From NCBI RefSeq assembly GCF_000706765.1, contig NZ_CP006018.1:248001-312000 (forward strand): 64,000 bases of DNA. The letters run 5' to 3'. Below, one piece after another: positions 1 through 64,000 of this stretch. This DNA is from Bifidobacterium [indicum] DSM 20214 = LMG 11587 (lineage in GTDB: Bacteria > Actinomycetota > Actinomycetes > Actinomycetales > Bifidobacteriaceae). Position numbers and translations under genes: made by a program. Position 1 is the stretch's first letter, and each line of letters begins with the position of its first letter. The notes beneath the pieces were generated by a model. That model ran no database searches and was not told where the DNA came from. It saw only the letters and a list, made by a program, of their open reading frames with translations.

Positions 1-1
1 G

Positions 2-541
2 GACTCCCTGGTGCTGATGCTGGCACTGATCAATGTGGCCCTGGAGGCCAGCGAAGGTGCCGTCAATGACTGGAGCAGCATCGGATTGGTCGATTCCTTC
101 AGCGCGCCGGAATCCATGGCCAATCTGGCTCCAACGGTCTTTGCGGCCGCGATGATCATCTCCAGGATGCTGGGCCCCTGGGTTATCGAGCGGCTGGGCA
201 ATACGGTCAGTCTCTATCTGACCCTCTTGGTTTCGGCTCTGGGCATCCTGGTCTACTCCCTTTCGCCGTTCCTGGTGGTCTCCCTCGTGGGGACCTGCAT
301 CTGGGGCATCGGTGCGGCCTTGGGCGTCCCCATCGTCACCACCCTGGCTACGCGGGACCCGTCCATGGCGGCCCAACGGGCCTCGGTCATCTCGACCGCC
401 TATTACGGGGTTTCGTGGATCATCCCGCCTGCCATCGGCTTCCTGGCCGACCATACCGGTGTCCGGCCCGCCCTCCTGCCCCTGGCGCTGGTCCTGGTTC
501 TGGTCACCCTGCTGGTCAGGCCGGTCAGCAGAAAAGGCTGA
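2..541 (+). CDS. MFS transporter, C-terminal part (truncated by window edge)
   Basis: The reading frame is already open at base 2, so the 5' end lies outside the window. The visible 179 or so residues contain about five or six hydrophobic helices. A short basic segment (a WVIERLGN-type loop) fits the conserved loop between helices 2-3 or 8-9 of the Major Facilitator Superfamily. The C-terminus is short and basic (RPVSRKG). The substrate cannot be told from this half. The gene converges on the next one, 21 bases away. Confidence 0.7.
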   Translation, partial: DSLVLMLALINVALEASEGAVNDWSSIGLVDSFSAPESMANLAPTVFAAAMIISRMLGPWVIERLGNTVSLYLTLLVSALGILVYSLSPFLVVSLVGTCIWGIGAALGVPIVTTLATRDPSMAAQRASVISTAYYGVSWIIPPAIGFLADHTGVRPALLPLALVLVLVTLLVRPVSRKG

Positions 542-564
542 CCGCCTGTTGTCGAGGCGGCCTT
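534..564. terminator. Small hairpin between convergent genes
   Basis: CCGCCT (542-547) pairs with AGGCGG (555-560) over a 7-nt loop. AAGG (534-537) and CCTT (561-564) can extend the stem past a 4-nt bulge. It overlaps the stop codons of both convergent genes. There is no long T-run, so termination activity is a guess from position and structure. Confidence 0.4.
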
Positions 565-949
565 ATGCTGCGTGAAGGTTGTCCGGGCCGATGATGATGC
601 CCTTGCCTCTGAGGTTTTCCAGGCACTCCTCCAGATAGGCCTCATCGTGCTCCGGATAGATTGGCGAGGTGAGTCGGACGGCCTCCAGATGTTCATAGGG
701 GTCGCAGTGCCTGCCGCGATAGAGGGGATCGCGCCAGTCCGGATCCGGATGGTATCCCCTGGCCGCCATCTCATCCATGACCAGGATGTGGAATTGATAG
801 AGCTTGTATGGCGAGTGGGAGAAGACGTAATCCACGGTGGCATGCTTGCGGCCCCAGCCAAGCCCCCTGAGGGCGGTGATTTCCCTATGCTGCCCCAGGA
901 GCTGTTGCCGGGGCAGTGCCCCAATCAGGTCCTGATGCCACAGCCGCAT
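563..949 (-). CDS. Pyrimidine dimer DNA glycosylase-like (TIGR02328/Pyr_excise) protein
   Basis: A 128-residue protein that opens with MRLWHQDLIGALPRQQLLGQHRE, the hallmark N-terminus of the small TIGR02328 family annotated as pyrimidine-dimer DNA glycosylase. The conserved WGR and HATVDYVF stretches follow, with DP.WR and C.PYEHL-type segments towards the C-terminus. I chose the ATG at 949 because the family motif starts exactly there and GGGGGCAGG lies just upstream; the longer open frame extends into nhaA and looks non-coding. Relatives of T4 endonuclease V excise UV photoproducts, but most members of this subfamily are unproven. It lies downstream of nhaA on the same strand, 52 bases away. 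Confidence 0.7.
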   Translation of the reverse strand: MRLWHQDLIGALPRQQLLGQHREITALRGLGWGRKHATVDYVFSHSPYKLYQFHILVMDEMAARGYHPDPDWRDPLYRGRHCDPYEHLEAVRLTSPIYPEHDEAYLEECLENLRGKGIIIGPDNLHAA

Positions 950-1001
950 ACCTGCCCCCGATCCTGGACCGTCACTCCTCGTGGTTTCCCAAGCATAGTC
1001 T

Positions 1002-2237
1002 TCAACCGCGGCTGGTGGTCTCTCTTTTTGTGAAGGCGATGGTGACGGCAGCCAGAAGGAAGGAGAGTGCGGATCCGGCCAGGACCGCCACAAGGGCCAT
1101 GCTGATGTGACTTGTGCCGGAGTAAGCAAGGTCGGCGATGAGGAAGGACATTGTGAACCCAATCCCGCACAACTGGGCCACTGCGCCCAGGTCAACCGTA
1201 CGGATTCCGGAGGGGAGTCTCAGTCCCAACCGCGAGCAGACCAGAACCACGGACATGATCCCCAGTGGTTTGCCTAATGCCAACCCGATGGTAATCCCCA
1301 GGAAAATGGGACTCGTCAGCCAGGTGGGGCTGAAGTCGCGCAGAGGTATCCCCATGGATAGGAAGGCGAACAAGGGCAGTGCCAGCAGCGCGGATAGGGG
1401 GGTGAGATTCCTGCTCAGGCTCTCCGCTCTCGATTCCTTGCCCTGAAGCGAAGACCTGCCCGGAGTGAGCAGCCCGAGAGCCACGCCTGACAGGACCGGA
1501 TGAATCCCTGCACGAAGAAACCCGTACCAGGCGCCCAGGGCGGCAAGTAGGGCGATTGGGCGGAGGACTCGCCTCATCCGCATAAGCAGATACCATCCCC
1601 CCAGACAGAGCATGGCGGGGAGCAGCATCCAGGGCTGAGAAAGGTGTGAATAGCCTATGGCAATCAGCAGTACGCCGATGATGTCGTCGAATACGGCCAG
1701 GGTCATGAGGAATGACTGGCGTCCTGCACCGGTGCCGGGGGCGAGTATCCGCAGGGCCGTCAGGGAGAACGCCACATCTGTTGCAGTCGGTATGGCCCAG
1801 CCCCGTAGTCCTGTAGGGTCGGAGTGGTTGATGGCCCAGTATATGCCGATGGGGGCGATCACCCCTCCGATTGCCGCAAGCATCGGGGTCAGGGCCTGGC
1901 GTGGGTTGCGCAGTGTTCCTGTCGACATCTCCTGCCGGAGGTCCAGGCCGATGACCAGAAAGAACAGGGTCAGCATGCCGTCCTGCACCCATTCTTTGAC
2001 GGTCAGGTCCAGACCCGGCATGAGGTGGTCCAGGGCATGCAGGGGAACCCATGTGGAAATCGCCTGATAGGTATCGAGGGTGGCCGGTAAGTTGGCCCCA
2101 ACAAGTCCCAGGATGGCAGCCGATACCATGAGCAAGGCGGTGCTGCGGTCGTTCTGGGCGGTGCTGCATAGGTGCAGCCAGGTTTTGGCGACGAGGTGTC
2201 GAATGGGCCTGAGTGGGTTGGTCTGGCGCGCAAACAT
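1002..2237 (-). CDS. nhaA: Na+/H+ antiporter NhaA
   Basis: A 411-residue integral membrane protein with the NhaA fingerprint: FFLVIGLDLRQE near residue 95, the GWAIPTATDVAFSL segment around residue 145, and the adjacent Asp pair in AVFDDIIGVLL (about residue 180). This pair carries Na+ and H+ exchange in the E. coli enzyme. About eleven to twelve hydrophobic helices are visible, and the length is normal for the family. Start ATG 2237 has AAGGA about 11 bases upstream. It exports Na+ (or Li+) in exchange for protons and helps pH and salt homeostasis. Confidence 0.93.
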   Translation of the reverse strand: MFARQTNPLRPIRHLVAKTWLHLCSTAQNDRSTALLMVSAAILGLVGANLPATLDTYQAISTWVPLHALDHLMPGLDLTVKEWVQDGMLTLFFLVIGLDLRQEMSTGTLRNPRQALTPMLAAIGGVIAPIGIYWAINHSDPTGLRGWAIPTATDVAFSLTALRILAPGTGAGRQSFLMTLAVFDDIIGVLLIAIGYSHLSQPWMLLPAMLCLGGWYLLMRMRRVLRPIALLAALGAWYGFLRAGIHPVLSGVALGLLTPGRSSLQGKESRAESLSRNLTPLSALLALPLFAFLSMGIPLRDFSPTWLTSPIFLGITIGLALGKPLGIMSVVLVCSRLGLRLPSGIRTVDLGAVAQLCGIGFTMSFLIADLAYSGTSHISMALVAVLAGSALSFLLAAVTIAFTKRETTSRG

Positions 2238-2446
2238 ACGGTCGTTGGTCCTTCTGAGAGATGTATGTTGTCTGTTTCGCCGACCAGTCTTCCCGGCATG
2301 AATCCTGTTGGGGACTCCCGATAGGCAGAATACCAGGGAGCCTGAATACAGGATTTCCGGCAGGGGCGGGGGGGGGGTAACGTGCGCGGTAAGGGGAAAC
2401 CGTCGGAGCGGTGTTGGCTGAGCCTATATGCTGTCGAACGCGAGCG

Positions 2447-2770
2447 TCAGGCAGCGCGTTCGGCCTGGTAGTTGCTACCCCAATCGCGCATGGCTTCGAT
2501 GACCGGCCTGAGACTTTTTCCTGTTTCCGTCAGGGAGTACTCCACGCGCGGAGGGACTTCCGGGTATACCTTGCGATGTACCAGGCCATCGTGCTCCATC
2601 TGGCGCAGATTTGCGGTGAGCACCTTCTGCGAGACGCTGCCCAGGGAGCGGCGCAGCTCTCCAAAACGTAGTGTCCCGCCCAGCAGATCCCGCAATATCA
2701 GGACCTTCCACTTATCGGAAATCAGCAACAGTGTCGTTTCGACGGGACACGCCGGTAGTTCATCCTGCAT
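2447..2770 (-). CDS. HxlR-family winged-helix transcriptional regulator
   Basis: A 107-residue protein with the HxlR pattern: PACPVETTLLLISDKWKVLILRDLL, then LRFGELRRSLGSVSQKVLTANLRQ (recognition region) and the wing around PRVEYSLTETG. The Cys in PACPVE near the N-terminus is the residue that senses oxidants or electrophiles in several HxlR/YodB-type proteins, so redox sensing is possible but not shown. I preferred ATG 2770 because GGAG lies 9 bases before it; an in-frame ATG at 2785 lacks a ribosome site. It is divergent from the NAD(P)-binding reductase at 2936, a common arrangement in which HxlR controls the neighbouring oxidoreductase. Confidence 0.88.
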   Translation of the reverse strand: MQDELPACPVETTLLLISDKWKVLILRDLLGGTLRFGELRRSLGSVSQKVLTANLRQMEHDGLVHRKVYPEVPPRVEYSLTETGKSLRPVIEAMRDWGSNYQAERAA

Positions 2771-2935
2771 CAGAGGAATCTCCATTCCAGAACACCATGA
2801 AATTCCACAAACGTTCCTTTTTGGTAACTATGGAACTTCTTTATGCCTACTATCTTCTTCATCCGTATGGTAATAGGGTACATCAGGACAAGGAAAACGG
2901 AGTGACCTCCAAAAAGTTGAACGAAAGGACACATG

Positions 2936-3565
2936 ATGAAGATTGCAGTAGTTGCGGCAAATGGTAAGGCGGGCCGGCTCATTGTCGAAGAGGCAGTGCA
3001 GCGCGGCCATGAAGTGACTGCGGTGGTGCGCAGCGACAACAAGACCGATGCTCAGCACGCCATCATCAAGGATCTGTTCGACCTGACGGCGGCCGACCTT
3101 GCCGGATTCGATGTGGTGGTGGATGCGGCGGGAGCCTGGACCCCGGATACCCTGCATTACATCGCCGATGCGGCCAAGCATCTGGCTGACCTGTTGTCGG
3201 GAACGGATACCCGGTTGCTTGTGGTCGGTGGCGCCGGGAGCCTCTTCGTCAACAAGGACCACACCTTGGCCCTTGAGGATACCCCGGACTTCCTCGATGC
3301 GCACAAGCCGGTCTCCAGTGCCCATGGCAAGGCCTTGGCCCACCTGCGCACCCGTTCCGATGTGCGCTGGACCTATGTCAGCCCGGCCGCCGACTTCCAA
3401 GCCGAGGGTGAGCGTACCGGCTCCTACGGGCTGGCCGGGGAGGAGCTGACCACCAATGCGGAGGGTCAGAGCTTCATCAGCTATGCCGACTATGCAATCG
3501 CCATGGTGGACGAGGTCGAATCCGGCAAGCATGTCGGTGAGCGTATTTCCGTTTACGCCAAGTAA
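2936..3565 (+). CDS. NAD(P)H-binding atypical short-chain dehydrogenase (NmrA/YwnB-like)
   Basis: 209 residues starting with a Rossmann nucleotide loop, MKIAVVAANGKAGRLIVEEA, followed by a basic strand end (VVRSDNK) typical of NADP-binding atypical SDRs. Later DVVVDAAG and LLVVGGAGSL are the fourth and fifth strands, and the C-terminus holds ISYADYAIAMVDEVE, typical of the NAD(P)H-binding family PF13460. The ATG at 2936 sits 7 bases after AAAGGA; the preceding ATG (2933) is too close to it. It is divergent from an HxlR regulator, so it is probably induced by oxidative or electrophile stress. The substrate is unknown. Confidence 0.82.
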   Translation: MKIAVVAANGKAGRLIVEEAVQRGHEVTAVVRSDNKTDAQHAIIKDLFDLTAADLAGFDVVVDAAGAWTPDTLHYIADAAKHLADLLSGTDTRLLVVGGAGSLFVNKDHTLALEDTPDFLDAHKPVSSAHGKALAHLRTRSDVRWTYVSPAADFQAEGERTGSYGLAGEELTTNAEGQSFISYADYAIAMVDEVESGKHVGERISVYAK

Positions 3566-3681
3566 TCGTCGTGCGGAAAGCCCGAATCGGGCCTGCTCTG
3601 CCAGGGGGGATTGAACAGGCCCGTTACGGACAGCCGGTGAAAAGCCTGGCGCATAGACCGATAGCGTCATGAATGACAACG

Positions 3682-3730
3682 GGGCCGCACTCCTGCAATT
3701 CGATTCACCCGAAAGGCAGGAGTGCGGCCC
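3682..3730. terminator. Strong bidirectional terminator-like hairpin
   Basis: GGGCCGCACTCCTGC (3682-3696) pairs perfectly with 3716-3730, giving a 15-bp GC-rich stem with a 19-nt loop. On the plus strand it is followed by GGTGTTTTCC. It lies between the converging reductase gene (ends 3565) and the transporter gene (ends 3769) and probably ends transcription of both. Confidence 0.7.
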
Positions 3731-3768
3731 GGTGTTTTCCGGTCTGTACTGCGCGGCCGGCTCCGGTG

Positions 3769-5217
3769 TCAGAGGAGCGTGGCCACCCAAAGCAGGATGG
3801 CTGCCGCAACGAACAGAATGGCGAATATCTTCCCGCCGACCTTCAGCCACTTACCGAAGCTGATCCCGGCCACGGACAGCCCGGCCAGAAGCACGCCGCC
3901 GGTCGGGTTGATGATGTTCATCAGGCCGTTGCCGAACTGGTTGCTCAGCACGATCACGTCACGGTTGATATGGACCAGATCGGCCAGGGGACCCATGACA
4001 GGCATGGTCAAGGCTGCGGAGCCGGAGGATGAGGGGACGAACAGGGTCAGTATCGACTGGACGGCAAGCAGGATGGTGGTGAAGAGACCCTTAGGCAGAT
4101 TACCCAGCAGTCCCACCAGCCAGTTCAGGATGGTATCGATGATCATGCCGTCCTGGAGAATGACCAGGATGCTGCGGGCCAGACCGATGATTACCGCTGC
4201 ATAGACAAAGTCCCCGCATCCGCTTACGAAGCTCTCGCATATCTGATTGAGCGAGAAACGCGCCACAATCCCGATAATGAGGCCCACGGCGAGGAAGAGG
4301 GCGCCGATTTCGGTCATATACCAGCCCAGGGCCAGGATGCCGTATACCATCACGGCCAATCCGAGGACAAAAATGCCGATGATGATCTTGTCGCGAGTGG
4401 TGAAGGTGTCGGTCTTGCCGGTTTCGTCCTTGCCGTTCGCGCCCTCATTTCCGGAAAGCAGTCGGGCGCGCAGACGCTGGTCGCTGTCATAGACGATTGA
4501 GGATTCGGGAGTCTTGCGAACCCGGTAGGCGTACCGCATGGTGAAGGCAACGGCTATCAGGGTGAAGATGGCCCAGCAGACGATACGCCACATCAGCAGG
4601 GGATTCCCGTGCACTTCGCCGATGCCTTGGGCTATCAGCACGTTGAAGGGGTTGATGGTTGAACCGATATACCCGACCTGGCTGGCCAGGAAAAGAGTCA
4701 GTATGGCCGTCATGGAGTCAAACCCCATTGTCAGCATGAACGTGATGAAGATGATGAACAGGGGAATCAGTTCCTCGCTCATGCCGTAGGTTGAGCCGCC
4801 GAGGCTGACAAGGAGCATCATCATCGGGATGACCAGGATGCCCTTGGCTCCCAAAGAGTCGGCCAGTGCCCTGAGACCCCGATCGATGGCACCGGTTTTG
4901 AGGATGATGCCGAAGGCTCCTCCCAGGATGAGCACGAAGGAGATGACCTCCACGGCCTGGATGATTCCGTTGCCGGGTGCTTCCAGGATGGCGGCCAGAC
5001 CCTGACGGTGGTCCAGACCGTCGCTGATCTTGCCGATTTCATGGAAGGTCCCAGGAAGGATGACGGTCCTCTCCGTGCCGTCCACCATCTGTTTTTTGGA
5101 ATCGAACTGGCCGCTTGGAATCAACCAGGTCGATGCTGCGGCCAGAATGACCATGAAGAACAGCAGGGCGTAGCTATGTGGGAAGGTAAATGACTTGCGT
5201 TTCTTGGTTGTGGACAT
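3769..5217 (-). CDS. YfcC/DcuC-superfamily transporter of the Amadori locus
   Basis: A 482-residue protein with about twelve hydrophobic helices. It has the YfcC-type signature: an N-terminal FPHSYALLFFMVILAAASTWLIPSG helix, GGSTYGMSEE in the middle, the GSTINPFNVLIAQGI re-entrant segment, and near the C-terminus VPSSSGSAALTMP and NIINPTGGVLLAGL. The family (PF03606) includes C4-dicarboxylate and basic-amino-acid exchangers. ATG 5217 was taken because homology begins at MSTTKKRKSF; the longer frame runs into the upstream gene. It is the last gene of the minus-strand frl/fra-like cluster, 37 bases after the amidohydrolase gene. A role as the fructosyl-amino-acid importer, or as an amino-acid exchanger, is inferred from context. 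Confidence 0.85.
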   Translation of the reverse strand: MSTTKKRKSFTFPHSYALLFFMVILAAASTWLIPSGQFDSKKQMVDGTERTVILPGTFHEIGKISDGLDHRQGLAAILEAPGNGIIQAVEVISFVLILGGAFGIILKTGAIDRGLRALADSLGAKGILVIPMMMLLVSLGGSTYGMSEELIPLFIIFITFMLTMGFDSMTAILTLFLASQVGYIGSTINPFNVLIAQGIGEVHGNPLLMWRIVCWAIFTLIAVAFTMRYAYRVRKTPESSIVYDSDQRLRARLLSGNEGANGKDETGKTDTFTTRDKIIIGIFVLGLAVMVYGILALGWYMTEIGALFLAVGLIIGIVARFSLNQICESFVSGCGDFVYAAVIIGLARSILVILQDGMIIDTILNWLVGLLGNLPKGLFTTILLAVQSILTLFVPSSSGSAALTMPVMGPLADLVHINRDVIVLSNQFGNGLMNIINPTGGVLLAGLSVAGISFGKWLKVGGKIFAILFVAAAILLWVATLL

Positions 5218-5254
5218 GATTGTCTCATTTCTTGGGGTATACGGGTAATGCGGG

Positions 5255-6760
5255 TCAGGCCTCGTAGGCAGGTTGTCCATCGACGTAGGTGGCTGCCACC
5301 CGGGCCTCGCGCAGGCCCTGCGCGTCGGCATGGACCAGATCCCTGTCGAAGATGGCCATGGTGGCTCTCTGTCCGGGTCGCAGACTCGGGGGTGCACCGG
5401 GCGAATCCGGATCAGGGTCATTCCGGTTGGAGTGGCCATCATTGGTCCAGGCGGACAATACAGCCATTGCCGGGAGGGCGTACTGGGGGAACCACTGCTC
5501 GCCTCCCTTGTCGAATTCCCGCAGACTGGCCCGCAGGATGGATTCGGGAAGGCTCGGCAGGAACAGGGGGCAGTCCGTGCCGCATGTCAGATTCAGCCCA
5601 GGCGTCGTCAGACTGCTGTAATGGAAGAAATCACTGCCGTCATCGTCGGCAATGGTGTTTGGCATGTAGGCATCCTGGGCGGATGGGTTCAACCCCAATA
5701 TCTGCGGATATAACTCGGCTGTGATGCCTGCCTGGGCCATTACGCCGGCTGCCCGATCATTGATCATCTCCAAGTCGCTGATGGAGTGGTGCAATCCCGG
5801 CGCGGCCGCAGAGGACAGTATCCGAGCGGATTCCTCTATGGCCCTGTCGCCCTCGGCGGTCATGCAACAGGAAAACCCGCTGCCTGCGATGTCTTCGACG
5901 CGATGTTCCAGTTCTCGGTAATCAACTTGTGGGGTGGGCTCACCGGAGGCATAGCGACCGTGAATATCCGCGGTTCCGTCAGCGACGACCCCGTCGACCA
6001 TAAGCTTGACTCCGCGTAGCCTGGTCTTGGAACCCAGCGGTTGTGTGGCGATCTGCTTCAGCCTTGCTCCGGTTACCTGCTCCCTTACGGGCTCTATGTA
6101 GAGATCGGCCTTCAGGCACTTATCGGCCAGCCAGCCATGCACGCCTGTGCCGTCGAAAACGATGTCCTTGCAGGAAACCACTCCTCTTTCGAGGAGCAAT
6201 TGCTCGAATCGTCTCCATGAAGCCCGAACCAGCTCCCGGTCACCGGTCATCTCCTTGATCAGCAGGGCCCGGTCCTCTGCCCCAAGCTGGTCCTCGGAGA
6301 ATCCATACCGCCGAACCGCCGCTGTATTCATCCAGTAACGGCTGCGTAGTGAGTCGATGGCCACTATCGGGGTCTGGTCGCTGATGTCATCCAGACTGTC
6401 CCGCTCGGGGTCTTGGCCCCATAGCTGCCGATTCCATCCATGGGCGTATATGGGTCTTGTCGGATTCTCTTTGTGCTCCTTGGCCAAGAGAAGTGCGGCC
6501 TCCTCTTCGGAATCCGCGGATGACAGATCCAGGCCGGCGTTTGCCGCCATCCATCCGGAGAAGAAAACATGGTTGTCGTGAAGGCCCGGCATGACCAGGC
6601 ACTCGTCATATTCGAGCACCTTGCAATCGGGTCCAGGATCTTCGTGATTCCAGTCGCGACCAACCTTGGTGATGGTCGATCCTTCAAACTCCACAAACCC
6701 CTTGAAGAGTTGCGGGGAAATCCCGTCAAAGATATGACGGGACCTTACAACAGTCCTCAT
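5255..6760 (-). CDS. YtcJ-like amidohydrolase-family protein with altered metal site
   Basis: 501 residues with the amidohydrolase-3 (YtcJ-like) layout: an N-terminal beta-sandwich ending in VMPGLHDNHVFF (residues 57-67), a TIM barrel, and a C-terminal return to the sandwich (SLRPGQRATMAIFDRDL). The barrel Lys (LRGVKLMVDG), a later His pair (LHHSISD) and the final Asp (TCGTDCPL) are present. The usual HxH is H64-x-F66, and the usual His of the HAxGDxA strand is Thr301 (MTAEGDRA), so two expected metal ligands are missing. It lies between the GntR regulator and the transporter. By analogy to FraE asparaginase in the Salmonella fra operon it could process the amino-acid half of an Amadori compound, but that is inference. 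Confidence 0.8.
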   Translation of the reverse strand: MRTVVRSRHIFDGISPQLFKGFVEFEGSTITKVGRDWNHEDPGPDCKVLEYDECLVMPGLHDNHVFFSGWMAANAGLDLSSADSEEEAALLLAKEHKENPTRPIYAHGWNRQLWGQDPERDSLDDISDQTPIVAIDSLRSRYWMNTAAVRRYGFSEDQLGAEDRALLIKEMTGDRELVRASWRRFEQLLLERGVVSCKDIVFDGTGVHGWLADKCLKADLYIEPVREQVTGARLKQIATQPLGSKTRLRGVKLMVDGVVADGTADIHGRYASGEPTPQVDYRELEHRVEDIAGSGFSCCMTAEGDRAIEESARILSSAAAPGLHHSISDLEMINDRAAGVMAQAGITAELYPQILGLNPSAQDAYMPNTIADDDGSDFFHYSSLTTPGLNLTCGTDCPLFLPSLPESILRASLREFDKGGEQWFPQYALPAMAVLSAWTNDGHSNRNDPDPDSPGAPPSLRPGQRATMAIFDRDLVHADAQGLREARVAATYVDGQPAYEA

Positions 6761-6859
6761 TGTCTGTCCTTATCGTCAGGACTTGGGGAGTCCTTTGGGC
6801 GCACTTGCCCTTATGAGATGGCAAGAGGATGCGCGTTCCGGGTTCAGCCGACCACCTTG

Positions 6860-7594
6860 TTAGAGGCTGAAGGTATAGAACTCCCCAAGATAAAACTGAT
6901 GACCAACATGAACCGGTCGGTCATCCTGATCGCAGATAAGTGTATGAACCTCAAAGCAGGGAGTGCCTATGACCACTTTCATCTCCTTGGCCAGCCGGGC
7001 ATCGGCCAAGGTCATACCAAGCCTTGTCGTCTTGGGATTGATGGGCCGGATTCCGTGCTTCCTCTCAAGCAGGTCATAGAGGGACCCTGACAGATCCTCG
7101 TGCATGAGGAAGGCGAACCTATCGGCAGGGAAGTAGTTGTTCTCTTCCATGACCGGTTGGTTGTCGGCCATCCGCAACCGCTTCAGATAGACCACATCCT
7201 CGGACGGCTGGTCGCCAAGTTGCTCGGTAATCCACTGTTCGGCATGGATCAGACGGCATTCGAGCACCTTGCTTGATGGCTTGTAGCCGGCCTTGGTCAG
7301 GCTCTCTGTAAATCCCATGACGTATTCGACTCTCCGGTCGATTTTGTGGGTTCTGACGAAGGTGCCCTTCCCCTGCTTCTTGAGAAGATAACCATCGTCC
7401 ACCAGTTCCTCAATGGCACGACGAACGGTGATACGGGATACGCCGAATTGTTCGCACAACTGGGGCTCAGTAGGGATCTTCTCACCGGGGGCCAATTGGC
7501 CGGACCGAATTTCGGAGAGCAGGAGCGCCTTGATCTGAGCGTACTTCGGTATCTGCGTATCGCCCTTGAGCATCAGGTTCTCCCTATCGGTCAT
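6860..7594 (-). CDS. GntR/HutC-family regulator with UTRA domain (FrlR/FraR-like)
   Basis: 244 residues. Residues 15-80 form the GntR winged helix (KYAQIKALLLSEIRSGQL, then EQFGVSRITVRRAIEELVDDG and the wing KKQGKGTFV). Residues about 95-240 form a UTRA effector domain with the family's typical arrangement (RLRMADNQPVMEENNYFP, then a C-terminal VGHQFYLGEFYTF). HutC-type regulators bind a sugar-phosphate or amino-acid-derived effector. It sits in the middle of the deglycase/kinase/transporter locus, so it is the likely local repressor. An imperfect palindrome lies directly upstream of its ATG and a perfect one at the head of the operon. Confidence 0.9.
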   Translation of the reverse strand: MTDRENLMLKGDTQIPKYAQIKALLLSEIRSGQLAPGEKIPTEPQLCEQFGVSRITVRRAIEELVDDGYLLKKQGKGTFVRTHKIDRRVEYVMGFTESLTKAGYKPSSKVLECRLIHAEQWITEQLGDQPSEDVVYLKRLRMADNQPVMEENNYFPADRFAFLMHEDLSGSLYDLLERKHGIRPINPKTTRLGMTLADARLAKEMKVVIGTPCFEVHTLICDQDDRPVHVGHQFYLGEFYTFSL

Positions 7595-7611
7595 GTAACA
7601 CAGTATGCTAC
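7595..7611. promoter_or_regulatory. Possible autoregulatory operator before the GntR gene
   Basis: GTAACACAGTATGCTAC is an imperfect 17-bp palindrome (6 of 8 pairs match) that abuts the start codon of the GntR gene. HutC-type regulators often bind sites of this length. The 133-base gap after frlD also allows a separate promoter here. Confidence 0.3.
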
Positions 7612-7727
7612 CTCATCGAGGCTGACATACCGCTCTTACAAGGTTCGGTTGATCCTTGCTGCCCGGGTTCATATCTATATCCGATTACATCCCGATCCGA
7701 ACTGCCTGGACCTGGATGGTGATATGG

Positions 7728-8573
7728 CTACCTGATGGGTGCGCCATATCCGAAAGAGCCATTCAACTGCACCGCCTCTGCTGCAAAGTCCTGGCCTGCG
7801 ACCAGGCTCTCGTCCAAACCGCGCCCTTGCACAACGTGATTCAGCAGGAAGGCGGTCAGGAACGAGTCTCCGGCCGCCATGGTGTCAACGGCTTCCACGA
7901 CATGGGGTGCCAGTTCATGGAAGTTCTGGCCGTCATAGACCACCGTGGACTGGGAACCTCGTGTGGCGATCAGGACCCTGTTGGGCTCCGTGAAGAGGTG
8001 CTTGAGCAACACCTCCACCTGATTGGTTTCCATCCCACTGACCGAGAAGAAGCCATACTGCACGTACCCGATTGCGGCATCAACCATGGCGTTGTCGAAC
8101 TCGTCGGAGAAGTCATAGGAGATCGGAATGCCCAGTCTGCTGACCTGGGGCAACAGATGATTGGCGTTTCCCCATACTCCCATGTGGATGAGGCCGAACC
8201 CCCGCAGGTAATCCAGATCGCCCTCGTCCAGTTGCAGGGGCTCCTGTCCCGCGATGCCGCCTTCATTGCTTCCAATGAAAACGCGGTCGCCATCGATGAT
8301 GTTGACCTTGGCACAGCCGTTCTCGCCGTGGCGTACCACGCTGTGACTGCGGTCTATGCCCAGGTCGTCAATGCTGGATTCGACCAGCTGGGCCTGACGG
8401 TCATCGCCGAATACCCCCATGAATGCCGCCTCATACCCCAGCTTCTTGGCGAATGCCGCGAAATTCAGGGCGTTGCCACCGGGATACATGACGTTCTTGT
8501 TGACGTACTGATCAACAACCTGGTCTCCCAGGCCGATGACCTTTGTGTCCTCGTGAGGAATATGGCCCGGCAT
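7728..8573 (-). CDS. frlD: Fructoselysine/fructose-amino-acid 6-kinase (FrlD/FraD-like, PfkB family)
   Basis: 281 residues of the PfkB/ribokinase fold. TKVIGLGDQVVDQY opens the chain, NVMYPGGNALNFAAFAKKLGY is the sugar-binding GGN region, MGVFGDD follows, and DTMAAGDSFLTAFL carries the catalytic Asp. Similarity to E. coli FrlD as I remember it is clear, including DRVF, HMGVWG and the late DFSDEFDN segment. The first Gly of the usual GAGD anion hole is Ala here. It would phosphorylate C6 of the fructosyl amino acid. The ATG at 8573 lies one base after the frlB stop (TGATATG), so translation is coupled to frlB; upstream parts of the frame lie inside frlB and were excluded. Confidence 0.82.
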   Translation of the reverse strand: MPGHIPHEDTKVIGLGDQVVDQYVNKNVMYPGGNALNFAAFAKKLGYEAAFMGVFGDDRQAQLVESSIDDLGIDRSHSVVRHGENGCAKVNIIDGDRVFIGSNEGGIAGQEPLQLDEGDLDYLRGFGLIHMGVWGNANHLLPQVSRLGIPISYDFSDEFDNAMVDAAIGYVQYGFFSVSGMETNQVEVLLKHLFTEPNRVLIATRGSQSTVVYDGQNFHELAPHVVEAVDTMAAGDSFLTAFLLNHVVQGRGLDESLVAGQDFAAEAVQLNGSFGYGAPIR

Positions 8574-8574
8574 A

Positions 8575-9546
8575 TCAGTACTCCACCTTGCCCATATACC
8601 TCCGCACGTCCAGGTCATGGTTGTGGACCTTGGACAGGGCATAGCGGTACTTGCTGAGCACGCTGTAGAAGAGCACGGGGTTGAAGTACTCGCTGACCGA
8701 GTCGTCAATCATGTCCAGCCCGAGTTCCTTTGCGTCGACGACCTCGATCTTCTTGGCATACCGCTTGAGGAACTTCAGCACGCGCTCGTCCAACTCACGG
8801 GTACGTCCAAGACCCATCGCCAGGATGAAGGGGGTGTTTTCGTCGGTGATTTCCAGCGGGCCGTGGAAGAACTCGCCGGTGTGCACGGCCGTTGCATCCA
8901 GCCACTGCATCTCCATCAAGGAGCAAATCGAGAACCCGTATGCATGGCCGTAGGATGCTCCGGAGGCCATCACGTAGAACATTTCCTCGTCCTTGTAGGC
9001 GTCGGCGAAGGCCTTGGCCCTGGGCTCGACCTGCTTTTCCGCGGATGCCACGATGGTATCGATCAGCTTCATGCCTTCCATAAAGGTGTTGTAGTGATCG
9101 TAACCTTCCAATTCGTTTACCATGCCGACGGTCAGTTCCAGCATGATTGCCATGGGGTTGTTGTGGACGCGGGTTTCATCGCCCCATTCGTAGAGGAAGC
9201 TATAGTCCGAAACGGCGAGCAGGTCGGCCTTGTCGTTGTATGTGAGTCCGACCGTCTGTGCCCCGGCTGCTTTCGCGATCCTGGCGGCCTCGACCGTCTC
9301 GGGTGTATTGCCGCCGTGGGAGCAAGCGATCACGACGGAGTTCTTGCCGAGGCGCTTGGGGGTGGCGTGGACGAATTCGTTGGCTGTGTACCACCCGCTG
9401 GTAATGGTTGTGGACTCGCTGCGGATGAAATAGTCCGACACGTACATGTCGACCAGTGAACCGCCGCAGGCCACAAAATAGACCTCGGTGATTTTGCCCT
9501 TGTTGTGCTGGACCAGACGCTTGGCCACATCGGTAATATCCTGCAT
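8575..9546 (-). CDS. frlB: Fructosyl-amino-acid 6-phosphate deglycase (FrlB/FraB-like SIS protein)
   Basis: 323 residues with a SIS sugar-isomerase fold. KITEVYFVACGGSLVDMY is the first phosphosugar loop, VIACSHGGNTPETVEAA the second, and GEFFHGPLEI is the active-site segment shared with E. coli FrlB. The C-terminus DVRRYMGKVEY also matches the FrlB tail (RRYYGG.VEY as recalled). It would split fructoselysine- or fructose-asparagine-6-phosphate into glucose-6-phosphate and the amino acid. AAGGAGG lies 5 bases before ATG 9546 and fixes the start; an in-frame ATG further upstream lacks this. It is the first gene of the operon. Confidence 0.85.
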   Translation of the reverse strand: MQDITDVAKRLVQHNKGKITEVYFVACGGSLVDMYVSDYFIRSESTTITSGWYTANEFVHATPKRLGKNSVVIACSHGGNTPETVEAARIAKAAGAQTVGLTYNDKADLLAVSDYSFLYEWGDETRVHNNPMAIMLELTVGMVNELEGYDHYNTFMEGMKLIDTIVASAEKQVEPRAKAFADAYKDEEMFYVMASGASYGHAYGFSICSLMEMQWLDATAVHTGEFFHGPLEITDENTPFILAMGLGRTRELDERVLKFLKRYAKKIEVVDAKELGLDMIDDSVSEYFNPVLFYSVLSKYRYALSKVHNHDLDVRRYMGKVEY

Positions 9547-9567
9547 GATAACCTCCTTGTTCATCAC

Positions 9568-9587
9568 ATAACGTTATATAACGTTAT
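9568..9587. promoter_or_regulatory. Perfect 20-bp palindrome: candidate operator of the frl/fra-like operon
   Basis: ATAACGTTATATAACGTTAT is identical to its own reverse complement. It lies directly downstream of the predicted -10 of the frlB promoter and upstream of the frlB ribosome site, where a bound repressor would block transcription. The GntR regulator of the locus is the natural candidate. I saw no second copy in the neighbouring gaps. Confidence 0.65.
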
Positions 9588-9593
9588 GGTGCG

Positions 9594-9622
9594 AGTATAA
9601 CGAGTATGACTCGGGTTGTCCA
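9594..9622 (-). promoter_or_regulatory. Promoter of the frlB-led operon
   Basis: On the minus strand TGGACA (9617-9622) and TATACT (9594-9599) are separated by exactly 17 bases, a good housekeeping sigma factor match. The perfect palindrome begins 6 bases further downstream, where the start of transcription is expected. Confidence 0.7.
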
Positions 9623-9724
9623 CTTGGGTGTCGTCGGCGCGGAGGAGTGTGCGTATGACCGCCATCTATGCTGTGGTTAGCGTCGGTGTGGGCAATCGTA
9701 GCGCTCCCGGCTCTGGGCCTTGCC

Positions 9725-9753
9725 TTGACAACGAGATCGGTTTCTCCAATAAT
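9725..9753 (+). promoter_or_regulatory. Promoter of the marR-MFS pair
   Basis: TTGACA (9725-9730), a 17-base spacer and AATAAT (9748-9753) form a near-consensus promoter 30 bases before the marR start codon. A short inverted repeat, TAGC-AA-GCTA (about 9755-9764), lies just downstream and may be a MarR site. Confidence 0.6.
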
Positions 9754-9783
9754 GTAGCAAGCTATACTTTTGAAGGGCGGGAA

Positions 9784-10239
9784 ATGCAACCGGAATTGTC
9801 TGAGCATCGACCGGAGGGGCTGGTCAAGATGGCCAATACCTTGTTGGAAAAGCAAATGAATGAATCTGTGCGGGGCATCTTCCCCGAGTTGACCGGCCCT
9901 CAGTTCGTCATTGTCTATTACCTGTATGAGCATGATGGCCTGGAAGTGACTCAAAAAGCGGTGTCGGACAGATTCCGATTGAGTCATCCCACGGTCCGGG
10001 GAATCGTCAAACGGCTGGTCAAAGCAGGATGGCTTATTGCGGAACCACAGGCCGATGACAGGCGTCAGATGGTTCTGATCCTCACAGACCGAGCACGGGC
10101 GGATTTGATTTCCCACCGAACCGAGGTCCGGCATGCACTGCAGGCCACGGGGGAGTTGGCCTTGAGTGGATTCAGTAATCAGGAAAGCAGACAGTTAGTC
10201 AATTACTTGGAACGAATCATTGGGAACCTGGAATCCTGA
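9784..10239 (+). CDS. MarR-family transcriptional regulator
   Basis: 151 residues with the MarR winged helix: LTGPQFVIVYYLYEHDGLEVTQKAVSDRF, then LSHPTVRGIVKRLVKAGWL (recognition helix) and the DDRRQMVLILTDRARA wing. Helices at both ends provide the dimer interface. Start ATG 9784 follows GAAGGGCGGG and fits the family's usual length; the longer frame begins with TTG and adds unlike sequence. It lies 66 bases before a 14-helix drug exporter gene on the same strand, and such pairs usually have the regulator repressing both until a toxic ligand binds. Confidence 0.88.
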   Translation: MQPELSEHRPEGLVKMANTLLEKQMNESVRGIFPELTGPQFVIVYYLYEHDGLEVTQKAVSDRFRLSHPTVRGIVKRLVKAGWLIAEPQADDRRQMVLILTDRARADLISHRTEVRHALQATGELALSGFSNQESRQLVNYLERIIGNLES

Positions 10240-10305
10240 GCGGCCTCACTGAATCAGGCTGGAGAGGTATTCGGATTGAGTCCCGTTGGGGATGGAGGAT
10301 GTGAT

Positions 10306-11724
10306 ATGGGCAAGGTTGATAGCAAAGGCGGATCTGAGGGTAATCGCTCCGTGATGATGGGCACGCTCCTGGCTGGGGCCTTCATTGCCTTGATGGCGGA
10401 GACCTTCCTCAACAACGCGCTTCCGACCATTATGGCGGATTTCCGTGTTTCCCAATCCACCGCTCAGTGGCTGAGCACCTCTTATCTCCTTGTAGTGGGA
10501 CTAATGATCCCCGTATCAGCCTGGGTTTTCTCGAACTTTCAGTCTAAGCATGCCTTCATTGTGATGATGGCGACTTTTCTAATGGGCTCTTTGGTCTGCA
10601 CCTTTTCCGGTGGACATTTTGCTCTGCTATTGACGGGTAGGATCATTCAGGCCGTTGCCGCTGGATCACTGATGCCTTTCATTCAGAACGTGGTCTTGCT
10701 GCTTTTCCCGCCAGAGAAACGCGGTGTGGCCCTGGGTGTGGTGGGGCTGGTTGTGGCTTTGGGACCTACGGTGGGCCCCACGCTTTCTGGGTTTGTTTTG
10801 GAGCACTGGTCCTGGCGGGCTCTGTTCATCCTGCTTGCCATTCTGAGTGCCGCTATCTTGGTGATGTCTTTCTTCCTAGTCTACACGGTCAACGACCGGA
10901 CGAGGACCCATCTGGACGTGGCGTCCGTGATTTACTCCTGCCTGGGTTTCGGGCTTCTTCTTTATGCCCTGTCCGCCATTGGGGACAGGGGCGGGGCATC
11001 GGTTCTTGATTTGGGATTGCTCTTGGCTGGCCTGATGGTGGTGGTCTTGTTCTGCTGGCGTCAGCTGCATCTGGAATCTCCGCTGGTGAATTTGCGGGTC
11101 TTTGCGAACGCCACTTTCAATCTGACCAGTCTGCTGAGCACCCTGAGCAACATTGCCATGGTCGGGGTGGAGCTGGTTCTTCCTCTTTATTTGCAGAACA
11201 CGCGAGGGTCAAGCGCGCTTGTCTCGGGCCTGGTCATGCTGCCGGGAGCTGTCGTCATGGGCATATTCAACCCGCTTTCCGGGATGATCTATCAAAGGAT
11301 TGGGGCAAGGAGAATCTCCCTTTTGGGGTATACGGTGCTGCTTGCTGGCACCTTGCCGATGATATGGTTCGGAACCACTACCAGCCTTATCGTGGTTGCC
11401 GCTTGTTATGCCCTACGCTTGGCGGGTGTCGCGTTGGTCATGATGACCACCTTTACCGAGGGCATCAACGCTCTTCCTCCGGAACTTGCTGCCCACGGCA
11501 ATGCGGCCGCCTCAACTGTCAGACAGGTCGGGGGCTCGCTGGGCACTGCCGCAGCCATGATGATTGTCACAATCGGCGCACAGAGCGGACGCCATGGCGG
11601 AGCCTTGTCGGCTCAGGCTCTCGATCGGGGCTACCGATGGGCCTTCCTCTTCCTGGCTTTCATAGCTGTAGTCGGTCTAGGTGCTTCGTTCTTCCTCAAA
11701 TCGCATAATTCTGAGACCAGGTAG
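10306..11724 (+). CDS. DHA2-type (EmrB/QacA) multidrug MFS exporter
   Basis: 472 residues with about fourteen hydrophobic helices. Family motifs are present: FLNNALPTIMADF near the first helix, LLVVGLMIPVSAWV, and antiporter motif C as ALGPTVGPTLSGFVLEHWSWRALF. Motif C marks drug:H+ antiporters. GGAGGA 6 bases upstream selects ATG 10306. It is co-directional with marR and probably exports an amphipathic toxic compound across the membrane using the proton gradient. The substrate is not predictable. Confidence 0.88.
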   Translation: MGKVDSKGGSEGNRSVMMGTLLAGAFIALMAETFLNNALPTIMADFRVSQSTAQWLSTSYLLVVGLMIPVSAWVFSNFQSKHAFIVMMATFLMGSLVCTFSGGHFALLLTGRIIQAVAAGSLMPFIQNVVLLLFPPEKRGVALGVVGLVVALGPTVGPTLSGFVLEHWSWRALFILLAILSAAILVMSFFLVYTVNDRTRTHLDVASVIYSCLGFGLLLYALSAIGDRGGASVLDLGLLLAGLMVVVLFCWRQLHLESPLVNLRVFANATFNLTSLLSTLSNIAMVGVELVLPLYLQNTRGSSALVSGLVMLPGAVVMGIFNPLSGMIYQRIGARRISLLGYTVLLAGTLPMIWFGTTTSLIVVAACYALRLAGVALVMMTTFTEGINALPPELAAHGNAAASTVRQVGGSLGTAAAMMIVTIGAQSGRHGGALSAQALDRGYRWAFLFLAFIAVVGLGASFFLKSHNSETR

Positions 11725-12199
11725 GGAAACTTCCTTGTTTTCCGCAAGAATCCCGCCTGTATCGCGGCTCGGAGATAGGAAACAATGAACCGCGAAGTAG
11801 ATGAACCCGTCGCAGCGGCCGAGTATCTCTTTATGAATCGTCGTCCGCTTTGTAGTGCTTGGCGAGCATGGCGGGAGTTGCAAACAGTGGTTTGCTGGTC
11901 GTTCTTCTCGACTCTGACGGTGTCCGTATGCTCTTGCTTTCAGTGGTCTCTGTCATTCTTCGTCTGATTCCCGTGATTCCGCCAACTATCACCCTCTGAC
12001 GTATCCAGGCAGGTCATATAGGTACGGTTGGAATTGTCGCACTTTTTACGCACGCCTGACCCATAACTTTTCCATGCCGTCGTCATCAAATAGAGCCGAG
12101 CGAGACAACGGTAAGACAGTCAAACGAGCTCGGATATGTGTGCAACGGAAGTGCTTTGCTATATGAAAAGGGCTCTGAACGATTGTTCAAAGCCCTTGT
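11725..12199. other. Intergenic region without a recognised gene
   Basis: 475 bases between the drug exporter and tRNA-Ser. Short open frames here have no ribosome site and no recognisable protein pattern. The only clear structure is the terminator hairpin of the tRNA at its right end (12168-12197). The left part is lower in GC than the neighbouring genes. Confidence 0.6.
12168..12197 (-). terminator. Terminator of tRNA-Ser
   Basis: AAGGGCT-C-TGAAC pairs with GTTCA-A-AGCCCTT around a 4-nt loop (GATT), a 12-bp stem with one mismatch. On the minus strand the stem runs into CCCTTTTC, and it starts 3 bases after the tRNA 3' end. Confidence 0.7.
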
Positions 12200-12287
12200 T
12201 GGCGGAGGATACGAGATTCGAACTCGTGAGGGCGTGAACCCAACACGCTTTCCAAGCGTGCGCCATAGACCACTAGGCGAATCCTCC
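12200..12287 (-). tRNA. tRNA-Ser(GGA)
   Basis: On the minus strand the acceptor GGAGGAT (12281-12287) pairs with ATCCTCC (12204-12210), followed by discriminator G and an encoded CCA (12200-12202). The anticodon stem CACGC/GCGTG encloses TTGGAAA, giving anticodon GGA. A long variable arm, typical of serine tRNAs, precedes a T-arm with the standard GTTCGAATC loop. Confidence 0.95.
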
Positions 12288-12399
12288 AGATGTCTGCTGC
12301 GACCAGTTCGTATGAACCTGTCGTAACGACACAACTAGAAACTATAACATAGGTGCCGGATTTGGCAGGCCTTGGCGTGTGGAATCACCGGCCCGCAAA

Positions 12400-13842
12400 T
12401 CAGAGCATCTGAATCAGCTCGCCCACATCCTGGATGACCAGCTGGAGGTTCAGTCCGGTCAGGATCGCCACGATAATCCAGGCAAGGAAGGCCATCCACC
12501 GGGGGTTTGCATGCTTCCCCATGATTTTCCTGGAGGAGGTGAACCAGACCAGGGGGACCATGGATATGGGCAGGGCCACGCAGAGGAAGACCTGGGAGTA
12601 GACCAGGAGGCTGTCCAGGGCGGATTCCTTCCCGCCGAAGGCGATGGTGCAGATAAGGACGGGGATAATGGAGACGACACGGGTCACAAGGCGGCGCAGC
12701 CAGAGCGGGATCCTCATGCGGATGAAGCCCTCCATGACGATCTGTCCGGTCAGGGTGCCGGTGATGGTCGAGTTCTGTCCGGAGGCCAGCAGGGCCACGG
12801 CGAAGAGGGTGGAGAGAAGTCCTGACGCCACAGGTCCGGCGATGGTCTTGTCGCCCAGGGCGTTGTACAGGGCGGTGAACGTGTCCAGTCCCTCACCGTG
12901 GCCGAAGAACATGGCGGCACCCAGTACCAGGAGGAGGCAGTTGACGATGAAGGCGCCCGTGAGCTGGATGTTGGAGTCCCAGGTGGCGAATCGGACCGCG
13001 TTGGAGACTTGGTTCTCGTCCTCCCTGTCGAAGTCGCGGGTCTGGACGATGGAGGAGTGGAGGTAGAGGTTGTGGGGCATGACCGTGGCACCAACGATGC
13101 CCAGTGCCATGGTGAGCTGCCCCTTGCCCAGAATCTCCGGGGTGGGCACGAATCCTTCGAACATGGCAGGCAGGTCGGGTCGCGCCAGGACTACCTCGTA
13201 GACGAAGACAACCATGATGACCAGGATCAGCGTGGCCACGATGGCCTCGATTCGGCGGAATCCGATCTTGGTCAGGAGGAGCAGTATCAGAACATCCAGA
13301 ACGGTCAGGGCCACGCCCAGCACCAGGGGGATACCGAAGAGGAGTTTGAGGGCAATGGCCCCGCCGATCACTTCGGCGATGTCGGTGGCCATGACGGCAA
13401 GCTCGGTGCAGATCCAGAGGACGAAGCTGAGTTTGCGGCCGGTATGCAGGCGGGTGGCCTGGGCCAGATCCAGACCGGTCACGATGCCCAGCTTGGCTGA
13501 CATGTACTGGAGCATCATGGCAATCAGGCTGGATATGAGGATGACGCTCATGAGGAGGTAGCCGTACTGGGCCCCGCCGCCGATGGAGGTGATCCAGTTG
13601 CCGGGGTCCATGTAGCCTACGGCCACCAGGGCACCTGGACCGGAGAAGGCCGCAAGGTTCTTCCAGAAGGAGGTGGTGGACTTGGGCACTGCCACCGTGG
13701 CGTTGATTTCCTCCAGGGAACGACCGTTGGCGGTCTCGATGATCGAGTGTCCCCGGCCCGGTTCATTGCTGGCCGGATTGGCCTGGTCGGCGCCGCCCCG
13801 GGGTACGGACTCTACTGCTTGTCTTGCCTCTGATTTCAGCAT
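12400..13842 (-). CDS. mntH: NRAMP-type Mn2+/Fe2+ transporter MntH
   Basis: 480 residues. The NRAMP metal-binding motifs are both present: DPGN in [17 protein letters not shown] (helix 1) and MPHN in [17 protein letters not shown] (helix 6). About eleven hydrophobic helices follow an unusually long, polar N-terminal tail of about 60 residues. SD AGGAAGG precedes ATG 13842. It imports Mn2+ (or Fe2+) with protons. The divergent DtxR/MntR-type regulator 222 bases away and an inverted repeat in the gap suggest metal-dependent repression. Confidence 0.93.
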
Positions 13843-13886
13843 GGCACCTTCCTGGGAATCTGGTCTGCCTGACGGCCCTCGGTAAA

Positions 13887-13904
13887 ACTTCGACCCTTCG
13901 AAGT
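13887..13904. promoter_or_regulatory. Inverted repeat upstream of mntH: candidate metalloregulator site
   Basis: ACTTCGA (13887-13893) and TCGAAGT (13898-13904) are exact inverted repeats separated by CCCT, about 45 bases upstream of the mntH start codon. DtxR/MntR proteins bind palindromes of about 19-22 bp in such positions. This sequence is not the classical tox-box, so the link is by location only. Confidence 0.5.
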
Positions 13905-14064
13905 CTAATGATGCCCTGCCGATATTTCCATCCCCTATGGAAGATTGTCCTGTGACCCTGCCAACATCTCGCCCGGCCGGTCATGCCATCTGCATAGATG
14001 GAGCGGCCATATCCTGCCGCCGGGGCGAAGAGGGTGTGAATCGCCATGCTATAAACTGTGCAAC

Positions 14065-14781
14065 ATGGATGTCACGCAGCTTTCGGCCAATGCCCAGGAC
14101 TACCTGAAGGTCATCTGGGACCTGCAGGAGTGGGACGAGGGTCCGGTCCAACCTTCGGCGGTGGCCGAACGGACGGGGATGAAGCTGTCCACCGTTTCCG
14201 GTGCCCTGAGCAGGCTGGTTGATGCCGGTCTGGTGGAGCACAAGCCGTATGGGAAGGTGGGGCTCACCCCTGCCGGGGTACGCTCTGCCGTTACGATGGT
14301 CCGCCGCCACCGACTCTTGGAGACCTTCCTGGTTGAGGTGCTGGATTACAGCTGGGACGAGGTGCATGAGGAAGCGGATGCCCTGGAACATGCCGTTTCC
14401 GACAAGATGATAGAGAAAATCGATCAGTATCTCGACCACCCCACGCTGGACCCGCATGGTGATGCCATACCTTCTGAAACCGGGACCATCCCGGTCATCC
14501 CCGAGACGCAGCCCCTCTCGCAAGTGGAGGAGGGGAACACCATCCGTGTGCACCGTGTCAGCGATGAGGACTCGACGATGCTGAGGTACCTGAGCAAGCA
14601 CGGAATCGGCCATGGGACCCTGCTTCAGGTGGTCCGCAAACAAGAGGAAGAGCCGGTCACGCTGCGGGTGGTGACCGATCCTGCGGATCAGCCGGGCCAG
14701 GCCGTCGGAAAGCAGGGCGAAGATTTGCAGCTGAACTTCGCTCAGGCTGCTCTGATTCAGGTCAGTCCGGTCCTCGCGTAG
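14065..14781 (+). CDS. mntR: DtxR/MntR-family metal-dependent regulator
   Basis: 238 residues. Residues 1-70 are the winged helix (SANAQDYLKVIWDLQEW, AERTGMKLSTVSGALSRLVDAGLVEH). Residues 75-140 are the metal-binding dimer domain (RRHRLLETFLVEVLDYSWDEVHEEADALEHAVSD), followed by a DtxR-type SH3-like domain. In DtxR/IdeR the key site uses Cys102, Glu105 and His106; here the Cys position is Asp (HEEAD-AL-EH), closer to Mn-sensing MntR. This fits its position divergent from mntH. ATG 14065 begins the homologous part; no ribosome site is visible and TATAAA lies 9 bases upstream. Confidence 0.87.
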   Translation: MDVTQLSANAQDYLKVIWDLQEWDEGPVQPSAVAERTGMKLSTVSGALSRLVDAGLVEHKPYGKVGLTPAGVRSAVTMVRRHRLLETFLVEVLDYSWDEVHEEADALEHAVSDKMIEKIDQYLDHPTLDPHGDAIPSETGTIPVIPETQPLSQVEEGNTIRVHRVSDEDSTMLRYLSKHGIGHGTLLQVVRKQEEEPVTLRVVTDPADQPGQAVGKQGEDLQLNFAQAALIQVSPVLA

Positions 14782-14824
14782 GGTTTTACGTCCGTTTACG
14801 TGTGTCAGGAGCGCCGAGCGGCCC

Positions 14825-15325
14825 TTATTCCTCAACCCGCTCGATGCCGGAGTCGAGCTCCGTTTCTTTCTTGACCACGCGCCTGGAGTCGATTCGGTAA
14901 TGGGCATTGAAGATGCCGCCAGCCGTCAGGATGGACACCAGTCCGACCAGGATCCAGACGCTCTCGACCTCATACTGCTCCAGGAGCTCGTATAAGGAGG
15001 CAATCATCTTCAGCCAGCCGGCCAGAGCCACGAAGTACCAGGCCGTGGCCTTGTCCAGGAAGTTGACGACCTGGCGGCGCTCGCGCTTGGTATCAGCCGC
15101 CTCTCGGAGGATGTTGTTGCCACGTGTTCGTTCCTTGTGGACCTTGAGGGGCGGAATCAGCCACCACCATGGTGAGATTGGGCTCCATCGTTTGCTGACC
15201 TGCTTGAATTCCTCCAAGAGTGCCTTGAACTCCTTGAGTTCCATAAGTCCCTGATAGAGCGGGAAGGAAAAGAGGAGCCAGTCGCCAATCAGGGAGATCA
15301 CGGCAATGGACTTCGACATGCTCAT
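14825..15325 (-). CDS. Unrecognised small membrane protein
   Basis: 166 residues with a hydrophobic stretch near the N-terminus (AVISLIGDWLLFSFPLYQGL), a charged middle containing a Trp-rich patch (SPISPWWWLIPP), and two further hydrophobic stretches (about residues 95-110 and 120-140) before a charged tail. I do not recognise the family. AAAGGTGC precedes ATG 15325; a second ATG follows two codons later. It converges on mntR with a 43-base gap. Confidence 0.6.
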   Translation of the reverse strand: MSMSKSIAVISLIGDWLLFSFPLYQGLMELKEFKALLEEFKQVSKRWSPISPWWWLIPPLKVHKERTRGNNILREAADTKRERRQVVNFLDKATAWYFVALAGWLKMIASLYELLEQYEVESVWILVGLVSILTAGGIFNAHYRIDSRRVVKKETELDSGIERVEE

Positions 15326-15463
15326 GCACCTTTCGGACGTAATTGGTGTTCTCAGGTAATCGTATCTCCGGTAATCGCAGACGTGATCTTATCCGGATGG
15401 GGATGGACGGGACCGCCCTACGTGTAGTCTCATATGCAGTTGCTGCCCTACGGGAGGATGGAT

Positions 15464-17419
15464 ATGACGTCTCAGACAGTCGACTCGGTGGACATGGTCG
15501 GACCTGTAGAGCCGGATGTCCCATCGGGTACTGCCCATCCCCATGCGGCCGGGCCGCGCTTCTTGAAGTCTGCCTGGCTGGTTCCTCTTGCCTCGGTGGC
15601 CGGGGTGGCCATGGCGTTCGGACTGGTCGTCGCCTGGTTCCCCAAGACCTGGGAGATGTGGAATATGCCCATCCAGGCCATCGACGCCCCATCCCACTAT
15701 TACTTCATTCGCAAACTTCTTCGAAATGGGCTCCCAGTCGCTTTCGAGCTGAATCCCAATGACTCCTTCTACCCGCCGCTCTTCCATCTTATGGTTTACT
15801 GCCTGATCAAGGTGGCCGGTTTCTTCGGTTGCACGGTCAACATCTTCACCGGGCTCAACCTGGTCTGGATTTTTGCCTCGGGCCTGCTCTTCCCTGCGGG
15901 AATGCTGCTTTGGTGCTCCTACTTCTTCGGTGATATGCCGAGGTTGCAGGTTGCGGGGATGTGCCTCCTGGTGCCGGTGCTTTCGGTAACGTCGGCTGCC
16001 TTCCCCTTCTGGTTGTTCGACGCGGGCCCTCTCTTCGCCTACGGGTTGGCAATGGCCCTATTGCCGTTCTCCCTATACTCCGGGCTGAGGTTGATGGATG
16101 CAATTGCTGACCGGAGGAAGCCGGATACCCCAGGCAGGGGGCTGGTCTTCTGGGTGCCGGTCAACCTGGCTCTGGCGGTCCTTGTACTCCTTGCCCATCC
16201 GCGGATTGCCTTCACCTACCTGGTGCTCATGGTCTTTTTCATCCTCTTCCGCCTTTCCTGGAAGCTGATTGCAGGGGCGGCCGGATTCGGCTGCCTGGCA
16301 GCAGCCCTCTTTGCCGTCTACGTGATGCGTCGGGACCATGGAAAGGACTACCTGCATCCGTCCACGTGGTTCCATACCTTCCAGCCGACCAGAAGTCTGC
16401 CCGATGCCATAGGCGTCCTCTTTACCGGGAACCTGTCCGGGTTCGCTGGTCTGCTCATGGCGGTATGCATCGTGCTGGCCCTGGCCGCCTCACTCCTGCT
16501 GAGTGGCAGGCGTTTCCGCGAAGGGCTGTCCCTGGTCCTCTCCTTCCTGCTGATCGGGTTGATTTACGTCTGCAGTGCGGCGGTTTCCGGCCCCCTTGCC
16601 AATATCCTGACCGCAGCCTGGTACCGAGGTGAGACCAGACCCCTGGCCATGCTGCCCCTGGCGATAATCCCCCTCCTTGTTTTCGGGGCGCGCTGCCTCT
16701 TGAATCCCCAGCCGGCGGTGTGGAAGTGCGGCAAGAAGGTCCTGACAGGTTCGACGGATGTGACCACGGACTGGCTGTCTGCGCCGGCCGTGAATGGTGC
16801 CTTCCGGGTCCTGACGGTTACTGCACTCTCTCTGGTCCTGGTCGTGGCGGGGAATATATACAATCCTCGACGCGATGATCTGGCTCTGCTGGCTGAGGCC
16901 AACACAGTCCTGGACAGGGAGGATCCGCACTCGCAGCTGACGAGGGCCAAGTTCGAGGCGCTGACCACTGTCAGGAACCGGGCCGGTCAGGATGATGCGG
17001 TGATTGTCTCCGACCCCCTGAACGGCTCCATGTATGGGATGACCCTGTATGGGCTCAACATGCTTTACCCTGTCTACAATCCTATGGACACCAAAAACGG
17101 CAAGGTATTCGGGGAGGTTGAACATGCCTTTGCCTCAGGTGATGCCGATAGGCTCCTGACCACGGTCTGTCCGGTGGATCCCAGCTTCACCCAGCATGGC
17201 CCCGGTGGCGCCGTCGCGGCTCCGAAGTACTTCCTGACCATGGGGCCTCAGGCACCCGACCTGCACATGTTCACCTACAGGGCCCAGTATGACCCCTTCC
17301 ATGATCAGAACCTCATTGACGGGTATGTCAGTTCGGGTGCCTTGCAGAAGGTGGAGGACTTTGGCGCTCCTGCCGGCGACGGGGAGCACTGGGCGCTCTA
17401 CCGGTTCGCCTGCCGGTGA
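15464..17419 (+). CDS. Large polytopic membrane protein (DUF6541/GT-C-like)
   Basis: 651 residues. After a 40-residue polar N-terminus there are about twelve hydrophobic helices and a soluble C-terminal part. IQAIDAPSHYYFIRKLLRNGLP after helix 1, with an acidic-His motif, and FYPPLFHLMVYCLIKV resemble DUF6541 and other GT-C-fold glycosyltransferases that use polyprenyl-linked sugars. GGGAGG 6 bases upstream selects ATG 15464. It opens the cell-surface polysaccharide region, so a role in adding sugars to a wall polymer at the outer membrane face is reasonable but not shown. Confidence 0.7.
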   Translation: MTSQTVDSVDMVGPVEPDVPSGTAHPHAAGPRFLKSAWLVPLASVAGVAMAFGLVVAWFPKTWEMWNMPIQAIDAPSHYYFIRKLLRNGLPVAFELNPNDSFYPPLFHLMVYCLIKVAGFFGCTVNIFTGLNLVWIFASGLLFPAGMLLWCSYFFGDMPRLQVAGMCLLVPVLSVTSAAFPFWLFDAGPLFAYGLAMALLPFSLYSGLRLMDAIADRRKPDTPGRGLVFWVPVNLALAVLVLLAHPRIAFTYLVLMVFFILFRLSWKLIAGAAGFGCLAAALFAVYVMRRDHGKDYLHPSTWFHTFQPTRSLPDAIGVLFTGNLSGFAGLLMAVCIVLALAASLLLSGRRFREGLSLVLSFLLIGLIYVCSAAVSGPLANILTAAWYRGETRPLAMLPLAIIPLLVFGARCLLNPQPAVWKCGKKVLTGSTDVTTDWLSAPAVNGAFRVLTVTALSLVLVVAGNIYNPRRDDLALLAEANTVLDREDPHSQLTRAKFEALTTVRNRAGQDDAVIVSDPLNGSMYGMTLYGLNMLYPVYNPMDTKNGKVFGEVEHAFASGDADRLLTTVCPVDPSFTQHGPGGAVAAPKYFLTMGPQAPDLHMFTYRAQYDPFHDQNLIDGYVSSGALQKVEDFGAPAGDGEHWALYRFACR

Positions 17420-17707
17420 CCCAAGTCGTCTCCTGCTTCTGCCTGTGCATGTTCGCACCGCCGTCTTTGGCCGTGCTGCCCTATTCCCGCATGATGTGGG
17501 CAGGCTCGTCAGAACTCGGAAGCCGGTATGACCTTGCTGTTTGCGAATCTTCTGTTCTCTTCCCTGGGGTGTGCGTGTCCGTCAGAAAGATACAGGTAAT
17601 CTGATTATCCTACGAGTTGTGATTGATAAGGACTCCCAGCAACAGGAGGCAGGAGGTACCTTCCTTCTTGGGGTTCGAGTGGTCGCCATGCAAGGAGCGT
17701 GTGACTG

Positions 17708-19870
17708 GTGTCGGATATGGGATTGCAGTGGAAAAGGCACCTGGGCAGAGCCTGTGCGGCGGGAACCGTTACAGCTCTCCTGGCCCTGATGCCGTTCGCG
17801 GGTGTGAATCGGGCCCATGCGGCCGGGCTGACGAGCCAGCCGGGCAACCAGACTTACTCCACGGCGACAGGGGAGACGGGTGCCGTACCGCGCGATATGC
17901 TTCCTGACACCATCCATGATTCCATTCCCGAAGAGGCCACGATGGTATCCAAGAGTGTGGCCGTCACCGACCAGGGCGAGGCCAGGGATATCACTACCGG
18001 CCAGCCGGTGACCGATACCTCGGTCGTTGGTACTCCGGACCATCCGGCAGATCCCCTGGCCAAGACCGGAGGAAAGAGCTTCATTCCGGTTCCCGTCAGT
18101 GAAGTCAAGGAGCAGCTGGACGAGTCCGACCGGGCAGGGTCGGTAAATCCGGCCGCTCAACGGCAGGTCGGCGATAGGTACTCCTCCGTAGCGCGAAGTG
18201 GTGTTTACCGCCCGCAGGGGAGGTCGGAAGCTGTTGCGAAAACCGCCTCGCTGGGCAACAACGCATATGGGGCCCACTGGGGAACACACAACGGCTCCCA
18301 GGCCTTCTTCGAGGCAGATGGCACCCTGTTCGCTCAGCAGGCGAAGGGCGTCATCGACGTCTCTCAATGGCAGGGGCGAATCGACTGGGCGACGGCCCGT
18401 GCCGCTGGTGTGGAAGGCGCCATCATCCGTATCGGATACGGATGGGGAAACGGCTTCGACAGTACGGCCTTATACAACATCAATGAGTGCAAACGTCTTG
18501 GTATCCCCTTCGGTCTTTACCTCTACTCCTACGCTTATGACGGCAATACCGGCTGGGCCGAGGGAGACGGCACGGTGGATCTTCTTCGTCGTGCGGGTGT
18601 GCAGCCCGGAGATTTGACCTACCCTGTCTACTATGACCTGGAGAAGTGGGCCTGGACCGGCCATGCCCCTCCGACGTCACCCGCCGTGTACGACAGCATC
18701 GTCAACTCCTGGTACAACCGTTTGCAGTCCGCGGGGTATAACAATCTCTCGATCTACTCCTATACCTACTACCTGAACACGGCTCTGAACAGCGGCACCA
18801 TCCGCTCCAGGACCCACTGGGTGGCCAGTTATGGTGCTCGCACAGGCTTCAACTTCTCTGCCAATCAGCGTTGCTGGCAGTATGCGGATAACGGCAGAAT
18901 CAACGGTATCGGCAACAGCGTGGATCTGAACGCTTGCGGGAACAGGAATCCGGTGAGCGTAGGGGGAGACGTGGCCAAGCTCTCCCCAGCCGACAGAATC
19001 ACGGACATAACCGAAGGTGACTATTTCATCGGCTCGGCCCTTCCCGACCGGTATCTGGACGTACCGGCCGGCAGCCACCAGGACGAGACTCAGTTGGTAA
19101 CATGGTCACCTACCAACGCTTGGAACCAGCTGTACCACCTAAAGCCGCACGGCGACGGGTCATATATCATCACGTCGAAGAACTCCGGCAAGGCCCTGGA
19201 CGTCAGTACAGGCTCTACCCGTAATGGGAACCCAGTCATTCAGTACTCGACCAATAGGGGACCCAATCAGCGCTGGTACTTCTATCGGTCACCAGAGGGA
19301 TATGTCTTCATCATCTCCGCACTCGGGGACGGTAGAAGTGTGGCCCTCGACGTGACCAGCGGCAATATGGCACTGGGTACCAAGATGGAGATTTGGCAGT
19401 ATAACGGTGGTCAGAATCAGGCCTTCAGACTGATGCAGGCAGCAGCCATCCCCGGTGGTAAAAGAACCATCACCAGTTCATACGCGAATGGGAGCAGCCT
19501 TGATGTGCCTGCCGGCAGCATGGTTCGTGATACCCGTCTGCAGACATGGCCGTACAACGGAGGCCCCAATCAGGGTTTCGAGTTCATCGATGCCGGCAAT
19601 GGAAGATACAAAATCAGGGTTGTGCACTCCAAGATGTATCTAGACCTCCAGTACGGTTTCCCGGGAGACGGCGGCAATATCGTTCAGTACACCCAAACGA
19701 GCGGGTACAATCAGGTGTGGTACCTGCAGAAGTACCAGGGCGGGTATGCCATCCGCAGCATGGTCAACAATAAGGCTATCGACATCCACAGTGGCGGTCT
19801 CAACCCGGGTACCCCTGTCATCACCTATACATTCCGAGAGCAGGCCAACCAGAAATGGAACATCGGCTGA
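17708..19870 (+). CDS. Secreted GH25 lysozyme with two ricin-type lectin domains
   Basis: 720 residues starting with GTG, which has AAGGAG 8 bases upstream. A signal peptide (basic start, hydrophobic core, AHA-A near residue 38) leads to a 170-residue polar linker. The GH25 muramidase domain runs from about residue 212 to 410, with catalytic DVSQWQG (D near 217) and the YYDLEKW acidic pair. Residues about 430-720 hold six QxW-type repeats (for example PNQRWYF, YNQVWYL, NQKWNIG), that is two ricin B trefoils for carbohydrate binding. It would cleave peptidoglycan during wall growth or against competitors and may bind wall or host glycans. Confidence 0.9.
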   Translation: MSDMGLQWKRHLGRACAAGTVTALLALMPFAGVNRAHAAGLTSQPGNQTYSTATGETGAVPRDMLPDTIHDSIPEEATMVSKSVAVTDQGEARDITTGQPVTDTSVVGTPDHPADPLAKTGGKSFIPVPVSEVKEQLDESDRAGSVNPAAQRQVGDRYSSVARSGVYRPQGRSEAVAKTASLGNNAYGAHWGTHNGSQAFFEADGTLFAQQAKGVIDVSQWQGRIDWATARAAGVEGAIIRIGYGWGNGFDSTALYNINECKRLGIPFGLYLYSYAYDGNTGWAEGDGTVDLLRRAGVQPGDLTYPVYYDLEKWAWTGHAPPTSPAVYDSIVNSWYNRLQSAGYNNLSIYSYTYYLNTALNSGTIRSRTHWVASYGARTGFNFSANQRCWQYADNGRINGIGNSVDLNACGNRNPVSVGGDVAKLSPADRITDITEGDYFIGSALPDRYLDVPAGSHQDETQLVTWSPTNAWNQLYHLKPHGDGSYIITSKNSGKALDVSTGSTRNGNPVIQYSTNRGPNQRWYFYRSPEGYVFIISALGDGRSVALDVTSGNMALGTKMEIWQYNGGQNQAFRLMQAAAIPGGKRTITSSYANGSSLDVPAGSMVRDTRLQTWPYNGGPNQGFEFIDAGNGRYKIRVVHSKMYLDLQYGFPGDGGNIVQYTQTSGYNQVWYLQKYQGGYAIRSMVNNKAIDIHSGGLNPGTPVITYTFREQANQKWNIG

Positions 19871-20034
19871 CACGCTGACCCGTTGGCTTTGCGGCACATA
19901 GGAGGCCGGGATGAACCCTCTCCCGTGAGGGGAGTGGGCTATGATGTGAGGGACCTGGCCACGCCTTCGTTCCTGCACTGCTGTTGGCTGGTTGCCCGAT
20001 GAGACGAAGATACGATTCGAAGGAGTACCAAGTC

Positions 20035-20751
20035 ATGTTGAGCGGTTCGACTGTTTCTCTGGTCATGCCGTGCCGCAATGAGGCAAAGCATCTGGCTCAG
20101 ATGGTCGCCGACATTCCGGATTTCTATGATGAGATAATCTGCGTCAGCAACAAGTCGAGTGATGACACCGTAGAGGTCGGCCGTGAGATTGAGCGGTCGA
20201 ACCCTCGCTTCGAGATGCTTGTCGATGACAGGGTCGCCTCGGGAATCGGTTATGGGTTCGCCCACATGACTGGAATCAACAAGGCCAAGAGTTCGATCAT
20301 CGTGTGTGCGGACTCCGATGGCACGTACCCGATTGAGGACCTCCCTCGCATCATGGGTGTCATGAAGGAGCGTGGCCTCAGCTTCGCCTCCTGCTCCAGG
20401 TATCCCGACAAGAACATTCCTTTGAAACTCCAGCTCGGGGTGAAGATTCTCAACTTCGAAATGTTCCTTCTCTACGCTAAGGTCATCCACGATTCCCTAT
20501 CAGGGATGTGGGTGTTCGAGCGTGACGTGGTTCCCTCCCTTCATCTGACGGAGGGCGATTGGAACCTGTCCCCTCAGATCAAGCTCAATGCCCATAAGTA
20601 CCTGGGTCCCCGTTTCGGTGAAGTCAGGATACGGCAGGGTATCAGGTTCGGAGAGACGAAGCAGTCCTATCTGAAGACCGGTTTTGGTCACCTGAAGTGG
20701 ATTTTCAAGAACCGCTTCATTCAGCGCAAGGGTATTCAACCCGCCGACTGA
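20035..20751 (+). CDS. GT2-family glycosyltransferase (dolichol-phosphate-mannose synthase-like)
   Basis: 238 residues. VSLVMPCRNEAKHLAQMVADIP is the first GT-A strand and helix, EIICVSNKSSDDTVEVGREI the nucleotide pocket, and IIVCADSDGTYPIEDL carries the DxD metal motif in the DxDGT form typical of polyprenyl-phosphate sugar synthases. GAAGGAG 9 bases before the ATG selects 20035 over an upstream TTG. No membrane anchor helices are obvious at the C-terminus. A likely role is making a lipid-linked sugar donor for the neighbouring membrane glycosyltransferases. Confidence 0.85.
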   Translation: MLSGSTVSLVMPCRNEAKHLAQMVADIPDFYDEIICVSNKSSDDTVEVGREIERSNPRFEMLVDDRVASGIGYGFAHMTGINKAKSSIIVCADSDGTYPIEDLPRIMGVMKERGLSFASCSRYPDKNIPLKLQLGVKILNFEMFLLYAKVIHDSLSGMWVFERDVVPSLHLTEGDWNLSPQIKLNAHKYLGPRFGEVRIRQGIRFGETKQSYLKTGFGHLKWIFKNRFIQRKGIQPAD

Positions 20752-20781
20752 GGCGCAAGGAATACGACTTCCGATGCTCCA

Positions 20782-20805
20782 CATGGTCGGTGATTACCGA
20801 CCATG
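20782..20805. terminator. Bidirectional hairpin between convergent genes
   Basis: CATGGTCGGT (20782-20791) pairs perfectly with ACCGACCATG (20796-20805) around a GATT loop. It lies between the GT2 gene ending at 20751 and the membrane protein gene ending at 20838 and probably serves both. Confidence 0.65.
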
Positions 20806-20837
20806 GCGAAGTCAATTAGGCCGTAGCGATCGGGAAT

Positions 20838-22277
20838 TCAGACCGTTTCGCGCTTGAGGGCTTTCTCTTCGGGCCCGTGCTCTTCGATTCCCCTTGTTGC
20901 TGAACCAACCTTGTGCGATTCCGTCGAACGGTCTTCCGTATCCGTTATGTCTTCATCGGAAGGGTGGAAGACAGTGCAGACCAGGAGAGGCAGGAAAGGC
21001 TCAAAATACCTTGCCTGGATTCCTTGGATGGGGTCGCCGATTCTCATCTGCGGCAGGTTGTTCCAGGTGAGCATCATGGACGCATAGGCCAGGTAGATGA
21101 GGAGCAGGAAGGCCAGAGCCGAGGCGATCTGGTAACGGTACAGGCTGATGAACCCACGTGCCGATGTGACCTTCCGTCGGGTCGGGTGAGAGTTGTGGAA
21201 GAGTACACCCCATGCCAGTCCCAGTATGATTGCCAGGAGGACTGAAGGAGCCCCAAGTTTAAGTAGATGCAGCGGTCCCCTTATGAAGAAGTTCCATGCA
21301 ACTGCCATGCACATTTTGAGGGGGTGGCGAAGCACGAATCTCAGGTTTTCGGAGACGGATGCCTCTGCCCAAACCGTTGAGTACAAGGAAGACCAGGTGC
21401 CGTAGATCGCCAGGATTGCAAGGGCGGAGGAACCTAGACACAGGGTCTTACGCTTGGTTGAGAGAATCCGTCTGGGCAGGACGAGAATGAGGACCGCAAG
21501 ACTGGCATAGACGGTTTTGCACATGAACAAGAGCACTGTCAGTACTGATAAGGCCACCATCTCCCCTCTCGATGCCGGTTTGTTGCGGGTGGTGATAGCC
21601 ATGAAAAGGGCGATGAACACCGCGCAGAGGCTGATGAAAAGAGCATCCGCCATAAGGCTTGATGCGATGAACATGCCATGCGGCAATGCACCTATGACAG
21701 CCAGGAACATCTTCCCCCTGGGGATGATGGCGATGGCCAGACAGAACAGGAGGATGTAAACCACCAGATTGCTTATTCGTCCCAGTTGCCAGGTCTGGTA
21801 GGGGGATTGATGGGTGTGAAGACCTATCCAGATACCTATTGCCTGGGGGAGGAACACTGCAGGGAAATACTGGTTAGCCCGGTTTGTGCCCTTAAGGGAG
21901 GCTACGGTGACTTCTTCGCCCGGGGCCAGGCCGTCAACGGCTTTTTGCTCCTCGAGCTTTGGGTCATAGTCCGAGGTCTGATTGAGAAGGGTCACTACCA
22001 GCGCGTTCTGGCATCCTTGAAGGCTCAGAAAGCGGGGGTCGCCATGAAGCTGCTGGATTTTGACTGAATTCCCGTACGCATCAATCTGACGATCGGGTTT
22101 GTTGAGAATCTGTCCAGTGGCGGCTGAGTACGAGGCGTAGGCATGGATGTTCGGATCGGGGAACGACAGCGCCCCAACCGTAGTGATGAAGAAACTGCCT
22201 TGTAACAGGGCAAACGCAAGGAAGAAGAGCATGGCCCCCCTGCTTTTCTTCAAAGCCTGCATTGTCTGCTTTCCCAT
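20838..22277 (-). CDS. DUF2142-like polytopic membrane protein, copy 1
   Basis: 479 residues with about ten hydrophobic helices. After helix 1 comes FPDPNIHAYASYSAATGQIL, the P.(D/E)..H..R/Y.. type signature of DUF2142 proteins, which resemble GT-C glycosyltransferases or polymerases. Shared signatures with the next gene are NQYFPAVFLPQAIGIWIGLHT and MADALFISLCAVFIA. ATG 22277 is used because the longer frame starts with TTG; the ribosome site is weak (GGCAGG). It lies 95 bases after its paralogue at 22372-23775, on the same strand. It probably works on surface polysaccharide; the substrate is unknown. Confidence 0.75.
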   Translation of the reverse strand: MGKQTMQALKKSRGAMLFFLAFALLQGSFFITTVGALSFPDPNIHAYASYSAATGQILNKPDRQIDAYGNSVKIQQLHGDPRFLSLQGCQNALVVTLLNQTSDYDPKLEEQKAVDGLAPGEEVTVASLKGTNRANQYFPAVFLPQAIGIWIGLHTHQSPYQTWQLGRISNLVVYILLFCLAIAIIPRGKMFLAVIGALPHGMFIASSLMADALFISLCAVFIALFMAITTRNKPASRGEMVALSVLTVLLFMCKTVYASLAVLILVLPRRILSTKRKTLCLGSSALAILAIYGTWSSLYSTVWAEASVSENLRFVLRHPLKMCMAVAWNFFIRGPLHLLKLGAPSVLLAIILGLAWGVLFHNSHPTRRKVTSARGFISLYRYQIASALAFLLLIYLAYASMMLTWNNLPQMRIGDPIQGIQARYFEPFLPLLVCTVFHPSDEDITDTEDRSTESHKVGSATRGIEEHGPEEKALKRETV

Positions 22278-22371
22278 GTTTGAATACCTGCCGATCGGTA
22301 AGTCAGTGGTTAATCGGTACCTGCCGGTGCTGGACAACAGAGACGGGCATCAGCAACGTCAAGGATTATAG

Positions 22372-23775
22372 CTATCGCGTTGGAGAAGAACTCTCTGCTT
22401 CGGAAGCTCCAACAATGGTATCGGCCGCGTTGTGAGGGGGCAAGGCATCCGCCGTCCTCTCGGGCGGGAAGAAGCATATGCAGGTCAGGAGGGGCAGGAT
22501 CGGGGTGAGATACCTGCCCTGGAATCCTTGTATCGCTTGGGCGTTCTTCATGACCGTCATATCGTTCCAGGTGAGATAGGGGAAGAGATATGCCAGGAAG
22601 GCCACACAGAAGAAAGCGACCATAGAGACCCAGATGTACCGGTACCGGCGCACGGAGGCGGTCGGGGAACTCTGGTCAACCGGTGCAGGCCTGCTGGACA
22701 TAAACAGGATGAGCCAGGCCGCCAGTACGAAGAGTGTCGGGACGAGGACGGCAGAACCGATTCTCATCAGGGTCTTCGGGAACTCCATGAGGTTCCAGGA
22801 AATGGTGAATATGACCTTCAGAGGGTGCCTGAACATGAAGTGGGTGTTGTCGGAGATACTGACGATTGCCGGTACATTCTGATAGATCGAACTCCACAGG
22901 CCGTAAATCGGGAGAGCGATGAGAGCGGACAATCCCGTGAATGTAGCCTTGCGTTTCGTCGTCAGCAGCGACCCCGGCAGGGCCCATACCAGGAGAGCCA
23001 ATGCCACGTACACCGTCTTGAAGAGGAAGAGGCAGACGGTGAGCCCTAGCAGGATACCCATCTGAACACGGGTTACTGGTCTATCGCGGGTTGAAAGGGA
23101 GAAGAAGTAAGCGATGAAGCACGCGCAGACACTGATGAACATGGCATCCGACATAAGGCTGGTCGCCATGAATATGGTCGGATACAGGGACCCCAGTACA
23201 GCCATGAGGTACTTGCCCCTGGGAATCATCACGATGGATAGGCCGAATAGGAACAGGTAGAAGATGAAATTCGCTATTCTTCCGCATTGCCAGACGTTGT
23301 AGGGTCCGAGTCCGGTGTGCAGGCCAACCCAAACGCCTATCCCCTGGGGCAGATAGACCAGGGGGAAGTACTGGTTCGTTCGCGAGGGGAATGACTTGTC
23401 CGGGAGGGTTACCTGTGTTGATGGCAGATGGTCGGCAAGACGCTGATTCGCCATATGGGGGTCGGTGGCCATGGGGTCGCCGATGATGTCCATCACCAGG
23501 GCGTTGTGCATGGCCTTGTTATGCAGGTATCGGGAGTCTCCGGAAATATGCTGGCTCTTTACCGGGTTCCCGAATTTGTCCGTACTGCGCTCAGGCAGGT
23601 TCAAGATCTGTCCGGTTGCCATGGCATATGAGGCGTTTGCGTGCATATCGCCATCCGGCAGAGTCAGGGCTCCGACGTTGGTCAGGAAGACCGTGCCTTC
23701 GAGAATGGAGATGACAAGGAAGAGCAGTACTGCATAGGTGCTGTGACTGTTCAATCGTTTGGCTTGCAATTTCAC
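22372..23775 (-). CDS. DUF2142-like polytopic membrane protein, copy 2
   Basis: 467 residues, GTG start with AAGGGGG five bases upstream. It has the same architecture and motifs as copy 1: VGALTLPDGDMHANASYAMATGQIL, NQYFPLVYLPQGIGVWVGLHTGLGPYNVWQCGRI, and SLMSDAMFISVCACFIAYFF. The two are clearly paralogues over their full length and not a recent exact repeat. Loop regions differ (residues about 60-130). It is divergent from rmlB, 104 bases away. Confidence 0.77.
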   Translation of the reverse strand: MKLQAKRLNSHSTYAVLLFLVISILEGTVFLTNVGALTLPDGDMHANASYAMATGQILNLPERSTDKFGNPVKSQHISGDSRYLHNKAMHNALVMDIIGDPMATDPHMANQRLADHLPSTQVTLPDKSFPSRTNQYFPLVYLPQGIGVWVGLHTGLGPYNVWQCGRIANFIFYLFLFGLSIVMIPRGKYLMAVLGSLYPTIFMATSLMSDAMFISVCACFIAYFFSLSTRDRPVTRVQMGILLGLTVCLFLFKTVYVALALLVWALPGSLLTTKRKATFTGLSALIALPIYGLWSSIYQNVPAIVSISDNTHFMFRHPLKVIFTISWNLMEFPKTLMRIGSAVLVPTLFVLAAWLILFMSSRPAPVDQSSPTASVRRYRYIWVSMVAFFCVAFLAYLFPYLTWNDMTVMKNAQAIQGFQGRYLTPILPLLTCICFFPPERTADALPPHNAADTIVGASEAESSSPTR

Positions 23776-23846
23776 GCAGGCCCCCTTTGCTTAGTGGTCA
23801 TAGAGGCTCGTAGCTGAATACAACAGGGGTACATTAGCACACATAA

Positions 23847-24899
<1,053 letters not shown>

Positions 24900-25013
24900 C
24901 GAGGTCCGCTACCGGTCGGGGGTGGGGGTTGCCTTCTGCGTCGATCGGTGTGTGACTGATTCCTCTCTGAGGAGCGATTCCCGATTCCGCTAGAAAGTGA
25001 CTGAGTAGTAACC

Positions 25014-26471
25014 ATGTCTTTCGATTTTGAAAAAGAGCTGAAAGTCAGCAAGACCAACATTCCCGGGCTCTTGGTCTTTGACCTGCCGGTGCACGGTGAC
25101 AACCGAGGCTGGTTCAAGGAGAACTGGCAACGGGCCAAGATGACGGAACTCGGCCTGCCTGATTTCCACCCGGTGCAAAACAACATCAGCTTCAATGCCA
25201 GCCGTGGCGTTACCCGTGGTATCCATGCCGAGCCCTGGGACAAGTTCATTTCCATCGGGAGCGGTGAGATTTTCGGTGCCTGGGTTGACCTCCGCCCAGG
25301 CGAAGGATTCGGACAGGTGTTCACCACCCGGCTGGACCCCTCCAAGGCAATCTATGTGCCCAGGGGAGTGGGCAACAGCTTCCAGGCTCTGGCCGACAAC
25401 ACGGTCTACACCTATCTGGTCAATGCCCACTGGTCCCTGGAGCAGAAGAAGACCTATACCTTCGTCAACCTCGCCGACCCCCAGCTTGGCATCGAGTGGC
25501 CCATACCGCTTGATCAGTGCGAACTGAGTGAAGCGGATACGAACCATCCCATGCTGGCCCAGGCCAAGCCTATGGCCCCGCGCCGGACCATGGTGACCGG
25601 TGCCAGCGGACAGCTTGGGCAGGCCATCCGCCAGTACGTGCAGGACCACGATCTCCAAGGGTTCGAATTCACGAACATCGAGGACTTCGATTTCTCCGAT
25701 CCTGAGGCCTACGACCAGTTCGACTGGAGTCTGTACGGGACCATCATCAATGCCGGTGCCTATACCGCGGTCGATATGGCCGAGACGGACCAGGGGCGGC
25801 AGGATGCATGGAAGTCCAACGCCGTGGGGCCGGCAATGCTGGCCAGGGTCGCGGAAGAACACAACATGACCTTGGTGCATGTCTCCAGTGATTACGTTTT
25901 CGATGGGCAGCAGAAGGAGCACGCTGAGTCCGAGCCCTTCGCACCCCTCGGAGTGTACGGTCAGACCAAGGCCGCCGGCGACATCGCGGTCTCGAATATA
26001 CCCCGCCATTACATTCTCCGGTCCAGCTGGGTGATTGGTCAGGGGCATAATTTCGTCAAGACCATGATGGGGCTTTCCGACCGAGTGGCTGACCCGGATG
26101 ACGGTCTCGACTCGGTTACCGTCGTGGACGACCAGGTTGGCAGGCTGACCTTCACCGAAGACATGGCCGCAGCCATCTTCCACCTTCTGGATTCGCAGGC
26201 ACCATACGGTACCTACAACCTGACCGGTTCGGGGTCCATCACCTCCTGGGCTGAGATTGCGAGTCGCGTCTTCGAGCAGACCAATGGCAACGGCGACAAG
26301 GTGAAACCGGTGTCGACCGAGGACTACTACGCGGGAGCCACCGGCCCTATTTCCCCGCGTCCGACCAACAGTGCCCTCTCCCTGGATAAAATCAGGGCCG
26401 TCGGCTTCCATCCCGGTGATTGGGAGGGTGCCCTGGAGGATTACGTCCAGTCCATCATCGACTCCCGCTGA
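25014..26471 (+). CDS. rmlCD: Bifunctional dTDP-4-dehydrorhamnose 3,5-epimerase / reductase (RmlC-RmlD fusion)
   Basis: 485 residues. Residues 1 to about 185 are an RmlC cupin epimerase (GDNRGWFKENWQ, NNISFNASRGVTRGIHAEPWDK, YVPRGVGNSFQAL). Residues about 190-485 are an RmlD reductase (TMVTGASGQLGQAIRQYV, NAGAYTAVDMAE, HVSSDYVFDG, YGQTKAAGD). The fusion performs the last two steps to dTDP-L-rhamnose and is the usual bifidobacterial arrangement. The epimerase His (GIHAEPW) and the reductase Tyr-x-x-x-Lys are both present, so both halves should be active. Confidence 0.93.
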   Translation: MSFDFEKELKVSKTNIPGLLVFDLPVHGDNRGWFKENWQRAKMTELGLPDFHPVQNNISFNASRGVTRGIHAEPWDKFISIGSGEIFGAWVDLRPGEGFGQVFTTRLDPSKAIYVPRGVGNSFQALADNTVYTYLVNAHWSLEQKKTYTFVNLADPQLGIEWPIPLDQCELSEADTNHPMLAQAKPMAPRRTMVTGASGQLGQAIRQYVQDHDLQGFEFTNIEDFDFSDPEAYDQFDWSLYGTIINAGAYTAVDMAETDQGRQDAWKSNAVGPAMLARVAEEHNMTLVHVSSDYVFDGQQKEHAESEPFAPLGVYGQTKAAGDIAVSNIPRHYILRSSWVIGQGHNFVKTMMGLSDRVADPDDGLDSVTVVDDQVGRLTFTEDMAAAIFHLLDSQAPYGTYNLTGSGSITSWAEIASRVFEQTNGNGDKVKPVSTEDYYAGATGPISPRPTNSALSLDKIRAVGFHPGDWEGALEDYVQSIIDSR

Positions 26472-26606
26472 GCGGCTCGCTTCCGGCCCGTCCGCTATGC
26501 GTGGGAACCGCAGAGATTTTGCCACTCATCGATTCCTGTTGGCGGTCGGCAGTAAGCTATCTTGAGTTTGACACGGATGTATGAATCATAAGAGAGGCGT
26601 CACGCG

Positions 26607-27506
26607 ATGAGAGGCATCATTCTTGCCGGCGGTTCGGGCACGCGTCTGTACCCGCTGACCACCGTCACTTCCAAGCAGCTGCTTCCGGTGTACGACAAGC
26701 CTATGATCTATTACCCCCTGAGCGTGCTCATGATGGCAGGTATCAATGAGATACTGATCATCTCAACGCCCATGGATATCGGCAATTTCCAGCGCCTACT
26801 GGGTGATGGGAGCCGGTTTGGCATCAGTCTCTCCTACAAGATCCAGCCCAGCCCGGATGGTCTTGCCCAGGCATTCATCCTGGGCGAGGATTTCATCGGC
26901 GGCGAACCCTGCGCTTTGGTTCTGGGCGACAACATTTTCTACGGGAATGGTCTTGGTCGTACTCTGCGAAATGCGGCGGGCAGCCAGCACGGGGCAACGG
27001 TGTTCGGCTACTATGTGGACGATCCACAGAGGTACGGCGTGGTCGAGTTCGACAAAGACAACAAGGTCGTCAGCATTGAGGAGAAGCCTGAGCATCCGGC
27101 CAGCAACTACGCGGTTACCGGACTGTACTTCTATGACGAGCGAGTCACTGAGTTTGCCAAGCAGGTCAAGCCTTCTGCACGTGGTGAATTGGAGATCACC
27201 GATCTGAATCGTCTCTACCTTCAAGACGAATCCCTGCGCGTTCAGACCCTGGGTCGTGGTTATGCCTGGCTGGATACAGGGACCATGGATTCCCTCTATG
27301 AGGCAGGGGAGTTCGTCAGAACCGTTCAGAGGGCCCAGGGTCTTCCCATCGCCGCTGTGGAAGAGGTAGCTTACGAGAATGGCTGGATCACCCGTGAAGA
27401 GCTGGTAGAAGCAGGTCAAAGGTATGGCAAGTCTCCATATGGTCAGCATCTGCTGGATGTTGCCAACAACAAGATCATCTTCAAGAAGCATGTGGATCAA
27501 GCCTGA
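26607..27506 (+). CDS. rmlA: Glucose-1-phosphate thymidylyltransferase
   Basis: 299 residues, normal length. The nucleotidyltransferase signature [18 protein letters not shown] opens the chain, followed by [28 protein letters not shown] and [20 protein letters not shown], all hallmarks of RmlA. It makes dTDP-glucose from glucose-1-phosphate and dTTP, the first step of the rhamnose pathway. It is preceded by AGAGAGG and followed by a hairpin before the ABC exporter genes. Confidence 0.95.
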
Positions 27507-27513
27507 CGATTCA

Positions 27514-27541
27514 GGAACCCGCACCTTCAAGTACGGGTTCC
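27514..27541 (+). other. Hairpin between rmlA and the exporter genes
   Basis: GGAACCCG (27514-27521) pairs with CGGGTTCC (27534-27541) around a 12-nt loop, directly after the rmlA stop. There is no T-run, so it may be an RNA stability element or a weak attenuator and not a full terminator. Confidence 0.45.
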
Positions 27542-27569
27542 ATTGTCGAGTGCGACCAAGGAGAGGAAA

Positions 27570-28397
27570 TTGAAGAGATTAGAGATTTTCAGCAAGAAGA
27601 ACTGGCTTCTGCTCAAAGCCATGGTCTCCACGGATTTCAAACTGAGGTATAAGGAATCGGTCTTGGGGTACCTGTGGTCGGTTCTCAAGCCCCTTATGCT
27701 CTTTGCCATTATGTATGTCGTCTTCGTGCGCTTCATGCGGTTTGGAGCGGATGTTCCGCACTTCGCCGTGGCTCTCTTGCTTGGTATCATCCTGTGGAAT
27801 CTTTTTAACGAAACAACAACTGGCGGTATGCTCTCGATTGTGGGGCATGGAGATCTTCTGCGGAAGATACACTTCTCCAAGTATGTGGTAGTCGTTGCGT
27901 CATCCATGAGCGCTCTGATCAACTTCGGGTTCAACTTCATCGTCGTGATTGTCTTTGCCCTGATCAACGGAGTCAAGCCGGCATGGTCGAATCTACTCAT
28001 TCTGCCGATAGTCTTTGAGCTCTACTTGCTGGCCTTGGGTATCTCATTCTTCCTCAGTGCGCTCTATGTCGACCTGCGTGATCTGAACCCCATCTGGGAG
28101 GTCGTGACGCAAGCCGGCTTTTATGCTACGCCCATCATCTATCCAATCAGCATGATCTCTTCCAGGGCCGGTAACAACGGACCTATTTTCGCCAAGCTGG
28201 ACCTCATGCTTAACCCTATGGCCCAGATTGTGCAGGATGCTCGTCATGTGCTGATATCCCCGGCCAATCCGACCTTGTGGGGATGGACAAGCAACTTCTT
28301 CGTCGCCTGCTGGCCTGTTGTCTTCTCCCTGTTGATCTTCCTGCTGGGCTTGAAGTTCTTTACTGTCAAATCCAAGTACTTCGCGGAGCTGGTATAA
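27570..28397 (+). CDS. Polysaccharide ABC exporter, permease (Wzm/TagG-like)
   Basis: 275 residues with six hydrophobic helices and the ABC-2 type layout: KAMVSTDFKLRYKESVLGYLWSVLKPLMLFAIMYVVF is the typical N-terminus of Wzm/RfbA/TagG. A TTG codon at 27570, 6 bases after AAGGAG, is the best start; an earlier in-frame TTG at 27543 has no ribosome site. The stop is directly followed by the ATG of the ATPase (TAAATG), so the two are coupled. Together they would flip or export a completed lipid-linked polysaccharide. Confidence 0.9.
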   Translation: MKRLEIFSKKNWLLLKAMVSTDFKLRYKESVLGYLWSVLKPLMLFAIMYVVFVRFMRFGADVPHFAVALLLGIILWNLFNETTTGGMLSIVGHGDLLRKIHFSKYVVVVASSMSALINFGFNFIVVIVFALINGVKPAWSNLLILPIVFELYLLALGISFFLSALYVDLRDLNPIWEVVTQAGFYATPIIYPISMISSRAGNNGPIFAKLDLMLNPMAQIVQDARHVLISPANPTLWGWTSNFFVACWPVVFSLLIFLLGLKFFTVKSKYFAELV

Positions 28398-29621
28398 ATG
28401 AAACTTTCCGATAAAACCGATAATCTGCCTGATGACGTGGCACTTAGGGTCTCCCATGTGTCAAAGGACTTCAAACTGCCCTATGAGAAGACCAACAGCC
28501 TCAAGGGTTTCGTCTTCAACACCATCCGAAGGCAGAACGGATATACCATCCAGCATGTGCTCAAGGACATTTCCTTTGAGGTGAAGAAAGGTGATTTCTT
28601 TGGCATTGTGGGCAAGAATGGTTCCGGCAAGTCCACTCTTCTGAAGATCATCTCTCGCATATACTCTCCAAACAGTGGCAAGGTTCAGGTCAATGGGAAA
28701 CTGGTGCCTTTCATCGAGCTGGGAGTGGGTTTCAATCCTGAGCTTACGGGTAGGGAAAACGTATATCTGAACGGTGCCATGCTCGGGTTCTCCAGGGAAG
28801 AGATCGACAATATGTATGACGATATTGTCGATTTCGCCGAGCTGGGCGACTTCATGGAACAGAAGCTGAAGAACTACTCCAGTGGTATGCAGGTTCGGCT
28901 GGCCTTCTCAGTAGCCATCAAGTCCCAGGGTGACATTCTCGTCCTTGATGAGGTACTGGCCGTGGGGGACGAAGCTTTTCAGAAGAAGTGCCGGGATTAT
29001 TTCTTCGAGGCCAAGAGAGAGAAGAAGACCATCATACTGGTCACTCATTCCATGGGTGATGTTCGACAGTTCTGCAACAAAGCCATGCTGATACAGGACG
29101 GTGTCATTGCCAAGTTCGGCGAACCGGACGAAGTCGCCAGTGCCTATTCCGACTACTTCATAGAGAAGGAGCAGGAGGCCGTCCAGAAGGACAATGAGGC
29201 GGTCCGACTGGAGCAAGGCGATGGTGTTCGGATGGTCGACATACAGGTCGCAGCCGATGGGAAGAACACCCAGCTCCTCGACATCAACCAGAACTTCGAC
29301 ATCAGGATCGCCTTCGAATGCGAGCGGAACGTTCCACACGGCATCTTCGAGATCAATCTGGTAGACCAGCAGGGCAGGGTGGTTCTGGCTACCTCGAACC
29401 TGGTCAATTCAGACAAGGACACTTTTACCAAGGGTCGTCACGAGATCATATTTAAGATCGAGAATGTTCTGGCCTCTGGTGATTATGACATCAACATCAC
29501 TGCTGCCTCGGGAGATGACCTTCTGCTCAAGCAGTCGGCTGTGTACCACTTCCAGGTTCGCAAGGCCAAACTCTACGATCAAAGTTTGACTCATCCGAAA
29601 GTCAGTGTGAAACTGACCTGA
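28398..29621 (+). CDS. Polysaccharide ABC exporter, ATPase with C-terminal glycan-binding domain (Wzt-like)
   Basis: 407 residues. Residues 1-250 are the ATPase: Walker A GKNGSGKSTLLK, signature NYSSGMQVRLAF, Walker B ILVLDEVLAVGD, switch His in LVTHSMGD. Residues about 265-407 form an extra beta-rich domain, as in Wzt of O-antigen exporters that recognise a capped glycan end. This suggests export of a finished, end-modified polymer and not chain-coupled export. The start codon touches the stop of the permease gene. Confidence 0.92.
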   Translation: MKLSDKTDNLPDDVALRVSHVSKDFKLPYEKTNSLKGFVFNTIRRQNGYTIQHVLKDISFEVKKGDFFGIVGKNGSGKSTLLKIISRIYSPNSGKVQVNGKLVPFIELGVGFNPELTGRENVYLNGAMLGFSREEIDNMYDDIVDFAELGDFMEQKLKNYSSGMQVRLAFSVAIKSQGDILVLDEVLAVGDEAFQKKCRDYFFEAKREKKTIILVTHSMGDVRQFCNKAMLIQDGVIAKFGEPDEVASAYSDYFIEKEQEAVQKDNEAVRLEQGDGVRMVDIQVAADGKNTQLLDINQNFDIRIAFECERNVPHGIFEINLVDQQGRVVLATSNLVNSDKDTFTKGRHEIIFKIENVLASGDYDINITAASGDDLLLKQSAVYHFQVRKAKLYDQSLTHPKVSVKLT

Positions 29622-29705
29622 TGACGGCATATAGACGCATAGTGGGTACGCATGTTTTTACCGCTGGGAGTTCATTAGGATGTATCTGCTGTTTCGGGCC
29701 TGATT

Positions 29706-29724
29706 CCGCTCCGAGAAGGAGCGG
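29706..29724 (+). other. Small hairpin after the exporter genes
   Basis: CCGCTCC (29706-29712) pairs with GGAGCGG (29718-29724) around GAGAA. It lies in the 173-base gap between the exporter ATPase and the giant glycosyltransferase gene. No T-run follows. Confidence 0.35.
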
Positions 29725-29794
29725 TGACACATATTCAGAAGTCAGCCACACGTGGCCTTGTTGATGATAGTGCGAAGACGAGGAAGAAAAAAGG

Positions 29795-31450
29795 ATGATC
29801 GTTCATAGCGCCGTAAATTATGAGGTTGCCATCGAGGATCTGGTGAAGAACCCCATAGACGGCACCGTCACGGTATCCGGCTGGGCTGTGGATACCTATC
29901 GTAAGACCGGAATACGCATTCGCCCCCAAGATGAGGATGTAACCGTTGAACGGCAGGACAGGAATGACATTGCCACGGTCTTCGATCTGGATTCTTCCGC
30001 CCGGCCCGGTTTTACCGCTGCAACCCTTTCCAGCAAGGGATCATTCCAACTTCTTTTCATGATCAACGGTACTGAACGGCCGGTTCAGATCGATTTGAAC
30101 CGTTTGGAACGTAAACTCAGCAATGACAGGAAGAAACAACGTTTGAGACAGATCAGTTACCGTCTTCTTCATGATTCCTTCTCGTCTAACTTTAGGTCCT
30201 TGGTGAAGCGTGCCAAGAGGAAGATCACCAAGCGGCAGAAGTCCTATGACCAGTGGATACGGACTCATGAGGTTACTAAGCCCGCGGATGCCATGCAGGT
30301 CATGGAGGGCTTCGCTGAAAAGCCATTGATCTCCATCGTGGTTCCCGTATACAACGTGGATGAGCAATGGCTGCGCAAGTGTGTGGAGTCCATGGATGCC
30401 CAGTGGTATCCGAACTGGGAACTATGCCTGGCCGATGACCACTCTCCTGATGAGTCGGTGAGAACCCTGCTGAAGGAGATCTCCGCCGGTGATCCCCGAA
30501 TCCATGCCGTGTACAGGGATGAGAACGGTGGCATAGCCGCCGCAACGAACTCTGCGATAGAGCTGGCCAAGGGGCAGTACATCGGCTTCATGGACAATGA
30601 TGATGAGCTGGCTCCCAGTGCACTCTATGAGGTGGTTTCGGCAATTAACTCCGATCCATCGATTGACTTCATCTACACCGATGAGGACAAAATCACGGAA
30701 AAGGGGGTCAGATTCGATCCCTTCTTCAAGCCTGATTTCTCGCCCCATCTTCTGTTGGGCCACAACTACATCACCCACTTCGTGACCGTCTCCAGGGCCC
30801 TGCTGCAGAAGGTGGGAGGTCTGGATTCCGCCTTCGACGGGAGTCAGGACTATGACTTCGTCCTGAGGGCGACGGAGCAGGCGCAGAAGGTCCATCACAT
30901 TCCCCAGATCATGTATCACTGGAGGACCCTCTCCAGTTCAGTGGCCGGTGATCCCCGCAGCAAGATGTACGCCTATGAGGCAGGCAAGGCTGCGCTTGAA
31001 GCCACCCTTAAGCGTCGGGGAACAGATGGCAGCGTCCGCATGCTCGATAACCTCGGCACCTACAAGATCGACTACCATGGAGAAGCGCCCTCGGTGGCTG
31101 TTATTGCTTCCGGGTATACGGGTGAGAAGCTCCATGATCTTGAGCTCGAAACAGACTACCCTCAGGTGAGGTTTGTGTCCGTCGGCAAGGCCGGGTTCGA
31201 CGCAGCAGCACGAGAATGCGATGAGGACCTTCTGGTCTTCCTGGATGGGAAGAACCCCAGGAGGGCGGACTGGCTGACCGAAATGGTCAACTATATTCGC
31301 GACGATCAGGTTGGGGTTGTCGGAGGCAAAATCCTGGATGACCGTGGACGAGTTGCGAATGTGGGCGTGACCCTGCGAGCGATGAAGACAGGCCAGCCTT
31401 TCGAGATGCGCGGAGACTGGGACCAGGGCATCGGATACTACTTCCGTTGA
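29795..31450 (+). CDS. Giant GT2 glycosyltransferase, first part (frameshifted after GT2b of unit 1)
   Basis: 551 codons. Residues 1-100 are a beta-rich domain (VTVSGWAVD), 100-165 a basic helical linker, about 170-400 a GT2 domain (ISIVVPVYNVDEQWLRKC, LADDHSPD, FMDNDDELAP with the acidic metal motif, DYDFVLRATEQ, MYHWRTL), and 425-551 a second, degenerate GT2 domain. The frame ends in GIGYYFR-stop at 31450, inside the second domain. The missing C-terminal part of that domain continues in another frame as VDLLPRDMFAVTEDCLLTRRR. One surplus base near 31444-31445 explains the break; the whole locus 29795-33887 would encode about 1,364 residues. Confidence 0.85.
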   Translation: MIVHSAVNYEVAIEDLVKNPIDGTVTVSGWAVDTYRKTGIRIRPQDEDVTVERQDRNDIATVFDLDSSARPGFTAATLSSKGSFQLLFMINGTERPVQIDLNRLERKLSNDRKKQRLRQISYRLLHDSFSSNFRSLVKRAKRKITKRQKSYDQWIRTHEVTKPADAMQVMEGFAEKPLISIVVPVYNVDEQWLRKCVESMDAQWYPNWELCLADDHSPDESVRTLLKEISAGDPRIHAVYRDENGGIAAATNSAIELAKGQYIGFMDNDDELAPSALYEVVSAINSDPSIDFIYTDEDKITEKGVRFDPFFKPDFSPHLLLGHNYITHFVTVSRALLQKVGGLDSAFDGSQDYDFVLRATEQAQKVHHIPQIMYHWRTLSSSVAGDPRSKMYAYEAGKAALEATLKRRGTDGSVRMLDNLGTYKIDYHGEAPSVAVIASGYTGEKLHDLELETDYPQVRFVSVGKAGFDAAARECDEDLLVFLDGKNPRRADWLTEMVNYIRDDQVGVVGGKILDDRGRVANVGVTLRAMKTGQPFEMRGDWDQGIGYYFR

Positions 31451-31466
31451 TCTCCTGCCTCGTGAT

Positions 31467-33887
31467 ATGTTCGCCGTCACGGAGGATTGCCTGCTTACTC
31501 GTCGCCGTGATTTTGAGCGGATAAAGGGGTTCGATCAGTCTCTTTCTTCCGGTCTTCAAGGCATTGACTACTGTGTCAGGTTGCAGGAGGAATGCGGTCT
31601 TACCACCCTCTGGCAACCATATTCCCTCTTCGTTGACGAGGCGAAAAACCCTGCGAAGATACCCCAGGAAGACCTGGATCGGTACTTGGCTTCCCACCAG
31701 GGCATGGTGGATCCCTTCGCTTCGGCCTTCTTCCCCTCCGAGAAACCGGACCATGCTCCTGTAGAGGCGTCCATTGATCAGGTCCTGGTCTCATCGGACT
31801 CCTCCGTCATCACGGTGACGGGTTGGGCAGCCGACCTGGAGGGGCATGAAGCGGCTTCTGTCGGTATATCTCCCTGCGAGCATGCCCGCTTGAATGATGT
31901 GAAGCGGATTCTTCGGCCGGATGTCAACATGACCAAGGCCATGCCCATCGATTCCGAGCTTGGATTCAAGCTGCGGATCAGTCTGCCGGACGGACTGGCG
32001 GCTTTCCGTGCCGAGCATCCGTCCTTGGTTATTTCCGGGCCGTCCGGGCAGGTTTCCTTGACCCTGAAAGTGCCCCGTTCCCAAGCCATGTCCAGGTTCG
32101 GGCTACTTCTCAGAAAAGCTGCCGCCATCAGGCATCCCCGTAGCTTCGCCAGGCGTATTTTCGACCGATATCTGGTGCCACGTCGGCAGAAGGCGGCGTA
32201 CAGGAAACTCATCGCGCGTACCGAGCAATATGACAAAGCGGCTGTCGAATCCAGCATCGATGGATTCGCGTACAAGCCCATGATCTCCGTTCTGGTGCCT
32301 GTCTACAATGTTGAGCCGCAGTGGCTACGAGCCTGTGTAGATTCCATCCGCAACCAGTTCTATTCCAACTGGGAGCTTTGCCTGGCCGATGATTGCTCCA
32401 CGGATCCCCGTGTAGCTGAAGTCCTCAAGCAAATGAGCGAAGAGGATGACCGGATCAAGGTCGTATTCAGGAAGGAGAACGGGCATATATCGAGGGCGAC
32501 CAATTCGGCTCTCGAGATCGCAACCGGTGAGTTCGTGGCTCTGGTTGACAACGATGATGAATTGCCTCCTCAGGCCTTCTTCGAAGTGGTCAAGCGGCTC
32601 AACGAGAAGCCTGAAACCGACTTGGTCTATAGCGATGAGGACAAGGAAGACGAGCAGGGTCACCGATTCGACCCGCACTTCAAGCCCGACTACGAGCCTG
32701 ATCTTCTCCTGAGCACCAACTACATCAGTCATCTGGGTGTTTACCGCAGATCCATCGTTAATGAGATCGGTGGCTTCCGTGTGGGATATGAGGGGTCCCA
32801 GGACTATGACATGCTCCTGCGGTTCATGGAGCGTACCGAGCCATCAAGAGTCCAGCACATAGCCAAGGTTCTCTACCACTGGAGGACTCTACCCACATCG
32901 ACTGCCTCCAGCGGTGGTGCCAAGGACTACGCTTCGGACGCGGGGTTGCGAGCCCTCAGCTCGGCCATGGAACGCAGGGGGATTGACGCCGAGGTGGTCT
33001 CTGCCGGTCCGAGCGGCATCTACAACGTTCACTACGGTATTCACGACCCCGACCTTGTGTCGGTGATTATCCCTACCAAGAATGGCTATGACAACATCGA
33101 GCGGTGCATGGACTCGGTGATCGAAAAGACCAAGTACCCTAACTATGAGGTGCTCATTGCCGATAACGGCAGCACCAACCCGGCCATGAAAAGACTGTAT
33201 GCCAGGTACAAGGAACGCCTGGGGGAGCGGTTCAGGGTGCTTGATCTCGATATCCCCTTCAACTTCTCCCGCATCAACAACCTGGCTGCCAAGGAGGCCA
33301 AGGGCAAGTACCTTCTCTTCCTGAACGACGACACCCAGGTCATCAGCCCGCTCTGGATGACGCGCTTGGTCTCTTTCGCTCAGCTACAACGGATAGGAGT
33401 GGTTGGCGCCAAGCTCTATTACCCGATCAACACCATTCAGCACGCAGGCATTGTTCTGGGGCTTGGAGGCGTGGCCGGGCATATCATGGTCGGCACGCCA
33501 CGGACCCACTTTGGCTATTTCGGCAGACTCATCGAGAATGTCAATTACTACGCTATGACGGCGGCGTGCTGCATGGTCAAGGCCGAGGACTTCCAGGCTG
33601 TTTCCGGTTTTGACGAAACTCTGGCGGTCGCATACAACGACGTCGATCTCTGCGCACGAATCCACGATGAGCTGGGCAGGGACAACGTGTGGGCCCATGA
33701 GGTCGAGCTCTATCACTTCGAGTCGGTGACTCGCGGGAAGGATGCCAAAGACAAAAAGAAGAGGGCGAGGTTGGAAAAGGAGTCCGCGGAATTCAGGAGC
33801 AGACATGCGGAGGCGGTCGAGAACGACCCCTACTACAACCCCAATCTCTCCCGGACCTCGGGCAACTTCTGGGTCCGGGAGGACTGA
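31467..33887 (+). CDS. Giant GT2 glycosyltransferase, second part (own start unlikely)
   Basis: 806 codons from ATG 31467, but no ribosome site precedes it and the frame is open upstream to the break, so it is best seen as the continuation of 29795-31450. Residues 1-60 finish the degenerate GT2 domain. Residues 95-200 repeat the beta domain (VITVTGWAADLEGHEA), 205-265 the basic linker, about 270-500 an intact GT2 domain (ISVLVPVYNVEPQWLRAC, LADDCSTD, LVDNDDELPP, LYHWRTL), and 530-780 another intact GT2 domain (VSVIIPTKNGYDNIERC, FLNDDTQV). It would build a rhamnose-containing surface polymer. Confidence 0.85.
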   Translation: MFAVTEDCLLTRRRDFERIKGFDQSLSSGLQGIDYCVRLQEECGLTTLWQPYSLFVDEAKNPAKIPQEDLDRYLASHQGMVDPFASAFFPSEKPDHAPVEASIDQVLVSSDSSVITVTGWAADLEGHEAASVGISPCEHARLNDVKRILRPDVNMTKAMPIDSELGFKLRISLPDGLAAFRAEHPSLVISGPSGQVSLTLKVPRSQAMSRFGLLLRKAAAIRHPRSFARRIFDRYLVPRRQKAAYRKLIARTEQYDKAAVESSIDGFAYKPMISVLVPVYNVEPQWLRACVDSIRNQFYSNWELCLADDCSTDPRVAEVLKQMSEEDDRIKVVFRKENGHISRATNSALEIATGEFVALVDNDDELPPQAFFEVVKRLNEKPETDLVYSDEDKEDEQGHRFDPHFKPDYEPDLLLSTNYISHLGVYRRSIVNEIGGFRVGYEGSQDYDMLLRFMERTEPSRVQHIAKVLYHWRTLPTSTASSGGAKDYASDAGLRALSSAMERRGIDAEVVSAGPSGIYNVHYGIHDPDLVSVIIPTKNGYDNIERCMDSVIEKTKYPNYEVLIADNGSTNPAMKRLYARYKERLGERFRVLDLDIPFNFSRINNLAAKEAKGKYLLFLNDDTQVISPLWMTRLVSFAQLQRIGVVGAKLYYPINTIQHAGIVLGLGGVAGHIMVGTPRTHFGYFGRLIENVNYYAMTAACCMVKAEDFQAVSGFDETLAVAYNDVDLCARIHDELGRDNVWAHEVELYHFESVTRGKDAKDKKKRARLEKESAEFRSRHAEAVENDPYYNPNLSRTSGNFWVRED

Positions 33888-33899
33888 ATACCCAGCAGA

Positions 33900-34928
33900 T
33901 TAAGCCATATTCTTGACCCGGGCATCGTATATGAGCTTCTCCAGATGCCTGACCCAGGTGGCGACGGTACAGAGGGCGCGTCGGGCGATACCCATTTTGT
34001 GGAAGAGGGCCGACGCCCTCTGCCGGTCCTGGTGCAGTTCCTCCAGGCTCTGCGGGTCCGAGCCAGCTGCAGCCGTCTCGGAACGGAGCCCATCCCAGAT
34101 GGAATAGTAACTGCGCATAGGGGTGATTCCGTCGTCCAGGGCCAGCTCAAAGTTGGCCAGACCCGCAGCCACATTGTCGCGGTAGAAGCCCACGCTGCGG
34201 AGGGAGTGGGTCACGGATGAGGGCGACTGCAGCCAGTAGTACAGGACTGTATTGATGTCGGCAACCTTGGACATTCGTCGGTATAGCGGGCCAGCCACCA
34301 TGATGTCCTGTGCGTAGCGGCCGGGGGGAAAGCGGATACCCTCCCACAGTTCAGCTTTGTATAGTCTGCACCAATTGGCCTCGTTGAAATACCTGACCTC
34401 ACCGGATTTGCCGATCATGTCCATGAAGATGCGAAGACTCTTGCAGAAGTATGTCTGATAGGCCTTGAAGGGGTTGGCAAAGACCTTGATGTTTCGTGGT
34501 GAGGCAGCCCCATGAGAGGCTTCATCAACAATGGAGTCCATCTGGGAGGGGCCGAATTGCTGCCATCTGGCCTTGCTCATGTCGGCATCGGTTACTTTCA
34601 GAGCGTGGAGCAGTAATTCGATGTTCTTTTTATCGAGGATGTCGTCATTGTCCGCGAAGGCCAGGTAGGTGCCTCGGGTGGCGTCCAGTCCGGCGTTCTG
34701 GGCCACGGAGATGCCTTGGTTCTCCTGGTGTATTACCTGAATGCGGTGGTCCCGGACTGCATATCGGTCGCAAATGGTGCCGGACCCGTCGGTGGACCCA
34801 TCATCCACCAGGATGATTTGCAGATTGGTATGGGTCTGCCCACAGATGGAATCCAGGCAGCGGGGTAGGTATTCCGCCGCATTGTATACGGGAACGATGA
34901 TGGATACCAGGTCTTGGCTGACTGTCAT
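33900..34928 (-). CDS. GT2-family glycosyltransferase (EpsJ/WcaA-like)
   Basis: 342 residues. VSIIVPVYNAAEYLPRCLDSICGQT, IILVDDGSTDGSGTICDRYA, QGISVAQNAGLDATRGTYLAFADNDD are the canonical GT-A motifs, with the metal motif in the DNDD stretch. The C-terminal part (NWCRLYKAELWEGIRFPPGRYAQDI) is the acceptor region seen in capsule and EPS transferases. ATG 34928 was chosen because homology starts there and TAGACT lies 7 bases upstream; the open frame extends 90 codons further into unlike sequence. It converges on the giant glycosyltransferase gene with a 12-base gap. Confidence 0.88.
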   Translation of the reverse strand: MTVSQDLVSIIVPVYNAAEYLPRCLDSICGQTHTNLQIILVDDGSTDGSGTICDRYAVRDHRIQVIHQENQGISVAQNAGLDATRGTYLAFADNDDILDKKNIELLLHALKVTDADMSKARWQQFGPSQMDSIVDEASHGAASPRNIKVFANPFKAYQTYFCKSLRIFMDMIGKSGEVRYFNEANWCRLYKAELWEGIRFPPGRYAQDIMVAGPLYRRMSKVADINTVLYYWLQSPSSVTHSLRSVGFYRDNVAAGLANFELALDDGITPMRSYYSIWDGLRSETAAAGSDPQSLEELHQDRQRASALFHKMGIARRALCTVATWVRHLEKLIYDARVKNMA

Positions 34929-34935
34929 AGAAGCC

Positions 34936-34941
34936 AGTCTA
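34936..34941 (-). promoter_or_regulatory. -10 box giving a leaderless GT2 mRNA
   Basis: On the minus strand TAGACT is followed by 7 bases and then ATG 34928, with no Shine-Dalgarno. The spacing matches the other leaderless candidates in this window. Confidence 0.45.
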
Positions 34942-35178
34942 GTAGAAGCCTCATGGTCTGGGTTGTGCCTTGTATGAAAGACCGGCAAGGTCGGCGTGGG
35001 TATGGCCCGTATGATGCCTGAGTCGAACAGTGGGGCCTTGCCGCATTTCTTGTCAGGAACAGGTTTCCTGCAGCGCCAGCCGGTGATTGGCTCCAGCGTA
35101 GCCGGCTGATCGAATCCGGTCCTGATGACGATATATACTCGAAACATTGTCTGGTGGTTCTGGCGCCATGTGGTGATT

Positions 35179-35233
35179 GGACCGCCGGCTTTATGCACCC
35201 TCCTGTCACGGAAAGTCCGTGACCGTTAGGTCC
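35179..35233 (+). promoter_or_regulatory. Probable S6:S18 autoregulatory leader of the rpsF operon
   Basis: An outer stem GGACC (35179-35183) with GGTCC (35229-35233) encloses an inner perfect 8-bp hairpin, GTCACGGA/TCCGTGAC (35205-35223). An ACCG stretch sits on the 3' side between the two stems, directly before the AAAGGAGG ribosome site. In many bacteria a leader of this type with a CCG bulge binds the S6:S18 complex and shuts down translation. The operon encodes both rpsF and rpsR. The 319-base gap before rpsF holds no other gene that I can see. Confidence 0.6.
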
Positions 35234-35247
35234 AAAGGAGGTGGGTG

Positions 35248-35544
35248 ATGTCTGCGCACAAGTATGAACTGATGTTCATTGCTGATCCGAGCCTGGATGA
35301 GCGATCCCTGAAGAAGCTGACCGATCAGTATCTCGAGGTGGTCACCAAGGAAGGTGGGTCCGTCGACAATATCGACATTTGGGGCCGCCGCAAGCTGGCT
35401 TATGAGATCGACAAGAACAACGAGGGCAACTACGTGGTCGTCGAGTACAGCTGCGAGCCGGCTGTGAGCTCCGAGCTCGACCGTGTCCTCAACCTGAACG
35501 AATCCATCATTCGTACGAAGATCCTTCGTAAGGATGCCAAGTAA
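35248..35544 (+). CDS. rpsF: 30S ribosomal protein S6
   Basis: 98 residues, normal size. HKYELMFIADPSLDER, KEGGSVDNIDIWGRRKLAYEIDKNNEGNYVVVEYSC and the LNESIIRTKILR C-terminus are characteristic S6 segments. A full AAAGGAGG precedes ATG 35248; the GTG codon just before it is not needed. First gene of the rpsF-ssb-rpsR-rplI operon. Confidence 0.97.
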   Translation: MSAHKYELMFIADPSLDERSLKKLTDQYLEVVTKEGGSVDNIDIWGRRKLAYEIDKNNEGNYVVVEYSCEPAVSSELDRVLNLNESIIRTKILRKDAK

Positions 35545-35654
35545 AAACAGCTATCGAGCGTTGACGGGCCCTGCGGGGCATCCGTCCGCCATGGGCAGGG
35601 GAACCACGGGATGGCAGAACATCCGGGATTCCCGACAAGAGGAAAGGTCGTGAG

Positions 35655-36260
35655 ATGGCAGGAGATACATACGTCACCGTGGTGGGGAACCTCACTGCGG
35701 ATCCGGAGGTGCGCACCACTTCCAATGGCGGTACGGTGGCCAACATCACCATCGCCTCTACGCCCAGGCAGTTCAACAGGAACTCGGGTCAGTGGGAGGA
35801 CGGGGACGCCCTCTTCATGCGGTGCTCCGCATGGGACTCCACCTACAACCCCCTGGCCTCCAACATTCAGGCCAGTCTGACCAAGGGCATGCGGGTCATC
35901 GCCCAGGGTCGTCTGGTACAGCGCTCCTACCAGGACCGTGAGGGCAACAACCGCTCGGTCGTGGAGCTGCGTCTGGATGAGATTGGCCCTGCATTGACCA
36001 GGAACACCGCCCAGGTGACCCGGAACTCCAACACTGGTGCCCCCAACGGGGGCGGCCGTGGTGGGTTTGCAGGTGCCGGGAACGGCGGTTACCAGGGTGG
36101 ATCCTCCTACCAGGGTGGTGCCGCGGCGGGAGCCGCGCCCCAGCAGGGGTCTCAGCCTCCTGCCCAGGATCCCTGGTCGTCCACCGGTTCCGGTGACTCC
36201 TTCGGATCCTTTGGGTCCTCGGGGGAGTTCGGCGGCGCAGGAGATGAGCCAGAGTTCTGA
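35655..36260 (+). CDS. ssb: Single-stranded DNA-binding protein
   Basis: 201 residues. Residues 1-115 are the OB fold (DTYVTVVGNLTADPEVRTTSNGGTVANITIAST, and FMRCSAWD). Residues 115-190 are a flexible Gly/Asn/Gln-rich linker. The C-terminus AGDEPEF is a slightly altered form of the acidic DDDIPF-type tip that recruits repair and replication proteins. The gene lies between rpsF and rpsR, the common bacterial order. Confidence 0.95.
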   Translation: MAGDTYVTVVGNLTADPEVRTTSNGGTVANITIASTPRQFNRNSGQWEDGDALFMRCSAWDSTYNPLASNIQASLTKGMRVIAQGRLVQRSYQDREGNNRSVVELRLDEIGPALTRNTAQVTRNSNTGAPNGGGRGGFAGAGNGGYQGGSSYQGGAAAGAAPQQGSQPPAQDPWSSTGSGDSFGSFGSSGEFGGAGDEPEF

Positions 36261-36306
36261 GCTGATAGCTCAAGGCAAGATTTCATAAGTGCAATAAGGA
36301 GAACAT

Positions 36307-36555
36307 ATGTCACGCAAGAGGCCGCAACCACCGGTCAAGCCCTTCAAGAAGAAGCCGAATCCGCTCAGGGCCGCCAAGGTTCACACCATCGATTACAAGG
36401 ACGTCGCCCTGCTGCGCAAGTTCATCTCGGACCGCGGCAAGATTCGTTCCCGTCGTATCACCGGCGTCACCGTCCAGGAGCAGCGCGAGATCTCCACGGC
36501 CATCAAGAATGCCCGTGAGATGGCCCTGCTGCCCTACGCCACCACCGGTCGCTGA
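36307..36555 (+). CDS. rpsR: 30S ribosomal protein S18
   Basis: 82 residues with a basic N-terminus and the S18 core [56 protein letters not shown] 6 bases upstream. There is no Cys pair, so this is a zinc-free S18. Its binding partner S6 is encoded by the first gene of the operon. Confidence 0.97.
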
Positions 36556-36569
36556 GGGAGGATACAGAC

Positions 36570-37022
36570 ATGGCAAAGGAAACCAAGGTTATTCTCACTG
36601 ATACCGTGACCGACCTGGGGCACAAGGGTGACGTCGTCGCCGTCAAGCCCGGGTATGCCCGCAACTACCTGATTCCCCAGGGCCTGGCCTTCGCCTGGTC
36701 CAAGGGTGCCGCGGCCCAGATCGAGGCCATGCAGAGGGCTCGTCGCGCCAAGTCGCTGGCAACCCGTGAGGATGCAGTCGCAGCCAAGAACGCCGTCGAA
36801 GGCCAGAGCGTTGAGATCAGCGCCAGGGTCTCCGATTCCGGCAAGCTCTTCGGTGGTATCTCCAACGAGGCAATCGCCCAGGCCCTTCGACCCATGGCCG
36901 ATGTGGACCCCAGGACCATCTCCGTTGAGTCCATCAAGACCACCGGCGAATTCCCGGCAACAGTGGCCCTGCATCCGGAAATCACCGCCAACTTCACCGT
37001 CAAGGTGATTGCCGGCGAGTGA
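36570..37022 (+). CDS. rplI: 50S ribosomal protein L9
   Basis: 150 residues. The N-terminal RNA-binding domain carries [34 protein letters not shown], the L9 signature. A connecting helix rich in Ala and charged residues leads to the C-terminal domain ([16 protein letters not shown]). It is 14 bases after rpsR and is followed by a strong terminator. Confidence 0.97.
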
Positions 37023-37107
37023 ACCACCCTGGATGAGACCCAGGTAATGCTGATGCCAGGGTTCGGGGTCGGTATTCCCGGTCCCGGCATCAGGGCTTAA
37101 GCAAGAT

Positions 37108-37155
37108 ATGAAGAAGGTCCCCCGCACCCGATGTGGTGCGGGGGACCTTCTTCAT
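37108..37155. terminator. 21-bp bidirectional terminator
   Basis: Bases 37108-37128 (starting ATGAAGAAGG) pair perfectly with 37135-37155 (ending CTTCTTCAT) around a 6-nt loop. The A-rich left arm and T-rich right arm supply U-runs on both strands. It ends the ribosomal operon and the oppositely oriented tautomerase gene. Confidence 0.85.
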
Positions 37156-37190
37156 GTGTCCGGTATCTCATTTCCGGACAATCCTTCGGC

Positions 37191-37538
37191 TCAGAAATTG
37201 CCGCCGTTCCAGCCCCAGTCCTTTGTGGCCGTGTAGCGGATGTAGGTCCTGTCCTGGGGGATGGACAGCTCGGTGTCCAGAATCTGCATGATGGACTTGG
37301 TCAGGCTCTCCCAGGCCGACTTGGGAACCTCGCTGCCGAAGACGTTGACCTCCACATAGGCGGCTGGTTGGGAGTCGTCACCCGCGAAGTAGATGGGCAT
37401 GTCCGACTCGAAGGGGCACATGAGCCACCCCTCGGACTTGCCGGGAACGGCGGTGATGGCCTTGCCGTAGGCGGTCTTGATCCGTTCACGCTGTTCGACG
37501 CTTATCGAGGTGCTGACGTGGGTATGGATAACAGGCAT
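37191..37538 (-). CDS. MIF-family tautomerase
   Basis: 115 residues starting Met-Pro, so the catalytic Pro1 becomes N-terminal after Met removal. The middle AYVEVNVFGSEVP and the C-terminal RTYIRYTATKDWGWNGGNF match macrophage migration inhibitory factor, in which YI.F......GWNG.TF is conserved. AGGAGG 6 bases upstream selects ATG 37538. Family members tautomerise phenylpyruvate and hydroxyphenylpyruvate. It is small and probably trimeric. The gene is alone, between the rplI terminator and gtrA. Confidence 0.82.
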   Translation of the reverse strand: MPVIHTHVSTSISVEQRERIKTAYGKAITAVPGKSEGWLMCPFESDMPIYFAGDDSQPAAYVEVNVFGSEVPKSAWESLTKSIMQILDTELSIPQDRTYIRYTATKDWGWNGGNF

Positions 37539-37611
37539 GATGTTCCTCCTGACTGGACTGGAGAGGGCCTGGACTTGGCCCGCCGACCCCTTCAATACTA
37601 GACGGTGCCGG

Positions 37612-38118
37612 TCAGTTCCATCCGAAAGGACGATGCGTCAGGGACCAGGCCCCGAGGCGATGGGAGAGGGAGCCCTCCTTGGCTGGTTGGCCGGGTGCCG
37701 GGGCATCAAGGAGCCACTTGCGGATAATGAAGTTCCATATGGCCACGACGACGGTTGCCACTATCTTGGCTGCGTTGGAGTAGAGCACATATTTGCTGTG
37801 CATGGAGTGGATGGCGTCGGCGGGCAGCATGGCCGTGCCTGCCCAGAGGATGAGCTCGTTGATGCCCAATCCGATGACCGAGGAGATAAGGAAGACCGTC
37901 ATCTCCATCCAACGGGCCATATCGTTCCGGTGTTTGAAAACGAACTTCATGCTGGCCAGGTAGTTGAAGGCCAGGGAGATCAGGAAGGATATGGCGCCGG
38001 CCAGCACGTTGTTGAAGTGGGCCAGGATGATCAGCAGATTCATGATGCTGACATCGATGATGAAGGCGATGGCGCCCACGATGCCGAACTTGACAAGTTG
38101 CTCGATGAGTTTGCGCAT
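37612..38118 (-). CDS. GtrA-like membrane protein
   Basis: 168 residues with four hydrophobic helices and the GtrA signature: LVKFGIVGAIAFIIDVSIMNLL, the FNYLASMKFVFKHR segment after helix 2, and SNAAKIVATVVVAIWNFIIRKW near the end. GtrA proteins are thought to flip polyprenyl-phosphate-linked sugars or otherwise aid surface glycan decoration. ATG 38118 begins the homology; the ribosome site is poor and a TTCAAT lies 8 bases upstream, so a leaderless start is possible. It is downstream of an MFS gene on the same strand. Confidence 0.85.
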   Translation of the reverse strand: MRKLIEQLVKFGIVGAIAFIIDVSIMNLLIILAHFNNVLAGAISFLISLAFNYLASMKFVFKHRNDMARWMEMTVFLISSVIGLGINELILWAGTAMLPADAIHSMHSKYVLYSNAAKIVATVVVAIWNFIIRKWLLDAPAPGQPAKEGSLSHRLGAWSLTHRPFGWN

Positions 38119-38272
38119 AAGGCACCATTGAACCACTCCCCGGCAGCCGGGCCGATACTGCCGGAGAATTGTATGCAGAAATCTCACGACGGCAGGAATC
38201 GCAACGGCACCGGTGCCTGTTGATGATTCCGACGGAGCCGGAATGCCGTACCCAGGCTTGGAGGCAGAGGGT

Positions 38273-39598
38273 TCAGGCCTTGAGCTCGGTGAGAATGGGC
38301 TTCTCGGTACTGTCTCGAATCTGACGGAACCCTACGAAGGCGATGGTGAGGGAGGTCAGCGCTAGAGCCGTGACAACCCCGAATCCGCCCCGGGAGCCGT
38401 ATCGGTCGATGAACTGACCGGCGATTGCGGACCCTGCCGATGACCCGATGGAGTTCATGGCGCTCAGCCAGGCCATCCCCTCGGTGAATCTGGCAGGGGG
38501 GACCAGGTGGAGCATGAGTTGATTCCCGTTGATCCAGGTCGGTGCCTGGCAGATGCCGATGACCAGGTAGATGAGCATGATGGTCCAGAGGTTTCCGGCA
38601 AAGAGGAAGGTGCCAATGCCCAGGTTGACCACCAGGAGGCAGAAGTAGAAGCGTTTCCAGAGGGGAATGGTCCAGCTCTTGGCACCATAGAGCAGGGCGC
38701 CTATCAAGGAGCTGAAGGAGAAACAGGCGAAGACGAACCCGGTCATCTGTTTCATGCCCTGCTCGGTGGCGAAGGAGATGATGGAGATGGAAGCGGCGCT
38801 CTGGAAGGCACCCAGGCCGAACCAGGTGACGCATACGGCTATCATGCCCGAGCTCCAGAAGGCACTCTGCCCCTCCTGCCCCTGCAGTTCGGCCGCCCTG
38901 GCAGCCTGCCTGGCCCGGTACTCCTTGCGTGTGATGCCCTGGGCCTTGGCCAGGCTGGTCTGGGACGGTGGTTCCGTTGTGGCGATCGAAAGGAACATCC
39001 AGGCGCCGACCAGGACACAGACTCCGGTGAAGGAGAAGGCCAATACCCCGGATATGACGGCCAGGATGGAAGCCAGGGGGTTTCCGATGACCCACATGGC
39101 CTCGTCGAAGACCCCGGAGAGGGACAGTGCCTGGTCGGTGGCCTTCCTGTCTCCCCTGAGGATGTTGGTCCACCTGCTGCGGCTCATGGCTCCCCACGGC
39201 GGTATCGCCGCCATGAAGGGGGTGATGCAGTACAGCACCCAGGCCGGCGCATGAGAGGTGATCGAGGTGATAAGGGCCGCGGCGGCGACCATCCAGACCA
39301 CCACGGTGGGGAGGGAGACCTGTCGCTGGCCGAACTTGTCAATCAGCTTACCCAGGATCGGGCTCACCAGTGCGAGCGATATGGCCTGGACGGCGGTCAG
39401 GGCTCCGGCCAGTGAGTAGCTGCCGTAGTAATGCTGGACCGAGATGGTGATGGTCATGCCGACCATGGGGAAGGGCATGGAGGCGATGACCGAGCCGACT
39501 GCGAAGCGGGCTGTGTGGGGCATACGTAAAAGTGACGCGTAGCCCCCGAAAATACGATGGCCGATCTGACCCAGTGCATCCCTTACCTGCTGCGGCAT
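38273..39598 (-). CDS. MFS transporter
   Basis: 441 residues with about twelve hydrophobic helices. LGKLIDKFGQRQVSL is the loop 2-3 motif of the Major Facilitator Superfamily. A long polar stretch (TTEPPSQTSLAKAQGITRKEYRARQAARAAELQGQEGQS) forms the central cytoplasmic loop. GAGGAG lies just before ATG 39598. The substrate is not predictable; the absence of motif C argues against a typical drug:H+ antiporter. Confidence 0.8.
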   Translation of the reverse strand: MPQQVRDALGQIGHRIFGGYASLLRMPHTARFAVGSVIASMPFPMVGMTITISVQHYYGSYSLAGALTAVQAISLALVSPILGKLIDKFGQRQVSLPTVVVWMVAAAALITSITSHAPAWVLYCITPFMAAIPPWGAMSRSRWTNILRGDRKATDQALSLSGVFDEAMWVIGNPLASILAVISGVLAFSFTGVCVLVGAWMFLSIATTEPPSQTSLAKAQGITRKEYRARQAARAAELQGQEGQSAFWSSGMIAVCVTWFGLGAFQSAASISIISFATEQGMKQMTGFVFACFSFSSLIGALLYGAKSWTIPLWKRFYFCLLVVNLGIGTFLFAGNLWTIMLIYLVIGICQAPTWINGNQLMLHLVPPARFTEGMAWLSAMNSIGSSAGSAIAGQFIDRYGSRGGFGVVTALALTSLTIAFVGFRQIRDSTEKPILTELKA

Positions 39599-39875
39599 TG
39601 CTCCTCCTGCCTTTTTCTCTGCTCGTATGCCTATGTGTTTGGTTTCCTCGGGGCCTGCCGCTCAACGTAGCGCTTTCACTCCCTCCATCCGCAAAGACGC
39701 GGGTCGCTCCGGGGAATCCCGGAAAACAGGGGGAGAGGGGTTGAATTGGTGGCTGTTACGGACTGTTAGACTGGTAACCGCTCCGGACCCTTGAAGCCGG
39801 TCCCGGGCTGATATAAGTTTACCCCGAGCTCTCGTCCTGAGGGAAGACCCGGGGAGCCATCGGGAGGTAGGTCAC

Positions 39876-40532
39876 TTGCCGGCAACGACCATTCATTTCA
39901 TCCGCCACGGTCAGGTATTCAATCCCGACCATATTCTCTACGAACGCCTTCCAGGCTTCCACCTGTCCGAACGCGGACGGGGGATGGCCCATGCCACGGG
40001 TAGATTCCTGGCGGCAGCGCCTGGCTTCAGGGACATCGCCGCCGTCTATTCCTCCCCCCTGGACCGGACCAGGGAAACCACGGACATCCTTCTGGAAGAG
40101 GTCAATCCCGCCAGGGGGAAACGTGGCCTGGACCCACTGAATCCGCACTATGACGAGCGGTTGATCGAGGCCGGCAATGAGTTCCGCGGCAAACGGATCG
40201 GCCGGGGTGCGGGTGCCCTCTGGTACCCCTCCAACCTGAAACTGGTCCTGGATCTTTCCAAACCAAGCTGGGGCGAGAGCTACCGGCAGATAGCCCGCAG
40301 GGTTTCGGACTTCGTATACGAAAAGGTCGAGGAATATCCGGACGCACAGATTCTGGCCGTCTCCCATGAGTCGCCCATCTGGACTTTCCGGCACCTGTTG
40401 GAGACGGGCCATCCCGAGCACAATATGCTGCGTCGTGGCACCGCCCTTGCCTCGGTCACCTCCATCACCCTGGACTGCGGCTCCCGGAAGGTGCTTGGCA
40501 TCACATATGCGGATCCGGCGGCAGGTGTGTAA
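39876..40532 (+). CDS. Histidine phosphatase superfamily protein (phosphoglycerate-mutase-like)
   Basis: 218 residues. The RHG catalytic motif is at the N-terminus (TIHFIRHGQVFNPD), the second Arg in SSPLDRTRETTDILL, the acidic residue in DERLIEAGNEF, and the second His in ILAVSHESPIW. All four family residues are present. TTG 39876 with GGGAGG about 9 bases upstream gives the family's usual N-terminus. It could be a broad-specificity phosphatase; assignment to glycolytic phosphoglycerate mutase is not supported. Confidence 0.85.
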   Translation: MPATTIHFIRHGQVFNPDHILYERLPGFHLSERGRGMAHATGRFLAAAPGFRDIAAVYSSPLDRTRETTDILLEEVNPARGKRGLDPLNPHYDERLIEAGNEFRGKRIGRGAGALWYPSNLKLVLDLSKPSWGESYRQIARRVSDFVYEKVEEYPDAQILAVSHESPIWTFRHLLETGHPEHNMLRRGTALASVTSITLDCGSRKVLGITYADPAAGV

Positions 40533-40606
40533 GGCCGTCCCCTGTGTCATAGGATGGCAGGAGGATTGCAACGCGGATTGGACCGCGACTCAGGTGAAGG
40601 AGCGTG

Positions 40607-41482
40607 ATGATTGTGGTCTATGAGCAGAATCTGGTCGAAGAGCTGGCATCCAGGCCGTCGATGGGGGAGGCCATCCAGGCCGGGGTCGACCTGATTGACC
40701 TGTGGCCGTTGACCGATGCGGTCAGGCTCAGGAACGACGCCAAATACGCCGAGACCCTGCAGGTGAGGATAACGAGGGTCCTGGCTCGGGTGATGACAGG
40801 CCAGGATGTGACCATCCCCGATGCCGAGTACGTATATGAAGGAGCCGAGGATATTCCCGGCCGGCCGCAGGAACTGGTTGATGCCCTCCTGGCCGCCAAC
40901 GACGCATATGAGGGCATGGTCGGCGGGGCGGCACAGGGTCAATCGGACAAGCTGGTCCAGGCCGCCGAGGTCCTCGGGGCCGGTTGGAACCAGGAGGATG
41001 TCAAGGCCGCCCGCGACCTGGTCGATTGCCTCGCCAAGGAGGTCACGCCAAGAGGGGAGCCCCTGGAGTCTTCGGCGGAGCAGGCCGAGGTGGGCCGACG
41101 CCTGGCCACGTCCGTGATCGCTCTGGACCGGTTGGCCTCGGCCGTCCATGCCGACGGGGATCAGGTGGTCAGAATCCTGCCGATTCTGCTCTATCTGAAC
41201 GAGCTCAACGAGCGAATGGGTATCCCCAGGGTCTTCCTGACCGATGAGCAGGTCCGTGGGGCCCTTGCCGTCATTTCGTCGAAAACGATTCACGATCTGG
41301 CGGATACCTTGGCCCCCGAGGTGGCTGCCGAGTGGAATAAGCACCTGGATGAGGTGGTCTGGGATCCGGAAGAGGCCAAGCGCCAGGCCAAGGAGGACGA
41401 TGAGCGCAAGAGTCGCGAGGCTCTCCAGGCGAAGTTTGCGCATGTCCCGGAAGACCCGAACAAGCCTCCTGTGGAACTCTGA
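40607..41482 (+). CDS. Conserved hypothetical protein, soluble and helical
   Basis: 291 residues without membrane segments or signal peptide. It is acidic and mostly helical, with a charged C-terminal tail (EEAKRQAKEDDERKSREALQAKF). AAGGAG 4 bases before ATG 40607 supports translation. I do not recognise the family. It follows the histidine phosphatase by 74 bases on the same strand and is closed by a terminator, so the two may form one transcript. Confidence 0.7.
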   Translation: MIVVYEQNLVEELASRPSMGEAIQAGVDLIDLWPLTDAVRLRNDAKYAETLQVRITRVLARVMTGQDVTIPDAEYVYEGAEDIPGRPQELVDALLAANDAYEGMVGGAAQGQSDKLVQAAEVLGAGWNQEDVKAARDLVDCLAKEVTPRGEPLESSAEQAEVGRRLATSVIALDRLASAVHADGDQVVRILPILLYLNELNERMGIPRVFLTDEQVRGALAVISSKTIHDLADTLAPEVAAEWNKHLDEVVWDPEEAKRQAKEDDERKSREALQAKFAHVPEDPNKPPVEL

Positions 41483-41505
41483 GTTTCGACCTGGATAAAT
41501 AGACA

Positions 41506-41564
41506 AACCCCCGATACCTCGGATCTCGACCTGCATGGTCGTGACCTGCTCGGTATCGGGGGTT
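41506..41564. terminator. Branched terminator hairpin
   Basis: AACCCCCGATACC (41506-41518) pairs perfectly with GGTATCGGGGGTT (41552-41564), 13 bp, with an inner CGACC/GGTCG hairpin in the loop. It lies between convergent genes ending at 41482 and 41614. Confidence 0.75.
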
Positions 41565-41613
41565 CGGTTATGTTCGGAGTCCTGCTGTCTCTATCTGACC
41601 CAGGGCATCGCCC

Positions 41614-42678
41614 TCACTTGTCGAAGCGGGCGCCGCGTGGGTCGCTGGGCCGAAGCATGAACACGAGATTGGCGATGCCTCCCCCCAGCGTGATGATGGC
41701 ACCCAGCGCGATGAGGGTAATGACTACGCCTGGTGTCTGCATGAAAGCCGCCGCGATTCCGAAGACCAACAATATGACGCCGACAGTGGTGGTGACGATA
41801 GGCAGAAGGTACCACAGGCCGGACATGTTGCTGTCGTGCAATCTGCGCACCGCAACCGCGATGTTGGGGACAAACAGCGCGACCGAAACAGCGTCCGCCA
41901 CTGCCTCGGCGGCAGTGTCGGGGGCCAGAGCGAGGAGCACGCCACAGGCCATATAGATCAGGATGTTCAGCAGGATGGACCACCAGTACTCTCCCCTGGA
42001 GGCCCGCCCCTTGAAGGTGGTGTACTTGTTGAAGAAGCGCTTGCTGGCGTTGATGAAGTCGATGCCGTACCAGGGCTGGTCAATCGGTGGAACACCGGTG
42101 TAGGCGTAACCCGCCCCTGAGGGGTAGGCAGGTGTCTGCGGAATCTGCGGTCCCACACCCGGCTGCTGGTAAGCACCCTGCTGGTATGCCCCCTGCTCAT
42201 ATCCGACCGGCTGTGCATAAGGGTCCTGACCCTGGTAGGCCGCCTGCTGCTGGCCGTATGCCTGCTCTTGGTAGTCGGGCATTGCAGGAGTCGGATGGTT
42301 GTTGGTGTACGCCGCCTGGCTTCCATAGGCCGGCTCGACTGGAGTGGGCTCGGGTGTGGGCATCGGCTGGTACGTCGACTGGTAGGTCTGCTCAGTACCG
42401 ATTCCAGGTGTTTCCTGGGGCTGCTGCTCGGTGTAAGTGTAAGAAGGCTCCTGAGGGGTCGGCTGGGCCGGGGGGAACTGCTGTTCCTGGACCGGTTCAT
42501 TTGAATATGATGGGTAGGGGTTGTTCCCTCCCTGGTATCCCTGTGCGCCAGCCGGGTCCTGCCCCGCCCCATACGCATAATCGGGGGTGCTTCCCGCCGC
42601 CTGTTCGGGCTGGTTCTGGTCGGGTTGCGTCCAGAAGTCAGGCAGATTACCCTCATTGCCATTATTCGGCTGGTTCAT
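41614..42678 (-). CDS. DUF805 membrane protein with long Gln/Pro/Tyr-rich N-terminus
   Basis: 354 residues. Residues 1-205 are low-complexity, rich in Gln, Pro, Tyr and Gly (repeats such as AYQQGAYQQP). Residues 210-354 are the DUF805 domain: RFFNKYTTFKGRASRGEYWWSILLNILIYM and IAVAVRRLHDSNMSGLWYLLPI, with four hydrophobic helices. ATG 42678 follows GGGGAAG and precedes a clearly biased region. The promoter area is AT-rich and holds an inverted repeat CATACC/GGTATG (42718-42736). The function of DUF805 proteins is unknown; the disordered tail would be cytoplasmic. Confidence 0.82.
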   Translation of the reverse strand: MNQPNNGNEGNLPDFWTQPDQNQPEQAAGSTPDYAYGAGQDPAGAQGYQGGNNPYPSYSNEPVQEQQFPPAQPTPQEPSYTYTEQQPQETPGIGTEQTYQSTYQPMPTPEPTPVEPAYGSQAAYTNNHPTPAMPDYQEQAYGQQQAAYQGQDPYAQPVGYEQGAYQQGAYQQPGVGPQIPQTPAYPSGAGYAYTGVPPIDQPWYGIDFINASKRFFNKYTTFKGRASRGEYWWSILLNILIYMACGVLLALAPDTAAEAVADAVSVALFVPNIAVAVRRLHDSNMSGLWYLLPIVTTTVGVILLVFGIAAAFMQTPGVVITLIALGAIITLGGGIANLVFMLRPSDPRGARFDK

Positions 42679-42925
42679 AGATACTTCTTCCCCTTGTGTA
42701 ATAAACGAAAATCCCCGCATACCAATTAGCGGTATGTAAATATTATTGCAAGAGTTTTTCAATATTTCCATATCCGTGTCTCAGAGGATACGTATAACGG
42801 CCTGAATCCGGGGCTGGTACCTGGCTGGGACAGTGTGTTTCCTAAGAAAATCGTTGCAGCAATCGTCCGTGTGCTTCGGGTGGGCCTCATCACGGAGTTG
42901 CTCCGATTCTTGGCGGGCAGGCCCT

Positions 42926-43696
42926 CTAGTCCTTCTCGGGTGCTCCCAGGAGCAGACGCTCGACCAGCGTGATGAGTGCCAGGAGGGCAGCCGTCAGAAT
43001 CACGATGACCAGGGTGGCGGAGAATATCAGCGGGGTTCTGAAGGAGTTGAAAGCCGACTGGAGCCAGATTCCCAAACCACTCTGGGCGCCCAGGTATTCG
43101 GCCGTGGCTGCTGTGGCGAAGACATAGGCGGCACTGATTCGCAATCCGCCGAAGATCTGCCGGGCTGCCACCCGCAGCTTCACGTGCCACAGGGCCCATG
43201 CCTTGGTAGCCCCGCAGTTCAGAGCCACGTCCTGGTAGAAACGCGGCACGGCATCCAGGCCCCGGCAGGTCTGAACGACGATGGGGAAGAGGGCGAAGAT
43301 GGCTACGATGACCACCTTGCCCAGGGGCTCGAACCCGAACCAGATGATGAAGAGCGGGGCGATGGTGATCAGAGGAATCATCTGTGCTCCAGCAATCAGC
43401 GGATAGATGGCATCGTGCAGGGTCCGCCAGGCATGGATTGCCAGGCCGATAACCAGACCCAGGGCGGTGGCCAGGAGGAAACCGAGGAGTCCCTCGACTC
43501 CGGTGATCGCCGTGGCCGGAATCAAATCGTCAAGGCTGTCGAAGGTGGCCTGGGCGATCTGGCTGGGGGAGGGGAGGACCTGGTCCGGCACCCCTCCCAG
43601 GCGTACGGCGGCCTCCCATATGACCAAGAGGGCCACCAGGGTCAGGGTCGGTGCCAGGAGCCGTGTCCATCCAGGTCTGGGGCTGGTCTGCCTCAC
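42926..43696 (-). CDS. ABC transporter permease (SsuC/TauC/ThiX-like)
   Basis: 256 residues with six hydrophobic helices. The permease EAA-type loop appears as DVALNCGATKAWALWHVKLRVAARQIFGGLRISAAYVFA. The family includes permeases for sulfonates, taurine, nitrate and the pyrimidine precursor of thiamine. Its start overlaps the end of the binding-protein gene by four bases (ATGA). No ATPase gene accompanies it in the window, and the 247 bases downstream hold no gene. Confidence 0.88.
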   Translation of the reverse strand: MRQTSPRPGWTRLLAPTLTLVALLVIWEAAVRLGGVPDQVLPSPSQIAQATFDSLDDLIPATAITGVEGLLGFLLATALGLVIGLAIHAWRTLHDAIYPLIAGAQMIPLITIAPLFIIWFGFEPLGKVVIVAIFALFPIVVQTCRGLDAVPRFYQDVALNCGATKAWALWHVKLRVAARQIFGGLRISAAYVFATAATAEYLGAQSGLGIWLQSAFNSFRTPLIFSATLVIVILTAALLALITLVERLLLGAPEKD

Positions 43697-44805
43697 TGCT
43701 TCCTTGCCTCCTTGACGAACTCGTCGGTCCAGAGGTCGATGGCCTGGGGTGCCTTGTCGGGGTTTCCCTTCCTGGCGTCCTTGTAGGTGCCGGCCTTGAA
43801 TTGGAAGTCCAGATAACTCTGGGCGTCGTCCATGTCGATCATCCCGCTGATGGTCTTCTGGCCGGGTGTTTCCAACCAGTAGCCTTCCTTTACGATGCTC
43901 TCCATTGATTTGCTGGCCAGTTCCGGGTCGATGTTCGATCCCTTGGTCTCCTGGACCAGGATTTCGGCGGCCTCATCTGGGTGGGCCAGGGAGTAGTCAT
44001 ATCCCCTCATGCTGGCGGTGATGAACTTCTGTAGGGCCTTGCGGTGCCCGGGTTGATCGAGCCAGGAGTCCCTGACCACGAAGCCCAGCTGGTCGGGGTT
44101 GCCGGGCACCCCCCAGTCTGACTGTGTGAAGCAGTGCAGGGCCGGGCCCTCGATCTCGCTCTCCACACCCTCCCAATTGGCGTAGAAGCCTGCGAAGTCC
44201 CCCTTGCCGCTGGTCAGGGTGGCGAAGGTATTGGTTCCGCTGGTCACCCGCTTGAAATCGCCATTGCCTCCCGCATGTCTGATCATCTGCTGTACCACGG
44301 CCGTCTGCTCGGCCGATCCGAAGCTGACGAAGGTCTTGCCGTCGAAATCCTTGGGGGTCTGGATATCGGTGCGTGAGGCCAGGGAGCACCAACGTGCCAC
44401 AGAGTGCTGCCCCAGGTTGAAGACCTGCTTGAGGCTGGACCCCTGGGAGTTGAAGGTGGCCAGATTGCTCAGCTTGGAGAAGCCGACATCCGCCACCTTG
44501 TTCTGCACCGATGTTTCGGCGCCGGCCTGTGCAGTGGGGAGTATCTTGACTTCGATGCCCGCGTCCTTGAAGTACCCCAGGTGACGGGCTGCATAGATGC
44601 CTACATGGTTGGTGTTGGGGGTCCAGTCCAGCATGAAGGAGATGTGGGAGTCGTCGTCCGCGCCTTCGGCCTGATTGCCGGCACCGCAGCCTGCCAGAGA
44701 GAGTCCCATGACTGCCGCGCTCGTCAGGGCCGCCAGTCTGAAGGCCAATCCGTGTGGTCCTCTTGCCTGAGCTGCGCCCGCCATGGATTTCCTCATGCTT
44801 GTCAC
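43693..44805 (-). CDS. NMT1/THI5-like ABC substrate-binding lipoprotein
   Basis: 370 residues. A signal peptide of the lipoprotein type (LTSAAVMGLSLAGCGAG, Cys near residue 40) anchors it to the membrane. The mature part opens with SFMLDWTPNTNHVGIYAARHLGYFKDAGIEVKILP, the classic start of NMT1/ThiY proteins that bind formylaminopyrimidine or HMP. A thiamine-precursor role is plausible; no TPP riboswitch was seen upstream. A TGACCGGTG repeat occurs twice upstream, 50 bases apart (44834 and 44884). Confidence 0.87.
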   Translation of the reverse strand: MTSMRKSMAGAAQARGPHGLAFRLAALTSAAVMGLSLAGCGAGNQAEGADDDSHISFMLDWTPNTNHVGIYAARHLGYFKDAGIEVKILPTAQAGAETSVQNKVADVGFSKLSNLATFNSQGSSLKQVFNLGQHSVARWCSLASRTDIQTPKDFDGKTFVSFGSAEQTAVVQQMIRHAGGNGDFKRVTSGTNTFATLTSGKGDFAGFYANWEGVESEIEGPALHCFTQSDWGVPGNPDQLGFVVRDSWLDQPGHRKALQKFITASMRGYDYSLAHPDEAAEILVQETKGSNIDPELASKSMESIVKEGYWLETPGQKTISGMIDMDDAQSYLDFQFKAGTYKDARKGNPDKAPQAIDLWTDEFVKEARKQ

Positions 44806-45333
44806 CTTGCCTTCCCGGCACTCCCTGGTGCCATGACCGGTGAGGTGTCTCGACGGGAAGGTGAGGAGCCCGCGCGACGTTCCTGACCGGTGTAGTCGAT
44901 TCCGTGTATGAAACGTGTCGTGACACGGTTGCTGCCACCAACCGCGCGAACAAAATCACTCTAGAACCTACCATAAATGGACCGCGCGAAATCCAGGACG
45001 AGGACTTCCGTCGGGTACTTCTTCTCCATGCATGTGGATGGTCCCATAGACAGGATGAGGGTGTGTTGGAGGGCCGTGTCGTCCCTGACCAACATGTTGT
45101 CATCCACTTTTCCCGGGATAATGCGGCTCAGTGAGTCGGCATGATTGCCGGCAGATGTGAGTCAAATCACATTTGGCGTCATTGTACTATATCTAGTGCT
45201 CATCTTTGTGACTCGCACTAGATATTGTGGCGTATGGTGGTAGAGTTATCTCGTTATCACAGATGACAAGAATGTAGTTCGCGGCCTTTCAGCGGTTTCG
45301 CGGGCATGGAGAGCGGCAATGCAAGGAGTGACG
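44806..45333. other. Divergent intergenic region of 528 bases
   Basis: Between the ABC binding-protein gene and nrdD. It holds the two NrdR boxes (45184-45230), two copies of TGACCGGTG 50 bases apart near the binding-protein gene, and an unassigned stretch (about 44895-45180) that contains no gene I can support. Confidence 0.6.
45184..45230 (+). promoter_or_regulatory. Pair of NrdR boxes upstream of nrdD
   Basis: GTACTATATCTAGTGC (45184-45199) and GCACTAGATATTGTGG (45215-45230) both match the NrdR-box pattern (acaCwAtATaTwgtgt). The starts are 31 bp apart, which puts them on the same face of the helix. NrdR is the ATP/dATP-sensing repressor of ribonucleotide reductase genes. The pair lies about 100 bases before the nrdD start. 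Confidence 0.85.
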
Positions 45334-47745
45334 ATGGATACGCAGGTGGTGGCAAGCCGTGCAGAGGAGAGGAACACCTCCGAACGCGACTCGGTCGATG
45401 GCATTCTGGTCGAGAAGCGCGATGGCCGGATCGTCGATTTCGATCCCGTCAACATCATGGACGCCATTGAGGCCGCTTTTACGGATGTCATGCACGAGAT
45501 CGGGCCGGACGACCGTCAGGAGATCCGCAGGATGGCCCTGACCGTTCAGTCGGAGATCCGTGATCGCTATACCAATCCGGTCAAGATCGAAGACATACAG
45601 ACCCTGGTCGAGCACGCCCTGGTCAATGCCCATCTCTACGAGATCGCCCGGGCCTACACTTCCTACCGTCTTGATCGCGACATTCAGAGGGCCAAGGCCA
45701 CTGATGTCAATGAGGCCGTCCACCGTCTGACCAGCAAGGACGAGTCCCTGGTACGGGAAAACGCCAACAAGGACGCCAACGTCTACGCCACCCAGCGTGA
45801 TCTCCTGGCGGGTGCCGTGTCCAAGGCATCGGCCTTCAGCATGTTGCCCAAGGATGTATCCAATGCCCACATGAAGGGCGACATCCACTTCCATGATGCC
45901 GACTACTCGCCTTTCACCGCGGAGACCAATTGCTCCCTGCCGAACTTCAGCGACATGTTGGAGCATGGGTTCGAGCTGGGCAACGCCATGATGGACTCGC
46001 CGAAGTCCATCGGCACCGCTGCCACGCAGATCACCCAGATCATCAAGGACATCGCCGGTTCCCAGTACGGTGGCCAGACCGTCAACCGCTGCGACGAGAT
46101 GCTCGACAGCTATGCCCGGCTTGATTACAAGAAGAACTACACCATGGCCGAGGCCGTTCTCCCCGACGAGGAGCCCATCGAGGTGGCCAAGGAGGTCGTC
46201 CGCGGTCTCAAGGCCCGTGAGGCCGACTGGCTCCACCTGGACGACCGTGAGCCCATCGGTGAGGATGCCCCCTTTGATCTGGATGCGCCTGAAATGGTTC
46301 GCCTGCGTCAGGTCTACGCCAAGATTCTGACCAGGAAAAACATCTACGACGCCATGCAGACCATGGAGTACCAGATCAACTCCAACCGCGTCTCCAACGG
46401 CCAGACCCCCTTCGTTACCGTGGGCTTCGGCCTGGGCACCTCGTGGTTCGCCCGGGAGATTCAGCGCGCCATCTTCCTGATTCGCATCCGTGGTCTTGGC
46501 AAGGACCGCCACACGGCCATCTTCCCCAAGCTGGTCTTCACCATCAAGCATGGGCTGAACGCCGACGAGGGTGATCCCAACTATGACATGAAGCAGCTGG
46601 CCCTGGAGTGCTCCACCAAGCGGATGTACCCCGATGTGGTCTTCTATGAGAACCTGATCAAGATCACCGGTTCCTTCAAGGCCCCCATGGGCTGCCGCTC
46701 CTTCCTCCAGGCCTGGACCAACCCGGAGACCGGGGAGGACGAAGAGGACGGCCGTATGAATCTGGGTGTTGTCACCGTCAACATCCCGCGTATCGCCCTG
46801 GAATCCCGTGGCGATAAGGACCGGTTCTGGAAGCTGTTCGACCAGCGTATGGAGGTGGCCCACCACGCCCTGCAGTTCCGTATCATGCGCTGCAAGCAGG
46901 CCACCCCCATCAACGCCCCGACCCTCTACCAGTTCGGTGCCTTCGGCAGGCTGAAGCCCACCGACAGTGTCGACACCCTCTTCCGCAACAGCCGCTCCAC
47001 CGTCTCCTTGGGATACATCGGGCTGTATGAGGCCACCAGCGTCTTCTTCGGTAAGGACTGGATGCAGGACCATACCTGGGACCAGGAGGGCAAGGAATTC
47101 GCCCTGAGCATCGTGCGTCGCATGAGCCAGCTCTGCAAGCAGTGGGAGAAGTCCGAGGGGTATCACTATTCGGTCTACTCGACCCCCGCCGAATCCCTGA
47201 CCGACCGCTTCTGCCGGATGGACAAGGAGAAGTTCGGTTCCGTCGAGGGCGTGACCGACCATGACTTCTACACCAACAGCTTCCACTACCCGGTCTGGCT
47301 GCGGCCCACCCCCATGGAGAAGCTCAGCTATGAGCGCGACTTCCCCTACCTGGCCTCGGGAGGGTTCATCAACTACTGCGAGTTCCCCTCCATGCAGCAG
47401 AACCCCAAGGCTCTGGAGGCCGTCTGGGATTATGCCTATCAAATCGGCATAGGCTACCTGGGCACGAACACCCCCATCGATCACTGTTTCGTCTGCGGGT
47501 ACGAGGGCGACTTCGCGCCCACCGAAGAGGGATTCAAGTGCCCGGAGTGCGGTAACGACGACCCGGAGAAGTGCAACGTGACCAAGCGCACCTGCGGCTA
47601 CCTGGGCAATCCGGTCCAGCGGCCCATGGTCCACGGCCGCCATGAGGAGATCGCCCACAGGGTCAAGCACATGCAGGGCGAGACCGGCCGCGTGGTTCTG
47701 AAGGACGGCAACATCAAGGAGTGGTTCGACGACAAGGCCGAGTAG
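45334..47745 (+). CDS. nrdD: Anaerobic ribonucleoside-triphosphate reductase (class III)
   Basis: 803 residues. An ATP-cone-like N-terminus (ILVEKRDGRIVDFDPVNIMDAIEAAF) precedes the glycyl-radical enzyme core. The C-terminus holds the zinc-binding CFVCG...CPECG pair and TKRTCGYLGNPVQRPM, where Gly in RTCGYL carries the glycyl radical. AAGGAG 5 bases before ATG 45334 selects this start; the upstream ATG 45319 lacks a ribosome site. It makes dNTPs without oxygen. Upstream NrdR boxes and downstream nrdG complete the set. Confidence 0.95.
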   Translation: MDTQVVASRAEERNTSERDSVDGILVEKRDGRIVDFDPVNIMDAIEAAFTDVMHEIGPDDRQEIRRMALTVQSEIRDRYTNPVKIEDIQTLVEHALVNAHLYEIARAYTSYRLDRDIQRAKATDVNEAVHRLTSKDESLVRENANKDANVYATQRDLLAGAVSKASAFSMLPKDVSNAHMKGDIHFHDADYSPFTAETNCSLPNFSDMLEHGFELGNAMMDSPKSIGTAATQITQIIKDIAGSQYGGQTVNRCDEMLDSYARLDYKKNYTMAEAVLPDEEPIEVAKEVVRGLKAREADWLHLDDREPIGEDAPFDLDAPEMVRLRQVYAKILTRKNIYDAMQTMEYQINSNRVSNGQTPFVTVGFGLGTSWFAREIQRAIFLIRIRGLGKDRHTAIFPKLVFTIKHGLNADEGDPNYDMKQLALECSTKRMYPDVVFYENLIKITGSFKAPMGCRSFLQAWTNPETGEDEEDGRMNLGVVTVNIPRIALESRGDKDRFWKLFDQRMEVAHHALQFRIMRCKQATPINAPTLYQFGAFGRLKPTDSVDTLFRNSRSTVSLGYIGLYEATSVFFGKDWMQDHTWDQEGKEFALSIVRRMSQLCKQWEKSEGYHYSVYSTPAESLTDRFCRMDKEKFGSVEGVTDHDFYTNSFHYPVWLRPTPMEKLSYERDFPYLASGGFINYCEFPSMQQNPKALEAVWDYAYQIGIGYLGTNTPIDHCFVCGYEGDFAPTEEGFKCPECGNDDPEKCNVTKRTCGYLGNPVQRPMVHGRHEEIAHRVKHMQGETGRVVLKDGNIKEWFDDKAE

Positions 47746-47851
47746 GCCCTGACCAAGCGAGTCGAAGAGCAATACCGATGGCGGGCCGTGCAGTGACGGC
47801 CCGCCATTTTCGTGACCGGCGGCCAGACCGGGCGGAGTTTGGAGGATGGCA

Positions 47852-48577
47852 ATGGGTAAGCAGGGTGTCATGAGGAAGACCGGTGCCGCCGGCCACCGTG
47901 ACTTCGCGGCCGACGAACAGGACAGGGGCCCGGGAATTCCCTCCCTCCTGACCAACAACCCCAAAGCCGGTCAGTGGGACGGACGCAAGCTCAGCCAGGG
48001 CATTGTGGCCGACTACAAGCAACTGGTCATGACCGACGGGGAAGGCATCCGTTCCTCCCTGTACGTCAGTGGCTGTCCCTTCCGTTGCCAGGGGTGCTAC
48101 AACTCCTCCATCTGGGATTTCAAGGCCGGGCACCCCTATACCCAGGAGTTGGAGGACCAGATAATCAGGGACCTCTCCCTCTCCTACGTGCAGGGCATCA
48201 CCTACCTGGGCGGCGAGCCCCTACTTAATACACCCATGCTTCTCGGACTCTCCAAACGGATCCGTCAGGAGTTCGGCCAGGAAAAGGACATCTGGTGCTG
48301 GACTGGCTACACCTGGGAGGAGCTGAATCGCCCGGGGGAGACCCCTGACAAGGCCGAGTTGATCTCCTATCTGGATGTCCTGGTCGATGGTCGTTACCTG
48401 GAGGACCAGAAGAACTCCCTCCTCCAATTCCGTGGATCGTCCAACCAGCGCATCATCGATGTTCCGAAGTCTCTTGAAACCGGTCAGCTGGTTCTCTGGG
48501 CGAAGGTCCACGACCAGACCAGGTTCATTCCCGAAACCTACAGCAAGAACAGGGAGCAGGAGCAGAAGCGGGGCTGA
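47852..48577 (+). CDS. nrdG: Anaerobic RNR activating radical-SAM protein
   Basis: 241 residues. The radical-SAM cluster motif [10 protein letters not shown] (CxxxCxxC) follows [13 protein letters not shown], and [11 protein letters not shown] is the SAM-binding GGE segment. It generates the glycyl radical on NrdD. The N-terminal 45 residues are longer than in E. coli NrdG. GGAGG ends 6 bases before ATG 47852 and selects this start over ATG 47846. It lies 106 bases after nrdD. Confidence 0.95.
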
Positions 48578-48610
48578 CCGGGCCGCTTTCCGAACGTCGC
48601 CTTGCCGGGG

Positions 48611-48616
48611 CACAAT
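48611..48616 (+). promoter_or_regulatory. -10 box giving a leaderless gltX mRNA
   Basis: CACAAT ends 7 bases before ATG 48624. There is no Shine-Dalgarno in the 20 bases before the start. The geometry is the same as for rmlB and the phosphoesterase. Confidence 0.4.
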
Positions 48617-48623
48617 GGTGACT

Positions 48624-50150
48624 ATGACTGATGAGCATGATCACGACTCGAAACCCGAACTGCCCAAGGATCTGAGGGTGCGGTTCTGCCCTTCCCCCAC
48701 GGGCACCCCCCACGTGGGCATGGTCCGTACGGCCCTCTTCAACTGGGCCCAGGCCCGTCATTCCAAGGGGACCTTCGTCTTCCGAATCGAGGACACGGAT
48801 GCCCAGCGCGACAGCGAGGAGAGCTACGGGCAGATCCTGGATGCCCTGAGATGGCTGGGGCTTGACTGGGATGAAGGGGTGGAGGTAGGTGGCCCCGATG
48901 GTCCCTACCGCCAGTCCCTGCGGGGCGACATCTACAAGAAGGTCGCCCAGCAGCTCGTTGATGCCGGCTACGCGTACGAATCCTATTCCACTGCGGACGA
49001 AATCAAGGAGCGCAATGTCGCCGCCGGACGACCCGAGGCCTTCGGGTATGACGGGTACGACCGGAACCTGAGCGAGGAGGAGCGGCAGGCTTTCCGTGAC
49101 CAGGGCCGTAAGCCCGCCCTGCGTATCCGCATGCCCGATGAGGACATTGCCTTCGACGATCTGATTCGCGGCCGGATTGAGTTCAAGGCCGGATCGGTGC
49201 CCGACTATGTGATTGTCCGCCCGAATGGGGACCCCCTCTATACCCTGACCAACCCGGTTGATGATGCCATGATGCGGATCAACGTGGTTCTGCGCGGGGA
49301 GGACCTCCTCAGCTCCACGCCCAGGCAGATCGTTCTTTACCGGTATCTGATGGAATTGGGTGTCGCCCAGGTCATGCCCCTCTTCGGCCACATGCCCTAT
49401 GTGATGGGTCAGGGCAAGAAGAAGCTCTCCAAGCGCGATCCCGAGTCCAACCTCTTCCTGCACCGTGAGCATGGCTTCATCCGCGAGGGTCTCCTGAACT
49501 ACCTGGCCCTCCTGGGCTGGTCGATAGGCCCCGACCGCGATGTCTTCTCCATGGATGAGATGATTGAGCGCTTCGATGTTCGCGACGTCAAGGCCAATCC
49601 GGCTCATTTCGACATCGACAAGGCCATCGCCATCAATGCCGAGCACATCCGTATGCTGGATCCGCAGGATTTCCTGAATCGATCCCTGCCTTATCTGAAA
49701 CGTGATGGTCTGGTCACTGCCGAGAGTTGGGATGACCTGACCGACCGTGAGCGTGAGGTCCTGACGGCGTCCGGCCCCCTGGTCCAGCCCCGTGTCCGTC
49801 TTCTGGGCGAGGTCTCCGGGATGATGGGGAGCCTGCTCAACGATGCCGATTACATCGAGCCCGACCCCGACGCACGCAAGCAGCTCAAGGAGTCGGCCGC
49901 TGCCGTTCTGGAGCTGGCCGAGCAGACGCTCCGGGAGGTGCCCGACCAGAGTTGGACCACCGACCATCTTCATGACCTTCTTACCGAGGCCCTGGTTGAG
50001 CAGGGAGGGTACAAGCCCCGTCTGGCCTTCGGGCCCGTGCGGATCGCCGTATCCGGTCGCCGGGTGTCGCCCCCGCTCTTCGAGTCCTTGGAGATTATCG
50101 GCAAGACCGCAACACTCCAGCGGCTGACCAACTTGCGCCAACATCTCTGA
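48624..50150 (+). CDS. gltX: Glutamyl-tRNA synthetase
   Basis: 508 residues. [25 protein letters not shown] carries the HIGH-type motif and [13 protein letters not shown] the KMSKS-type motif. IEDTDAQRD and the C-terminal helical anticodon-binding domain are normal. ATG 48624 is preferred over ATG 48615 because of the leaderless promoter position. A tRNA-Glu gene follows 69 bases after the stop, a notable neighbour for this enzyme. Confidence 0.96.
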
Positions 50151-50219
50151 GCGGGTATATTATCTTTTTGTTGTGCTACCGGCTTGTTGAATCAGGTCGG
50201 CGCGCTACGAAAAGAGAAA

Positions 50220-50292
50220 GCCCCCGTCGTCTAGCGGTCTAGGACTACGCCCTCTCACGGCGCCAACACCGGTCCAAATCCGGTCGGGGGTA
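50220..50292 (+). tRNA. tRNA-Glu(CTC) with unusual T-loop
   Basis: Acceptor GCCCCCG (50220-50226) pairs with CGGGGGT (50285-50291), then discriminator A. The anticodon loop CTCTCAC gives anticodon CTC. The T-stem ACCGG/CCGGT encloses TCCAAAT, where almost all tRNAs have TTCRAAT, so T55 is C. The top anticodon-stem pair is A27-C43, a mismatch. CCA is not encoded. Confidence 0.9.
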
Positions 50293-50296
50293 CGAT

Positions 50297-50328
50297 TATG
50301 TGGCAACCGTCCAAGCGGTTGCCACATA
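50297..50328 (+). other. 13-bp hairpin between two tRNAs
   Basis: TATGTGGCAACCG (50297-50309) pairs perfectly with CGGTTGCCACATA (50316-50328) around a 6-nt loop. It occupies nearly the whole gap between tRNA-Glu and tRNA-Gln. With no T-run, it may be an RNase processing signal or a partial terminator. Confidence 0.65.
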
Positions 50329-50334
50329 GCCAAT

Positions 50335-50406
50335 TGGGGTATGGTGTAATTGGCAACACAGGTGATTCTGGTTCATCCATTCTTGGTTCGAGTCCAGGTA
50401 CCCCAG
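50335..50406 (+). tRNA. tRNA-Gln(CTG)
   Basis: Acceptor TGGGGTA (50335-50341) pairs with TACCCCA (50399-50405), discriminator G. The anticodon stem GGTGA/TCATC encloses TTCTGGT, giving anticodon CTG. The T-loop has the standard GTTCGAGTC form. The 5' TGGGGTATGG is typical of bacterial tRNA-Gln. Confidence 0.93.
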
Positions 50407-50417
50407 CGAGTATTCAA

Positions 50418-50449
50418 CCGCGGTTTCCCTCAGGGGGCCGCGGCTTTTT
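50418..50449 (+). terminator. Rho-independent terminator of the gltX-tRNA unit
   Basis: CCGCGG (50418-50423) pairs with CCGCGG (50438-50443), with inner CCCT/AGGG pairs, followed by CTTTTTG. It ends transcription of the tRNA-Gln gene. Confidence 0.75.
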
Positions 50450-50681
50450 GTTCTCGGCCCCGTTCCGTTGAAGGCTTGTAGCCCCGACTGCCGTATGCCA
50501 TCGGATTTGTCGTCTAGGTCACAACATGATTTCGCCGCGTAAGGTCAGGTTCGGCCTTTCGGGGTGTCCGAGCCGATACGATAGAGATAAACGGCGGGTG
50601 GGCCGGTACGGATGGAAATCGGTCCTGACTGTCCCGTTGCACGCTGTACAAGGTTGTTCGAGCAAAAGGTTGTGAAGGACT

Positions 50682-51857
50682 ATGAATACTATCGTTGTGT
50701 TGGGCGCAGGGTATGCCGGCATGCGTGCCGCAAAGAAGCTGGCACATGCCAATCTTGATGCCCGTATCATCCTGGTCAATCGGCACCCCTACCACTATGA
50801 GGCCACCCAGCTCCACCAGATTGCCGCCGGCACCAAGGAACCGGCCGACGTCACTTTCGATATTCGCAAGGTCGTCTCACCCAAGGTCGAGGTCCTCATC
50901 GACACGGTGACGGGCATCGACCAGGAGGAGCGCCGGGTTACCCTGGAGGAGCATGAACCCCTCCGGTATGATTACCTGATCAACGCCCTGGGGTTCGAAT
51001 CGGAGACCTTCGGCATCAAGGGGGCCGAGGAGAACGGCTGGCCCCTGGTCGACATCGACACATCCCTGGCCGCCAGGCACCACCTGGAGCAGACCCTGGC
51101 CAACTACCGGAACAGCCACGACCCCAATGACCTCCACGTGGTGGTCTGTGGTGCGGGGTTCACCAGCATCGAGTACCTGGGGGAGCTGGTCTACCGTATG
51201 CCCAAGCTGGTCGCCGAGTATGGTCTGCCGGCCGATCAGATCAATATCTCATGCATCGAGGCCTCGCCCAAGATCCTTCCCATGTTCTCGCAGAAGCTGG
51301 TTGACTGGGCCGTTGGCTACCTGAAGAAGAAGGGCGTCGAATTCCACACCTCCACGGCCATCACCGAGGTCCGGCCGGGTGCCGTAATCAGCAACGACCA
51401 GGAGTTCAAGGCCAATACAATCATCTGGACCACAGGGGTGCGTGGTAACCACGTCATTGCCGATTCCGGATATAATCAAAAGCGCAACCGCGTTGTAGTG
51501 GAGGATGACCTCTCACTCAAGGATCACCCTGAGGAATACCTCATCGGCGATATCAGCGCCGTTCCTGATCCCGAGTCGGGCAGGCTGTTCCCCACCACAG
51601 CACAGATCTCGATCGCCCAGGCTGATACGGCTGCAGCCAACGTCATCGCCAGGGTGCAGGGGCGCCCAACAAAACGGTTCACCTTCAAGAGCATCGGTAC
51701 CGTCTGCTCCCTGGGACCGCATGTGGGCGTTGCCGAGATCGACATGATGGGCAAGTGGAAGCTGAAGGGCGCTGTGGTTGGGATCGTGAAGAAGATCGTC
51801 AACGACCGTTCCGTCCTTGAGCTCGCCAACATCAGGACCATGCTGGAAGGCAACTGA
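50682..51857 (+). CDS. ndh: Type II NADH dehydrogenase (NDH-2)
   Basis: 391 residues. Two nucleotide-binding folds are visible: FAD loop VVLGAGYAGMRAAKKLA at the N-terminus, and the NADH loop VVVCGAGFTSIEYLGELV near residue 152. LIGDISAVPDPESGRLFPTTAQISIAQADTAA is the FAD-ribityl segment. It passes electrons from NADH to a quinone without pumping protons. The C-terminus is shorter than in E. coli Ndh and has no strong membrane anchor. GAAGGA precedes ATG 50682. It lies 48 bases before cydA, so NADH-quinone-oxygen electron flow is encoded as one block. Confidence 0.9.
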   Translation: MNTIVVLGAGYAGMRAAKKLAHANLDARIILVNRHPYHYEATQLHQIAAGTKEPADVTFDIRKVVSPKVEVLIDTVTGIDQEERRVTLEEHEPLRYDYLINALGFESETFGIKGAEENGWPLVDIDTSLAARHHLEQTLANYRNSHDPNDLHVVVCGAGFTSIEYLGELVYRMPKLVAEYGLPADQINISCIEASPKILPMFSQKLVDWAVGYLKKKGVEFHTSTAITEVRPGAVISNDQEFKANTIIWTTGVRGNHVIADSGYNQKRNRVVVEDDLSLKDHPEEYLIGDISAVPDPESGRLFPTTAQISIAQADTAAANVIARVQGRPTKRFTFKSIGTVCSLGPHVGVAEIDMMGKWKLKGAVVGIVKKIVNDRSVLELANIRTMLEGN

Positions 51858-51905
51858 TTCGCCCGTCCGGGTTGAACAAGAGAGAGAATTGGGAAGGCAA
51901 GGAAG

Positions 51906-53402
51906 ATGCTTAACGTTCTGGGTCTGTCGCGATTCCAATTCGCGATGACGACCGTATTCCACTTCTTCTATGTACCTCTTTCCATAGGCCTGGCGCTCTG
52001 CGTGGCCATCATGGAGACGCTGTATGTGGTCAAGAGGAAAGAAATCTACAAGAAAATGGCCAAGTTCTGGGGGAAGATATTCCTGCTGAGCTTTGCCGTC
52101 GGTGTGGTCACCGGCATCATTCAGGAGTTCCAGTTCGGTATGAACTGGTCGAACTACTCGCGGTTCATGGGCGACATCTTCGGAGCCCCGCTGGCCATCG
52201 AGGCGCTCCTGGCGTTTTTCATGGAGTCGACCTTCATCGGCGTCTGGATGTTCACCTGGAACCGCTTCAAGCCGGCTGTCCACGCCATCTTCATCTGGCT
52301 CACCTTCCTGGGGTCCTCGGTTTCCGCCATCTGGATCCTGGCAGCCAACAGCTTCATGCAGCACCCCACCGGTTTCGAGATCAACAAGGCCACCGGGCGG
52401 GTGCGCATGACCAACTTCTGGGATGTCCTGGGCAATCCGCAGCTCTGGCGGGCCTTCCCCCATGTCTTCTTCGGTGCCGTGGTGACAGGCAGCATGGTCC
52501 TGGTCGGCATGAGTGCCTGGGGTCTGCTCCGGGCACACAAGCAGGAACAAAACGGTACGGCCCAGGTCGAGCCCACTGTCGAAGCTGACGGGTCCGAGCA
52601 CATCTCCAAGCGGGTCTTCTACACCCGGTCGATTAGGCTCAACGCCGTCATCGCCCTGATCGGGGCAATCCTGGTCATCATCGCGGGTGATCTTCAGACC
52701 ACCTTCATCATCGATGATCAGCCCATGAAGTTCGCCGCCACGGAGGGTATCTACGAGGACACCAAGGATCCCGCCCCCTGGGCCGTGGTCTCCTTGATCA
52801 ACGAAAAGGACAAGACCGCCAAGAGCATAGAGATTCCCGACATGCTCTCCCTCCTGGCCTATCACAGCCCCTCCGGTTCGGTGAAGGGTATGAACACCGC
52901 CAATGAGGAGCTGCACCAGCAGTACGATGCCAAGTTCGGCAAGGACATGAACTATTACGTGCCGGTCACGGTGCTCTTCTGGAGTTTCAGGTTCATGGCC
53001 GCAGTGGGCTTCGGTGTCCTGCTTCTATCGATACTGGTGCTTTGGTTCACCAGGAAGTCCAAGGATACCCTCTGGTCCAGTGATTGGAAATTGTGGATTC
53101 TGGGCCTGTGCACATACCTGCCCTTCGTGGGCAACACCGGTGGCTGGCTGATTACGGAGCTGGGACGTTACCCCTGGCTGGTCTACGGACTGCAGACCAT
53201 CGCGGACGGTGTTTCGCCCACGGCCACGGTCCCCAGCCTCCTGTTTACCAATATCGTTTACTTCCTGCTCTTCCTCTTCCTGGGAGGGGTCATGATCTTC
53301 TACTCGCGCAGGGTGCTGCACCAGGGCCCCGACTACCAGGGTGAAGGTCTCGGCCTGCAGATGCAGACCGGCAGGAACGAGAGGAGAGTGGCACTGGCAT
53401 GA
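51906..53402 (+). CDS. cydA: Cytochrome bd ubiquinol/menaquinol oxidase subunit I
   Basis: 498 residues with nine or so helices. The heme-ligand His is seen in SRFQFAMTTVFHFFYVPLSIG, and the QFGMNWSNYSRF and TELGRYPWLVYG motifs are diagnostic of CydA. The Q-loop is of the short type usual in Gram-positives. The enzyme reduces oxygen to water with quinol electrons. A cytoplasmic insert, KQEQNGTAQVEPTVEADGSEH, is visible. It overlaps cydB by four bases (ATGA). Confidence 0.96.
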   Translation: MLNVLGLSRFQFAMTTVFHFFYVPLSIGLALCVAIMETLYVVKRKEIYKKMAKFWGKIFLLSFAVGVVTGIIQEFQFGMNWSNYSRFMGDIFGAPLAIEALLAFFMESTFIGVWMFTWNRFKPAVHAIFIWLTFLGSSVSAIWILAANSFMQHPTGFEINKATGRVRMTNFWDVLGNPQLWRAFPHVFFGAVVTGSMVLVGMSAWGLLRAHKQEQNGTAQVEPTVEADGSEHISKRVFYTRSIRLNAVIALIGAILVIIAGDLQTTFIIDDQPMKFAATEGIYEDTKDPAPWAVVSLINEKDKTAKSIEIPDMLSLLAYHSPSGSVKGMNTANEELHQQYDAKFGKDMNYYVPVTVLFWSFRFMAAVGFGVLLLSILVLWFTRKSKDTLWSSDWKLWILGLCTYLPFVGNTGGWLITELGRYPWLVYGLQTIADGVSPTATVPSLLFTNIVYFLLFLFLGGVMIFYSRRVLHQGPDYQGEGLGLQMQTGRNERRVALA

Positions 53403-54451
53403 GTATCCTACAAGGTTTGTGGTTCTTCGTCATAGGTCTCCTGTTCGCCGGATTCCTCCTGCTGGAGGGGTTCGACTTCGGCGTGGGCATGGCCACCCGG
53501 TTCGTTGCCCGGGATGGTGACGAGCGCGCCACCTTCATGAGGGCCATCGGTCCCCACTGGGATGGCAATGAGGTCTGGCTGATTACCGCAGGAGGCGCCA
53601 TGTTCGCCGCCTTCCCGCTCTGGTACGCCTCCCTCTTCTCCGGGTATTACATCCTCCTCTTCCTGGTTCTGGTGAGTCTGATCCTGCGTGGCGTATCCTT
53701 CGAGTTCGCCAGCCATGCCCTGACTGTGCGTGAGCGCGGGTTCTGGCAGTGGGCCAACTTCATCGGCTCCCTATTTGCCCCCTTCTTCCTCGGCATGATG
53801 TTGACGAGCATGATCCAGGGCATCCCTCTGGATATCAACGGTGATGCCAGGCCCGGGTTCTTCGGGGTGGTCAACTGGCTTTCGGTGGTCGGTGGTGTGG
53901 CTGTCGTCTTCTTCAGCTTCGTCCACGGCCTGCACTTCCTGAGCCTGAAGCTGGGACCCGTGGCATCGCGCCGGATGCTCAATATCAGCGAGAAGCTGTA
54001 TTGGATTGCATACCCGGCCCTGGTCGTCTTCGTTCTCCTGGCCTTCTTCAGGACCGATTTCTATAGGGTCCGGCCCATCTCCACCTGGTTGATCACCGTG
54101 ATCATCCTGGCTGCCACCATCTGCGCCCATGTGGCTGTGACCAAGAAACGTGGAGGGTTCGCCTTCGCGTCTTCCGGCATCACGCTGATGGCCATCATCG
54201 CATTCATCTTCAACGGGCTCTTCCCGCGGGTGATGATAGGCACTGACCCGGCCTCCAGCATCATGATCGAGGATGCCGCCGCATCCCCCTACACGATGAA
54301 GATCATGACCGTGGTCCTCTGCATCTTCCTGCCCATCATGCTGGCCTACTTCATCTGGAGCTACTTCATCCAGCGGAAGCGGCTGGTCGCCGATGACTCC
54401 GACCTTGCTGCGGTGAGTCGGTCTACGGCCACGGCAGCTGTGTCCAAGTAG
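53399..54451 (+). CDS. cydB: Cytochrome bd oxidase subunit II
   Basis: 350 residues with eight hydrophobic helices. LLEGFDFGVGMATRFVARDGDERATFMRAIGPHWDGNEVWLITAGGAMFAAFPLWYA is the canonical CydB N-terminus. It partners CydA in the membrane. The start codon overlaps the cydA stop, which supports equal synthesis of the two subunits. Confidence 0.96.
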   Translation: MSILQGLWFFVIGLLFAGFLLLEGFDFGVGMATRFVARDGDERATFMRAIGPHWDGNEVWLITAGGAMFAAFPLWYASLFSGYYILLFLVLVSLILRGVSFEFASHALTVRERGFWQWANFIGSLFAPFFLGMMLTSMIQGIPLDINGDARPGFFGVVNWLSVVGGVAVVFFSFVHGLHFLSLKLGPVASRRMLNISEKLYWIAYPALVVFVLLAFFRTDFYRVRPISTWLITVIILAATICAHVAVTKKRGGFAFASSGITLMAIIAFIFNGLFPRVMIGTDPASSIMIEDAAASPYTMKIMTVVLCIFLPIMLAYFIWSYFIQRKRLVADDSDLAAVSRSTATAAVSK

Positions 54452-54497
54452 GATGTAGCGGTCAGGCAGCCGGCTGAGATCAGGTTGAGGAGGCCCA

Positions 54498-56330
54498 GTG
54501 ATTGACAAGAGTCTTTTCCGGTTCACCGGAATCAGGCGAATCATGGGCCTCCTGGCCGCACTTTCCCTGGTGCAGGGAGCCAGTGTGGTCGCCCAGGCCT
54601 ACGGGCTCACCCTGGCCCTGGTGCAGATTTGGGGCCGGCACGGTCTCCGGAGCCTGGTCAGACCGGTTCTGATCTTCTTCGTGGCCTTCACCATCCGCCA
54701 GCTCTGCGACGTAGCCAAGCAGCGGGTGGCGACGGACCACGCAGACCGTATCGTCGGCGAACTCAGACCACGGATTCAGCGTAAGGTCTTTCGTCTGGGG
54801 CCTGCTGCCTTGGCACAGCGGGGCACCGGATCGGCTGTGACCATGCTGATTGACGGGCTGGATGAGGTCAGGACCTATGTCTTCACGGTCCTTCCCAAGA
54901 TGATGGACATGGTCTTCATCCCCCTGATGATCCTGGTGGTGGTCTGGATTCAGGATGCCCTCAGCGGTATCGTCCTCCTTCTCATGCTTCCGCTGCTCTT
55001 CTTCTTCATGGCCATCCTGGGAATGGCCGCCCGGGACAGGTCCAACAAGCAGTATGCCCAGTTCCGCAAGCTGAACACCCGGTTCATGGATACGGTTCTG
55101 GGTCTGCCCACCCTGAAGATGCTGGGAATCAGTGAGGAATACGAAGACGAGATATATTCCGTCTCCGACAGGTTCCGAAGGCGGACGATGAGCGTGATAC
55201 GCGTGGCCATGACCTCGACCTTCGCCCTGGACTTCTTTGCCACCCTGGCCATCGCCATCATGGCCGTCTTCCTGGGCAACAATCTGATCAACGGTACCGT
55301 GGCTCTCTTCCCGGCCCTCCTGGCCCTGATCCTGGCCCCGGAGTACTTCATGCCCATCAGGCAGTTCGGTGATGACTACCACGCCACCCTGAACGGCAAG
55401 AACGCCCTGAACGATATCATGACCATGCTGGCAGCCCCGGAACCCGAGTACATGGAGGACCTGGACTGGAACGGGTGGGGGAGCGACAGTCGCCTGACCG
55501 TCGAAGGCATGGACTTCTCCTATCCCGGCCCCAAATCCGAAGAGGGTCTGGTGTCCGGTGGCTCGCAGATGGATGCCATAGCCAAGTCCGGCGGGAGTGT
55601 GGACAGCGATGGTGCCCCTCAGCCAGATGCCCTCCAGGGACTCTCCTTCACCCTGAGCGGGTTGACCAAGGTGGCGGTGGTCGGGAGGTCAGGGGCGGGC
55701 AAGTCCACCCTGATGAACCTCCTGGCGGGCTTCAACCTTCCCCAGTCGGGCAGAATCGACCTCGACGGGCATGACCTGGACCACTTCAATGTTCGGACCT
55801 GGCAGCGCCACATCAGCTATATACCCCAGAACCCTTATATCTTCAACGGTACAGTCGCCGACAACATCCGCTTCTATAACCCGGATGCCTTGGATGCGGA
55901 GGTTGCCGAGGCGGCCGACCAGGCCGGTCTGACCGGCTGGCTCAACACCCTGGACGAGGGTCTGGATACCCGAATCGGGGAAGGAAACCGCGGCATCAGC
56001 GGGGGGCAGGCCCAACGCATCGCCCTGGCGAGGGTGCTCCTGGACAAGAACCGTGAGATTCTCATCTTCGACGAGCCCACCGCCCACCTCGACATCGAGA
56101 CCGAATACGAGCTGAAGAAGACCCTCCTGCCCATCATGGAGGGGCACCTGGTCATCTTTGCCACCCACCGCCTGCATTGGCTGGCGGAGGCGGATCAGGT
56201 CATCATGCTGGACGGTGGCCGGGTCGTGGCCCAGGGAAGCCCTGAGGAGTTGATAGGGAAGGGCGGCCCTCTGGATGCCCTGATCAATGAGATGGGAGGT
56301 AACCAGATTGCCGACTACCAGCAGGACTGA
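54498..56330 (+). CDS. cydD: CydD-type ABC exporter half (heterodimeric CydDC)
   Basis: 610 residues. Six helices form the exporter domain (1-320), followed by the ATPase with Walker A GRSGAGKSTLM, signature GISGGQAQR, Walker B ILIFDEPTAHLD and the TH switch in FATHRLHW. A 40-residue Gly/Ser-rich stretch separates the two. CydDC exports thiols such as glutathione or cysteine and is needed to assemble cytochrome bd. The start is GTG with GAGGAGG upstream. Confidence 0.93.
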   Translation: MIDKSLFRFTGIRRIMGLLAALSLVQGASVVAQAYGLTLALVQIWGRHGLRSLVRPVLIFFVAFTIRQLCDVAKQRVATDHADRIVGELRPRIQRKVFRLGPAALAQRGTGSAVTMLIDGLDEVRTYVFTVLPKMMDMVFIPLMILVVVWIQDALSGIVLLLMLPLLFFFMAILGMAARDRSNKQYAQFRKLNTRFMDTVLGLPTLKMLGISEEYEDEIYSVSDRFRRRTMSVIRVAMTSTFALDFFATLAIAIMAVFLGNNLINGTVALFPALLALILAPEYFMPIRQFGDDYHATLNGKNALNDIMTMLAAPEPEYMEDLDWNGWGSDSRLTVEGMDFSYPGPKSEEGLVSGGSQMDAIAKSGGSVDSDGAPQPDALQGLSFTLSGLTKVAVVGRSGAGKSTLMNLLAGFNLPQSGRIDLDGHDLDHFNVRTWQRHISYIPQNPYIFNGTVADNIRFYNPDALDAEVAEAADQAGLTGWLNTLDEGLDTRIGEGNRGISGGQAQRIALARVLLDKNREILIFDEPTAHLDIETEYELKKTLLPIMEGHLVIFATHRLHWLAEADQVIMLDGGRVVAQGSPEELIGKGGPLDALINEMGGNQIADYQQD

Positions 56331-58134
56331 AACCGGTCAGGGGACACCGGCAGAGCCCGGCCGTCGCACGAACTACCTCAGCATCTGGCATAAGGATCAC
56401 TGGTTCTGGCCCTACCTGCGCCAGAACAAGGGTCTGCTCGCACTGATCTTCTTCCTGGGTACGCTCACCTTCGTCTGCGCCGCCGGGCTCATGTTCACGT
56501 CCGGCTTCCTGATCAGCAGGTCGGCCCGCCACCCCTACAACATCTTTGCGGTATATGTGCCGGTGGTTCTGACCAGGGCCTTCGGCATCGGTCGCCCGAC
56601 CTTCAAGTATCTTGAACGGATCAAGAGCCACGACTGGGTTCTGAGGGTGGTCTCCAAGCTGCGTGTCCAGCTCTACCGGACCCTATCCAAGGATGCGGCC
56701 TTCCTGAACGAGCACGAACGGACAGGCACCGTCCTGAGCATGCTCTCCGACGATCTGGACCATCTGGAGAACTTCTACCTGCGTACCATCTTCCCGACGG
56801 TTGTGGCCTATCTGATGTGGCTGGTCGTGACCATAGCGGTGGGTGTCTTCTCCTGGGTGACCTCCCTGCTGCTTTTCCTCCTTTTCGCCCTGATCCTGGT
56901 CCTGGTTCCCCTCGTTTCCCTGGCATACTCCGACAGTCGGTACGCCGAGGAAAAGTCCAGACAGCAGGACCAGTACACCAAGGTGACCGAAAGCTACATG
57001 GGTCTGGGCGACTGGGTCATCACCCACCGTCAAAGGCAGTTCGTGGATACGGCCGCCGATGACTTCCAGGACATCGCTCGGGACAGGCATGACCAGAAGC
57101 GCTTCGAGCGGTGGCGGAACCTCTGCATCCAGATGATCTTCGCCGTCATGGTGGTCGCCCTCATCATCGGAGCCGACCTCCTTATGACCGGATCGACTTC
57201 ACTGGCGGACTTTGCCGCCGCTGTGGTTCTCTCGGTCTTCCCCCTGGTCGACTGCTTCATCGTGGTCTCGCAGGCGGTGGCCGAGGTCCCGTTGTATACG
57301 GATTCCCTGAACCACCTCAATGGCCTGACCGACCGTGTGGAATCACGACGGCAGGTCGAAGTGGACCAATCCGGATTGGACGGGCCGGTCCGAACCATCG
57401 ACTTCGAGCATGTCAGCTTCTCCTATGGGCCGAACGACCCCCTCCTCCTGGACGACTTCTCCCTCCATATCGAGGCCGGGCAGCGGGTGGCCCTCCTGGG
57501 GCCCAGCGGGGAGGGGAAGACCACGATCCTCCAGTTGCTCCTTGGCGACCTCCAACCCACCAGGGGGCGGATTCTGATCAATGGAACACCGGTTGCCGCC
57601 TTGCAGGATCAGCGTCCGGAGCTCTTCGGTTACCTGAACCAGCAGGCCTTCCTCTTCAACACGACCATCGCATCCAACGTTCGTCTGGGTGCTCCCGAGG
57701 CCACTGACGACCAGGTTCGCCAGGCCTTGAAGGCCGTCCAACTGGATCAATATGCGGAGTCCCTGCCCGAGGGGATCAACACCCCGGTCGATGAGGCCGG
57801 CAACAGGCTTTCCGGCGGGCAACGGCAGCGTTTGGCCCTGGCCCGGATAGTGCTTAAGCGCACGCCGATCATCCTGCTGGACGAACCCACCATCGGACTT
57901 GATCCCATTACCGAGCGCGACCTGATGGAGATGATTTTCCAGGTGAGTCTCGGGCGCACGCTCTTCTGGGTCACCCACCACCTCCAGGGTCTGGAGGATG
58001 CCGACAAGGTCATTTTCTTGGAGGACGGACACATCGCCATGCAGGGTTCCCCGGTTGACCTCTACCGGACCAATCCGCGATTCCGTGAGTTGTACCGAAT
58101 GGATGTCGGCGACGTCGGCAGGGCCGTTTCGTAA
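56308..58134 (+). CDS. cydC: CydC-type ABC exporter half
   Basis: 608 residues with an exporter membrane domain and an ATPase (Walker A GPSGEGKTTILQ, signature RLSGGQRQRLAL, Walker B IILLDEPTIGLD). GGGAGG 8 bases before TTG 56308 makes this the best start, which overlaps the end of cydD by 23 bases; an ATG at 56287 is in frame but precedes the ribosome site. Pairing with CydD gives the heterodimeric thiol exporter. Confidence 0.92.
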   Translation: MPTTSRTETGQGTPAEPGRRTNYLSIWHKDHWFWPYLRQNKGLLALIFFLGTLTFVCAAGLMFTSGFLISRSARHPYNIFAVYVPVVLTRAFGIGRPTFKYLERIKSHDWVLRVVSKLRVQLYRTLSKDAAFLNEHERTGTVLSMLSDDLDHLENFYLRTIFPTVVAYLMWLVVTIAVGVFSWVTSLLLFLLFALILVLVPLVSLAYSDSRYAEEKSRQQDQYTKVTESYMGLGDWVITHRQRQFVDTAADDFQDIARDRHDQKRFERWRNLCIQMIFAVMVVALIIGADLLMTGSTSLADFAAAVVLSVFPLVDCFIVVSQAVAEVPLYTDSLNHLNGLTDRVESRRQVEVDQSGLDGPVRTIDFEHVSFSYGPNDPLLLDDFSLHIEAGQRVALLGPSGEGKTTILQLLLGDLQPTRGRILINGTPVAALQDQRPELFGYLNQQAFLFNTTIASNVRLGAPEATDDQVRQALKAVQLDQYAESLPEGINTPVDEAGNRLSGGQRQRLALARIVLKRTPIILLDEPTIGLDPITERDLMEMIFQVSLGRTLFWVTHHLQGLEDADKVIFLEDGHIAMQGSPVDLYRTNPRFRELYRMDVGDVGRAVS

Positions 58135-58166
58135 GCGATTCCGGGTGAGGCCCGGTGCCGTTTGCC

Positions 58167-59126
58167 TCAGACCTGACGGGTCAGGGCCGTGACCATCTCA
58201 CCCAGGAGGTTGCGGACATCCTCGTTGAGTGGTGAACCCTCCAGGGCCTGGTCGGCCCTGCCCAGATAGGTACGGGCCGTCTGCCGGCTCTCTTCAAGCA
58301 ATTCGGGGTGAGCCTGGAGGTACCCCAGTACCTCCTCGGGGCTGTCGGATTCGATGACGGACCTGAACCCCCTGTCCTTCCGGAGCCCGAGGAGGACGGG
58401 GAGGGTGTATATGCCGTCGCGTATGTCCTCCAGCTTGGGTTTGCCGGTGTCCTTGCCCAGGTCGAAGTCGTTGATGTCGTCGATGATTTGGAAGGCCATG
58501 CCCAGGTTCCCCCCAAAAGCCCGGGCGGCCTCCTCCATGCGGCTGTCGGCCCGGGGGGAGGAGAGGCGGATGCCGGTCAGGCAGGCCAGGCGGAAGAGGG
58601 CGGCGGTCTTCCCCGAAATGGCCTTGTCGTAGTAGTCCACGGTGATGTCGGTGTGGTGACGACCGGACTCCTGGTAGAGCTCCCCGCCCACGATTTCGCA
58701 GACGGTCCCGGCCTGTTCCCTGATGAAGTCGGTATTCGGGGCAATCCCCGCCATGATTTCCATGTACCGGGAGAGGATCAGATCTCCCAGGTATATGGCC
58801 GCCTTGTTGCCCCGAATCGTATGGACCGTGGGCTGCTTACGCCGGATGGGGGCGTCATCCAGAACATCGTCATGGACCAGGGTGGCCAGGTGAAGCATCT
58901 CGATGGCGGCGGCTCCTGTGATGACGCTCTCGTCCACGGGTTCCCGGGTGGGCCCGCAGGCCCGGGCGAAGAGGACGACCATTGCCGCCCGAATCATCTT
59001 TCCGTGGTTGTCCAGGAGCCTGCGGTAGTCGTCCCTATAGGGTTCGACCTTCGTCTCCTCCTCGTGGAGACGGGCAACGACCCGCTTCATGTCCTTGCGT
59101 ACCAGGAGCTCTTGCCCTTCTGCCAT
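58167..59126 (-). CDS. Polyprenyl (geranylgeranyl-type) diphosphate synthase
   Basis: 319 residues, all-helical. The first Asp-rich motif is HDDVLDDAPIRR and the second is QIIDDINDFDLG, both needed for Mg-dependent prenyl chain elongation. KTAALFRLACLTG is also typical. ATG 59126 was chosen because GAGGGAG lies 9 bases before it; ATGs at 59144 and 59150 are alternatives. Chain length cannot be read from sequence alone. It converges on cydC with a 32-base gap and may supply the polyprenyl tail of a quinone or a cell-wall lipid carrier. Confidence 0.88.
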   Translation of the reverse strand: MAEGQELLVRKDMKRVVARLHEEETKVEPYRDDYRRLLDNHGKMIRAAMVVLFARACGPTREPVDESVITGAAAIEMLHLATLVHDDVLDDAPIRRKQPTVHTIRGNKAAIYLGDLILSRYMEIMAGIAPNTDFIREQAGTVCEIVGGELYQESGRHHTDITVDYYDKAISGKTAALFRLACLTGIRLSSPRADSRMEEAARAFGGNLGMAFQIIDDINDFDLGKDTGKPKLEDIRDGIYTLPVLLGLRKDRGFRSVIESDSPEEVLGYLQAHPELLEESRQTARTYLGRADQALEGSPLNEDVRNLLGEMVTALTRQV

Positions 59127-59263
59127 GGAGAACCGCTCCCTCATACTCATCAGTGAATGCAATGTACTCAATATAGCAAGTTGCGACCACCATACCCGGG
59201 TCGGTACCAGGGCCGGCAGGGGGGGGGGGACTCCGGTGACCGCGGGCTCCCAGCCAAGTGAAG

Positions 59264-59269
59264 TAGTCT
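59264..59269 (+). promoter_or_regulatory. -10 box giving a leaderless phosphoesterase mRNA
   Basis: TAGTCT is followed by 7 bases and then ATG 59277. No Shine-Dalgarno is present. Confidence 0.45.
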
Positions 59270-59276
59270 GGTTGGT

Positions 59277-60764
59277 ATGAGTCAGCATAACCACTTGGCC
59301 CAGGTCTCCCCGGGGGAGGCCGGTGAGGATGACGGACGTCCCCTGTCGGTATCCGCCCGGCTGGGGCGTCTGCAGTTCCACCATTCCGGCAAATTCAGGC
59401 TCCTGCAATTGGCTGATGTCCAGGAGGGGCCCAAGGTCTCCCCGGACACCGTAAAGCTGATTGCCGCAGCCTGCGATGCCTCCCGACCCGACCTGGTCGT
59501 CTTCACCGGCAACCAGCTGGCGGGATACGATACGGCCTACGAGCGGACCTTCCGGAAGCGCCGTTGGAGCACACCCCTGGATGGGGTCTACTCCGCAGGT
59601 CTGAGCATGGGCGGTGCCCTGGGCTTTGGCGGTGCATCGGTGTCCAGGACCGGCGGTTCAGGTGTCAATGGCGGATCGGCGGCATCCAACGGTGCCGTTT
59701 CCCAGGCCGAAGGGTCGGGGGCTTCCGGCAGGGATGCGGACCAGGTCCGGCATCAGGAACTCAAACATACCGAGGACCTGGTGCGCAGGACCGTCGAACT
59801 GATCACGGGCCCGCTGGTGGAGCGGGGGATACCCTTTGCGGTGACCTACGGGAACCATGACTTTCAGTGCGGACTGGATACCGACCAGATGGATGCCATC
59901 TACCGTGAATTCCCCGGCTGCCTTAACCCTGAAGCCACAGCCGCCAGGCCGGCCAAACCGTATGCACTGCGCGGTTCCGTTCTGCCCGATCAGGAGGCCT
60001 ATGTCTGCCAGCCGGGTACCTTCGCCCTACCCGTGGCGGATACGGAGGGGAAGGGCAGGGTGATGGGACTGGTCCTGCTGGATTCGGGCGACTATGCCCA
60101 GTCCGGTGGCTATGGGTCCCCATCCAGCCAGGCTCTGGACTTCCTGGGTGCCGTACCGGGGTTGGTGGGCAACCGGTCCATGGTCTTCCAGCACATGCCC
60201 CTGCCCCAGTTCTACAATCTCCTGAAGCCGGTATCGTCCACCACGGCCTATGCCGTCCAGGGATATCGCCGCTTCGACTCCCAGTGCTACATCCTGGACG
60301 AGTCCCGCACCTATGCCGGTTCCTACCTGGGCGAGGGAGTCTCCTGCCCCGACGAGGACAGTGGGGAGTTCGACATCCTGACCAGGGGCAAGGGGTACTT
60401 TGCCCTCTTCGCCGGTCATGACCACCGCAACGGGTTTGTGGGGAAGACCGATGGGATTGTCCTGGGTGCCACGCCGACCTGCGGTTTCGGGTCCTATGGG
60501 CCTGTGCCGCGCAAGCGGGCGGCCAGGCTCTTCGAGTTCGATATCCGCCACCCCCACCATCCACGCACCCAGCTCCTGGAGTTCGGTGATCTGGTCGGCA
60601 GACCCAGCTCTCACAAGGTCTATACCTTCGCCATGAGCCATGTACCCACATCCACCGGAGACGCGGTAAATCTCCTGCGCCGGCCGGGGTTCCTGGCAGG
60701 AGGACTCACGGCCCTGGCCGGGCTGGTCGCCTCCTGGGGGTCATCCAGGCGCAAGAGACCGTGA
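59277..60764 (+). CDS. Calcineurin-like metallophosphoesterase with C-terminal anchor
   Basis: 495 residues. Fold motifs occur in order: LLQLADVQEGP, VVFTGNQLAG, VTYGNHDFQ, FQHMPLPQFY and FAGHDHRNG. The usual DxH is DxQ and the usual GD is GN, so the first and second metal positions are altered. Residues 105-160 are a Gly/Ser/Ala-rich insertion. The C-terminus RRPGFLAGGLTALAGLVASWGSSRRKRP is a helix plus a basic tail that could anchor it in the membrane, with no signal peptide. It resembles Dcr2/YvnB-like phosphoesterases. The substrate is unknown. Confidence 0.75.
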   Translation: MSQHNHLAQVSPGEAGEDDGRPLSVSARLGRLQFHHSGKFRLLQLADVQEGPKVSPDTVKLIAAACDASRPDLVVFTGNQLAGYDTAYERTFRKRRWSTPLDGVYSAGLSMGGALGFGGASVSRTGGSGVNGGSAASNGAVSQAEGSGASGRDADQVRHQELKHTEDLVRRTVELITGPLVERGIPFAVTYGNHDFQCGLDTDQMDAIYREFPGCLNPEATAARPAKPYALRGSVLPDQEAYVCQPGTFALPVADTEGKGRVMGLVLLDSGDYAQSGGYGSPSSQALDFLGAVPGLVGNRSMVFQHMPLPQFYNLLKPVSSTTAYAVQGYRRFDSQCYILDESRTYAGSYLGEGVSCPDEDSGEFDILTRGKGYFALFAGHDHRNGFVGKTDGIVLGATPTCGFGSYGPVPRKRAARLFEFDIRHPHHPRTQLLEFGDLVGRPSSHKVYTFAMSHVPTSTGDAVNLLRRPGFLAGGLTALAGLVASWGSSRRKRP

Positions 60765-60774
60765 CCGAAACAGG

Positions 60775-61614
60775 TCAGGCCCTGCGGTGGGTGCCGGATG
60801 ATGCCCTCTGCAGGGCCTCGGTCAGGTACTTGCCGGCGGCCATGACCAGTGGGGCGTAGTGGCGCCCGGGTGTGGTGGACATCCTGTTGACCGGCCCGGA
60901 GATGGATATGGCGGCCATGACCTGTCCCGATCCGTTGCGGATGGGGGCGGAGATGGAGCAGACACCCTCCTCGCGTTCGTTGATGGACTCGGCCCATCCG
61001 CGCTTGCGGACGGCCGCCAGCGTGGAGGCGTTGAACTTAGCGTGGCGCAGGCCCTGGTGGAGCCGTTCGGAGTCCTCCCAGGCAAGGAGTATCTGTGCGG
61101 CAGAACCCGCATCCATGGATAGGAGGGCACCCACGGGGATGGAATCACGCAGGCCGGAGGCCCTCTCCACGGCTGCGATGCAGACACGCATGTCGCCCTG
61201 GCGGCGGAAGATCTGCGCCGACTCGCCGGAGCGGTCAAGCAGGGTTCTCAGGATGGGGGCTGCCGCCGTCAGGAGGCGGTCTTCGCCTGCGGCGGCAGCC
61301 AATTCGGCAAACCGCGATCCCAGGACGAAGCGACCATGGGCGTCACGCACCACAAAACGATGGCGCTCCAGGGCGATGGCCAGGCGGTGTGCCGTGGGCC
61401 GGGCCAGCCCGGTGGCGTTGACCAGCTGGCCCAGGGTCATCGGCCCCGATTCCAGGGTGTCAAGAATCTTGACCGTCTTGTCCAGAACGCCGACACCCGA
61501 GTGAATCTCACCATCATGAGACTCATGCGAACCTTGGGATTGAAGGTTGAGGGCGGGTGTTTTTTCCGGGGGCCAATCCTGTGCCCCGCTGGCGGTTCTG
61601 GCTGGTTCGGTCAT
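60775..61614 (-). CDS. IclR-family regulator (LtbR/NdgR-like, controls leucine genes)
   Basis: 279 residues. A long polar N-terminus leads to the winged helix near residues 45-105 (GVLDKTVKILDTLESGPMTLGQLVNATGLARPTAHRLAIALERH) and an IclR effector domain (ISAPIRNGSGQVMAAISISGP). In Corynebacterium and Streptomyces the orthologous LtbR/NdgR is divergent from leuCD and represses or tunes it; here leuC is divergent, with 135 bases between start codons. ATG 61614 sits 6 bases after a strong -10. Confidence 0.88.
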   Translation of the reverse strand: MTEPARTASGAQDWPPEKTPALNLQSQGSHESHDGEIHSGVGVLDKTVKILDTLESGPMTLGQLVNATGLARPTAHRLAIALERHRFVVRDAHGRFVLGSRFAELAAAAGEDRLLTAAAPILRTLLDRSGESAQIFRRQGDMRVCIAAVERASGLRDSIPVGALLSMDAGSAAQILLAWEDSERLHQGLRHAKFNASTLAAVRKRGWAESINEREEGVCSISAPIRNGSGQVMAAISISGPVNRMSTTPGRHYAPLVMAAGKYLTEALQRASSGTHRRA

Positions 61615-61620
61615 GGTTGC

Positions 61621-61649
61621 ATTATGGCATCTCAGTATGTGAAATGCAA
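61621..61649 (-). promoter_or_regulatory. Promoter giving a leaderless IclR mRNA
   Basis: On the minus strand TTGCAT (61644-61649), a 17-base spacer and CATAAT (61621-61626) are followed by 6 bases and the ATG. No ribosome site is present. TATGTGAA (61636-61643) overlaps the promoter and TTCATA (61653-61658) lies upstream; they may form the regulator's own site. Confidence 0.6.
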
Positions 61650-61687
61650 AAGTTCATAAGGGCTGCGGGGTTTCATACTCGGGGTAG

Positions 61688-61725
61688 AAGCCGGATGGGG
61701 GCCCGCTCAAGGTCCAATCCGGCTT
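61688..61725 (+). promoter_or_regulatory. Leader hairpin before leuC
   Basis: AAGCCGGAT (61688-61696) pairs perfectly with ATCCGGCTT (61717-61725) around a 20-nt loop, ending 24 bases before the leuC start. It may be a leader element of leuCD; I see no Leu-rich leader peptide. Confidence 0.45.
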
Positions 61726-61749
61726 AAGAGCATTGGTTTAGGAGGAGTT

Positions 61750-63153
61750 ATGGGGCAGACGTTGGCGGAAAAGGTCTGGGCCGATCATTTGGTGCGAAAG
61801 GGACAGGGAAGCGAGCCGGACCTTATCTACATAGATCTGCAACTCATGCATGAGGTGACCAGCCCCCAGGCCTTCGAGGGGCTCCGCCTGGCCGGGCGAG
61901 GCATCCGCCATGTCGACCAGGTCATCGCCACAGAGGACCACAACACCCCGACCGTCGACATTGACCGGCCCATCGCCGACAAGGTCTCGGCCCTCCAGAT
62001 TTCGACCCTGGAGAAGAACTGCAAGGAGTTCGGGGTCCGTCTCCATCCGTTGGGGGATGCCGACCAGGGCATCGTCCATGCCTTTGCCCCCATACTGGGT
62101 CTGACCCAACCGGGCATGACCATCGTCTGCGGGGATTCGCACACCTCCACCCACGGGGCCTTCGGGGCGCTCGCCTTCGGTATCGGCACCTCCGAGGTGG
62201 AACATGTGCTGGCCACCCAGACCCTGAGCCTCAAGCCCTTCAAGACCATGGCCATCAATGTTGAGGGGAAACTCCCCGAAGGGGTCAGCGCCAAGGACAT
62301 CATCCTGGCCATCATCGCCAAGATCGGCACCGGTGGTGGGCAGGGATACGTGCTGGAGTACCGGGGCCAGGCCATTCGTGACCTCTCCATGGACGCCCGC
62401 ATGACCATCTGCAACATGTCGATCGAGGCGGGCGCCAGGGCTGGCATGATCGCGCCCGACCAGACCACCTTCGACTACCTCAGGGGGCGCCCCCATGCGC
62501 CCGAGGGCGAGATGTGGGACAAGGCCATGGAGTATTGGAAGACCCTGAAGACCGACGACGATGCCGTTTTCGATGCCGAGGTGACCCTGAATGCGTCCGA
62601 CCTGTCGCCATACGTGACCTGGGGGACCAACCCCGGCCAGGGCCTGCCCATCAATTCCCAGGTGCCTGTACCTGAGGATATCGCCGATGCGGCCAAGCGC
62701 CAGGCCACCCAGGAGGCCATCGACTACATGGGGCTCAAGCCCGGCATGCCCATCAAGGACATTGCCGTCGATACGGTCTTCATCGGATCGTGCACCAACG
62801 GACGCATCGAGGACCTGCGGGCTGCCGCCTCCATCATGAAGGGGAACCACAAGGCCAAGAACCTCCATCGGGTGTTGGTCGTGCCGGCCTCGTCCAGGGT
62901 GAGGCTCCAGGCGGAGGCCGAGGGGCTCGACAAGATATTCAAGGACTTCGGGGCCGAGTGGCGCAACGCGGGTTGCTCCATGTGCCTGGGCATGAACCCC
63001 GACCAGCTCACCCCGGGTGAACGGTCCATTTCAACATCCAACAGGAACTTCCAGGGACGTCAGGGCAAGGGTGGGCGCACCCACCTGGCCTCGCCCCAGG
63101 TGGCTGCCGCAACGGCCATACGGGGCACCATCTCCAGCCCCGCCGACCTGTAG
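61750..63153 (+). CDS. leuC: 3-isopropylmalate dehydratase large subunit
   Basis: 467 residues, aconitase fold. [51 protein letters not shown] and the [15 protein letters not shown] stretch supply the three Cys ligands of the 4Fe-4S cluster. TAGGAGGAG precedes ATG 61750. With LeuD it isomerises 2- to 3-isopropylmalate in leucine synthesis. The cluster is oxygen-sensitive. Confidence 0.97.
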
Positions 63154-63202
63154 TCCCGCTTGCGGCAACCCACTCTTCCAAAGGCAGGAAAACGAGGTAA
63201 TC

Positions 63203-63889
63203 ATGGAAAAGCTCACCGTCATCACCGGTGTCGGGGTCCCGCTCCGTCGATCGAACGTCGACACGGACCAGATCATCCCGGCCGCTTTTTTGAAACGGGT
63301 GAAGAAGACCGGGTTCGAGGATGCCCTCTTCTACTCCTGGCGCAGGGATCCGAACTTCCTGCTCAACCGTCCTGAGTATGCCAAGGGGCGGATTCTGGTG
63401 ACCGGTCCCGACTTCGGCATCGGCTCCTCCCGCGAGCATGCGGTCTGGGCCCTGCGTGACTACGGGTTCAGGGTGGTCATCGCCCCCCGCTTCGCGGATA
63501 TCTTCTACGGGAACACCGCCAAGAACGGCGTTCTGGCCGCCATCATGCCCCAGGAGTCGGTTGAGCTCCTGTGGAAGCTCCTGGAACAGGAGCCGGGGCT
63601 GGAGATGACCGTCGACATGGAAACCCGAACGGTGACCTGCGCTGATGTGGTCCTGCCCTTCCAGGTGGACGACTATGTGCGCTGGAGGCTCATGAACGGG
63701 TATGACGATATCGATCTGACCCTCCATCATGAGGATGACATCGTGGCCTACGAGAAGATGCGGGCCGAACGTTTCCCCTTCAAGCCCAAGACCCTGCCCG
63801 CCAAGCATATGCCCGAGCGGCACATCACCTCGGCCAGGGAGCAGGAGGTCGAGTGGAGCGGCCCGCTGGCCGAGAAGGGCATCATCTGA
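63203..63889 (+). CDS. leuD: 3-isopropylmalate dehydratase small subunit
   Basis: 228 residues. [16 protein letters not shown] and [37 protein letters not shown] are LeuD hallmarks, the Ser-Ser-Arg-Glu loop binding the substrate. GAGG lies 6 bases before ATG 63203; the longer frame extends into leuC. It is 49 bases after leuC. Confidence 0.97.
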
Positions 63890-63991
63890 TTCGATTCCGG
63901 TCTTCGAGCCCGAGGTGTCGTATCTCGGGATTGCGCCCTTTGGCCTCCTAGGATGGGAATGTAGGCGATTCCATCGAGACAGGGAGGGATT

Positions 63992-64000
63992 ATGAGGCAC
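63992..64000 (+). CDS. Start of a further gene (truncated)
   Basis: GGGAGGG is followed 5 bases later by ATGAGGCAC, where the window ends. Only three codons are visible, so the product cannot be named; the ribosome site is the only evidence. Confidence 0.35.

Follow-up and report, generated by a model that had tools for sequence, protein, structure and literature searches.

A predicted Amadori-compound operon in Bifidobacterium [indicum] with an amidohydrolase-fold protein that has lost canonical metal ligands

Known Operons for Amadori Compounds

The closest described counterparts of the locus analyzed here are the fra genes of Salmonella and the frl genes of Bacillus subtilis and Escherichia coli. 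The Salmonella genes (fraR, fraBDAE), which are associated with fructose-asparagine, encode a SIS deglycase, a PfkB-type kinase, a GntR regulator, a Dcu-type carrier, and one extra enzyme, and the Bifidobacterium locus has the same makeup. In the accessible parts of the published reports, FraA is described as a C4-dicarboxylate/DcuA-family carrier and the fifth fra gene encodes a periplasmic asparaginase (PMC12755824, PMC4072780). Here, the carrier belongs to the DcuC/YfcC family instead, and the product of the fifth gene has an amidohydrolase fold and has lost metal ligands. A preliminary description of the locus considered the usual transporter to be replaced, a view that is not supported given the family described for FraA itself. 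Scans of the five proteins against Pfam and NCBIfam gave no match to a model for asparaginase.

In B. subtilis, the frlBONMD-frlP genes include an FrlB/FrlD pair that acts on alpha-glycated amino acids, and a GntR-type FrlR is also present, as in our locus. On the other hand, transport involves an ABC importer rather than YfcC, the regulator gene is convergent, and no amidohydrolase is named in the accessible text of the report (PMC12632257). The E. coli frlABCD-frlR genes share homologues of the kinase, the deglycase, and FrlR with our locus (27–33% identity), whereas none of the five matched the FrlA carrier or the FrlC epimerase in blastp.

Gene Content and Transcription Unit

The window is the whole 64,000-nucleotide stretch of DNA that was analyzed. 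The features of the locus are listed below in the direction of transcription.

9594–9622, minus strand: sigma-70-like promoter TGGACA-17-TATACT (consensus scan, 10/12)
9571–9584, no strand: operator-like palindrome ACGTTATATAACGT in front of frlB, 22 bp with its flanks
8575–9546, minus strand: FrlB/FraB-type SIS deglycase gene (frlB-like), 323 aa; ATG at 9546, preceded by AAGGAGG
7728–8573, minus strand: FrlD-like PfkB kinase gene, 281 aa
6860–7594, minus strand: GntR/UTRA (HutC-type) regulator gene, probable repressor (Pfam GntR and UTRA)
5255–6760, minus strand: Amidohydro_3 (amidohydrolase-fold) protein gene, 501 aa
3769–5217, minus strand: DcuC/YfcC-family carrier gene, 482 aa
3682–3730, minus strand: strong hairpin 3' of yfcC with a 15-bp outer stem, possible transcript end

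The reading frames of all five genes are intact, lie on the minus strand, and occupy 3769–9546. The preliminary description extended the operon to 9622; the gene content of that span holds, while 9622 is the upstream end of the promoter-like site and not the end of a gene. From frlB to yfcC, the intergenic gaps are 1, 133, 99, and 37 bp, which makes a single five-gene transcript plausible. The hairpin has a folding z-score of −5.9 (131-nt stretch folded). The promoter scan is uninformative on its own, since four sigma-70-like sites were found in the region against 3.2 expected by chance.

Deglycase and Kinase

The five genes likely form a fructosamine (Amadori-compound) catabolic operon, with the roles proposed below for the carrier, the repressor, and the amidohydrolase-fold protein. 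The preliminary description had proposed an Amadori operon with an FrlB/FraB-like deglycase, an FrlD/FraD-like kinase, and a GntR regulator, and the family matches together with a conserved operator-like palindrome bear this out.

The deglycase matches Pfam SIS at 49.4 bits (cut-off 25). Full-length alignments have been obtained with the PDB chains 9otj (“SIS domain protein”, 300 bits, over residues 14–324) and 3eua (“putative fructose-aminoacid-6-phosphate deglycase”, 295 bits, over residues 11–324). We take 3eua to be B. subtilis FrlB, and residue numbering indicates that 9otj and 9otu are probably FraB. Judged by sequence identity, the deglycase is nearer to FraB and B. subtilis FrlB (47% to 9otj and 46% to 3eua) than to E. 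coli FrlB (27%). The glutamic acid of the MEMQW motif, which corresponds to the catalytic E214 of FraB, is present in the window deglycase and in all eight other sequences compared, and is an alanine in 9otu. The accessible text of a report on FraB describes the E214A mutant as catalytically inactive (PMC12755824).

Against the E. coli FrlB equivalog NF008481, the deglycase scores 110 bits, under the curated cut-off of 430. In the deglycase tree, it falls in a clade of its own outside the 9otj and 3fkj pair and apart from B. subtilis FrlB, with those on long branches. E. coli FrlB forms a very long branch in the wider tree, and a second tree was built without it and without four distant rows of the first tree. 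This placement suggests that no characterized enzyme is a close orthologue of this deglycase clade. As far as the deglycase tree by itself goes, the protein lies near the characterized enzymes but not inside their group.

The kinase matches Pfam PfkB at 96.3 bits (cut-off 25.8) and is 30% identical to E. coli FrlD. Its top NCBIfam model is fructoselysine 6-kinase, the FrlD equivalog NF007321, with 196 bits, which is under the curated cut-off of 247.

SIS-type amino-sugar pathways use the same broad families, namely amidohydrolase, SIS, sugar kinase, and GntR/UTRA proteins. The locus could then be read as a NagA-like deacetylase, a NagB-II-like glucosamine-6-phosphate deaminase (SIS), a GlcNAc kinase, and a NagR of the GntR/UTRA type, and the deglycase does match the NCBIfam model NagB_SO3506 weakly (37 bits of 430). 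This reading is very improbable, since the window deglycase matches deglycase-like PDB chains at 289–300 bits and glucosamine-6-phosphate deaminase chains at only ~30 bits, the FrlD model of the kinase stands at 196 bits against 55 for the runner-up, and the fifth protein is an Amidohydro_3 member with no NCBIfam match and with metal ligands missing. The NagA/NagB-II/NagK assignment has been rejected on these Pfam, NCBIfam, and PDB profile scores.

Carrier and Substrate

The carrier matches Pfam DcuC at 349.6 bits (cut-off 23.1) and is 34% identical to E. coli YfcC; a search of its profile against solved structures found no match. In the proposed pathway, the YfcC-type carrier would import an amino acid in its glycated form or a compound derived from one. 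Lysine or arginine adducts had been favored as substrates from the transporter family, a choice that depends on NCBI's YfcC label. The label lends this no support, as the protein scores 361 bits against a model cut-off of 500, and the deglycase is more similar to 9otj and 3eua than to the E. coli fructoselysine enzyme. Fructoselysine is no more likely a substrate than a compound glycated on its alpha-amino group.

Regulator and Operator-Like Site

The regulator matches Pfam UTRA at 106.1 bits (cut-off 23.8) and GntR at 76.9 bits (cut-off 27), and is 33% identical to E. coli FrlR. In the whole 1.73-Mb genome, ACGTTATATAACGT is the only site at ≤2 mismatches. The palindrome is found at ≤2 mismatches and ≤120 bp upstream of frlB in 28/28 five-gene loci examined, and it is common to loci of different phyla. 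The GntR/UTRA protein would repress from this site, located just past the −10-like box in the direction of transcription, and a phosphorylated substrate would release the repressor. The conservation of the palindrome is observed, while its binding, the repression, and the effector are modeled on reports on FrlR. The upstream region of E. coli frlA was also searched for the palindrome; the best site in 294 bp has three mismatches, and no operator is claimed there.

The Amidohydrolase-Fold Protein

The fifth protein matches Pfam Amidohydro_3 at 78.5 bits (cut-off 29.7) and matches no NCBIfam model. Its AlphaFold model has a mean pLDDT of 81.7, with 3igh and 3icj as the best fold matches. The canonical metal ligands of Amidohydro_3 proteins are, as we take them, HxH, Lys, His, His, and Asp. 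At these positions, the window protein has H64-x-F66, K252, T301, D329, and D396, so that H64, K252, and D396 are kept. The other three ligands, which are the second His of HxH, the strand-5 His, and the strand-6 His (F66, T301, and D329 in the window protein), are replaced in 27/27 aligned operon proteins. In the same alignment, all three are kept in 30/30 relatives sampled from elsewhere. These canonical relatives come mostly from Bacilli, are presumably AepA/YtcJ-like, and share the fold and most sequence motifs with the operon proteins. The 27 operon proteins form one tree group (support 100/100). A profile alignment to 3icj in which the strand-6 His appeared to be retained was dropped, because bridging relatives show His-Ser-Ile-Glu-His against His-Ser-Ile-Ser-Asp.

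Residues 303 and 328 are altered along with the lost ligands, and D62, H64, K252, E303, D305, S328, D329, and D396 are strictly conserved in 27/27 operon proteins. The gene is under purifying selection (dN/dS of 0.10–0.18 in three species pairs; the Enterococcus pair is saturated and was left out), which suggests that the protein is functional. It is probably no classical metallohydrolase. The name amidohydrolase, under which this conserved protein is annotated in plasmid records, does not suit its active site. The preliminary description had it replace the fra asparaginase; with three canonical metal ligands lost, an amide-hydrolase role is not to be assumed.

We propose that the imported compound would be processed by this protein in the cytoplasm before it reaches the kinase. 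The three changed ligand positions make the usual metal-centered hydrolysis improbable, and its chemistry is probably a different one. The options are one altered metal site, or an isomerization that needs no metal and relies on acid/base chemistry or on a lysine. The operon proteins might represent a new enzyme class of their superfamily without the canonical metal center, in which K252, freed from metal bridging, together with E303, D329, and D396 would isomerize, epimerize, or open the keto-sugar of the imported Amadori compound, replacing FrlC and enabling the kinase. We regard this specific mechanism as rather unlikely.

A true hydrolase in the same pathway is a genuine, though tentative, possibility. 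Such an enzyme could, for example, perform a deamidation or split a dipeptide or lactam in glycated form, using a rebuilt single-metal site formed by H64, carboxylated K252, D329, and D396. It is a variant of the preferred explanation and compatible with its pathway part. Aspartate is able to bind metal, and the new D329 accompanies H64, K252, and D396 in 27/27 operon proteins. Upstream of a DcuC-frlB-frlD cluster in Eudoraea adriatica, and on its strand, is an amidohydrolase that keeps every canonical ligand (L131, one of the 30). Amidohydrolases near frl genes thus do not all show ligand loss. An FrlA-like gene was found beside or near canonical relatives in the seven stretches read around them. 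The fifth gene of the fra operon encodes a deamidating enzyme, according to the accessible text of the reports (PMC12755824, PMC4072780). These points are countered by the absence of all three histidines from every operon protein and by the accompanying changes at residues 303 and 328.

The loss of metal ligands would also fit a non-catalytic partner in the same pathway, such as a chaperone, a substrate sensor, or a carrier-associated protein. The amidohydrolase gene adjoins the YfcC-type carrier gene in each locus read, and its dN/dS is above that of the neighbor genes (0.004–0.09) in each of the three species pairs. However, pocket residues as strictly conserved as these are more in keeping with an active site than with a scaffold, and a non-catalytic role is unlikely. 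Once assigned, the reaction of the amidohydrolase-fold protein would show which glycated compounds these bacteria use.

Distribution of the Gene Set

The gene composition had been presented as new, which is not supported, as the set is found in other strains too. Public records already carry the names “fructoselysine 6-kinase”, “YfcC family protein”, “amidohydrolase family protein”, and “fructosamine deglycase”, although no publication describing the five-gene operon was found in a literature of partial coverage, with subscription papers mostly outside it. Moreover, the same order and strand occur in 19 of the 45 loci retrieved with the deglycase alone. This recurrence of five families indicates, at the level of gene order, that the arrangement is more than chance. 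Among 189 Bifidobacteriaceae genomes, seven have the five-gene order, including the genome analyzed here, and four of these seven overlap with the 19 loci. Predicted Amadori-compound use is thereby extended to some bifidobacteria.

The five-gene order is also carried by two Bacilli genomes (G200 and G458) and by two Enterococcus plasmids (E. faecium/E. raffinosus). The Enterococcus cluster adjoins the Bifidobacterium clade in the deglycase and amidohydrolase trees. It differs from our locus in being plasmid-borne, with one copy between IS1216-family transposase genes, and in a palindrome that is one mismatch off. Klebsiella and Citrobacter records hold the five-gene set in another order, and a megablast search for the Klebsiella cluster in E. 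coli genomes gave no match. A simple insertion at a single empty site was not found in sister genomes; the two flanks are apart or beside other genes in the relatives read. One transferable gene set with one conserved operator-like site spans Actinomycetota, Bacillota, and Pseudomonadota and also occurs on Enterococcus plasmids, and the palindrome with the five genes offers a clean signature for spotting further cases.

Genome G052 has the deglycase, the kinase, and the regulator alone of the five. The plasmid records annotate the fifth protein as an amidohydrolase wherever its gene is annotated. The named near relatives are Bifidobacterium.

Gene Content and Predicted Functions

The gene set proposed in the preliminary description is borne out: five intact minus-strand genes run from 9546 to 3769, with starts and frames rechecked.

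8575–9546, minus strand, SIS-domain protein (deglycase), intact
7728–8573, minus strand, PfkB kinase, intact
6860–7594, minus strand, GntR/UTRA regulator, intact
5255–6760, minus strand, Amidohydro_3 protein, intact
3769–5217, minus strand, DcuC/YfcC carrier, intact, last gene
3682–3730, hairpin with a 15-bp outer stem, 3' of the carrier gene

The intergenic gaps are 1, 133, 99, and 37 bp in the order listed. This set is most likely an Amadori-compound operon, in which the carrier would import the substrate, the kinase would phosphorylate it at C6, the SIS protein would carry out the deglycation step, and the regulator would repress the genes until relieved. The amidohydrolase-fold protein would add some action of its own, and the point of note is that this "amidohydrolase" has undergone a conserved loss of metal ligands.

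The closest structures to the SIS protein are PDB 9otj ("SIS domain protein"; 300 bits, 47% identity), 3eua ("putative fructose-aminoacid-6-phosphate deglycase"; 295 bits, 46%), which we take to be B. subtilis FrlB, and 3fkj (289 bits, 44%), with identities given over the stretch printed. E. coli FrlB differs more, at 27% identity, and has a very long branch (7.3 changes per column). 9otj is probably Salmonella FraB: in the related chain 9otu, the Glu of MEMQW is replaced by Ala, consistent with the FraB E214A variant, which reportedly lacks catalytic activity (PMC12755824). This Glu is retained in the protein of the window. For the kinase, the FrlD model gives the best score, at 196 bits (cut-off 247), and the runner-up model gives 55. 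By analogy with B. subtilis FrlB and FrlD, which prefer alpha-glycated amino acids (PMC12632257), fructosyl-alpha-amino acids would be at least as good a guess at the substrate as fructoselysine. Two divergent FrlD-like kinase genes, 39% and 31% identical to E. coli FrlD, are found in a Domibacillus locus (L050, 7011–9750).

The carrier family had been taken to point to Lys/Arg adducts, a reading that is not supported. The carrier (34% identity to E. coli YfcC) falls under the YfcC model cut-off, at 361 of 500, and published accounts class Salmonella FraA itself among C4-dicarboxylate or DcuA-family transporters (PMC4072780, PMC12755824), so the carrier is no pointer to basic amino acids. The carrier family profile gave no match to solved structures. 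The carriers at the five plasmid-collection loci read are 53–63% identical to that of the window, and the one from Citrobacter is annotated as NhaC family despite this.

Distribution of the Five-Gene Operon

The gene composition was first described as new, but the five-gene set recurs in other genomes. Within the genus group, the deglycase is found in 2 of 27 genomes, both of the window's own species. The remaining matches are weak (20–24% identity), mostly in long frames of ~630–680 codons that look like GlmS, together with one short match at 38%. Across the 189 genomes of the family, 8 have the deglycase (E ≤ 1e-40) and 7 the amidohydrolase (E ≤ 1e-30). All five genes occur in order in the window's genome and in the six other family genomes read; the eighth genome with the deglycase (G052) has only deglycase, kinase, and regulator.

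Using the deglycase as sole query, 45 loci were retrieved from named genomes, and in 19 of them the five genes lie on a single strand and follow the window's order. These are 15 from Paenibacillaceae/Bacillaceae and 4 from Bifidobacterium, the latter being the same records as four of the six family genomes. One gene is split in two of them (yfcC in L037, the amidohydrolase in L046). A search with the window amidohydrolase found nothing in the other 26, some of which are short stretches; two (L056 and L057) have Amidohydro_3-like proteins by clustering. Two Bacilli genomes (G200 and G458) also have the complete order; with the search centre G189 (P. ottowii) they are the best three of 22 matching genomes among 398 searched.

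Two plasmids, one from Enterococcus faecium and one from E. raffinosus, have the order as well. The plasmid search with the amidohydrolase returned 139 records, 136 of them from Enterococcus, and the surroundings were read for five. On the E. faecium plasmid (L170, 538–11882), the operon is flanked by two IS1216-family transposase genes. The gene order of Klebsiella pneumoniae and Citrobacter freundii has the regulator at the end, and in one Klebsiella record (L174) the amidohydrolase match is in two pieces with no annotated gene beneath. Both Klebsiella records are probably chromosomal, because pyrBI and argF adjoin the operon.

A text search of the literature found no description of the five-gene operon among the matches listed. 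In a comparative study, Paenibacillus polymyxa group A is credited with an "frl operon", its genes not being named in the passages concerned (PMC11271205); this may be the five-gene operon, because P. ottowii (L035) and P. terrae (L037) carry it. GfrE/GfrF of E. faecium are described as part of another route (PMC12735817), and for K. pneumoniae lineages, fructoselysine use has been predicted but was not amenable to testing (PMC12700438).

Metal Ligands of the Amidohydrolase-Fold Protein

The AlphaFold model of the Amidohydro_3 protein (mean pLDDT 81.7, pTM 0.83) and a profile search both place it nearest to the Pyrococcus metal-dependent hydrolases 3igh and 3icj (17% identity). We aligned 27 operon proteins with 30 relatives obtained from elsewhere by genome searches. 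The first set leaves out same-genome duplicates, L046 (split), L174 (interrupted), and 134 plasmid records out of 139; the second leaves out L132 (duplicate), L144, and L153 (internal stops). His64, Lys252, and Asp396, which are metal-ligand positions in this superfamily, as are the three that follow, are conserved in all 57 proteins. Phe takes the place of the second His of HxH in 27/27 operon proteins, Thr (25) or Asn (2) that of the strand-5 His, and Asp (27/27) that of the strand-6 His, while all three positions are His in 30/30 others. The residue preceding the strand-6 position is Ser in every operon protein, and Glu303 is present in 27/27 of them and 0/30 others. In the amidohydrolase tree a branch supported at 100/100 separates the 27 from the rest. 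From these residues, the protein would not be expected to act as a classical HxH-type metallohydrolase.

The dN/dS of the gene is 0.10, 0.12, and 0.18 in three species pairs (0.004–0.09 for its neighbours). Between the two own-species genomes, the protein differs at 9 of 501 residues (dN/dS 0.25, on few changes) and the other four at 0–2. The gene is thus maintained and evolves faster than its neighbours.

None of the 30 canonical relatives has deglycase or kinase homologues in its 3.4–4.6-kb locus, and two (L136, L131) have a DcuC homologue beside them. The wider surroundings were read for ten (L131, L130, L136–L140, L142, L156, L159). L131 is the protein at 3883–5616 of the Eudoraea adriatica locus L056, where a canonical amidohydrolase, an acetyltransferase-like gene, a DcuC homologue, deglycase, and kinase follow on one strand (3883–9784) with gaps of ~150 bp or less. 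Proximity to frl genes is therefore possible for a canonical amidohydrolase as well. The amidohydrolase and the frl genes are several kilobases apart in the related L057, and clustering shows no amidohydrolase in L052, L054, and L058. In seven stretches around canonical relatives (L161, L163–L168), the amidohydrolase has a weakly FrlA-like gene next to it or close by, and L163 has a second copy followed by a DcuC-type carrier; this pattern fits an ancestral enzyme-plus-carrier module. At 10265–13340 of L163, a canonical (HxH) amidohydrolase is directly 5' of the DcuC-type carrier; the 18-kb stretch gave no frlB or frlD matches.

Operator-like Palindrome and Flanking DNA

A perfect palindrome, CATAACGTTATATAACGTTATG, contains a 14-bp core, ACGTTATATAACGT, which lies 24 bp ahead of the deglycase start and directly downstream of a promoter-like TGGACA-17-TATACT. 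At ≤2 mismatches the core has one site in the 1,734,546-bp genome, and at ≤3 one in the window (0.36 expected by chance). All 28 five-gene loci surveyed, which include two with a split gene and are the sequences from which the core was derived, have it ≤120 bp ahead of the deglycase gene: 21 exactly, six with one mismatch, and one with two. The survey also covered 15 loci with other gene sets, 12 more deglycase-fetched loci being outside it. Three of the 15 have the core (L089 and L050 exact, L065 with one mismatch); it was not found in the other 12 (4–7 mismatches). L050 has an FrlC homologue (26% identity) and, in place of amidohydrolase and YfcC, genes judged by eye to be ABC-carrier-like. 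An exact core ahead of different genes suggests that modules are exchanged behind one regulator.

In a Bifidobacterium MAG (L033, upstream of 7998), the core sits within a 50-bp palindrome with 25-bp arms and ≤1 mismatch. The sequence TGAAAGCGnTTATA, which resembles a CcpA box, occurs ≤150 bp upstream of frlB in 11 of 18 Bacillales copies (L035–L050, L074, L075) and in L169. Adjoining the operon is a divergent pair (9796–11724, plus strand) encoding a MarR-type regulator and an MFS exporter. Similar DNA is found in 13 of 27 genus genomes, counting the two of the own species and one match of 73 bp, and the five genes are absent beside the pair in the other relatives read. The stretch from frlB to the MarR gene is ~2.3 kb longer in the second own-species genome (L090, 10105–12617) and contains a 392-aa ORF.

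Tree Congruence and Possible Transfer

The Enterococcus-like set joins Bifidobacterium in both the amidohydrolase tree (100/100) and the deglycase tree (100/99), which would fit transfer of the operon as a unit between these lines. In Klebsiella/Citrobacter, the deglycase clusters with those of enterobacterial loci that carry a different gene set (100/96), whereas the amidohydrolase is, weakly, the first branch among the 27 (90/60). This discordance suggests module exchange there. On the deglycase tree, the "five-gene" label requires 5 changes.
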